From NCBI GenBank assembly GCA_016197225.1, contig JACPWC010000121.1:1-33088 (forward strand): 33,088 bases of DNA. Direction: 5' to 3'. The DNA is from Chloroflexota bacterium. GTDB lineage: Bacteria; Chloroflexota; Anaerolineae; Anaerolineales; VGOW01. Of this stretch, positions 1 through 33,088 are shown piece after piece. Within the stretch, counting starts at the first letter, position 1. Every line of letters begins with the position of its first letter. The notes under the pieces are model-generated. The model made no database searches. It had not been told where the DNA came from and saw nothing but the letters and a program-made list of their open reading frames with translations. A program made the translations under genes and the position numbers.

Positions 1-155
1 AAAGCTCAGTCAACGAAGCTCTGGCAACCCTCAACAATTTGCCCTTGCCGTCTTTGCCCATGCTCAGCCTGGGCGCAGTCTTCGCCGCCGCCTCGGTCTT
101 GTGGATCGTCGGCAACGGCCTGCTTCTAACTCGTGCCTACCAATTCAAACGTTAG
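1..155 (+). CDS. C-terminal end of a membrane protein, function unknown (5' end outside window)
   Basis: An open frame with codons in phase at position 3 runs from the window edge to TAG at 153-155, giving about 50 residues. The tail contains one clear hydrophobic segment (LGAVFAAASVLWIVGNGLLL) and ends with a short basic tail (AYQFKR). It lies in the same direction as the membrane protein at 268, separated by a dispersed inverted repeat, so the two may belong together. Too little is present to name a family. Confidence 0.6.
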   Translation, partial: SSVNEALATLNNLPLPSLPMLSLGAVFAAASVLWIVGNGLLLTRAYQFKR

Positions 156-164
156 CCTTAACTC

Positions 165-254
165 TGTCATTCCGAGCCCCGAAGGGCGAGGAATCTCTAC
201 CCGGCCCCCGTCCGGGGATTCCTCGCCCGCTTCGCGAAACGGCTCGGAATGACA
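165..254. repeat. Dispersed inverted repeat of the TCATTCCGAG type
   Basis: Outer arms of 13 bp (165-177 and 242-254; TGTCATTCCGAGC and its complement) enclose a second inverted pair (GGGCGAGGAAT at 184-194 and its complement at 218-228). The element fills almost the whole gap between the two flanking genes. Its nested arms and compact size suggest a REP/MITE-like element. It could also fold as a hairpin in the transcript, but no T tract follows it, so it is not called a terminator. Confidence 0.7.
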
Positions 255-267
255 ACAACTCAACTTT

Positions 268-786
268 ATGAATGACCTCATCCGCGCCACCCTGCTCATC
301 TTCGGCTTCAACCTCGCCCTCGTTGCCTTCTTCGTCGTCCTCAACGCCCTCTTTCCACGCCGCATCGCCAGAACAAAGATGGTGGCCGACGCCATGCCGG
401 GCCGCGCCTTTGCCGTCGGCCTGGTGAACTTCCTCTTCTTCGGGGCCATCACCTTCATCCTCTTCACCCTTGTCGGCCAGGTGGGCAACGAGTTGCTCAA
501 AGTCATTTTGGCTTTACCGGCCTTGTTCTTTTTGTCGGCTTTGAGTGTAGGGTTGAGCTTCGGGTTGGCGGGCATGGTGCAACTCGTAGGCGAGCGCCTT
601 GCCGCCAACCAAACCGAAATTCGCCGCACGATTTGGGGCGCGCTGGCCCTCAGCTTCGGTAGCTCACTGCCGTTCGTCGGCTGGTTTGGGCTGTTGCCTT
701 ACGCCGGCTTAATGGGGTTAGGAGCGCTTATTGTCAGCTTCTTTTGGAGGGAGCGGAGCGCAGAAGTCAGGCCTCAAGCTACGTAA
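268..786 (+). CDS. Small integral membrane protein, unknown function
   Basis: 172 residues with about four hydrophobic segments: near residues 5-30, 48-70, 76-105 and 125-160. A short basic stretch (RRIARTK) follows the first helix. The start is the ATG at 268. No good Shine-Dalgarno sequence precedes it, so the start is the most likely in-frame choice rather than proven. Base composition matches the high-GC neighbours. No catalytic or binding motif is visible and the family is not recognised. It follows another membrane-protein gene end (1-155) in the same direction, so a two-gene membrane unit is possible. Confidence 0.65.
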   Translation: MNDLIRATLLIFGFNLALVAFFVVLNALFPRRIARTKMVADAMPGRAFAVGLVNFLFFGAITFILFTLVGQVGNELLKVILALPALFFLSALSVGLSFGLAGMVQLVGERLAANQTEIRRTIWGALALSFGSSLPFVGWFGLLPYAGLMGLGALIVSFFWRERSAEVRPQAT

Positions 787-856
787 TTGCTCGGAAGAAA
801 ACAGGACGCAATTGACTCCTATTTGTGTAAAACTTATTCAAGTTAGCGGCGTAATT

Positions 857-1843
857 ATGAAAAAATTAGCAGTTTACTTTCTGGTTAGTATACTGGTAAC
901 GGCTTGTGGAACTGTCGAAACCCCCACCCTGCCGCCACCAATTCCCTCGCCATTTGAATATTATGGCTGGGTGTCCGTGTTCTACACCGAGAGCAACTAC
1001 GACTTGGAACGCATGGCAACTTATACAAATACTGCGTTTGCGACTTCTCCTGAACAAGCAAAGATTCTCTCTTCACTTGGTTTCAAACACATCATTTACA
1101 TGCTTAATGAAGCCGCAGTTTTGGAGCAGATGACAAAGAATGAAAAATTGATCGTGCCAAATGAATCACAGACTGCGATCTTCTATCAGGATTTTTTGCC
1201 CGATTTCAGGGAAAAATTCTTCACTGCATACCACGATTATTTACTGCAACTAAAAGATGAACTAATTACGGCAGGCATGTACGATGCGATAGACGTATAT
1301 TACATTGCCGATGAACCTGCCCTGCACAAAAACATTTACCTTGATCAGACATTTTTAGATCAATATGCAGATATATTCAAACAAGTTTTCCCCGACAAGA
1401 AAAGTGCAATCGCTTTTTCTGAGATTACAGACCCCGCTGTCATTGCATCCCGACCTGAAAGCGGACCCCACCTGGCGCCTCCTGCCAGTCTCGACATCAT
1501 CATTGTTGACCCATACTTTTACGATCTGACTGGCGAGAAAGATTTACCCTGCAAACGGGATGTTATACAAAACTGGTTGTATTCTGAAAACCTCCTCTCG
1601 AATATAAATTGGGCGAAACAATTTAGCAAACCCATTATTGTTGCTGGGGATGCGGAAATTAAGGCAGGTCAGTCGCCGAAGGATTGTTATATCACCGAGA
1701 CCTATCACATCCTGCAAGAGGACTCGTCTATCGCTGGACTGATCTGGTTCATTTACGATAAGGAGTACAGTGAAAGTGGTTACTTTACAGGCGCAGCCAA
1801 TGATCCCGCACTGGTGCAGTTTATAGAGAATCTTGGAAGATAG
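857..1843 (+). CDS. Lipoprotein with a possible TIM-barrel (glycoside-hydrolase-like) domain
   Basis: The open frame extends upstream to 731, but the ATG at 857 gives a proper lipoprotein signal: MKK, a hydrophobic stretch, then lipobox VTAC with Cys17. That makes 328 residues. A short proline-rich linker follows the Cys. The body has strand-like segments spaced as in a (beta/alpha)8 barrel: DVYYIADEPALHK, KSAIAFSEIT, LDIIIVDPYFYD, KPIIVAGDAEIK and IAGLIWFIYDKEY. The IADEP and VDPY segments resemble acid-bearing barrel strands of glycoside hydrolases, but no family can be assigned by eye. The gene is clearly more AT-rich than its neighbours, which suggests recent transfer. A surface-anchored carbohydrate-active role is inference; a solute-binding or orphan fold is also possible. 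Confidence 0.7.
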   Translation: MKKLAVYFLVSILVTACGTVETPTLPPPIPSPFEYYGWVSVFYTESNYDLERMATYTNTAFATSPEQAKILSSLGFKHIIYMLNEAAVLEQMTKNEKLIVPNESQTAIFYQDFLPDFREKFFTAYHDYLLQLKDELITAGMYDAIDVYYIADEPALHKNIYLDQTFLDQYADIFKQVFPDKKSAIAFSEITDPAVIASRPESGPHLAPPASLDIIIVDPYFYDLTGEKDLPCKRDVIQNWLYSENLLSNINWAKQFSKPIIVAGDAEIKAGQSPKDCYITETYHILQEDSSIAGLIWFIYDKEYSESGYFTGAANDPALVQFIENLGR

Positions 1844-1920
1844 GTTTGATACGGCAGGGATTCCCTGTTTAGCCTTTTTCAGGCGGCCTGCCTTGCTTTC
1901 GCCAGTTCTTGCCAACAAAG

Positions 1921-1949
1921 CGCGCAGCGGACGGGCGGGAGTCTGCGCG
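1921..1949 (+). terminator. Possible terminator after the lipoprotein gene
   Basis: CGCGCAG (1921-1927) pairs with CTGCGCG (1943-1949) around a 15-nt loop and is followed by G then TTTT. The stem is short and the T tract weak, so this is a tentative call. The rest of the gap 1844-2050 shows only a small CAGGGA-T-TCCCTG palindrome at 1855-1867 and no convincing gene. Confidence 0.25.
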
Positions 1950-2050
1950 GTTTTCAAGTATTTTTCTGGCCTCGAGTTTTCCTGCTCCCTGGCAGAGTCC
2001 ACGCCCGTCTTACCCGCCCGCTAACGCAAACCGTTAAGCCGATAGGATGC

Positions 2051-2068
2051 CGCTGGTATAATCCAGCG
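2051..2068 (+). promoter_or_regulatory. Extended -10 promoter inside a perfect palindrome, LCP gene
   Basis: CGCTGG (2051-2056), TATAAT (2057-2062) and CCAGCG (2063-2068) form an 18-bp element in which a consensus -10 box lies between 6-bp inverted arms. The TGG just before TATAAT makes an extended -10 (TGnTATAAT). No good -35 is seen. The coding ATG begins at 2070, only 7 nt after the -10, so the transcript would start at or next to the start codon (leaderless). The arms overlapping the -10 could bind a repressor; that is inference. Confidence 0.6.
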
Positions 2069-2069
2069 C

Positions 2070-3659
2070 ATGTTGCTTCTCAAAAACCGTTTGTTCATCA
2101 TCGTCACGCTTGACCTGGCAATTCTTTTGGCCGCTTGCGGCAACGCCAACACCACGCCCACGCTTGACCCTTTTGAATTTCAGACTCGCGTGGCCCAGAA
2201 TGTGGCCGCCACGTTCTCCGCCGCGCCGCCCACCCTCACCCTGCCGCCCACTCAGGTGACGCCGTCGCCGGCTGCGGAAAGTTCAACGCCCACCCCAGCG
2301 GCGACGGCTGAACCGTCGTCCACGCCCGGGCCGACGGCCCGCTCGGTGCTCGATCCCACACTCGGTTATTACGCCATCACGCCCGAGAACACACCCGTCA
2401 CCGCCGTGCCCAGCGCCGTGCCAAGAATCAAACTTGAAGACGACGTCAAGAACATCCTGCTCGTCGGCTCCGACACCAGCGGCGAAGAGTATCGCTCCGA
2501 CACGATGATCGTCGTCTCGATCAACGCCACGGCCAAAACGGTCACGATGCTTTCCATCCCGCGCGACCTGTACGTGTTCATTCCCAAGAGTCTCGTTCAA
2601 ATGGGCCGCATCAACAGCGTCATCAACGTCGCCAGAAATGCGCCCGAAGGCCCCCTGCCGCTTCTGGAGCAGACCATTCTCTACAACCTGGGCATTCCCA
2701 TTCATTACTACGCCCGCGTGGATTTTGAATCGTTCAAGGCCATTGTGGACGCGCTCGGCGGCGTAGACATTCCGGTCACGTGCGCGTTTCAGGAATGGCG
2801 GCTCAAAGACCCGGCGCTCGACCCGGAAGTGGCCGACAACTGGGACCTCTTCACCCTCAACGCCGGCGTCCAACATTTGGACGGAAGCACCGCGCTCTGG
2901 TACGCGCGCGGGCGGCAGGTGGGCCGGGCCGGGAGCGGCAGCGATTTTGATCGCGCCCGCCGTCAGCAGGAAGTTCTACGGGCCATGTTCATCGCCGCCC
3001 GCAATCAGAATTTCCTCAACCCGGTGAAAGTAGCCGAACTCTATCAGCAGTTTTCGTCGGCGGTGGAAACCGACATGACTCTGGGCGACGTGTTGCAATT
3101 TCTGCCGCTGGCCGCCTCGCTTGACGAACTCAACATTCGCAGCTACAAAATTTCGCCGCCCTACACCCAGGGCTGGTCAACGCCCGGCAACGCCTCGGTG
3201 CAACTGCCCGTGCCGGACGAATTCTATAAATATGTTCAGCGGGTGATGACGGCGGGAAGCTCCAACCGCGCTTCGCAGAATCCATTTGTGGTTGAAATTT
3301 GGAATGGATCAACGTGGGCCGACGCCGACGATCTGGCCGCCTACCGGCTTCGCCTCGACGGGTTGGCCGTCACCCTGGGGGCGGCAGACCGCGCCAACTA
3401 CCCGGCCACGACTCTCATTGACTACACCACCAGCGCCAAAGCCTCGCCGGTGGACTCGCTCAAGAAACTTTTGCGCATCACCGACCCGGCCAATATCATC
3501 GCCCAGCCCGACCCCAACTCGCCGGTTCAGTTCCGGGTCATCCTCGGCGCCGACTACAACTCTTGCACCTATCAGGTTGCGCCGCTTACCACCCTCACCC
3601 CCTCGCCCGTCCCCGCCTCACTCCCTACAGTCGCCGAAACGGCCACCCCGTCGCCGTAA
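2070..3659 (+). CDS. LCP family (LytR-CpsA-Psr) lipoprotein with LytR_C domain
   Basis: 529 residues. LCP enzymes move polyprenyl-pyrophosphate-linked glycans onto the cell wall or other acceptors. The N-terminus is a lipoprotein signal with lipobox LAAC (Cys23), then a Thr/Pro/Ser linker to about residue 115. The LCP domain covers about 125-305. It shows NILLVGSDTSG, RSDTMIVVSI, SIPRDLYVF (Arg near 165), FKAIVDALGGVDIPV, LNAGVQHLDGSTALWYARGR (near 277) and DFDRARRQQEVLRA (near 291), including the arginines and aspartates expected to hold the pyrophosphate and Mg. A LytR_C-like domain follows (about 405-470, FVVEIWNGST), then a Pro/Thr tail. Most LCP proteins have an N-terminal membrane helix; here a lipid anchor is predicted. 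It faces a convergent glycan operon. Start fixed by the -10 at 2057. Confidence 0.92.
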   Translation: MLLLKNRLFIIVTLDLAILLAACGNANTTPTLDPFEFQTRVAQNVAATFSAAPPTLTLPPTQVTPSPAAESSTPTPAATAEPSSTPGPTARSVLDPTLGYYAITPENTPVTAVPSAVPRIKLEDDVKNILLVGSDTSGEEYRSDTMIVVSINATAKTVTMLSIPRDLYVFIPKSLVQMGRINSVINVARNAPEGPLPLLEQTILYNLGIPIHYYARVDFESFKAIVDALGGVDIPVTCAFQEWRLKDPALDPEVADNWDLFTLNAGVQHLDGSTALWYARGRQVGRAGSGSDFDRARRQQEVLRAMFIAARNQNFLNPVKVAELYQQFSSAVETDMTLGDVLQFLPLAASLDELNIRSYKISPPYTQGWSTPGNASVQLPVPDEFYKYVQRVMTAGSSNRASQNPFVVEIWNGSTWADADDLAAYRLRLDGLAVTLGAADRANYPATTLIDYTTSAKASPVDSLKKLLRITDPANIIAQPDPNSPVQFRVILGADYNSCTYQVAPLTTLTPSPVPASLPTVAETATPSP

Positions 3660-3962
3660 TTCTCGCCGGCCTAAATCACTGACATTACGCTGTCGAAAGA
3701 AATTCACCACAGAGATCGCAGACGCGGAGCGCACAGGAATCTCGGGTCTCCCGGCTTGAGCGTGAATTGGGACGCAGACGCAAAGCGCGCAGATGAACGC
3801 AGATTTTGTTTTTTATCAGCGAAAATCAGCGCGCAGAGCGTCTGCGTCCCAAAATTTTTTTTCACGTTAAATCTGGTAGAGCCAGATTTCAAAGGATTTC
3901 TCCGCGCTCTCTATGTGCTCTGTGGTAAAACTGCGTAAGGCGAGTTAATTGGTTTCACGAGG
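3660..3962. repeat. Gene-free gap made of nested inverted repeats (MITE-like)
   Basis: This 303-bp gap between two convergent genes holds no supportable gene. ACCACAGAG at 3706-3714 is inverted at 3918-3926. Inside, TTGGGACGCAGACGC at 3767-3781 is inverted exactly at 3838-3852 (15 bp). A third small inverted pair, AAATCTGG and CCAGATTT, lies at about 3868-3888. The outer segment at 3900-3926, read on the minus strand, matches 23 of 27 bases of a copy inside a coding region at 7296-7322, so it belongs to a dispersed family. Both flanking transcripts end here, so the hairpins may also serve as terminators. Confidence 0.7.
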
Positions 3963-4211
3963 TCAGGCGCTTGAGTCGCGCTTGAACAGCGGCAGTAAAA
4001 TCCTGATCCCGCGAATCAGCAACCGGGTGACAAACACCAGCGGGTTGACTACAACGCTGGTGATGGTGACCCACAGACGGACGAAGCCAATGATCAGGCG
4101 CACGAATCGGTCGGCTCCCCACAGAAACAGGGCCAGGGCCAACACGATGGCGACCGCCGATCCCATCGTCCGCAAAACCTGGTTGAGTTTGTTATTCGGG
4201 GTTTCGGTCAT
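3963..4211 (-). CDS. Small membrane protein, last gene of the glycan operon
   Basis: 82 residues with one strong hydrophobic helix (about 15-33, AVAIVLALALFLWGADRFV) and a second, longer hydrophobic stretch (about 38-65), ending in a basic and polar tail. The start is well fixed: AGGAGG lies 6 nt upstream, inside the last two codons (Arg-Arg) and stop of the glycosyltransferase gene, so translation is probably coupled. No family recognised. Its place behind a polyprenyl-phosphate sugar synthase suggests a helper for membrane glycan assembly, but nothing in its sequence shows this. Confidence 0.75.
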   Translation of the reverse strand: MTETPNNKLNQVLRTMGSAVAIVLALALFLWGADRFVRLIIGFVRLWVTITSVVVNPLVFVTRLLIRGIRILLPLFKRDSSA

Positions 4212-4213
4212 TA

Positions 4214-4930
4214 TTACCTCCTCATGATGAAGCGCCGGCCGGAGAGGCGGAGCACGGTATACAGCGCCCGCATGATCTCGGCCCGCGAAATTTTGGTCTG
4301 CCCGGCCATGCGGTCTTCGTAAACGATTGGCACTTCGGCCACCCGCCAGCCCTGGCGTTGAACCAAATAGAGCATCTCGATCAGGAACGAGTAGCCTGAC
4401 GAGAAGATGCCGTTCAAGTCAATCGATTCCAGCACCTGCCGCCGGTAAAGGCGAAACCCGGCGGTGGTGTCTCGCGCCTCCAGCCCCAGGGCAAAGTGGG
4501 CGACGAGGTTCGCGCCGCCGCTCAGGACTTTGCGATACCAGGGGCAGTAGAGCATGTCGCCGCCGGGCACGTAGCGCGAGCCGATGACAAGATCGGCGGT
4601 CTCGGCCCGGGCCAGCATGGCCGGGATGTAGCGCGGGTTGTGCGAAAAGTCGGCGTCCATCGTCAGCACGGCCTCAGCGCCAAGCTCGAAGGCCCGCCGA
4701 AAGCCGGCAAGATAGGCCGTGCCCAGCCCCAGCTTGCCGGAACGATGAACGACCCTCATTCGATTCGGGTGGGCGGCGGCCCATTCTTCGGCGATGTCCC
4801 CGGTGCAGTCGGGTGAACCGTCGTCCACGTTGATGACGTTCACGTCCACCGGCAGAGCAAAAATCTCTTTGAGCAGATGGGGTAAGTTTTCAGCTTCATT
4901 GTAAGTTGGAACGATAATGTAGGTTTGCAA
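4214..4930 (-). CDS. Polyprenyl-phosphate mannose/glucose synthase-type glycosyltransferase (GT2)
   Basis: 238 residues, the size of single-domain dolichol-/polyprenol-phosphate mannosyltransferases. These enzymes transfer a sugar from a nucleotide donor to a polyprenyl phosphate at the cytoplasmic face of the membrane. The GT-A fold is seen as VPTYNEAENL at the N-terminus, VDDGSPD (about 36-42) for nucleotide binding, the metal-binding motif DADFSHNP (about 93-100), the SRYVPGG segment and TAGFRLYRR. There are no C-terminal membrane helices or GtrA domain. The start is TTG at 4928-4930 behind an AGAGAGAAG purine run; no ATG is better placed. It lies 13 nt after the previous gene in an operon with GT-C-like proteins that would use its lipid-linked sugar. 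The exact sugar cannot be told. Confidence 0.88.
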   Translation of the reverse strand: MQTYIIVPTYNEAENLPHLLKEIFALPVDVNVINVDDGSPDCTGDIAEEWAAAHPNRMRVVHRSGKLGLGTAYLAGFRRAFELGAEAVLTMDADFSHNPRYIPAMLARAETADLVIGSRYVPGGDMLYCPWYRKVLSGGANLVAHFALGLEARDTTAGFRLYRRQVLESIDLNGIFSSGYSFLIEMLYLVQRQGWRVAEVPIVYEDRMAGQTKISRAEIMRALYTVLRLSGRRFIMRR

Positions 4931-4943
4931 GTCTTCTCTCTCG

Positions 4944-6023
4944 TCAATCTTTTACCAGAAACACTAACATCGCCAGCCAGAACCACGAGTAATTCAGCAC
5001 ACGCCGCGATTTTACCAGCCCGCCGAAAAGCAGTGTGGCCAACACCAGCCCGCAACAAAAGCGGAGCATGGCGATTGGCTCGCGAAAGGTGGAGAACGGC
5101 GTGAAGGGGATGATAACAGCATTTGCGCCCAATGCCCAAACGTAGGGATGCCAGTTGCGGCGCAGAACTTCGCGGGCCGAGGCGGCGATGCCCCAGACTG
5201 AAGGGAACATCACCCACGGCCCGAGAAAGAGCAGGAAGACAACGAACACGATAGCGTTGAGGGGCAGAATGCGCCAGACGCCCATGAAGGGAACGATCTC
5301 AAACGGCGTGCCCTTGCAACCGCCGGAGCCGAGTCCGAAGCTTCCAAACAATTTCCAGAGTACAAGTTGCCAAACGACAAATGGCAAGGCTGATAAAGCT
5401 GACAACGAGACCAGGCGGCGACCGTCGCGAGAAAAGAGAGAATACGCCAGTTGAGCCGCCACAAATAGAATGGCCGTTTCTTTGGCAAAGACCGCCAGCC
5501 CGAAGAACAGGGCCGCGAGCCAAATTCGGTCCCGTCTATCCAACAAATACGCAAAGACAATGAGGCTGTAAGAAAGCGGCTCGGCGATGTCGGTTCGCAC
5601 CGACACAACCAGCCCCGGCCAGAGGCCGTAGACAAGCGCGGCCCAGCGGATCGCGCCGAGAGCGGTTAGCAGTTTTTCGAGCACGGCGGTTCCGGCAGTT
5701 TGGGCGATGAGGTTGATCAGGACAATTGTCCAGGGAATGAGGCCGGGCTGGCTAAACGCCAGCAGGCGCGCCAGCAGAGGCAGAAGAATGCGCTGGTAAC
5801 GATAAGCCGGAACATCGAGGGCGGGCGCAACACCTGAGGGAGATGGATCGCGAGCGATGAAGTAAGTGAACTGGCCGTCATAGCCGGGATCGTTTCCGTA
5901 GCAATCGGTTGTGCCGATTTTGGCGAAGGCCAGCGGGTCGCCGTTGTTGCGCGCAAGAATGAGGCCCAGGTAAACAACGTGAGCCAAAAGAACGACAAGC
6001 CAGGGTTTGACGAATTTTTTCAC
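4944..6023 (-). CDS. Multi-pass membrane protein, GT-C glycosyltransferase-like
   Basis: 359 residues with about nine to ten membrane segments. The first external loop carries GYDGQFTYFIARDP (about 45-60). An acidic residue in this first loop is a hallmark of GT-C enzymes that use polyprenyl-phosphate sugars. A second motif, FAKETAILF (about 185), recalls the KE/ARE segments of mannosyltransferase-like proteins. The start is GTG at 6021-6023 (GTG AAA AAA). It sits 47 nt after the YfhO-type gene, with half of an inverted repeat in the gap, and 13 nt before the GT2 gene. Function as a sugar transferase is inferred from topology, motif and operon; substrate unknown. Confidence 0.72.
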   Translation of the reverse strand: MKKFVKPWLVVLLAHVVYLGLILARNNGDPLAFAKIGTTDCYGNDPGYDGQFTYFIARDPSPSGVAPALDVPAYRYQRILLPLLARLLAFSQPGLIPWTIVLINLIAQTAGTAVLEKLLTALGAIRWAALVYGLWPGLVVSVRTDIAEPLSYSLIVFAYLLDRRDRIWLAALFFGLAVFAKETAILFVAAQLAYSLFSRDGRRLVSLSALSALPFVVWQLVLWKLFGSFGLGSGGCKGTPFEIVPFMGVWRILPLNAIVFVVFLLFLGPWVMFPSVWGIAASAREVLRRNWHPYVWALGANAVIIPFTPFSTFREPIAMLRFCCGLVLATLLFGGLVKSRRVLNYSWFWLAMLVFLVKD

Positions 6024-6030
6024 GATTGAT

Positions 6031-6105
6031 GTAAGGCAGGGGCGAAGTAGTCGGAGGCTGTGCTATGAGTTCATCGGAGTATTTGCCCGACTGCTTCGCC
6101 CTTAC
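6031..6105. repeat. Inverted repeat of the GGGGCGAAGCA family at the end of a YfhO-type gene
   Basis: GGGCGAAGTAGTCGG (6040-6054) is inverted at 6087-6101 (14 of 15), with GTAAGG at 6031 and CCTTAC ending at 6105 extending the arms. The right arm and part of the loop are translated on the minus strand as the last residues of the YfhO-type protein, and its TGA stop (6071-6073) lies in the loop. A related repeat lies at 22469-22544. Confidence 0.7.
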
Positions 6106-8383
6106 GTTGTCCAATCCACCACAAACTAACCCAAACAAGGATCGAAATCGCGCTCACGATCAATCCCAGCGTGACCGAGAGGGGTGCGTATTCAAACACA
6201 ACTTCGTGCTGACCGGCAGGCACGGCAACGGCCCGGAACAGGTAGTTTGCCCGCAAGAGCGGTTGCGGCTCGCCGTCCACGAAAACGCGCCAGCCGGGGT
6301 AGTAGGTGTCGGAGAGGACGAAGAAGCCGTCGCGCTCAAGGACGACGGTTGCTACAAAACGATTTGGATCGAGTGGGAGGCCGGCTCTTTCGTCAGTCGC
6401 CGGTTCTATGACAACCTGTGCGTCAGGATCGAAGGCTGGGTCAGTGATGGCGCTCAGGGCGGCCAAGCCGTTTGGAACGGTTAGCGAATCGTAGACCAGG
6501 CGCAAGCGGGCTGTGTTCGCCTCGCGCAGCGACACAGCACCCATCGGTTTGACGAGAGCGCGAACGTCGGCCAGGTCGAGCAGGCGCGGCGAGAGTTCCA
6601 TGGCCTCCAGATAGTTCACGTAGCGTTCAGGCTGGAGCGGGTCGAAGTTGTTGGCCGAAGCGATTCCATCAAGCGCCGGGAGGTTGGGCAAAAAGGAGGC
6701 GCGGAGCCTGTCGGGGGCGATGTCGTCGAATGACTTGAAGCGGAAGAACTCGCTGAACTTGACTCGATACTCGTCGTCGGAAAATTGGTAGAGGCGGCCT
6801 TGGGCAAGCGAGAAGGCGGGCTTGAGATGATACAGAAAAGGATCAATGGCCGGGTTGAGGCGAACGGCGGCCAGGCCGAGGTCGAGAGCGATGAAGGCCA
6901 GAACCAGCCATTGCCAGCGTTTCGGTTCGGCGGGCTGGGCCAGAATTAAGAGAAAGGTTCCCAGGGCAACGACGGCGGCCCCGGCGAATCCGCCGGCGAT
7001 GACGACGGCGGTCTTGCCGGTCATCATCAACACGGCAAGGAGACTCAAGATCAGAGTCGCGCCGCTGGCCGCCAGTCCCAGCCGCGCCCAGTAACGTTTG
7101 CGGGCTGAGGCCTGCCAGCGGTCGGCGCCGATGCCGGCCAGCAGGCTGACGGCGAACGTGTACCAGACCAACATGCGGGCTGGGGCCTGGAAGAGATCGA
7201 AGCCAGGAATGAAATGGTAGAAGAACGGGAAGACGGGCGTGTTTTTGCCGAGGGCGAGAGTGACGGAGATGACGATGGTTGTCAGAGAAAATATCACCAC
7301 AGAGCGCACGGGGAGCGCGGAGTTTTGCTGGAGGGTTGTTGCCCGATTTGCGTGGCGCTTGCGGATAAGAGTCGCCAGCGCGTAACTGGCGAAGAGCAAT
7401 GGCAGAAGACTCAGGTAAGCATGATCTTCCCAGTAGGTGGCGTAGCCAAGATAGTTGTGATCGGCAGGGTGGCCGAAGAGGTTTGGGGCGACGAAGGTGA
7501 GCAAGCGCCAGGGCCAGAGTGAGTAGGTGGCGACAAATTCGTATTCGGCGGCGGCGGCGCGAGGCGATTGGCGCAAAAGCTCGTAAGTGGGAAGGAGTTG
7601 AATGGCGGCCAAACCGACGGCCAGCGCCACGGCCAAGATGAAGTTGAGGCTGTTGCGAAGCAAGGTTCGCCAATTGCTAAACGAATGGAAGATGAGCCAG
7701 GTGGTGGCGAGGAGCAAGGTGTAGAAGGAGGTTTGGGCGTGACCGGCGAGGAGTTGGAGGGCGATGAGAGCAGAGAGCCTCGCCGCCCTCGCCCCCACCC
7801 CGGCTTCGCCATCCCTCCCCCGCTCCTGCTGGAGGAACACCAGCAGGAGCGGGGGAGGGGACGGGGGTGGGGGCGAGGCCGCAAGCACAATCCAGGGGAG
7901 CCAGGCAACAGCATTGTTGATGGTGATGAACCACAATCGCCCGGTGGAGTAGCCTGAAAGACAAAAGGTGAGGCCGACGACGGCGACGCCAAAGTTGCCG
8001 AGGTTGAGGCGGCGAGCCAGGCGAACCATGCCTACACCTGCCAGCGAAAGGTGTAGAACGGCAAGGGCGCTGATGGCAATTTCGGGAGGCAGAAGGAGGG
8101 CCAGCCAGTTGGGCGGATAGAAAACTGCGGATTGATAATTCGCCATGAGCGGCGCGCCCATGCCCAGAGACGGAGTCCACAGTGGCAGGCGGCCTTCGCG
8201 CAAGGCCTCGTTCACCAACACGCGCCAGGGCACAAACTGGAGGGCGGGCAACGCCCAGTACAACACTTGCCCGCCGAAGACCAGCCGCCAGAAGAAGAGA
8301 ATTGGGGCAAGGGCGGCGATAATCTCCGGCCAGTGTTGTGCCGCCCATGCTTTTAGCTGATCACGATTCAAGAGTTGAGGCAT
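6071..8383 (-). CDS. YfhO family membrane protein with repeat-derived insertions
   Basis: 770 residues with about a dozen membrane segments. YfhO proteins are GT-C-like and are linked to glycosylation of wall polymers. The family pattern is clear: the N-terminal loop PLWTPSLGMGAPLMANYQS with YPPNWL, the GFDLFQAPARM segment, and the C-terminal beta domain with YYPGWRVFVDGEPQPLLRAN, AVPAGQHEVVFEYAPL and a last helix. Two segments are unlike the family. A Pro/Arg/Gly-rich stretch of about 36 residues after WLPWIVLAA is encoded by a palindromic repeat (7778-7878), and a short NSALPVRSVV stretch is encoded by another repeat (7296-7322). The last residues also derive from a repeat. The start ATG overlaps the upstream stop by one base (TAATG), so translation is probably coupled. 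The frame is intact; whether the altered loops are functional is unknown. Confidence 0.88.
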   Translation of the reverse strand: MPQLLNRDQLKAWAAQHWPEIIAALAPILFFWRLVFGGQVLYWALPALQFVPWRVLVNEALREGRLPLWTPSLGMGAPLMANYQSAVFYPPNWLALLLPPEIAISALAVLHLSLAGVGMVRLARRLNLGNFGVAVVGLTFCLSGYSTGRLWFITINNAVAWLPWIVLAASPPPPSPPPLLLVFLQQERGRDGEAGVGARAARLSALIALQLLAGHAQTSFYTLLLATTWLIFHSFSNWRTLLRNSLNFILAVALAVGLAAIQLLPTYELLRQSPRAAAAEYEFVATYSLWPWRLLTFVAPNLFGHPADHNYLGYATYWEDHAYLSLLPLLFASYALATLIRKRHANRATTLQQNSALPVRSVVIFSLTTIVISVTLALGKNTPVFPFFYHFIPGFDLFQAPARMLVWYTFAVSLLAGIGADRWQASARKRYWARLGLAASGATLILSLLAVLMMTGKTAVVIAGGFAGAAVVALGTFLLILAQPAEPKRWQWLVLAFIALDLGLAAVRLNPAIDPFLYHLKPAFSLAQGRLYQFSDDEYRVKFSEFFRFKSFDDIAPDRLRASFLPNLPALDGIASANNFDPLQPERYVNYLEAMELSPRLLDLADVRALVKPMGAVSLREANTARLRLVYDSLTVPNGLAALSAITDPAFDPDAQVVIEPATDERAGLPLDPNRFVATVVLERDGFFVLSDTYYPGWRVFVDGEPQPLLRANYLFRAVAVPAGQHEVVFEYAPLSVTLGLIVSAISILVWVSLWWIGQRKGEAVGQILR
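7296..7322. repeat. ACCACAGAG-type dispersed repeat inside a coding region
   Basis: The 27 bases match the minus-strand reading of 3900-3926 at 23 of 27 positions, sharing the first ten (ACCACAGAGC) and the last nine (AGCGCGGAG). A shorter relative begins at 3706. It lies in frame in the YfhO-type gene and codes for part of NSALPVRSVV at the edge of a membrane segment. Confidence 0.7.
7778..7878. repeat. Long palindromic repeat inserted in frame in the YfhO-type gene
   Basis: A perfect 20-bp inverted repeat (7813-7832 and 7840-7859) with a 7-nt loop is flanked by a second pair, CCTCGCCCCCACCCC (7787-7801) and its exact complement (7864-7878). On the minus strand it is translated without a stop into a Pro-rich and then Gly/Arg-rich insert between a membrane helix and the LQLLAGHAQTSFY segment. 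Strand composition (C-rich then G-rich) is unlike the surrounding gene. Confidence 0.85.
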
Positions 8384-10044
8384 TATTGGCCGGGCTTGAG
8401 TGACCAGACCGAGTAGTCGCCGGACTCGAAAATTTTGATCAGGTATTTGGCTTGAAGCGCCGGGTCAAAGCGCCCGAGGTTCTGCTCGTGCGAGCCGACG
8501 ACGACGTAGGGCGCGCCCATCAACGAGTAATCCGAAAACCGGCTCTCGCCCGGAGTCCGGGCGCTGTAAAACGCGGCGACAGTATCGCGCTTGGTCTCAA
8601 GGTAGGGTGTCTCGGGGCCGTGGCCGATATAAGCCACAAGATAGCCGTAGGCCGGGAGCGAGTTGCCGAACTCAAACGACGACAAGACTACTTGCCTGGG
8701 CGGCAGACTGCGCGCCAGAAAAACGTACGTTGCCACCTGATCTTTGGTTTGATAGATCGGCTCGGCATAAGTGGATACCGCCGCCAGCCCGCCAACCCAG
8801 ACCAGGGCTGTGGCCGGCAGGGAGACCGCCACCAGCACCAGCGGCGCATACCGTCGAATACGTTTTCCCACTTTGAGGCGGCTAAACCGGGCAATGCCCG
8901 CCGTCAGCCCCAGAATCGCCAGAGCCACCAGCGGCAGTTGTGCGCCCTCTGCCAGCCGTCGTTGCAAGTTGTAAGGAAGATAGAGCAACATCGGCAGAGT
9001 CAGCATCCAACCGAGCGCCAGCGCCCAGGCCGCCAGATTGCGACGATAGAGCGAGCGCAAGCCAAACAAGCCGGCCAGCGCCAGCAGGCCCCAGGCCGAA
9101 AGGTAATGCCAGGGCGCGGGCGAGAGAATGATGTTCTGTGCGCTCCAGGTCTGATAAGTTGTGTCGAGGTTGAAAAGCAAGAAGGTGTAGAGAACAACCG
9201 GAACTCCGCCGGAGGCGGCCAACACGGCCACACCTAACGCGCGCGTGGCCGTGCCGCCCAGGTCAACACCGCGAATCAATTCTGACTCGCCTTGCCGGAA
9301 TGCAATCAACATCAGGAGAACGATGTGGGCCGTCAGCAGAACAAAGATGATGAGCATGTAGAGCGGCTGGACGAGGGTCATGAGAAACCAGGCCGCTCCG
9401 GCGGCGAACGCCCACAGCCAGCGCCCGCGCACGGCCCAGAGATAAAACAACAGGCCGCCGAGAAAAAAGACTCGCGAGGCCGAAAGATGCGGCAGGCTGT
9501 AGAGATCGAGAAAAGTGAACGCTTCCGGAGAATAAAACTCCAACGGGGTCCCCGGCGCGCGAAGAGCGGCCAGCAACCACCCCAGCCCCCCGCCCAACCC
9601 GACGAGGATCAACCCCAGCCGCCGCTGGCGCACCAACGGCAACAGTTCGGCGAGGAAGAGGTAGGAGACGAGCAACAGGGCGAAGCCCCAGAAGAGCCGG
9701 GCGGCGTGATAGCCGAAGACCAGGGCGCCATGAAGCCGAAGCGGGTCGCCCGTGCCGACAATCCAGCCGATGAACTTGCCAAGCAGGATATAAAACAAAA
9801 AGAAGAGCGAGCGCGAGTGTTGTTCGACGGCGTAAGGCATTTGAAACAGCCACTGGCCGTGAGCGCCCAACTGCATTTTTGCCAGATACGAGTTGCCATC
9901 CTCAACGCCGATGACGAAGCCCGAAAACCGCCAGGCCTCATTCGAGCGCGCCAGGCCAACCAGGTAAGGCGCGGCGGTGAACGACATGACCAGCGTTGAA
10001 AAAATAACAGCCCACAACCACTCTTTTAGTTTGATGCGGATCAT
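8383..10044 (-). CDS. Multi-pass membrane protein, GT-C-like
   Basis: 553 residues with about twelve hydrophobic segments. The first long external loop contains GVEDGNSYLAKMQLG (about 46-60), an acidic loop motif of the kind seen in GT-C transferases, followed by GQWLFQMPYAVEQHS. There is a C-terminal soluble region (about 450-553) with LPPRQVVLSSFEFGNSLPAY and a short basic end. It overlaps the gene before it by 4 bp (10041-10044) and the gene after it by 1 bp, so it is embedded between two YfhO-type genes in one tightly coupled operon. It probably takes part in the same surface-glycan pathway. No named family or substrate can be assigned from sequence alone. Confidence 0.75.
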   Translation of the reverse strand: MIRIKLKEWLWAVIFSTLVMSFTAAPYLVGLARSNEAWRFSGFVIGVEDGNSYLAKMQLGAHGQWLFQMPYAVEQHSRSLFFLFYILLGKFIGWIVGTGDPLRLHGALVFGYHAARLFWGFALLLVSYLFLAELLPLVRQRRLGLILVGLGGGLGWLLAALRAPGTPLEFYSPEAFTFLDLYSLPHLSASRVFFLGGLLFYLWAVRGRWLWAFAAGAAWFLMTLVQPLYMLIIFVLLTAHIVLLMLIAFRQGESELIRGVDLGGTATRALGVAVLAASGGVPVVLYTFLLFNLDTTYQTWSAQNIILSPAPWHYLSAWGLLALAGLFGLRSLYRRNLAAWALALGWMLTLPMLLYLPYNLQRRLAEGAQLPLVALAILGLTAGIARFSRLKVGKRIRRYAPLVLVAVSLPATALVWVGGLAAVSTYAEPIYQTKDQVATYVFLARSLPPRQVVLSSFEFGNSLPAYGYLVAYIGHGPETPYLETKRDTVAAFYSARTPGESRFSDYSLMGAPYVVVGSHEQNLGRFDPALQAKYLIKIFESGDYSVWSLKPGQ

Positions 10045-12116
10045 GAGTCGGCTTTGTGTTGTGTCTGATGATAAAAGAAATAACCGGCAACGACCAGCCA
10101 GGCAAGGCCGCTGACTGCCAGGCCTAAATATACAACGAATGGCCGGAACTCAAAGATGACTTCGTGTTCGCCTTCGTTTACCGTCACTGCCCGAAAGAGA
10201 CCGGCTCGTTCCACGTCAACAGGCTTGCCGTCCACCTGAGCCACCCAGCCCGGATACCACACTTCGCTCAAAACCACCTGCCCCGGCCCGCTGGTCGTCA
10301 CCACAATTCGATTTGGACTCCAAAATTTCAGAGCGCCGCCGCGTACACGTCCGGCATCGTGAGTATTCTTATAGATTCGAGTCGAACCAATTTGCGTTTG
10401 GAGCTCAAACCCTTCGGCCATGCTCAGGGCAGGCCCCGCGCCCCTCAAGTCAAACTCGCTGATCACAAAGCGCGCGTTCAACTCGCCAAGCCGTTCGGCG
10501 CTTGGCACGGCGTTTGCATTTACGGTCGCGACATCTACCACAGCATTTTGATCACCGCCCTTGAACGGCGGCTGGGTTTCGCTGTAGCCGCTGGCGTTCA
10601 CGCCGGTTGCCTCGCGCAGGAAAGCCACCGTGCCGGCAAGTTGAATTGGGTTCACACCATCCACCTGCTCAAGACCGAATCGAGCGGCATCTAATTGGGG
10701 CAGGCTGTACGAAGGCGAGTATACACGCCACTTGCCCGGTTGCCGGCTCAGCCACTCGGCGGCGGCGCTTTGAGGCGCGGGCCGGGCTTCAATGAGCGAT
10801 GAATTGAACCAGAGCAGTTCGCTCATCATAATGATTGTCAGAATGATGACGGCCTGTTTGAAGCGGAGACTGAAGAGAACAGCCGTCAAGACAAGCGCCA
10901 GGCTAATCAGCCCGATCAACGATTTGGCCGCCACTGCGCTCCCACCGATTGCCAAAATCCACCCGGCGGCGATGAGGCCGACCGTCGCCAGATTCCACTT
11001 GCGCCCCGCCAGCCGAAAGCCGTCTTCTAAAACCGCCGCGCCGCGCACCGCAAACCAGCAGGCCGCCAGGCCGACGATGAACCAGGCCCGTGACGGGACG
11101 CGCAACAATCCGAGGCCGGGAAGGCGGGCAAGTAAATTGAAAAGCCCGGCATCCGAACCTAGCGACCACCAAATTGCAAATGCTAATAAGAATATAAATG
11201 CGAACCTGCCTACACGATCTCGGCTCTTGAACAGCCCGATCACAGCTAAGGTCAACGTTGCAATCCCGGTATAAGTCATTAGCTCGTAAAAGCCGCCCAG
11301 GTTAGGGAGGAACAGGCCAAGCAAATCGGATGGGCGCAAGGCAAAGATGTTCGCGTCTTCAACTGTCAGCGCCGCCCGCGACGACTGCTGGACAAGTTCA
11401 AGCATGGGCAACCACTGCCCGGCGGTCAACGCGAAGAATAGAAGGACGCAAAGTAATAGCGAACGAAGCGAAGCCGACGAGCGATTCCGGCTCAGCCATA
11501 AAATGATCATGGCCGCCCCGGCGTAGACTGACCAGCGAACGTCGGCAAGAAAAATGACCGCCCAGATCGTGGAAGCAAGAAGTTTTTCTTTCGTGCTTTT
11601 TCCTTCTGCCTTTTGCAAGAGCCAGGGCGACCACGAGACGGCGAAGACGAGCGAGAGATGCCCCGCGCCGACATGGGCAATGAGTTTGGGCAGACCGGCA
11701 AAGGCCAGCCCCCCCAGCAGTGACGGCCAAACCCCGAATCCGTCGGCCCGCGCCCAGCGAAACATCCCCCACCCAGCCCAGGCCAGATGCAATATCAATA
11801 GCAGGTTGAAAGCGAACGGCAGGGGCAGGATAGTCGTCAGCCAGTTGGGCGGATACCATAACCCGGAAAGCGGGTCGGCGACAAATGGCGCTCCGCCTAA
11901 AATGGACGGGTTCCAAAGAGGGAATTGCCGGAATTCAAAGAGGGAGCGGCGCAGAAATTCGGCGTTCGGCCAGTGCGAGATGAGCAGATCGGAAAATTGG
12001 GCGCGAGGGGCCATTAAAACCCAGGTTGGGTGGGGCAAAAGAGGCCAAAGCAGAGTGACGGCCCAAACCAGAAAAACCGGCAGGCCAGGGCGAAATGGGG
12101 ACGCCAATGGGCGCAT
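10041..12116 (-). CDS. YfhO-like membrane protein, first gene of the glycan operon
   Basis: 691 residues from the ATG at 12116. An ATG three codons earlier (12125) overlaps the -10 box, so it is not preferred. The YfhO plan is clear: FPLWNPSILGGAPFVADPLSG with YPPNWL near the N-terminus, LPGLGLLRVPSRAWF in the middle, and at the C-terminus VVLSEVWYPGWVAQVDGKPV, VNEGEHEVIFEFRPF and a final helix. About a dozen membrane segments. One short stretch, GAGPALSMAEG, is encoded by a dispersed repeat (10411-10433) and is foreign to the fold. It overlaps the next gene by 4 bp. As first gene it would be read from the -10 at 12124-12129 in the gap shared with rex. Role in moving sugars from lipid carriers is inferred from the family. 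Confidence 0.86.
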   Translation of the reverse strand: MRPLASPFRPGLPVFLVWAVTLLWPLLPHPTWVLMAPRAQFSDLLISHWPNAEFLRRSLFEFRQFPLWNPSILGGAPFVADPLSGLWYPPNWLTTILPLPFAFNLLLILHLAWAGWGMFRWARADGFGVWPSLLGGLAFAGLPKLIAHVGAGHLSLVFAVSWSPWLLQKAEGKSTKEKLLASTIWAVIFLADVRWSVYAGAAMIILWLSRNRSSASLRSLLLCVLLFFALTAGQWLPMLELVQQSSRAALTVEDANIFALRPSDLLGLFLPNLGGFYELMTYTGIATLTLAVIGLFKSRDRVGRFAFIFLLAFAIWWSLGSDAGLFNLLARLPGLGLLRVPSRAWFIVGLAACWFAVRGAAVLEDGFRLAGRKWNLATVGLIAAGWILAIGGSAVAAKSLIGLISLALVLTAVLFSLRFKQAVIILTIIMMSELLWFNSSLIEARPAPQSAAAEWLSRQPGKWRVYSPSYSLPQLDAARFGLEQVDGVNPIQLAGTVAFLREATGVNASGYSETQPPFKGGDQNAVVDVATVNANAVPSAERLGELNARFVISEFDLRGAGPALSMAEGFELQTQIGSTRIYKNTHDAGRVRGGALKFWSPNRIVVTTSGPGQVVLSEVWYPGWVAQVDGKPVDVERAGLFRAVTVNEGEHEVIFEFRPFVVYLGLAVSGLAWLVVAGYFFYHQTQHKADS
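10411..10433. repeat. PALSMAEG-type dispersed repeat inside a coding region
   Basis: CCTTCGGCCATGCTCAGGGC followed by AGG is read on the minus strand as PALSMAEG within the YfhO-like protein. From general knowledge, peptides such as PALSEVEG or PVLSLSKG arise from a dispersed DNA repeat of this form in many environmental bacteria, Chloroflexota among them. The frame is kept. Confidence 0.65.
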
Positions 12117-12123
12117 AGGCGGC

Positions 12124-12129
12124 ATTTTA
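12124..12129 (-). promoter_or_regulatory. -10 box of the glycan operon (leaderless start)
   Basis: On the minus strand TAAAAT is followed by GCCGCCT and then ATG (12116-12114), so the -10 is 7 nt from the start codon. This is the same spacing as at the LCP and MazG genes. No Shine-Dalgarno and no clear -35 are present. Confidence 0.5.
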
Positions 12130-12138
12130 CAACAGTTC

Positions 12139-12185
12139 TTGTCTAACTTTTGGAAGCGTGCTAAAGTAGCAGGGCATTAGCACGC
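12139..12185 (+). promoter_or_regulatory. Putative rex promoter with overlapping inverted repeat
   Basis: TTGTCT (12139-12144), a 17-nt spacer and TAAAGT (12162-12167) form a weak sigma-70-type promoter (4 of 6 matches in each box). A perfect 9-bp inverted repeat, GCGTGCTAA (12156-12164) and TTAGCACGC (12177-12185), overlaps the -10 and the expected transcription start. It is placed as an operator would be. It does not resemble the usual Rex box (TTGTGAAN4TTCACAA), so autoregulation by Rex is not shown. Confidence 0.4.
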
Positions 12186-12222
12186 ACAATCACAAACGAG
12201 CGTCTTCGGGGAGAAACCAAAT

Positions 12223-12849
12223 ATGGCTTTACGGGAAATTCCAGACATCGTTGTCGGGCGATTGCCGGTTTATCTTCGCGCCCTGTCGCGCATGGTTCAG
12301 GAAGGCCAACGGATCACATCGTCCAAAGAGCTTGGCGAGCGGCTGGGAATCAGCTCGGCCCAAATTCGCAAAGACCTTTCGCATTTTGGCGAGTTCGGTA
12401 AACAGGGCACGGGCTACCAGATCGAGTTTCTGATCCAGCAACTGCAACGGATTCTCAAAGTGGAGGCCGAGTGGGAAGTGGCGCTGGTGGGCGTGGGCGA
12501 CCTGGGCCATGCGCTGGCTCACTACAACGGCTTCGCCAATCGCGGCTTCCGCATCACCGCCCTCTTCGACAGCGACCCGGCCAAAGTAGGCATGAGCATC
12601 AACGGGTTGTCGGTTTTGGATGCGGTGAACATGATGCAGGAGATTCGGGATCGCGGCCTTAAGATAGCCATGCTGGCCGTGCCTGCCGACAAAGCCCAGC
12701 CCGTGGCCGATCAGTTGATCGCCGCCGGCATCAAAGGCATTCTTAATTATGCGCCCATCAACCTCGCCGTGCCCAAAGGCGTAAAAGTGCAGTACATTGA
12801 CCCGGTCATTCACCTTCAGCGAATGACGTTTTACCTGCCGCCTGAATAG
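12223..12849 (+). CDS. rex: Redox-sensing transcriptional repressor Rex
   Basis: 208 residues, the normal family length. Rex senses the NADH/NAD+ ratio and represses fermentation and respiration genes when NADH is low. The N-terminal winged helix (about 1-75) starts with [16 protein letters not shown] and includes [22 protein letters not shown]. The Rossmann domain has the glycine loop [15 protein letters not shown] from residue 90, then [22 protein letters not shown] and ILNYAPINL. The C-terminal helix [11 protein letters not shown] swaps between subunits in known Rex dimers. ATG start with GGGGAG (12208-12213) upstream. It stands divergent from the glycan operon across about 106 bp and directly before ppk1, so it may affect both; no classic Rex operator was found in the gap. 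Confidence 0.96.
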
Positions 12850-12936
12850 AACTAAACTCAACGAAGCGCCGCCACGCTAATTTTGCGAACCGCTCATAGA
12901 TCTATATTTATCAGCAATTGAGCAACGGAGGCTAAC

Positions 12937-15063
12937 ATGGCCGAGACGGCGGAAAAACCGATGGAAAAAATCAGCCTGGATGATCCCCAGCTTTACATTA
13001 ACCGTGAGCTAAGCTCGCTGGAGTTTTTTCGCCGCGTGCTTGAGGAAGCGCAGGATGAAAAGAATCCGTTATTGGAGCGAGTCAAGTTTCTGGCTATCGT
13101 CGGCTCCAACCTGGACGAGTTTTTTATGGTGCGGGTGGCCGGCCTCAAACAGCAAATTGCCGCCGGGGTGGTGGACATTCCCGCCGACGGCCTGATGCCC
13201 GCCGAGCAGTTGGCGGCCATTCGCAAGGCCTCACTCAAACTGATGGAAGAGGCGCGAAAGTGTTTGCGGGAGCAACTGCTGCCAAAGCTCCGCGACTCCG
13301 GCATTCAAATTCTGAATTACGAAGAACTGAACGACAAGCAAAAGGCCAACGTCAAAGATTATTTTGACGAGGTGATCTTCCCGGTGCTCACCCCGCTGGC
13401 GTTCGACCCGGGCCGCCCCTTTCCTCACATCTCTAACCTTAGCCTGAATATCGCCGTTCTCATCCGGGGCAAAAAGAACGGAGAACATTTTGCCCGGCTG
13501 AAAGTGCCGGGAACCCTGCCCCGCCTGGTGCCCATCAAACGATCGTCAGGCGGGACTCGCAAAGACGGCACCGTGCCTTACAACCATTACTTTGTGTGGC
13601 TGGAGCAGGTGATCGCCGCCCACCTCGACGCCCTCTTCCCCGGCATGAAGGTCGTCGAGGCGCATTCCTTCCGCGTCATCCGCGACGCCGACACCACCAT
13701 TCAGGAACTCGAAGCGTCCGATCTGCTGGAATCCATTGAGCAAAGCGTTCGCCAGCGCCGTTTCGGCTCGGTGGTGCGAGTCACCCTCCACGAGACCATG
13801 CCCGATCACATCCGAAACATTTTGATCGAGAACCTGGAGCTGGAGCGCAACGACATCTACATTACCGAAGGGCCGTTGGACTTGAGCAGTCTGATGAGTC
13901 TATACAGCATTGATCGTTATGACTTGAAAGAGACGCCCTTCGTGCCCGCCGTCCCGCCGTCGCTGGACGGCAAGCTGGCCGACGGCAACATTTTCGCCGC
14001 CATTCGACGGGGCGACATTTTACTGCACCACCCCTTCGACTCGTTTATGCCAGTGGTCGAGTTTATGCAAACCGCCGCCGGCGATGCGGACGTGTTGGCG
14101 ATCAAGCAAACGCTCTATCGGGTGGGCCGCAACTCGCCGGTGGTCGAAGCGCTTCTGCAAGCCAGCGAGGAAGGCAAGCAGGTGGCGGTGCTGGTGGAAC
14201 TCAAGGCGCGGTTCGACGAAGAGAGCAACATCACCTGGGCCAAAAAACTTGAAGCCGAGGGTGTCCACGTCGTTTATGGCTTGCTGGGGCTGAAGACGCA
14301 CTCCAAGATCGCGCTGGTGGTTCGCAAAGAGGGCGAAGGCATTCGCCGCTACGTTCACCTGGCAACCGGCAACTACAACACGGTGACGGCGCAGTCCTAC
14401 ACCGACCTGGGCCTCTTCACCGCCGACGAAGACATTGGGGCCGACGCCACCAATCTGTTCAACTACCTCACCGGCTACTCCGAGAAGAAAGACTACCGCA
14501 AACTGCTGGTCGCGCCCATCAACCTGCGCTCGCGCATGGAAGAATTGATCAAGCGCGAGATCGAGCAGGCGCGCAAAGGCGAGAAGGGCCACCTGATCTT
14601 CAAGATGAATGCCCTGGTGGACAAGCCGATGATTCAGTTGCTCTACCAGGCTTCGCAGGCCGGGGTGAAGGTGGATTTGCTGGTGCGCGGCATTTGCTGT
14701 TTGCGGCCCGGCATAACGGGAGTAAGCGACAACATCCGGGTCACCAGCGTGGTAGGCCGCTTCCTTGAACACAGCCGCATCTTCTATTTCCGCAACGGCG
14801 GGGCCGAGGAGATTTACGTGGGGAGCGCCGACCTGATGCCGCGCAACATTGACCGGCGGGTGGAAGTGCTCTTCCCGATCCAGGGCCAGCAATTGATTCG
14901 TCATGTGCGCGACGAAATTCTGGAAACGTACCTGAACGACAACGCCTCGGCCCGCCGCCTTCTGCCTGACGGCAGTTATGAGCGTCTGAAACCGGGGAAA
15001 CAAGGGCCGCTCGCCAGCCAGGGCTGGTTCATCAACCGGCGGCCATTGCCGGTCAAAAAATAG
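12937..15063 (+). CDS. ppk1: Polyphosphate kinase 1
   Basis: 708 residues, typical for PPK1, which reversibly makes polyphosphate from ATP through a phosphohistidine. The N-domain (about 15-120) has YINRELSSLEFFRRVLEEA and NLDEFFMVRVAGLK. The head domain follows, then the two phospholipase-D-like C domains. The histidines expected to be essential are His455 in LKTHSKIAL and His474 in RYVHLATGNYN, 19 residues apart as in the E. coli enzyme. ADLMPRNIDRRVEVLFPI marks the last domain. GGAGG stands about 7 nt before the ATG, and a TATATT at 12903-12908 may be its -10. It follows rex by 87 bp in the same direction but can have its own promoter. Its stop lies inside the hairpin that terminates the convergent RDD gene. 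Confidence 0.97.
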   Translation: MAETAEKPMEKISLDDPQLYINRELSSLEFFRRVLEEAQDEKNPLLERVKFLAIVGSNLDEFFMVRVAGLKQQIAAGVVDIPADGLMPAEQLAAIRKASLKLMEEARKCLREQLLPKLRDSGIQILNYEELNDKQKANVKDYFDEVIFPVLTPLAFDPGRPFPHISNLSLNIAVLIRGKKNGEHFARLKVPGTLPRLVPIKRSSGGTRKDGTVPYNHYFVWLEQVIAAHLDALFPGMKVVEAHSFRVIRDADTTIQELEASDLLESIEQSVRQRRFGSVVRVTLHETMPDHIRNILIENLELERNDIYITEGPLDLSSLMSLYSIDRYDLKETPFVPAVPPSLDGKLADGNIFAAIRRGDILLHHPFDSFMPVVEFMQTAAGDADVLAIKQTLYRVGRNSPVVEALLQASEEGKQVAVLVELKARFDEESNITWAKKLEAEGVHVVYGLLGLKTHSKIALVVRKEGEGIRRYVHLATGNYNTVTAQSYTDLGLFTADEDIGADATNLFNYLTGYSEKKDYRKLLVAPINLRSRMEELIKREIEQARKGEKGHLIFKMNALVDKPMIQLLYQASQAGVKVDLLVRGICCLRPGITGVSDNIRVTSVVGRFLEHSRIFYFRNGGAEEIYVGSADLMPRNIDRRVEVLFPIQGQQLIRHVRDEILETYLNDNASARRLLPDGSYERLKPGKQGPLASQGWFINRRPLPVKK

Positions 15064-15085
15064 GGGCGCTGTGACCGCGCCCCTA
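15055..15085 (-). terminator. Rho-independent terminator of the RDD gene
   Basis: Read on the minus strand, TAGGGGCGC (15085-15077) pairs exactly with its complement (15069-15061) around a 7-nt loop and runs into TTTTTT (15060-15055). The stem contains the stop codons of both convergent genes (ppk1 TAG at 15061-15063 and RDD TAG at 15083-15085). On the plus strand it lacks a strong T tract, so it is primarily a minus-strand terminator. Confidence 0.8.
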
Positions 15086-15886
15086 CTCTGTCTTTCGGCT
15101 CCGGCTGGCTCGCACGATTTCGGCGAGCAAACTTTCTTCGTGCCAGCCGCTCACCTGGCTGGCCGGAACACCCATCTTATCCAACAACGCCTGCAAGATG
15201 CGGCGGGCCAGGATCGAGCGGTTCGCCAGCTCGTAGCGGCGGCGGAGGAAATCTTCGGCTATTTCGATCTCGTGGCCGCTCAACCGTTCGACAGGCAATC
15301 CGGCCACTGCTGCTGAGGCCGACCCGGCCACCACCGACAACGGCGGCTTGACCGTCAAACTTTCCAGCGTGATAGCCGCCCGATCATGCACCACCAACGT
15401 TCCCGCCGCCAGGTCGCCCAGTCGCCGCGATTGCTCGTTGATGAACATCGTCACCACGCCCACGCCGTAGTAGGCGGGCAAGAAATCCACCAGGCGGACG
15501 AGATTGCGGATGATTGACTCGGTGAGCGTGAGCGGAGTGCCATCCGTCCTGATCACGCGCAGGCCCACCCAGCGCTTGCCGGGCGACTGGCCGTTCCAGA
15601 GCATTTCGAAGAGGATGTAGTAGCCCCAGAGGAAGGCAAACGAGATGAGGCCGAAGATGGCTATCAACCAGGCAACTACCGGGCTTTCAGTGTCCAGCCG
15701 ATCTACGAAAAAGAGTCTGGCGAACAGGATTAACGCCAGCAGGACAATGATCTGCAAAACGAAAATGATCAGCGTGTCCACCAGCGCCGCCAGAAAGCGC
15801 GACCCGATGCCGGCCACTTTGTAGCCAAAGGCCACGTTCTCCGGCGTCTCAATGCTCAAATAATCTTCAGGCTGTCCGTTCGACAT
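15083..15886 (-). CDS. RDD family membrane protein
   Basis: 267 residues. The N-terminal half is an RDD domain: GIGSRFLAALVDTLII opens the first helix with the Arg-Asp pair, a second long helix pair follows (about 70-115), and NGQSPGKRWVGLRVIRTDG plus NLVRLVDFLPAYYGVG and RRLGDLAAGTLVV complete the pattern. The C-terminal 100 residues are soluble and helical (EIAEDFLRRRYEL). RDD proteins are poorly defined; some act in transport. Three in-frame starts lie together (GTG 15892, ATG 15889, ATG 15886). GGAG is best spaced (5 nt) for 15886. It is divergent from the SpoIIM-like gene with 13 nt between start codons and belongs to the MoxR locus. Confidence 0.9.
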   Translation of the reverse strand: MSNGQPEDYLSIETPENVAFGYKVAGIGSRFLAALVDTLIIFVLQIIVLLALILFARLFFVDRLDTESPVVAWLIAIFGLISFAFLWGYYILFEMLWNGQSPGKRWVGLRVIRTDGTPLTLTESIIRNLVRLVDFLPAYYGVGVVTMFINEQSRRLGDLAAGTLVVHDRAAITLESLTVKPPLSVVAGSASAAVAGLPVERLSGHEIEIAEDFLRRRYELANRSILARRILQALLDKMGVPASQVSGWHEESLLAEIVRASRSRKTE

Positions 15887-15899
15887 CATCACTCCATCT

Positions 15900-16904
15900 A
15901 TGCAACCCGATCAATTTCTTCAATCTCGTCAGGCGAATTGGAAAGCCCTCACTCAACTGCTCGACCAAAGTCAGAGCGGCGTCGAGCGGCTGTCCACCGA
16001 AGACATCAACCAGTTGGGCCGTCTCTACCGCGCCGCCACTTCCGATTTAGCAGTGGCCCAGCGCGATTTTCCCAACCAGAGGGTGACTGCGTATTTGAAT
16101 CAACTGGTGGCCCGCGCCCACTCGGTGCTTTATCGCAGTGAGCCGTTATCGTTCAAACGCCTCTTGCATTTTGCCACAACGGGCTTCCCGCGCGCTTACC
16201 GCGAAACCTGGGTGTTCACGCTCACGGCGGCGCTGTTGCTAATTATACCGGCGCTGGCGGCGGGCATTAGCACCGCCCTCGAACCGGCCAGCGCCCGCTG
16301 GCTTCTGCCGCCCGAAGCGCAATATCTGATCCCGGCCATCGAAAAGCAGGAGTTGTGGGTTGACATCCCGATTGAAGAGCGGCCTTACGCTTCCTCTTTC
16401 ATCATGCGCAACAACATTCAGGTGGCCTTTCTGGCGTTCGGCGGCGGCATGTTAGCCGGCCTGTTCACAGTGTGGGCGATGATCTTCAACGGCCTGATTC
16501 TCGGCGGGCTGACCGGCCTGACGACGCATTACGGCGTGGGCTTCGAGTTGTGGACGTTCGTCATCGGGCATGGCGTGATCGAGTTGAGCGTGATTTTTGT
16601 GGCCGGTGGATCGGGCCTGACGCTGGGCTGGGCGATTCTTCAGCCGGGACTGTTGCGCCGCCGCGACGCTTTAGCCGTCGCCGCCGGAAAAGCCGTGCGC
16701 CTGGTCATTGGCTGTGTGCCGCTGTTGGTGCTGGCCGGGACGATTGAGGGCTTCATCTCGCCAGCCGAAAACATTCCCTGGCCGATCAAATGGGCGGTTG
16801 GGTTGGGGAGCGGGGTGTTGTTGTATGGGTATTGGCTGAGAGGGGGGAGGAACAAATCACAACCTCGCCCTCGCCTTCAACTCCAAATACCGGTTGATCA
16901 CTGA
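15900..16904 (+). CDS. SpoIIM-like (stage II sporulation protein M family) membrane protein
   Basis: 334 residues. A soluble helical N-terminus (1-95) carries RLYRAATSDLAVAQRDFPNQRVTAYLN, typical of this family before the membrane domain. The SpoIIM domain (about 105-320) has five to six helices, with FIMRNNIQVAFLAFGGGMLAG, TVWAMIFNGLILGG and FVIGHGVIELSVIFVAGGSGL. In Bacillus SpoIIM works in peptidoglycan hydrolysis during engulfment; here no other sporulation gene is visible, and the homologues beside moxR in other phyla have no settled role. ATG start without Shine-Dalgarno, immediately divergent from RDD. Its last 16 codons overlap the convergent DUF58 gene by 48 bp. Confidence 0.9.
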   Translation: MQPDQFLQSRQANWKALTQLLDQSQSGVERLSTEDINQLGRLYRAATSDLAVAQRDFPNQRVTAYLNQLVARAHSVLYRSEPLSFKRLLHFATTGFPRAYRETWVFTLTAALLLIIPALAAGISTALEPASARWLLPPEAQYLIPAIEKQELWVDIPIEERPYASSFIMRNNIQVAFLAFGGGMLAGLFTVWAMIFNGLILGGLTGLTTHYGVGFELWTFVIGHGVIELSVIFVAGGSGLTLGWAILQPGLLRRRDALAVAAGKAVRLVIGCVPLLVLAGTIEGFISPAENIPWPIKWAVGLGSGVLLYGYWLRGGRNKSQPRPRLQLQIPVDH

Positions 16905-18167
16905 AATCGAAAGCTGGTTGGCCGGCACATCCAGCGCCTGCACGCCTTGCCGCCTCAAGGTGTCGAGCGTCACTTGCCGCTCGTCGAGCAGTTGCTCTGC
17001 CGCCGCGCGCTGGTACACGGCCACTGAGCTTTGTGGTCGTTGCCGGGCTGCCGCGTGAACGTCGGGGTCGCTGATGGTGACGACGAGCGGCAGACTGCGC
17101 CGGGCCAGCACCGACACGTGCGCGACCAACGACTGCATACTCAAGCCTCCACTCAAGTCGGTAAAAATCACAACCAGCGACCGCTTGCGTTGTTTGAGCG
17201 CCAGGTAACTGAGCGCGCGCCGGTAATCCGGCTCCACTGGCTCGGCCTCCACCGCGTACAGCAATTCGAGCATCCGGTAAAACTGCCCCCGGCCCTGCTT
17301 CGGGCTGATGAAACGGGAAACGTCGTCGGCGAATGTCATCAGGCCGATCTTGTCGCCCTTGCCGGTGGCAACGTAGGCCAACAGCAGAACGGCGTTCACC
17401 ACGTAATCCAGCTTAGCGATGTTGGCGACCGGGCTTTGCATCATGCGGCCCGTGTCCAGCACGGCGATCACGTTCTGACTGCGCTCGGTTTGATACTCGA
17501 CGGTGACGGGCCGGTTGCGGCGGGCAGTGGCCTTCCAGTTGATGCGGCGAAATTCGTCGTCTGGCAGGTATTCACGCAAACGCTCGAACTCGGTGCCTTC
17601 GCCAAACATGCGCGCGTGGCGCAGGCCCAACTCCTGCAAGCGGTTGCGCCGCAAGAGCAAATCGTAGCGGCGCACGTCGAGCAAGTTGGGGTAGACCTTC
17701 ACCGGGCCGGCGGCTTCAACTCGCGCCTGGCGGGTCATCAAGCCCAGCGGGCCGTTCCAACGCAAGTTCAAATCGCCAAAACGATAATCGCCGCGCCGCA
17801 GAGGACGCACGTGATACTGGCCGCGCCACGCGCTTTGAGCGGCGGCCATCCCCGCGAACAAACGGGACTCGATCTCAAACGTGTCGGGCGGCTCGTCACG
17901 CAACCAGAAGACAGCCGGGCGTCGGCTCCGATTCCGAACCGATAACTCGATCAGGTTGTTCGCGCCGAGATTGAGTTTGGTGTCGTGCCGGCGAGTCACC
18001 TCAAAGCGGCGGATGCTCTCAGCCAGCCGCCAGTCGAATGCCAGCAGAGCAAGGCAAAGCAGAACGTAGAGTCCGGCCACCCACTGCAAGGCGGGCGCCC
18101 AGGTTCCAGCCGCGATGATGGGCGCGGCCAGCAGTAGCAGTAAAATTCCGCGCGTGGTCGGCAACAT
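16857..18167 (-). CDS. DUF58 domain protein (vWA-like), MoxR partner
   Basis: 436 residues from the ATG at 18165-18167; the open frame runs further upstream but that part is read through the moxR 3' end. Two N-terminal membrane helices (about 5-45) are followed by a beta-rich segment and the DUF58 signature GEGTEFERLREYLPDDEFRRINWKATAR split over about 195-225, then VIAVLDTGRMM with the DxG of a metal-site-like vWA fold, and LVVIFTDLSGG. DUF58 proteins act with MoxR ATPases in assembly or maturation of other complexes. Its start overlaps the moxR stop by one base (TGATG), so translation is likely coupled. The C-terminus RYLELKARARL is encoded opposite the end of the SpoIIM-like gene. Confidence 0.92.
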   Translation of the reverse strand: MLPTTRGILLLLLAAPIIAAGTWAPALQWVAGLYVLLCLALLAFDWRLAESIRRFEVTRRHDTKLNLGANNLIELSVRNRSRRPAVFWLRDEPPDTFEIESRLFAGMAAAQSAWRGQYHVRPLRRGDYRFGDLNLRWNGPLGLMTRQARVEAAGPVKVYPNLLDVRRYDLLLRRNRLQELGLRHARMFGEGTEFERLREYLPDDEFRRINWKATARRNRPVTVEYQTERSQNVIAVLDTGRMMQSPVANIAKLDYVVNAVLLLAYVATGKGDKIGLMTFADDVSRFISPKQGRGQFYRMLELLYAVEAEPVEPDYRRALSYLALKQRKRSLVVIFTDLSGGLSMQSLVAHVSVLARRSLPLVVTISDPDVHAAARQRPQSSVAVYQRAAAEQLLDERQVTLDTLRRQGVQALDVPANQLSISVINRYLELKARARL

Positions 18168-19123
18168 CAGCGAGGCACTTCCACCTGGCCGAGCAGGCGG
18201 CGAATGACCGCGTCGGCGTCCAGCCCTTCGATCTCGGCTTCGGGCTTGAGCAGGATGCGGTGGCGGCAAATGGGCAGAGCCACAAACTTCACGTCGTCGG
18301 GCGTGACGTAGTCGCGGCCTTGCAAAGCGGCGTATGTTTTGGAGGCGAGCAGGATGTGCGTGGCGGCGCGGGTGCTGGCCCCCAGCACGATGTCGGGCGA
18401 CTGGCGGCTGGCGGCGGTGAGACGGGCGATGTAATTCAAGATGCCGTCTTCGACGAGCACTTCCTTGATCACCTGGCGGGCCTGGGCAACCGCCTCTGCC
18501 GGGATGAACGGCTTCAGTCCAGCCGCTTCCAAATCGTGAGCGTCGAAGCCGTGATGATAGCGGCGCAGAACTTCCACTTCGGTGTCCAGCGGCGAGTAGG
18601 GAACCAGCACTTTGAACAGGAAGCGATCCAGTTGCGCCTCGGGCAGAGGGTACGTGCCTTCGTACTCGACCGGGTTCTGAGTGGCGATGACCATGAAGGG
18701 CGCATCGAGCAGGTGGCGCTCGCCATCCAGATTCACCTGCCGCTCCTCCATCGCTTCCAACAACGCCGATTGAGTCTTGGCCGGCGAGCGGTTGATCTCG
18801 TCGGCCAGCAGGATTTGAGTGAAGATTGGCCCCTTCTTGAGATTGAAGCGCCCGCTGGCAAGGTCGAACACGCTCGTGCCCAAAATGTCGGACGGCATCA
18901 GGTCGGGGGTGAACTGGACGCGGGTGAATTTGGCTTGCACCAGTTGGGCCAGCGTTTTCGCCATCAGCGTCTTGGCCGTGCCAGGCACGCCTTCGAGCAA
19001 AACGTGGCCGCCGGTGAGGAGGGCGACCACCAAAAGTTCAAACGACTCTTCCTGGCCGACGATGACTTTCTCGGCCTCCTGCCGCAAGCGACGAAACAGA
19101 ATTTGGATGTCTTTGAGTTGCAT
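18167..19123 (-). CDS. MoxR family AAA+ ATPase
   Basis: 318 residues, normal for MoxR. Walker A is GVPGTAKT (45-52), Walker [10 protein letters not shown] (104-112), sensor 1 is [25 protein letters not shown] (split near 145-170), and a lid domain follows with [18 protein letters not shown] and [11 protein letters not shown]. MoxR proteins are chaperone-like ATPases that act on vWA/DUF58 partners. It lies in an operon with DUF58 directly behind it (1-bp overlap) and DUF4350 in front, separated by a 76-bp gap filled by an inverted repeat. ATG start (MQLKD); no strong Shine-Dalgarno. Confidence 0.96.
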
Positions 19124-19138
19124 GTGATTAGCGTAGTG

Positions 19139-19191
19139 CGTATTTCGTAGTGCGTATCACCTGCAAAACGAGATACGCACTACGAAATACG
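19139..19191. repeat. Inverted repeat between the DUF4350 and moxR genes
   Basis: A perfect 20-bp inverted repeat (19139-19158 and 19172-19191) with a 13-nt loop, built from GTAGTGCGTA and ATTTCGTA units; partial extra units flank each arm. It fills most of the 76-bp gap inside an otherwise tightly packed operon. It could stop, slow or stabilise the transcript upstream of moxR. Confidence 0.8.
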
Positions 19192-19199
19192 AAATACGT

Positions 19200-20351
19200 T
19201 TACGTGTCCTTCACCCAGCCGGCGACCTCTGCCGCAAGCTGGATCATTTCATTCTCGCTCACGTTGCGCCGCGAGAGCCGGGCCAGCAAATCCAACAGCG
19301 CCTTCTCGTTGCAGGCTGGGTCGTACGAGGCCAGCCGGGCGGCGTATTCAGGATCGGGCAACGCGGGCGGCAGGCGGTAGCGATGCCCCAGCGCGCGTTT
19401 GAGCGAATGATGATACTGGCGCAAGACCGCCCGCCGATGCCCGGCCCGGCGGTTGAGGTTGGCAATGGCGGTGATATATTCGAGCGGTGCGCGCCGGGTG
19501 ATGTCTTTTGCCAGAGGCACGGGGCGGCCAAAGCGGCGGCCACTGAACAGCAAAGCTAAAAAGATGACGACGGCCACAAACAACAATGACCGCCCGGCGG
19601 GCGCGGCAAACAGCCAGTCGGTTGGGCCGGCCAGATCGGCGCGAGTGGATCGCAGACCGTGATGCCATTCGTCGAACCAGATCGCGCCGGAGCGGCGGGC
19701 GGCAGAGATGAGATTGAGCGCCAGCGCCGGGTTGCCCGGCTCTTTTAAACCGGCGTTGGAGAACGGGTAAGCCGTCGCGCTGACAATCACCCGCCCCGCC
19801 CCTTTCTCAAACGACACCACCACCGGCCCGCCCTCGACAGCCAGCAGAGTGGCAAAATCACTGCGCTCCGTTTCAAAGTAAGCGAAGGCGCGAACAGTGG
19901 CCGGGGCCGTGAGTGGCGGCGAGTTTAAGAGCGGCGCTTGCGCCGCCAGCGCGGTGGCTTCGGCGCTCAGATAAGCCAAAGTGAAATCGTAGTGGCGGGC
20001 GGCAAAGGCGGCGGCCACCCCATCACCGGCCACCACCAGCGTGCCGCCATCCTCAATCCACTGATCAATCAACTCCCACTCGCCCGGCGTAACGCCCACC
20101 ACCGGCTCCAGCATCAACATCAACCCGGTCTCGTTCGGCACTCTGAATATTTCAAGCGCCTGATCGTCGGGCTGATAGCCAAGTTCGTCGAGCCACAGCC
20201 ACAGCGCGCGCGCGCCGTCCGGTGCGGTTGAACTGCTGGCCAGCGCCGGCGGAACTTCCTGTTGGGTCTGACCGATGGCGGCGAGGACGGTGAGGATCGC
20301 CAGCACCACAAACAAGCCAATCGCCAGCCGCGAGTCGCGTGAGAGTTTCAT
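19200..20351 (-). CDS. DUF4350 domain membrane protein
   Basis: 383 residues. One N-terminal membrane helix (about 8-27, LAIGLFVVLAILTVLAAIG), then an extracytoplasmic domain with SSSTAPDGARALWLWLDELGY, WIEDGGTLVVAGDG and GAGRVIVSATAYPFSNAGL, the pattern of DUF4350 (related to class I glutamine amidotransferase-like folds). A second helix near 255-275 (LLFVAVVIFLALLFSGRRFG) and a cytoplasmic helical tail follow. The ATG overlaps the stop of the DUF4129 gene by 4 bp. It is a constant companion of moxR, DUF58 and DUF4129; its role is not defined. Confidence 0.85.
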   Translation of the reverse strand: MKLSRDSRLAIGLFVVLAILTVLAAIGQTQQEVPPALASSSTAPDGARALWLWLDELGYQPDDQALEIFRVPNETGLMLMLEPVVGVTPGEWELIDQWIEDGGTLVVAGDGVAAAFAARHYDFTLAYLSAEATALAAQAPLLNSPPLTAPATVRAFAYFETERSDFATLLAVEGGPVVVSFEKGAGRVIVSATAYPFSNAGLKEPGNPALALNLISAARRSGAIWFDEWHHGLRSTRADLAGPTDWLFAAPAGRSLLFVAVVIFLALLFSGRRFGRPVPLAKDITRRAPLEYITAIANLNRRAGHRRAVLRQYHHSLKRALGHRYRLPPALPDPEYAARLASYDPACNEKALLDLLARLSRRNVSENEMIQLAAEVAGWVKDT

Positions 20352-21310
20352 TTCTGGCGGCGCAGTTCTGCCACGCGGGCGGCAAACTGTGAATAACTGG
20401 CGTCGTCCAACGGCTGGTAGCCGTACCAGACACGGTCGAACACTTCGACCACATCGCGCAAGACACCGGCCACTTCGGGCAGGTGAGCCACGCTCCGCAA
20501 ATATTCGCGGTTGGTGAGCGAGCGGTCGTAGCGCAACAGCCCGCGCTCGTCGAGCAACAGCAGGGTGGAGAGATACAAGTAACGCACGGCGGCGCGATAA
20601 TCGCCGCTGGCCGACAGCGTTTGCGCTCGCTTGAGGGCAGTCTCGGCAGTCAGTATTTCGTCGGCGTCGCTTCCGTCGAGTGTTGCTTCGGCCTCGGCCG
20701 CAAAGCCGGCGAACAGACTGCGGGCCGCGAACGCCAGAACCAACAACAGCGCCAGCGTTCCCAGCCCGGTGATGATGTAGCCCAGCGCATTGCCATCAAT
20801 AATCATCTGATCCGGCAAGAGCCGGGCCACGAAGCGCCAGAAGGCCTCTTGCAACTTTCGCCACCATTGCTCCAGCAGTGACGGCTGATCCGTTTGCCAT
20901 TGAAATTCGGGCCGGGCCAAAATGTTTTCCAGCGCGCGAATGTCTTGCGCGTTGTGCTTGGGCGGCGGCCAGGCGTCATGAGTCGAACGCATGGCGGCGA
21001 GCAGGTCGTTTAGTTTTTTGAGATCGGGTGGATTGGCGCGAAGTTGGGTAACGAGGAAAGTGTGATCAACGGCGACGACTGACCCGTCGGGCAGGGACAC
21101 GGCAGTGACGGCCTCCCACTCAGTGGCGGCGGTCACCAGTTTGGGGGCGGCGGACTCTGGCGATTCCCCTTGCAGAGTCGTCACCAGAGTCTGCGTGTCT
21201 TGGAGTCTTCGCCAGTATTCGTCGAGCGGCAGTGGCGAGTCACCGGCCTGGGCCGGGCCGACTATCAGCCCCAGCAAGACCAGCGCCACTAACGAGAGGT
21301 AGCGTCTCAC
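20348..21310 (-). CDS. DUF4129 domain membrane protein
   Basis: 320 residues with a signal peptide (ALVLLGLIVGPAQAG), an extracytoplasmic part, one membrane helix (about 180-205, TGLGTLALLLVLAFAARSLF), and a C-terminal DUF4129 domain. That domain includes YRAAVRYLYLSTLLLLDERG, DRSLTNREYLR and VVEVFDRVWYGYQPLDDASY. The start is GTG (21308-21310); no ATG fits as well. It begins 6 nt after the previous gene and overlaps DUF4350 by 4 bp. DUF4129 often accompanies transglutaminase or MoxR systems; here no transglutaminase domain is present. Confidence 0.88.
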   Translation of the reverse strand: MRRYLSLVALVLLGLIVGPAQAGDSPLPLDEYWRRLQDTQTLVTTLQGESPESAAPKLVTAATEWEAVTAVSLPDGSVVAVDHTFLVTQLRANPPDLKKLNDLLAAMRSTHDAWPPPKHNAQDIRALENILARPEFQWQTDQPSLLEQWWRKLQEAFWRFVARLLPDQMIIDGNALGYIITGLGTLALLLVLAFAARSLFAGFAAEAEATLDGSDADEILTAETALKRAQTLSASGDYRAAVRYLYLSTLLLLDERGLLRYDRSLTNREYLRSVAHLPEVAGVLRDVVEVFDRVWYGYQPLDDASYSQFAARVAELRRQK

Positions 21311-21316
21311 AACCGT

Positions 21317-22393
21317 TCAAAATCCGGCAGAAGCGAGTCCGATCGCCGCTCCAATTCCGGCAAGCACAAACACAAACACGAACCAGAGCACGCCCGCGCC
21401 GATGGAAAGCAGAGCAAAGTAACCCATCTCGGTCATCGTCACCAGGCCGCCGCTCTGGGCCTGAGGGGCCTGGGCCACGGTTTGCATTGCGCCGCCTTCG
21501 TTGCCGGCGGCGGCCCCGGCCAGCAGGGCCAGGTCAAAGCCTTCGGTGCGAACGCGCAAATCGAAATACATCAACGTCATGTTCGTCAACTGGAACGGAA
21601 TGTAGATCAGGCTGAAGACAAGGCTGACAATAGATTGAATGATGGTTTGCAGGGTAAAGGCGGTGGTGGGATCATCCGCAAAGACAGGGTTGCCGAAGAG
21701 CAACTGTAGAACCAGAGTCGCCAACGTGGTCGGGCCGGTGACGATAAGCTGGCCGAAAAGAAAGAGAATGAACACGAAGCCCACCACCCACCAGAACCGC
21801 CGCCGGGCCAGGTCCCACGCCCGGCGAATGACGCCGGAGGCGCTTTGATTTTCCAGAACGAGGACGGGCGCGATGAGGGGCGTGATGACTGCCGAGAAGA
21901 AGGCGATCATGCCCAATCCGGTCAGCCAGCCGACGCACGGCACAATGAACCAGATGGCGAGCAAAAAAACGATGACGATCGCCAACACCAACGCCAGCAC
22001 TAACTTCAACCAGGTGCTGCCTATCTTCTTGTAAGCGTCGAGGATGTTGACGCTCTCGCCGAGGTAGTTGTCGGCTACGGCGCGAGTCAGAGCGGCGGTG
22101 GCGACGCCGCTGACAAGAACAAGGCTGAGAATTGCCAGAAAGATAGTGGCAAGCTGGCCCAGAAGATATGTTGGCGTAAAAATGGAAGATGGAGTGACCG
22201 GAGCGCCGCCGGCCAGCCGCGCCACAGTTTCCCCGCTGGTCAACAGCGAGACCAGCAACGAGATCGCCGTCAGCGGCACTTGCACAATGGCGATGATGCC
22301 GACGAATGTCAGGAAATTTTTCCGGTAGAGGCGGACAGCTTGATCGAGCAGTTCGGCAAGGGTCAGGGGGCGAAGATTGGCTGAGCCGGTCAT
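21317..22393 (-). CDS. Multi-pass membrane protein, GPDPase membrane-domain type
   Basis: 358 residues with about seven hydrophobic segments. It opens with LTLAELLDQAVRLYRKNFLTF, the usual start of proteins that resemble the membrane domain of glycerophosphodiester phosphodiesterases but have no catalytic domain. SASGVIRRAWDLARRRFWW repeats a similar amphipathic segment in the second half, as expected for a duplicated fold. AGGAGA is about 6 nt before the ATG, and TATAGT (22434-22439, minus strand) is a likely -10. It is the first gene of the moxR operon. Confidence 0.84.
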   Translation of the reverse strand: MTGSANLRPLTLAELLDQAVRLYRKNFLTFVGIIAIVQVPLTAISLLVSLLTSGETVARLAGGAPVTPSSIFTPTYLLGQLATIFLAILSLVLVSGVATAALTRAVADNYLGESVNILDAYKKIGSTWLKLVLALVLAIVIVFLLAIWFIVPCVGWLTGLGMIAFFSAVITPLIAPVLVLENQSASGVIRRAWDLARRRFWWVVGFVFILFLFGQLIVTGPTTLATLVLQLLFGNPVFADDPTTAFTLQTIIQSIVSLVFSLIYIPFQLTNMTLMYFDLRVRTEGFDLALLAGAAAGNEGGAMQTVAQAPQAQSGGLVTMTEMGYFALLSIGAGVLWFVFVFVLAGIGAAIGLASAGF

Positions 22394-22433
22394 ATGATTC
22401 TCCTGTCGAAGATGAAAACTGTGATGTCAGCCA

Positions 22434-22439
22434 ACTATA
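22434..22439 (-). promoter_or_regulatory. Putative -10 box of the moxR operon
   Basis: TATAGT on the minus strand, about 40 nt before the ATG at 22393, leaves room for a leader with the AGGAGA ribosome site. No convincing -35 was found 16-18 nt further upstream. Confidence 0.4.
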
Positions 22440-22468
22440 CACGGCTTCGCCAATTCGCGCTTGCGTGA

Positions 22469-22544
22469 GTAGGGGCGAAGCATTCGGAAATCAATCTCGC
22501 AGTTCGCCAAGCGCCCCGCCCCGCGAAGCGTGCTTCGTCCCTAC
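22469..22544. repeat. GTAGGGGCGAAGC-type inverted repeat overlapping the mazG stop
   Basis: GTAGGGGCGAAGC (22469-22481) and the complement of GTAGGGACGAAGC (22532-22544) form imperfect arms (one mismatch in 13) around about 50 nt. The TAG stop of the leftward mazG gene (22541-22543) is part of the right arm. It is related to the repeat at 6031-6105 through the GGGGCGAAG core. Confidence 0.7.
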
Positions 22545-23986
22545 ATCCTCTTCGCTTCTTCCCACAACACATCCATCTCTTCCAACGTCAGCGCACTCAA
22601 TTCTCTGCCTTGCGCCTTTGCTCCGGCTTCCACGTAAGCAAAGCGTTTGGCAAACTTCTCGTTGGCCTCACGCAGGGCAACTTCGGGATCAATGTTCAGC
22701 CAGCGCGTCCAGTTGACGATGGCAAAGAGCAGGTCGCCCATCTCTTCGGCCCTCGCCTTCTCACCTTCAGCCGACTCGATCTCGGCCATCTCTTCGTGAA
22801 TCTTGGCCTTGACGCCGCTCACGTCCGGCCAGTCGAAGCCGACGCGGGCGGCGCGAGATTGATAGGTGTGAGCCTGAGCCAGCGCAGGCAGGGCCGCCGG
22901 GATGCTGGACAGCAGGCCGTTTTTCTTCTTCTCAGAATTGCCCGCCCGTTCCTGTTCTTTGAGCTTTTCCCAATTCGCTAACACTTCCCCGGCCCCGCTC
23001 ACTTTCAGGTCGCCGAACACGTGCGGGTGGCGGCGAATGAGCTTGGCGTTGATGTCGCCGATCACGTCGGCCATGTGGAACTCGCCGTCGTCAATGGCAA
23101 TTTGCGTTTGCAGGACGACTTGCAAAAGCAAGTCGCCGAGTTCTTCGCGCAACATCTGCGGGTCACCAGCGTCGAGGGCGGCCAACGTTTCGTAAGCTTC
23201 TTCCAGCAAATGCGAGCGCAGAGTCTGGTGCGTCTGCTCACGATCCCAAGGGCAACCGTCGGGCGCGCGCAGGCGGGCGATGGTGTTCTGGAAAGTCTCG
23301 AACGAGCCGGGGCGGGTGATGGGAGAGATGAAGAGAGAGGAGAGATGAGAAATGTGCTCTGAATGATCGATTTCATGCAACGGCAACCACTCAACTCTTT
23401 CATCGGGCGTGCCGACGGCGTGGACGAGGGCCACTTCGTGATCATCGTTATACTGATTCATCAGCGTCAGCTTCACGTCCGAGGCCAGGCCGGCGCTGTA
23501 GAGTTGGGCGACGAGGGCGGGCGTGTCGGGGCTGAACGAAGGATGAGCGCGAGTTGCCAGATCGAGGGCGTCGGCGACGAAAAGGCCGGGGAGCGCGTCC
23601 ACGTTCAACGCCAGCAGAGACGGCTCCACAAAGCTGAGTCCGGCGATGAGGCGCACCGGCAAGTTCATCTCGGCGGCGCGTTTGCGAATCCCTTCCACCG
23701 TCGCTTCGCCCACAGCCGGGTGGCCGGGCACGGCGTAAATCACGCCTTCGGGCCGCCGGCCAAGTTCCAGCACGCGCTCGACAATCTGCCGGTACACCTC
23801 TTCAAACTTTTCGGTCGCATCGTAAATGTCGTCGAACGAGTGAACGGTAAGCGTGGAGGGCAAGCCGTCCAGAGTTGGATGACGGGCGGTGCGGGCATAG
23901 ATTTCTGTGGCGCTGATGAGCGCGTCCCACGCTTCACGGGTGAGGTGATTTGGGTTGCCGGGGCCGAGGCCGAGTATGGTGATCAT
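22541..23986 (-). CDS. mazG: Tetrapyrrole methylase-MazG fusion (YabN-like nucleotide pyrophosphohydrolase)
   Basis: 481 residues. The N-terminal tetrapyrrole (SAM) methylase-like domain (1-215) starts ITILGLGPGNPNHLT and has VIYAVPGHPAVGEATV. Two MazG domains follow. The first contains CPWDREQTHQTLRSHLLEE, the metal ligands in LLEEAYETL and LREELGDLLLQVV; the second has EEMAEIESAEGE and AEEMGDLLFAIVN. MazG hydrolyses (d)NTPs to NMPs and pyrophosphate and cleans up aberrant nucleotides. The same fusion is known as YabN in Bacillus. The start ATG at 23986 is supported by TACAAT 7 nt upstream; the longer reading frame to 24076 has no support. Its stop is supplied by a dispersed repeat. Confidence 0.93.
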   Translation of the reverse strand: MITILGLGPGNPNHLTREAWDALISATEIYARTARHPTLDGLPSTLTVHSFDDIYDATEKFEEVYRQIVERVLELGRRPEGVIYAVPGHPAVGEATVEGIRKRAAEMNLPVRLIAGLSFVEPSLLALNVDALPGLFVADALDLATRAHPSFSPDTPALVAQLYSAGLASDVKLTLMNQYNDDHEVALVHAVGTPDERVEWLPLHEIDHSEHISHLSSLFISPITRPGSFETFQNTIARLRAPDGCPWDREQTHQTLRSHLLEEAYETLAALDAGDPQMLREELGDLLLQVVLQTQIAIDDGEFHMADVIGDINAKLIRRHPHVFGDLKVSGAGEVLANWEKLKEQERAGNSEKKKNGLLSSIPAALPALAQAHTYQSRAARVGFDWPDVSGVKAKIHEEMAEIESAEGEKARAEEMGDLLFAIVNWTRWLNIDPEVALREANEKFAKRFAYVEAGAKAQGRELSALTLEEMDVLWEEAKRM

Positions 23987-23993
23987 GGGCGGT

Positions 23994-23999
23994 ATTGTA
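23994..23999 (-). promoter_or_regulatory. -10 box of mazG (leaderless start)
   Basis: TACAAT on the minus strand ends 7 nt before the ATG (ACCGCCC between), so transcription should begin at or next to the start codon. No Shine-Dalgarno and no clear -35. Confidence 0.55.
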
Positions 24000-24071
24000 C
24001 ACGGGTTAGTTGCCGACGAAAGGCCGCGTGGCGCTTTTCCAAGTTGCGCCTGTCCTGGCGCACAAACTGTC

Positions 24072-24103
24072 TTCATCCCGATTTCATCTTTCCCTGCTAA
24101 ACT
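24072..24103 (+). promoter_or_regulatory. Direct-repeat operator and -10 of the response-regulator gene
   Basis: TTCATC (24072-24077), 5 nt, TTCATC (24083-24088), 9 nt (TTTCCCTGC), then TAAACT (24098-24103). The 11-bp period puts both sites on one DNA face, as for OmpR/PhoB-type regulators, and there is no normal -35 so activation is likely. The same layout recurs at 26212-26243. AAAGAGAA then precedes the ATG at 24129. Confidence 0.6.
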
Positions 24104-24128
24104 CCCTTCAATCCCAAAGAGAATCTTT

Positions 24129-24818
24129 ATGCGCGTATTGATTGTCGAAGACGAACGAAAAATTTCAGCCTACGTCAAACGCGGCCTTGAAGAGCAAGGC
24201 TACGCAGTTGACGCCGCTTTCACCGGGCGTGAAGCACTGGATTGGGCGGACACGGTGACGTTCGATGTCATTGTGCTGGATATTCTGTTGCCAGAACTCG
24301 ACGGTCTGGCCGTCTGCCGCGAATTACGAAAGCGCGGAGTCCGCGCGCCGATCCTCATGCTCACGGCCCGCGACGCGGTGGACGATCGGGTAGCCGGGCT
24401 GGACGCTGGCGCAGACGACTATCTCGTCAAACCATTTGCTCTCAAAGAACTATTGGCTCGCCTGCGCGCGCTCACCCGTCGCGCCGCCGATGCGCCAAAA
24501 TCGGCGCTATTGGAGATCGGCGATCTGAGTCTCGACACCCTCACCCACCGGGTCAAACGCGGCGGCAAATTGATTGAACTCACCGCCAAAGAATATGCCG
24601 TGTTGGAATGTCTGATGCGCGAGCCGGAGCGTGTCCTGACCCGCACTATGATTGCCGAGCATGTTTGGAATTACGATGTCTTCAATCAATCCAATGTGGT
24701 GGATGTTTACATCCGCAACCTGCGCCGGAAGATTGACGATGGCTTCGAGGTGAAACTGATCCACACCATTCGTGGGGCAGGCTATCGCCTGTCGGCAGAG
24801 GACGATGAAGCGGCTTAG
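24129..24818 (+). CDS. OmpR/PhoB-type response regulator
   Basis: 229 residues. The receiver domain (1-115) has the acidic pocket VEDE (Glu7, Asp8, Glu9), phospho-acceptor Asp51 in IVLDILLPELDG, Thr79 in LTAR and Lys101 in VKPF. The winged-helix DNA-binding domain (about 125-225) has LTAKEYAVLECLM, the recognition helix region NVVDVYIRNLRRKID and the C-terminal hairpin IHTIRGAGYRL. This is the CusR/MprA-like type. The ATG at 24129 starts the receiver domain correctly; the open frame upstream runs against mazG. It overlaps its kinase gene by 14 bp. A direct-repeat element before it is repeated before the lipoprotein gene, which suggests that it regulates both. Confidence 0.95.
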   Translation: MRVLIVEDERKISAYVKRGLEEQGYAVDAAFTGREALDWADTVTFDVIVLDILLPELDGLAVCRELRKRGVRAPILMLTARDAVDDRVAGLDAGADDYLVKPFALKELLARLRALTRRAADAPKSALLEIGDLSLDTLTHRVKRGGKLIELTAKEYAVLECLMREPERVLTRTMIAEHVWNYDVFNQSNVVDVYIRNLRRKIDDGFEVKLIHTIRGAGYRLSAEDDEAA

Positions 24819-26199
24819 GACTCTGCGCGCCCGTTTTGCCTTGTGGGTGGCGGCCTTGCTTTTAGCCGTCCTCGTCGCCTTTGGCGCGCTGGTTTACTTC
24901 AGCCTGGCGCGTGACTTGTCGGCGGCCATAGACGACTCGCTGCAGTTGAGCGCCTCGCAAGCCATCGCCGCGGTGAACATTGAAAACGGCCAAATCAACT
25001 TCGCCGACAGCATTCCCGAAAACCCGACTGTAACCACAACCGGTGAGCGCGATTTGACCATTCGCATCTTCAACCCTGGCGGGCAGATCATTCAGGCATC
25101 CGGGGAGTTTAGCGCCTGGCCGGCCACCGCCGCGAGCATTACTGCCGCCCGACAACAACGCTCAACTTTTGAAACCCTGGCCGACCCCAAGGAGCAAATT
25201 CTCGTGCGCTTCTACACGGGGCCTATTATCGAGAACGGCCAACTCATTGGCATCGTTCAAGTGGCCCAGGACCTGGAAGATGTGCAAAAAACTCTCAACC
25301 GCTTGTTGCAGGCCTTACTCATCGGCGGGCCGTTATTGGTCCTGGTGGCCGCGTTCGGCGGCTATTTCCTTGCCGCTCGCGCCCTGGCCCCGATTGACCA
25401 AATCATTCACACGGCTCGGCGTATCTCTGCCGAAGATTTATCGGCCCGGCTCAACCTGCCTGCCACCGACGATGAAGTCGGGCGGCTGGCGACAACCTTT
25501 GACGCCATGCTGGCGCGGTTGGATGAGTCATTCAAACGCGAGCGGCAGTTCACCGCCGACGCCTCACACGAACTCCGCACGCCCTTGGCCGCCATGCAAG
25601 CCATTCTCGGCGTCATTCGCGAAGAGCGCCGCACCCCCGAAGACTACGAGCAAGCCCTCAGCGACATATCCGAAGAGGCCGACCGCCTGCGCGCCCTGAC
25701 AGAAGATTTATTGCAACTGGCGCGCGGCGACACTCAGTCGCCTGCCGCTTACGCGAAAATTGATTTATCGGCGTTGCTCAACGATGTTGCCGACTCACTC
25801 CGCCCACTGGCCGAAGCCAAAGGACTGGCGCTTAATTGCAACATTCCCAATGGCTTATTCCTCTCCGGCGAGATGGACGGGTTGATTCGGCTGTTTGTGA
25901 ATCTGGTAGAGAACGCTGTCAAGTATACCGACGACGGCGCGATCACCCTCTCAGCCCAGGCCGAGGCCGATCAGCTCCGGATCATTGTGGCCGACACCGG
26001 CCCCGGCATCCCCCCGGAGCATCTCCCCCGCATCTTTGATCGTTTTTATCGCGTGGACGCCTCGCGCACTCAACGCGGCGCAGGCCTGGGCCTGGCCATT
26101 GCGCTGGACATTGCCCGCGCGCACGGCGGCGCGATTGAAGTGAGCAGTACTCTGGGCGCAGGATCAGCATTCACCGTACAACTGCCCGGATTAAGATAA
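24805..26199 (+). CDS. Sensor histidine kinase, partner of the regulator
   Basis: 464 residues from the ATG at 24805 (MKRLRTLRARF), inside the end of the regulator gene. TM1 is about 10-33 and TM2 about 168-190, with an extracytoplasmic sensor of about 130 residues between them that has no recognised motif. HAMP (about 190-245) contains LAPIDQIIHTARRIS. The H-box is FTADASHELRTPLAAM with phospho-acceptor His255. The ATPase domain has FVNLVENAVKYTDDG (N), ADTGPGIPPEH (G1), FDRFYRVDASR (F) and GAGLGLAIALDIARAHGG (G2). All catalytic boxes are intact. A membrane-spanning sensor next to a lipoprotein target suggests an envelope signal; the ligand is unknown. Confidence 0.95.
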   Translation: MKRLRTLRARFALWVAALLLAVLVAFGALVYFSLARDLSAAIDDSLQLSASQAIAAVNIENGQINFADSIPENPTVTTTGERDLTIRIFNPGGQIIQASGEFSAWPATAASITAARQQRSTFETLADPKEQILVRFYTGPIIENGQLIGIVQVAQDLEDVQKTLNRLLQALLIGGPLLVLVAAFGGYFLAARALAPIDQIIHTARRISAEDLSARLNLPATDDEVGRLATTFDAMLARLDESFKRERQFTADASHELRTPLAAMQAILGVIREERRTPEDYEQALSDISEEADRLRALTEDLLQLARGDTQSPAAYAKIDLSALLNDVADSLRPLAEAKGLALNCNIPNGLFLSGEMDGLIRLFVNLVENAVKYTDDGAITLSAQAEADQLRIIVADTGPGIPPEHLPRIFDRFYRVDASRTQRGAGLGLAIALDIARAHGGAIEVSSTLGAGSAFTVQLPGLR

Positions 26200-26211
26200 T
26201 CGCGGTTTCGT

Positions 26212-26243
26212 TTCATGGTCACTTCATCTCCCCTGGCTATAGT
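26212..26243 (+). promoter_or_regulatory. Direct-repeat operator and -10 of the lipoprotein gene
   Basis: TTCATG (26212-26217), 5 nt, TTCATC (26223-26228), 9 nt (TCCCCTGGC), then TATAGT (26238-26243). Spacing is identical to the element at 24072-24103 and the block before the -10 is also alike (CCCTG). No normal -35. The leader to the ATG at 26312 is about 60 nt and carries AAGGAGA at 26297-26303. Confidence 0.65.
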
Positions 26244-26311
26244 GTAGCTAACACCGGACGACGGCGTGTCGCCCGAACCAGTTCAGGGAGTACTACAAGG
26301 AGAAAAGCAGA

Positions 26312-27691
26312 ATGCGTTACAGAATCAGTATCATCGTATTTGCAATGCTCGCTTTTGCGCCGGCATTGACTGCCTGCGGTGGGAAAGCGGCCGCGATCAA
26401 CACACCAGCCCAATCTCAACCCACCGCTACAATCGCCAACCCCACCCATGTTGGCAGCGACGGACAGACCGGCGACTCCGCCAGCTTCCCCACCTTTTCC
26501 AGCCCGACGAACATCACCAACCTGTTCTTCCCGGTCTCGTCCATCGGCCAGACAGTCTTGCTGGGTCAGGAAGGCGGCGCGTCTCTCCGCGTTGAAACCA
26601 CGCTGTTGCCCGACACGAAAGCTATCGTCTGGCAGGGTGGCCAGACAGAAGTACGCGTAGTCCAGTATGTGGCTTACGCTGACGACAAGCTGGTCGAAAT
26701 CGCTTATGATTACCTGGCCCAAGCCGACGACGGCGACGTGTATTACTTCGGTGAAGACGTTACCAACTACGAAAACGGGCAGGCGGCCAATCACGATGGC
26801 TCCTGGCTGGCAGGCAAGGACGGCGCGCCTCCGGCGGTCATCATGCCAGCCCATCTCGAAGCGGGCATGATCTTCAATCCAGAAAATTTGCCCGGTGTCG
26901 TCTTTGAAACCGATGAGGTGATGTCCGCGTTGGAAAAGACAACGACGCCCAAAGGCCCGATTAACGATGGAGTGCTTATCAAAGAGACGCTTATGGACGG
27001 CAGCATCGAGTACAAGGTGTACGCCGCCGGTTATGGCGTAGTCGAAGAACGAGCAGAAGGCGCTCAGGTCAACCTGGTTTTGCTGAATCAAACCAATGCC
27101 GCTCCCGGAGTCGTGCCCGGCGCGCTACAAACCATCGAGGCGCAGGCCGAAGACATCATAGACATCGCACCGGTTGGCGATTGGGCCAAAGTGAGCGCCA
27201 ATGTCGCGGCCACTGTCGAGGCATGGAAAGCCTACCAGACGCAAGCCACACAAGATGGCGCACCCCGGGCTTTTCAAGACGCACTGGCCTCGGCGCTCGA
27301 CCGCTTACAGACTGCGTCAACCGCTAAGGATTCGGCGGCGACCATGCAGGCCGCCAACAACCTGAGCGCCACCGTGGTTGACCTGTTCAATGTCTACCAT
27401 CCCTCTGTCCCCGCCGACATTGGGCGTCTTGATGTGCTGGAACGGCAAATCTTCCTCGACGTGGCGGCCAGCAACTTGACTGCCGCCGCCGACAACCTTG
27501 CCAAAGTCAACATGGTTTGGGTGCGGGTCAGGCCTTCCATTCTTGCCCATAATAGCGCAGGCGTAGCCACGCAGTTTGAGGCCAGCCTCACTGCGCAAGC
27601 GAACGCGCTCGAAGAGAAAGACGTAAACACCCTCACTGCCGAAGCCAAGAACGGTTTGGAAATCGTGGATGCATTGGAGAAAGTTTATTAG
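26312..27691 (+). CDS. Lipoprotein of unknown family, probable target of the two-component system
   Basis: 459 residues. Lipoprotein signal with lipobox LTAC (Cys22), then a short Ala/Pro/Thr linker. The first half (about 60-255) is beta-rich, with FPVSSIGQTVLLGQEGG, ETTLLPDTKAIVWQGGQTEVRVV, LVEIAYDYLAQADDGDVYYFG and EYKVYAAGYGVVEE; this looks like a compact domain that handles a small ligand or metal, but no site can be named. The second half (about 270-459) is almost all helix, with repeated Ala-rich segments (VSANVAATVEAWKAYQTQ, AADNLAKVNMVWVRVRPSI, EALEKVY-like end), possibly a bundle. AAGGAGA is well placed. The promoter matches that of the regulator. A terminator follows at 27737. Stress, metal or redox roles are open guesses. 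Confidence 0.85.
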   Translation: MRYRISIIVFAMLAFAPALTACGGKAAAINTPAQSQPTATIANPTHVGSDGQTGDSASFPTFSSPTNITNLFFPVSSIGQTVLLGQEGGASLRVETTLLPDTKAIVWQGGQTEVRVVQYVAYADDKLVEIAYDYLAQADDGDVYYFGEDVTNYENGQAANHDGSWLAGKDGAPPAVIMPAHLEAGMIFNPENLPGVVFETDEVMSALEKTTTPKGPINDGVLIKETLMDGSIEYKVYAAGYGVVEERAEGAQVNLVLLNQTNAAPGVVPGALQTIEAQAEDIIDIAPVGDWAKVSANVAATVEAWKAYQTQATQDGAPRAFQDALASALDRLQTASTAKDSAATMQAANNLSATVVDLFNVYHPSVPADIGRLDVLERQIFLDVAASNLTAAADNLAKVNMVWVRVRPSILAHNSAGVATQFEASLTAQANALEEKDVNTLTAEAKNGLEIVDALEKVY

Positions 27692-27736
27692 ACGATTGGG
27701 ACTTGCGAAAAAATAGATGCCGCCTTAATATCATGG

Positions 27737-27764
27737 GCGCAGGCCGAGCACAATCGGCTTGCGC
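27737..27764 (+). terminator. Probable terminator of the lipoprotein gene
   Basis: GCGCAGGCCGA (27737-27747) pairs with TCGGCTTGCGC (27754-27764), 10 of 11 with one G-T pair, around a 6-nt loop, followed by the T-rich TCATTTCAATTT. It ends the regulator-kinase-lipoprotein region. Confidence 0.65.
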
Positions 27765-27772
27765 TCATTTCA

Positions 27773-27791
27773 ATTTGGGCCAGGCCCAAAT
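27773..27791. promoter_or_regulatory. Perfect palindrome upstream of the GTPase gene
   Basis: ATTTGGGCC, a single A, then GGCCCAAAT. The 19-bp near-perfect dyad is too tight to be a good RNA hairpin and is better suited to binding a dimeric protein. It lies about 110 bp before the GTPase -10, so a link to that gene is possible but unproven. The rest of the gap to 27897 shows no supportable gene. Confidence 0.4.
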
Positions 27792-27897
27792 CCTACGAAC
27801 AGGCCAAAATGGAGCGATGCCGTGATCGAGTTTGCCGACATTGTGGGCGGCAAAGTGCCGGGCCGCTCGTCGCCATTTTATTTTAGCGAATTGGAGT

Positions 27898-27903
27898 TAG
27901 AAT
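27898..27903 (+). promoter_or_regulatory. -10 box of the GTPase gene (leaderless start)
   Basis: TAGAAT is followed by CGGCCC and the ATG at 27910, so 6 nt separate the -10 from the start codon. The upstream stretch (27871-27903) is AT-rich, unlike its surroundings. No Shine-Dalgarno. Confidence 0.5.
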
Positions 27904-27909
27904 CGGCCC

Positions 27910-29187
27910 ATGCCTTCCTTCGACGACCTCATCAAAGAATTCCCCCTCGCCACCCGCGAGCAACTCAAAACCACCTGGGACGCTCTGCCCGCCCCAGCCC
28001 AGGACGAACTGAAAAAGTCGCTGGACTACCTGCCCAAAGACTTGACGATGTGGCGGATGTTGCTGGGGCTGTCGCTCACCCAGTTCAAGATCGCCTTCGG
28101 CGACAAGCAAAAGGTCGCCATCGTCGGCCCGGCCAACGTGGGCAAATCCACCCTCTACAATCAACTCATTCGCGCGAAGGACGACAAGGCCGAAGTGAGC
28201 GCCCTGCCCGGCACGACGCGCGTCAACCAGGAAGCCGACTCGGGTTTGTTTGCCCTCGTTGACACGCCCGGCGCGGACGCGGTGGGTGAAGTGGGCGAAG
28301 CCGAGAAGGCGCACGCGCTGGCGGCGGCCCGCGAGGCCGACTTCCTCATCATCACCTTCGACGCCATTCAGGGCATCAAACGCACCGAGCAGGAACTGTT
28401 CGACGAGCTCAACGCGCTGGGCAAGCCGTTCATTGTCGTTCTGAATAAGATTGACTTGGTGCGGCGCGAGGCCGACAAAGTGGTGGAACGGTCAGCCGCC
28501 AACCTGCGCCTCCAGCCGGAACAAGTCATCCCCGTCGCCGCCAAAGACGGCAAGAACCTGGATCGAGTGTTGATGGCGATTGCCAAGACCGAGCCGGAGA
28601 TCGTAGCCGCGCTGGGCAAGGCCTTGCCCGAATATCGCTGGCGGCTGGCCTGGGCCGCCATCACCGGGGCGGCGTCCACCTCTGCCGTTATCGCTCTCAC
28701 GCCCCTGCCCATTTTTGACGTGGTGCCTCTGCTGGCGGTGCAATCGTCGCTCATCCTCGGCGTCGCCCGAATTTACAACTACAAGATTACGCCGGAGCGG
28801 GCCAAGGAACTGACGGTGACGTTTGGGCTTGGGTTTTTGGGGCGGACTCTGTTTCAGGAGCTGAGCAAACTGGGCGGGCCGCCCGGCTGGTTGCTCTCGG
28901 CGGCCATTGCTTCGTCCACGACCGTCGTCATGGGCTACGCCGCCATCGTCTGGTTCGAGAGCGGCGAAAAACTCACCGGCGAGTCTATGAAGAAGATCAC
29001 CAAGCAGTTGACCGATTACTTCATCGAGTCTCTGCGCAACCTGGGCAAGAAGAAGCCGGACAAGAAGAGCCTGCAGGAGACCATCGCCCAGTCGTTGGAA
29101 AACTCGCCGCTGGCCGCCAGCCGCGAGACGCTGGATAAAGAAGCTGAAACCGACCAAAAAGATTCAGCCGCTAATTCCGCGAATTGA
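27910..29187 (+). CDS. Membrane-associated Era-type GTPase with DUF697 domain
   Basis: 425 residues. A helical N-terminus (1-65) precedes the G domain: G1 GPANVGKS (73-80), G2 Thr in PGTTR (about 102), G3 DTPG (118-121), G4 NKID (179-182) and G5-like PVAAKDGKN (about 209). After it come hydrophobic helices (about 240-345) with AAITGAASTSAVIALTPLPI and FDVVPLLAVQSSLILGVARI, the DUF697/YcjF pattern, then a charged Lys/Glu-rich tail. Such proteins are thought to act at the membrane; their role is not settled. The start is set by the -10 only 6 nt upstream. The stop lies in an inverted repeat shared with the leader of the next gene. Confidence 0.9.
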   Translation: MPSFDDLIKEFPLATREQLKTTWDALPAPAQDELKKSLDYLPKDLTMWRMLLGLSLTQFKIAFGDKQKVAIVGPANVGKSTLYNQLIRAKDDKAEVSALPGTTRVNQEADSGLFALVDTPGADAVGEVGEAEKAHALAAAREADFLIITFDAIQGIKRTEQELFDELNALGKPFIVVLNKIDLVRREADKVVERSAANLRLQPEQVIPVAAKDGKNLDRVLMAIAKTEPEIVAALGKALPEYRWRLAWAAITGAASTSAVIALTPLPIFDVVPLLAVQSSLILGVARIYNYKITPERAKELTVTFGLGFLGRTLFQELSKLGGPPGWLLSAAIASSTTVVMGYAAIVWFESGEKLTGESMKKITKQLTDYFIESLRNLGKKKPDKKSLQETIAQSLENSPLAASRETLDKEAETDQKDSAANSAN

Positions 29188-29222
29188 CACGAGTTATTCG
29201 AATCAATTCGCGATAATTCGCG
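29178..29222. repeat. AATTCGCG repeats between the GTPase and FTCD genes
   Basis: CGCGAATTGA (29178-29187) is inverted at 29203-29212 (10 bp) and AATTCGCG recurs directly at 29205-29212 and 29215-29222. The GTPase TGA is within the left arm. The elements fill nearly all of the 48-bp gap. Confidence 0.65.
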
Positions 29223-29235
29223 ACAAGAGCCAACT

Positions 29236-30753
29236 ATGACTCAACTCATCGAATGTGTTCCCAATTTCTCAGAAGGCCGGCAGGCAGACGTGATTCAGGC
29301 CATCGCCGATTCGATTCGGGCGGTAGCCGGGGCACAGATGCTCAACATTAGCTCGGACGTTGACCACAACCGCACGGTGATCACGTTCGTCGGCGATGCC
29401 GCCGCGGTGGAGGCCGGCGCTTTCGCCGCCATTGCCAAAGCCGCCGAACTGATCGATCTCGACCAGCATCACGGCGAGCATCCCCGGCTCGGAGCGACCG
29501 ACGTGGTTCCCTTCATCCCGATTCGCGAAGCCACGATGGAAGACTGTGTTGCCATCGCCAAACGGCTCGGCGAGCGGGTGGGAAGCGAATTGAACATCCC
29601 CGTTTATTTATATGAGGCGGCGGCCACGAGGCCGGATCGGGAGAATTTAGAAAACGTCCGGCGGGGCGAGTACGAAGGTCTAAAAGCAGAGATCGGCTCC
29701 AATCCTGCTCGCCAACCGGACTTCGGCCCGTCGCAAATCGGCAAGGCCGGGGCGACCATCATCGGCGCGCGCCAATTTCTCATCGCTTACAACGTCTATC
29801 TCAACACGAGTGATGTCAACATCGCCAGGAAGGTTGCGAAGGCCGCGCGTCACTCATCGGGCGGCTTGCGCTTTGTGAAGGCGCTGGGTCTGCTAGTGGA
29901 GGGCCAGGCGCAGGTGAGCATGAACCTGACCGACTTCACCAAGACGCCGGTGTATCGCGCCGTCGAACTGGTGCGCCGCGAGGCGGCGCGTTACGGGGTG
30001 AGCGTTGCGCGCTCCGAGTTGGTTGGGCTTGTTCCGCAAGCGGCGCTGGTGGATACGGCCCAGTGGTATTTGCAACTCGACGGCTTGAGCGACGATCAGA
30101 TTTTGGAGAACAAGCTGACGGCACGCTTCGCGCCGGAGACACAATCCGATTCATTCCTCAACGCCATTGCCGCCGGAACGGCCACGCCCGGCGGCGGCGC
30201 GGCGGGCGCTTACGCCGGGGCGATGGCCGCCGCGTTGGTGGCGATGGTGGGCCGTGTCACCGTTGGCAAAAAGAAATACGCCGAGGTGGAGGCCGAGATG
30301 CAGGAGATGATCACCGCCGCCGAAAAACTGCGGGCCGATCTCACCGCCGCCGTCGCCGCCGACATCGAAGCCTTTGAGGCGGTAATGGCCGCCTACAAAC
30401 TCCCCAAAGCCACCGAGGCGGAAGTTGCAGCGCGTGGTGAAGCCATTGAGCGCGCCAATCATGGCGCAACTGCCGTGCCACTGCGCGTGGCCCGCGATGC
30501 GACGAGTGTGTTGGGGCTGGCCGCCCTGGCGGCTGAGAAAGCCAACGTCAATGCCATCTCGGACGCCGGTTCTGCCGCCAACATGGCAATCGCCTCTCTG
30601 CGCGCCGCCGCCCTCAACGTGCGCATCAACGCCGCCGGGATCAAAGATCGCGATGCGGCCAACTTCTGGCTGAGCGAGGTGGCCTCGCTCGAACACCGGG
30701 CGGCGGATACGTTTGAGGCTATCAACCGGACGATTGTGGAGAGGATGAAGTAG
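29236..30753 (+). CDS. ftcD: Glutamate formimidoyltransferase / formimidotetrahydrofolate cyclodeaminase (bifunctional)
   Basis: 505 residues, the length of the fused enzyme. It moves the formimino group from formiminoglutamate to tetrahydrofolate and then releases ammonia to give methenyl-THF, in histidine breakdown and one-carbon metabolism. The formimidoyltransferase part (1-300) starts ECVPNFSEGR and has DVDHNRTVITF and HHGEHPRLGATDVVPF with the expected catalytic His82, then RQFLIAYNVYLNT and QAQVSMNLTDFTKTPVYR. The cyclodeaminase part (about 310-505) has AAGTATPGGGAAGAYAGAMA, MVGRVTVGKKKY and NVNAISDAGSAANMAIASL. No other histidine-degradation gene is visible in the window. ATG start; GAG in AAGAGCC is a weak ribosome site. 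Confidence 0.96.
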   Translation: MTQLIECVPNFSEGRQADVIQAIADSIRAVAGAQMLNISSDVDHNRTVITFVGDAAAVEAGAFAAIAKAAELIDLDQHHGEHPRLGATDVVPFIPIREATMEDCVAIAKRLGERVGSELNIPVYLYEAAATRPDRENLENVRRGEYEGLKAEIGSNPARQPDFGPSQIGKAGATIIGARQFLIAYNVYLNTSDVNIARKVAKAARHSSGGLRFVKALGLLVEGQAQVSMNLTDFTKTPVYRAVELVRREAARYGVSVARSELVGLVPQAALVDTAQWYLQLDGLSDDQILENKLTARFAPETQSDSFLNAIAAGTATPGGGAAGAYAGAMAAALVAMVGRVTVGKKKYAEVEAEMQEMITAAEKLRADLTAAVAADIEAFEAVMAAYKLPKATEAEVAARGEAIERANHGATAVPLRVARDATSVLGLAALAAEKANVNAISDAGSAANMAIASLRAAALNVRINAAGIKDRDAANFWLSEVASLEHRAADTFEAINRTIVERMK

Positions 30754-30943
30754 GGATAAAGACCCTTGCCCCTTTTTGGGGCGCAAGCGCAGGTGCGGCA
30801 CGGGGATTGCAGCGGACGGCTTCGCTCCGCCGCTACTGATGCCGACCGTTGGGCGCACCACTAAGTTGCCGTCGCCGCGATAGCGGATACTTCTTGGCAT
30901 CCTAGGTGTGACCCGACCCTTCAGAACCCAGCCTGAACCAATT
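30754..30943. other. Intergenic stretch with palindromes, no gene seen
   Basis: GCCCC-TTTTT-GGGGC at 30768-30782 makes a small hairpin just after ftcD and may help end its transcript. Further on, GCGGA and TCCGC at about 30811-30829 form another small palindrome. The open frame on the minus strand through this region mostly mirrors ftcD and is not supported. Confidence 0.4.
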
Positions 30944-31372
30944 TTACTTCTCCACCATCTGCTTCACCCGCCTCGCCTGTTCGTCCATTGACTTCTGCAT
31001 TTGTTGCTTGACCATGGCCTCTGCCGCCGCCGGGAAGCCGCCCGCCAGTTCCATCGAAACGGTCAGCTTCGTCCCACTTCCAGCCGCCTCAAAAAGATAG
31101 ACCGTCTCAACCGGCGTGGGGACGCCGGTCGTCTTGACGCTCCATTTCTGGTTCGGCTCAAAGGCCGAGACCTGCAATTGCGTCTGCATTCGGTGGCCCA
31201 TGACTTCGGAAGTGTAGTGATAGATTGAACCGACGCCGACCGGGCCGTCCGGCGTGACCTTCGCCTCAAGCACGCCGGTTTGCCAGGCCCTATGATTCTC
31301 GACGGCGATGACGTAGGCGAAAACTTTTTCGACGGGTTGATTGATGGTGATGCTGGAAGATACGGTTGGCAT
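30944..31372 (-). CDS. SRPBCC (START-like) family protein
   Basis: 142 residues, typical for the polyketide cyclase/dehydrase type of SRPBCC proteins with a single helix-grip fold and a hydrophobic pocket. It starts VSSSITINQPVEKVFAYV, the common first strand and helix, and has VGVGSIYHYTSEVMG, the strand GTKLTVSMELAGG and a long last helix (EAMVKQQMQKSMDEQARRVKQ). No catalytic residue or ligand is apparent. The start ATG at 31372 is chosen over the longer frame because AAGGAGA lies 6 nt upstream. It faces ftcD convergently and diverges from the lipoprotein gene at 31516. Confidence 0.88.
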   Translation of the reverse strand: MPTVSSSITINQPVEKVFAYVIAVENHRAWQTGVLEAKVTPDGPVGVGSIYHYTSEVMGHRMQTQLQVSAFEPNQKWSVKTTGVPTPVETVYLFEAAGSGTKLTVSMELAGGFPAAAEAMVKQQMQKSMDEQARRVKQMVEK

Positions 31373-31378
31373 GTGGAG

Positions 31379-31401
31379 TCTCCTTGTGGGGAGAAAGTAT
31401 A
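31379..31401 (-). promoter_or_regulatory. -10 and ribosome site of the SRPBCC gene
   Basis: TATACT (31396-31401, minus strand) and AAGGAGA (31379-31385) stand in the normal order with a short leader. No convincing -35. Confidence 0.6.
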
Positions 31402-31515
31402 CCCTAGCGTTGGCCTTTATTACCAAACCGTAACACGGCATTACAGAAAAAAAAGAGGGTGTGAGAATACAAGTAATGAAGTAAAAGTATGATGGGAGAA
31501 GAAGGAAACGTCACT

Positions 31516-32535
31516 ATGCAATACCGCTTCAAACATTCTCTTCTTTTGTCGGCAATTGTCACAGCAATGGCATTGATTATCAGCTGCGCTTCCCCATCCA
31601 TCCTGACACACTTCCCAACTTCAACTACCACACCTGCTTCAACGGCAACCAATACCGTTCAGCTAACTGCCGTTCCGACATCAACTTCGCAACCGCCCAC
31701 AAAAGCCCGCACCCCAACCTCAGCACACCCGGCTGAACTACCTACCTCAACTCCAGGTTTTGATATTGACTTTAATCTGACGGCTACTGCGGTCGTCGGA
31801 CAACTTGTCGCATCAGGTTCTTCAAAGATCGAGTCCTATTTTTCGCCAGATAGAAAGTGGCGAGCCGACTTTGTTTCCTATGAGTGCATGCACGTTGAGG
31901 GCAGTGTTGACGCAAATTCGTATGAGGAAATGAAACTTGTCGAGATGAGCACTGACATTGAGAAGGTTATAGCCCATCAATTTATCTATTGCGGCGGCCT
32001 CGGCGCTTATGGCCTGGGTGGCCTCTTCTGGTCATCGAATAGTCGTTACTTCTATTACACCGAAACCAGAGAAGGTGTTCCTGATGGGTGTAATCTTTTC
32101 GGGGAAAAGCCGATCTCACGCTTGGACGCAACCAACTTACAGACAGAAGGGTTGGGAGCAGGCCCGCTTTCACCTGACAAAACAAAACTGGCGACATGGG
32201 AAAACAACGGAATTAGCGTTTGGAGTCTTGACGATGGTAAACTGGCCAGCTTTTCAGCGGTCATGCCAGGCGGTACAGGAGGCCCTATTGCCTGGTCGTC
32301 TGGCAGCCAATCCCTGGTTTATTTGCAAATCGATTCAGAGTGCCCCCCATCCGGAAAGACTAGGCTTGGGCTAATTGACTTACCAACCATGAAGCAGAAA
32401 TTACTGGTCGAGTCTGAAGAGGTTGGTTTTTTGAGCGTGCGTTGGGAAGGCTTTGCTAGGCTGATATTGAGCGACTTTCAAGGCAAAGAATGGCACTACG
32501 AGTTTGCAACGGGCGAACTCAAGCCCGCGCAATGA
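31516..32535 (+). CDS. AT-rich lipoprotein, possibly a beta-propeller
   Basis: 339 residues from the ATG at 31516, which has AAGGAA upstream; an ATG at 31489 lacks a ribosome site. Lipobox IISC (Cys24), then a long Thr/Pro/Ser linker (about 27-75). The body has recurring strand-turn units of the TolB/WD40-like kind: IESYFSPDRKWRADFVS, GLFWSSNSRYFYYTE, GPLSPDKTKLATWENNGISV and GGPIAWSSGSQSLVYLQID. Number of blades is unclear. Composition is clearly more AT-rich than the main part of the window, as for the lipoprotein at 857. A sensor or binding function on the cell surface is inference. Confidence 0.8.
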   Translation: MQYRFKHSLLLSAIVTAMALIISCASPSILTHFPTSTTTPASTATNTVQLTAVPTSTSQPPTKARTPTSAHPAELPTSTPGFDIDFNLTATAVVGQLVASGSSKIESYFSPDRKWRADFVSYECMHVEGSVDANSYEEMKLVEMSTDIEKVIAHQFIYCGGLGAYGLGGLFWSSNSRYFYYTETREGVPDGCNLFGEKPISRLDATNLQTEGLGAGPLSPDKTKLATWENNGISVWSLDDGKLASFSAVMPGGTGGPIAWSSGSQSLVYLQIDSECPPSGKTRLGLIDLPTMKQKLLVESEEVGFLSVRWEGFARLILSDFQGKEWHYEFATGELKPAQ

Positions 32536-32555
32536 GCATCTGGTTCAGTAGTGTT

Positions 32556-32930
32556 TCACGGATTCACCTGTAAGTTAATCTCAAGATTATCGTAACATGC
32601 GTCAGGGATAGGACAATCGACAACAATCTCCTCTGGATAACCGTATTGAGCATTATATGAAATTGAGCAGTTCAACCACGGAAACCAAAAGGCACAGCTT
32701 TGAGCCGTATTGAACAGGGCTGAGATTGTTAATTCATTGAAGTCTTGCGGCTGACAATCTGGGCACATCAAATTCGAACCATTATCGATTTCTCCATTTC
32801 GAATTAACAGCACTGTTTCTCCTTGGAAAAACTTGTGCGAAACTCTCTTGATAGTCAAAGAGTAGTTTTGCAACCGAGCGGCGTCCCACTTCATATTACT
32901 GGACACATTGATGCCAAACGCCAGAAGCAA
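32556..32930 (-). pseudogene. DUF6174-like ORF, probably 5'-truncated by an IS
   Basis: The frame has W-x-x-x-x-x-x-x-Y near its start (KWDAARLQNYSL), a VLLIRNGEI strand, TISALFNTAQ, and SYNAQYGYPEEIVVDC, which together resemble the DUF6174 family of small secreted or lipoprotein domains. Four cysteines are spread over the C-terminal half. There is no clear start: a TTG at 32928-32930 or ATG at 32892-32894 are possible, neither with a ribosome site. The frame stays open upstream to the transposase stop at 32967-32969, in the same frame, through a hydrophobic LGIYLAHLLLAFGI. The signal peptide expected for the family is probably lost or altered. Composition is AT-rich. It could still be expressed from an unusual start. 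Confidence 0.5.
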
Positions 32931-32966
32931 GTGGGCCAGATATATACCTAGTTCGTGTCCAAGAAA

Positions 32967-33088
32967 TCACTTTTCAACATAAGGCAGCAGGACCCCGCGC
33001 CGATGCTTGATCAAAAATTGCGCGATGGTCGCCAGATTATTAGCAATGACTCCCCAGCCCACCCAGCGTTCCATCCCGAGGTCGCCAT
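32967..33088 (-). CDS. Transposase, C-terminal fragment (continues beyond window)
   Basis: Read on the minus strand, the last 39 residues include GMERWVGWGVIANNLATIAQ and end with LPYVEK before TGA (32967-32969). The GMxRWVGxGVxAxNL pattern is typical of the C-terminus of DDE transposases of the ISNCY-like group. The rest of the element is outside the window, so its family and integrity cannot be fixed. The IS end is expected a short way past the stop, near 32945-32965, close to the DUF6174-like frame. Confidence 0.65.
   Translation of the reverse strand, partial: GDLGMERWVGWGVIANNLATIAQFLIKHRRGVLLPYVEK

Follow-up and report, generated by a model that had tools for sequence, protein, structure and literature searches.

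The PhoP box of Salmonella is a direct repeat of a hexanucleotide with a separation of 5 nt, and the promoter of phoP itself carries such a box (PMC3335776). BqsR of P. aeruginosa is an activator acting on TTAAG-N6-TTAAG, whereby the proximal pentamer overlaps the -35 in the promoter that was dissected, and the BqsR/BqsS system is described as responsive to ferrous iron (PMC4682146); a PepSY gene is located immediately upstream of BqsS (PMC12714742). For DbfQRS of Vibrio cholerae, as well as for the dbfQRS-like modules found across phyla, positive autoregulation has been suggested (PMC12714742). In UipRS/UipA of Microbacterium, a regulator-kinase pair is encoded upstream of the gene for an exported PepSY protein, the uranium-binding UipA (PMC8963506), and in QseE/QseG/QseF of E. 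coli a lipoprotein is encoded together with the pair, such that QseG activates the kinase by contact (PMC6075780). All of these systems are compared here as portrayed in the available parts of the cited reports, UipA and QseG by description only.

The stretch of DNA analyzed here (the window, 33,088 nucleotides of a Chloroflexota draft genome) most likely encodes a self-activating OmpR-type system of a known kind, with an unstudied lipoprotein as partner. All parts of the system lie on the forward strand. The response regulator (229 aa, 24129-24818) scores 107.1 bits with Pfam Response_reg and 96.3 bits with Trans_reg_C, exceeding the cut-offs of 30.2 and 26.2, respectively, and has the architecture of the OmpR/PhoB type. 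Its gene overlaps by 14 bp with that of a sensor histidine kinase (464 aa, 24805-26199) with HAMP, HisKA and HATPase_c domains and an ArlS_N-like sensor. The best NCBIfam models of both proteins are of the heavy-metal type, namely TIGR01387 (CusR/CopR) for the regulator and TIGR01386 for the kinase, but the scores of 258.7 and 286.3 fall below the curated cut-offs of 279.2 and 292.55, and the heavy-metal assignment was rejected. The lipoprotein gene follows (459 aa, 26312-27691), with a signal peptide and the lipobox LTAC read from the sequence by eye, and is preceded by AAGGAG (26297-26302), its likely ribosome-binding site. A possible terminator hairpin past the gene (27733-27768) is weak, since such sites are as many as by chance.

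The regulator-kinase pair is flanked by two predicted operators. Operator 1 (24072-24088) precedes the regulator gene and consists of the tandem half-sites TTCATC-N5-TTCATC with a period of 11 bp, and operator 2 (26212-26228), TTCATG-N5-TTCATC, lies 12 bp past the kinase stop codon. The full arrangements are TTCATC-N5-TTCATC-N9-TAAACT (24072-24103) and TTCATG-N5-TTCATC-N9-TATAGT (26212-26243), so that order and spacing are the same in both, as described in the initial annotation. The operators had also been called identical, which has to be softened to near-identical, because they differ in the first half-site (TTCATC versus TTCATG) and in the -10 (TAAACT versus TATAGT). The kinase gene does lie between them, but so does the regulator gene beside it. 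The genome-wide search that had been proposed was carried out on the draft genome (4,807,384 bases in 126 contigs): TTCATN-N5-TTCATC-N9-TANNNT has two matches, both at this locus, and the backwards-read pattern has none; compared with the two matches in the window, none arose in 100 dinucleotide-preserving shuffles of it. When two mismatches were allowed, TTCATC-N5-TTCATC-N9-TANNNT gave 13 matches in the genome versus 2 in the control, and the two sites of the window are the only ones genome-wide with fewer than two mismatches. The repeat alone, TTCAT-N6-TTCAT, matches nine times, including the two sites of the window, and its backwards control zero times.

The predicted -10 of the first site, TAAACT (24098-24103), has a TG at 24095-24096, in the extended -10 position, and no -35; the predicted -10 of the lipoprotein gene, TATAGT (26238-26243), follows the second half-site at N9, with the TG one base earlier. 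A weak TGGTCA is seen at 26216, inside the second operator. The alike CCCTG blocks noted initially are present at both sites but offset by one base (CCCTG-C-TAAACT versus CCCTG-GC-TATAGT). In a profile of 26 sites from this and related genomes, which were hand-picked, so that only columns not belonging to the half-sites or to TA...T are informative, T is found at position 18 in 25 of the 26, T and G at positions 24-25 (the extended -10 position) in 20 and 16, and A at position 30 in 20, and CCC is not the conserved part. Weaker or overlapping sites are not in this set, e.g. those of L126, L061 and L077, the plus-strand site of L118, and the L112 sites at 4463 and 3657/3668.

The locus resembles PhoP/PhoQ of Salmonella in the direct orientation of the half-sites, roughly a turn of the helix ahead of the -10, but differs in the half-site, which is (T/G)GTTTA in the PhoP box, in the distance to the -10, which is 11-12 nt there and nine here, and in the many target promoters of PhoP; a lipoprotein partner of the present kind is not met in the available part of that report (PMC3335776). 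With BqsR/BqsS it shares the 11-bp period but not the half-site (PMC4682146), and a relative of the present lipoprotein is not met in the available parts of the two reports on that system (PMC4682146; PMC12714742). Like DbfQRS, it combines a kinase and a regulator with an exported partner (PMC12714742), but the partner gene is a small one in DbfQRS, whereas here it encodes the 459-aa lipoprotein with its own predicted operator, and no PepSY gene was found at the locus. The gene order is also that of UipRS/UipA, although the partner there is a PepSY protein, and no operator is described in the available part of the report (PMC8963506). QseE/QseG/QseF likewise has a lipoprotein but differs in its sigma-54-dependent targets and in that the operon is reported not to be autoregulated (PMC6075780). 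In the open-access literature nothing was found that joins a TTCATC direct repeat to a response regulator, or a PepSY domain to a direct repeat and a two-component response regulator, and a PmrA query gave no match; the best matches for TTCAG in Streptomyces, as far as titles and the beginnings of abstracts reveal, do not concern the present system, and the single paper met for OmpR operators in Chloroflexi, judged from its listing, is off topic.

The site in front of the regulator gene is conserved, so that the refutation named in the initial annotation, sites not kept in front of orthologues, did not come true: the motif with both gaps occurs within 300 bp upstream of 12 of the 16 regulator orthologues (71.8-85.2% identity), with p = 0.005, the floor set by the shuffles (1/201), whereas among the 26 regulators at a greater distance (50.0-54.8% identity) there is not one that reaches p <= 0.01. 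Related loci in these counts are not independent of each other, and L059 was left out of the upstream test because its contig begins inside the gene. Under the TTCATC model, the floor is attained by just 5 of the 23 regulators whose identity is 55-67%. The distant set includes at least one regulator, that of L020, whose module is alike but has a different half-site. The gaps are sharply peaked: the half-site gap of 5 is found in 12 of 16 loci and every other gap from 0 to 20 in at most 5, and the gap of 9 to TA...T in 12 of 16, with at most 4 for other gaps. Four orthologues (L077, L078, L080 and L099) have no site within the 300 bp; three of these have one further upstream (0.9 kb in L077, with N10, by a post hoc reading), and in L078 none was found there either. 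The second site recurs in 6 of the 14 orthologous loci, at a distance of 6-18 bp from the stop codon of the kinase, as assessed with mononucleotide shuffles, and is absent in 7, including L074, where only 117 bp of sequence are available; in L110 a weaker site is located 104 bp away. In two loci whose gene order differs, a site is found at the new start, i.e. before PepSY in L119, where PepSY precedes the pair, and before the lipoprotein gene in L121, with the order lipoprotein-regulator-kinase; in L112 the genes for the regulator, PepSY, PAP2 and an additional lipoprotein are each preceded by a site of their own. In the four other genomes of the genus that are available (63-97% complete), regulators do not exceed about 54% identity, and the lipoprotein has no match.

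The recognition helices of the regulators appear to differ between half-site classes, although this is confounded with descent, and the classes of the diverged regulators were assigned by eye. With TTCATC sites the helix stretch is [IV]RNLRRK in 15 of 17 regulators, with CTTACC sites IGYLRRK in 3 of 3, with GTTCAG sites [VI]GHLR or VR[RH]LRNK in 13 of 13, and with CTCATC or TTAATC sites RYLR in 10 of 10. The RYLR type is not specific, because it also occurs in all 7 site-less regulators compared. Taken from the sequences, these differences are suggestive of a correspondence between helix and half-site.

Judging from sequence, it is very probable that the OmpR-type regulator has its operators in the two sites that flank the pair, and that it would activate its own operon and the lipoprotein gene. 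Repression by the same regulator, which when bound would cover the -35 position and keep RNA polymerase out, would account for the overlap of the sites with this position, and conservation by itself does not reveal whether the regulation is positive or negative. In accordance with the initial annotation, however, the sites lack a -35 that could be blocked: at a spacer of 16-18, none of the 26 matches TTGACA in more than 4 of 6 positions, and the mean of the best matches of 2.73 is near that after shuffling (2.46, sd 0.18). Furthermore, the extended -10 and the fixed 9-bp gap fit activation, as in those promoters of Salmonella PhoP in which one direct box and the -10 are 11-12 nt apart (PMC3335776), so that repression is considered unlikely. 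More improbable still is that another OmpR-type regulator of the genome binds the sites, with the neighboring pair being a target rather than the source. The regulator query finds 110 candidate stretches in the genome, so paralogues are many, and tandem TTCAT sites exist elsewhere, namely a triple repeat on C37, which comprises two overlapping matches, and a promoter-like site on C123, the -10 lying at N10 in both. Against this, the site follows the orthologues of this regulator and not the distant ones, and the recognition helices differ by half-site class, though RYLR calls for caution here. Among the nine TTCAT-N6-TTCAT matches, nothing like a large regulon was seen in this genome.

The remaining four matches, on C16, C71, C114 and C122, are not promoter-like by eye; those on C16, C71 and C122 appear to lie at the ends of coding frames, and that on C114 lacks a -10. 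They lend some weight to chance or coding constraint as the origin of the repeats, as does the overlap of operator 1 with the divergent mazG frame when this is read mechanically at its longest (22541-24076). Yet in the two full-length matches from congeners, the alignment to mazG starts no earlier than residue 21 or 24, and operator 1 is therefore probably intergenic. This origin is exceedingly improbable and was rejected on the shuffles, the genome-wide uniqueness and the conservation at the orthologues. Under activation by the encoded regulator, the kinase in the membrane would sense a signal, probably derived from the envelope, and phosphorylate the regulator, which would then occupy the half-sites head to tail with their 11-bp period, where a -35 would otherwise be expected, and assist RNA polymerase at the -10, nine bases further on. 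In this way it would switch on the operon that it shares with the kinase and, as a separate unit, the lipoprotein gene. The product of the latter would be exported and anchored to the membrane, serving the same response, and may feed back on the kinase in the way that a PepSY protein and a lipoprotein of two other systems do.

That the lipoprotein is of no known family holds insofar as it has no Pfam or NCBIfam match, although its relatives are widespread, with 262 related loci found. Among 55 aligned members no family is consistent, DUF4363 being matched in 7 with a best E of 0.0003, and a profile search of the PDB yielded nothing below E 0.37. The AF2 models have a pLDDT of 86.7 and, for the N-domain, 94.0, and predict an N-terminal beta domain (residues about 57-263) that is LolA/YmcC-like, followed by a helical C-terminal region (270-458). 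The N-domain aligns by VIA-align with the YmcC-like 3fzx over 165 residues (Z 11.6, rmsd 3.7), and with DUF1849 (Z 10.8), LmcA (9.5), RseB (7.6) and LolA (7.5); Foldseek gave no match at E <= 0.001 with the whole model or the N-domain. The matches to RseB, MucB and LolA (Z about 6.5-7.6) may reflect a shared arrangement only, and the matches of the C-domain to four-helix proteins of the PsbQ type, with Z reaching 14.7, were set aside because this arrangement is a common one.

A regulator and a kinase are encoded nearby in 38 of the best 80 of the 262 loci, which ties this family without a Pfam or NCBIfam model to such a pair and makes its function approachable through it. Of these 80, 28 mostly actinomycetotal loci could be ordered; 51 have no same-strand regulator upstream of the lipoprotein gene in the available stretch, and one further locus lacks a kinase end. 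In 23 of the 28, the interval from kinase to lipoprotein gene contains a tandem TCA repeat with a period of 11 bp (reverse-strand control, 1), and TCA-TCA is found at 11 bp upstream of the regulator in 15 versus 3 in the control, a comparison that covers the period alone and not the N9 to the -10. Distances of 10 (14/28) and 21 (13/28) are also raised in the kinase-to-lipoprotein intervals, as triple repeats would give, and a distance of 20 occurs in 5 of 28 regulator upstreams. These features offer a testable operator code for two-component systems of Chloroflexota, consisting of an 11-bp tandem repeat, 9 bp to an extended -10 and no -35; with respect to the 11-bp period alone, GTTCAG-type repeats in strains of Streptomyces and Jiangella can be read in this way too. 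As a tentative and rather doubtful extension, regulator, kinase, at times PepSY, and lipoprotein, in this order, might make up a three-component system for sensing the envelope, as yet without a name but widespread in Chloroflexota and Actinomycetota. Its lipoprotein, with a lipid-binding domain of the LolA/RseB-like kind set on helical bundles, would be the principal target and at the same time supply the kinase with its ligand-binding input. It would report a lipid or polyprenyl-phosphate intermediate, to be dealt with by the products of genes under like operators, namely those for PAP2, VTT-PAP2, phosphoesterase and perhaps MacB.

None of the nine window proteins scanned (22541-32930) is a PepSY protein. 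One match at E <= 0.01 exists elsewhere in the genome, on C123, in a different setting and with no TCA-N8-TCA found in the 3.1 kb around it. Among the relatives, L192 remains below the cut-off and L060 and L156 have no match, and PepSY genes are present in the loci L111, L112, L117, L138 and L153, some of the relatives' PepSY genes being located behind the kinase.

Two direct repeats of common spacing lie ahead of the genes for an OmpR-type response regulator (24129-24818, plus strand) and a predicted lipoprotein of 459 amino acids (26312-27691, plus), with the sensor kinase gene (24805-26199, plus) in between. The predicted operator 1 (TTCATC-N5-TTCATC; 24072-24088, plus) is followed by a predicted -10 element at 24098-24103 (plus) and the predicted operator 2 (TTCATG-N5-TTCATC; 26212-26228, plus) by one at 26238-26243 (plus). 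The initial annotation had called the sites identical, which holds for the spacing, whereas one half-site base and the -10 differ. Its pattern matches twice in the window, compared with none in 100 shuffles of the window, and twice in the whole genome (backwards-read control, 0). The looser TTCAT-N6-TTCAT occurs nine times in this genome, so that the repeat by itself is not unique; the window pair is distinguished by the -10 spacing and by the position ahead of the regulator/kinase and lipoprotein genes. Operator 1 overlaps the longest reading of a divergent mazG-type gene (22541-24076, minus), which probably starts inside this reading, near 23986, since two long congener matches begin at its residues 21 and 24. 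Downstream of the lipoprotein gene lie genes for a GTPase and a formiminotransferase-cyclodeaminase.

Of 396 class genomes, the window's own among them, 39 carry a regulator at E <= 1e-82. Sequence ahead of the regulator genes, over at most 300 bp, was scored with a model defined on the window (the 12 bases of the half-sites and TA...T of the -10, gaps 5 and 9) and 200 dinucleotide shuffles (floor p 0.005). Conservation upstream of orthologues, on which the initial annotation had made its reading depend, is found: 12 of 16 orthologues with 71.8-85.2% identity (own copy and locus L059 left out) are at the floor, matching 12 to 15 of 15 bases, as are 5 of 23 regulators at 55.3-66.7%, whereas none of 26 at 50.0-54.8% reaches p 0.01. 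The latter are mostly paralogues, and include one from a similar module with other half-sites (L020). When the half-sites were scored alone, a gap of 5 gave 10 or more matches out of 12 in 12/16 orthologue loci, other gaps from 0 to 20 never more than 5 of 16; TA...T stands at gap 9 from a half-site pair in 12/16 loci and in no more than 4 at any other gap. Four orthologues (L077, L078, L080, L099) have no site in the 300 bp upstream. At the L080 locus (L119) a site lies further upstream, ahead of a PepSY-like gene that precedes the regulator and kinase genes, at the L099 locus (L121) a site of three repeats stands ahead of a lipoprotein gene in the same position, and L077 has a site with N10 0.9 kb upstream; for L078 none was found further upstream either.

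Among 14 kinase orthologues with 52-66% identity and no less than 60 bp of downstream sequence (own excluded), a site starts 6-18 bp past the kinase stop codon in six loci (L112, L114, L115, L111, L117, L060; scores 12-15 of 15, p = 0.002 by mononucleotide shuffling). The site of L110 is weaker and lies 104 bp from the stop (p = 0.007), and seven kinases have no downstream site. The gene behind the post-kinase site encodes a PepSY protein in L111, L112 and L117 (Pfam) and in L114 (by similarity), a short exported protein like a PepSY protein leader, with no Pfam hit, in L060, and a PF04185 phosphoesterase in L115. Further sites precede a PAP2 phosphatase gene and another lipoprotein gene in L112, while L113 (G443:C35:51000-64000) has four, ahead of the regulator gene and of genes encoding a VTT-PAP2 fusion, a PepSY-leader-like protein and a family-2 glycosyltransferase. 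The sites therefore tend to precede genes for exported or membrane-lipid proteins. In L110, where the regulator is 85% identical, a short BacA-family (undecaprenyl-diphosphatase family) frame (9527-9970) adjoins a PepSY-like gene.

In the window's own genome the lipoprotein gene is the clear second predicted target of this operator type. A candidate third is a triple TTCATT/TTCATT/TTCATA repeat (G000:C37:33145-33171; L062 5146-5172), 10 bp from TAGAAT and ahead of genes for a lipoprotein, a PG_binding_1 protein and a MacB-type ABC transporter; the gene preceding the repeat encodes a paralogue of the window lipoprotein (31% identity) and lies behind an AcrB-type pump. On another contig (G000:C123:31686-31702; L063 3687), TTCATC-N5-TTCATC with TAAAAT at N10 stands six bases ahead of the ATG of a lipoprotein-like gene with a Peptidase_MA_2 match just under the cut-off, and overlaps the 5' end of the longest reading of a divergent gene.

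Across 26 picked sites, two of them from the window, and counting only columns unused in picking, a T directly follows the second half-site in 25, the extended -10 TG has T in 20 and G in 16, and the -10 has its A in 20. The best -35 match is at most 4/6 (mean 2.73 vs 2.46 shuffled), in agreement with the lack of a -35 initially annotated. According to the available excerpts, a box that replaces the -35 and sits one helical turn ahead of the -10, as in the present sites, is a known activating layout of Salmonella PhoP (PMC3335776), and BqsR recognizes TTAAG-N6-TTAAG with the same 11-bp period as the window operators (PMC4682146). The system is similar in look to PhoP- and BqsR-type autoregulated systems and is of a kind already known. 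Probably, a signal would lead the kinase to phosphorylate the regulator, which would bind over the -35 position and activate both the regulator-kinase genes and the lipoprotein gene, and such positive feedback could make the response sharper or longer. By analogy with the PepSY protein DbfQ, which binds the kinase DbfS (PMC12714742, in part), and the lipoprotein QseG, which activates QseE (PMC6075780, in part), the lipoprotein might act on the kinase, a doubtful extension. A CusR/CopR-type heavy-metal pair was rejected by score, and a dbfQRS-like module by the failure to find a PepSY gene at the window locus.

Some diverged regulators keep the gaps with changed half-site letters (assigned by eye). 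In genome G009, likewise by eye, CTTACA-N5-CTTGCC-N9-TATAAC precedes the regulator gene and a triple repeat a gene for a PepSY-like protein, while CTTGCC-N5-CTTACC-N9-TATGAT stands ahead of a gene whose protein is similar to the C-terminal part of the lipoprotein. The recognition-helix stretch reads [IV]RNLRRK in 15/17 TTCATC rows, RYLR in 10/10 CTCATC/TTAATC rows, IGYLRRK in 3/3 CTTACC rows and [VI]GHLR or VR[RH]LRNK in 13/13 GTTCAG rows. This variation with half-site class is suggestive only, since RYLR is found as well in all 7 of the regulators shown that lack a site, and half-site class cannot be separated from descent.

The lipoprotein could be placed in no Pfam or NCBIfam family, in line with the initial annotation, and for this partner and its wide occurrence searches of the open-access literature, judged from titles and abstract starts, gave no description. 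It occurs in 12 of the 396 class genomes (own included) and in none of four other genomes of the genus that were examined (63-97% complete), whose regulators reach 52-54% identity only; because the module is patchy, gain and loss or transfer would fit. A profile-guided search gave 262 related loci in named genomes, the best 80 of which include Chloroflexota, Streptomyces, Jiangella, other Actinomycetota, Gemmatimonadota, Verrucomicrobiota and a few archaeal records; 38 of these 80 have both regulator and kinase nearby. In 28 of the 80 (going by record title, 23 are from Actinomycetota and 5 from Chloroflexota), the genes for regulator, kinase and lipoprotein follow one another in this order on the same strand. 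TCA-TCA at 11 bp is found between kinase and lipoprotein genes in 23/28 of these loci (reverse-strand control, 1); ahead of the regulator gene it is found in 15/28 (control, 3). These counts overstate the independent evidence because many loci are close kin. The half-site in the Streptomyces and Jiangella loci is mostly GTTCAG; the test there covered the period, and no TA...T was seen at N9. The AF2 model of the lipoprotein (pLDDT 86.7) has low confidence for residues 1-56 and eight C-terminal helices, while the N-domain alone reaches pLDDT 94.0. The best fold match of the N-domain (Z 11.6, rmsd 3.7, 165 aligned) is to YmcC-like exported proteins, followed by DUF1849, LmcA, RseB and LolA, and these modelled fold comparisons suggest a lipid-binding protein. 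Longer relatives of 672-690 amino acids (L121, L123, L124) match the N-terminal beta domain twice.
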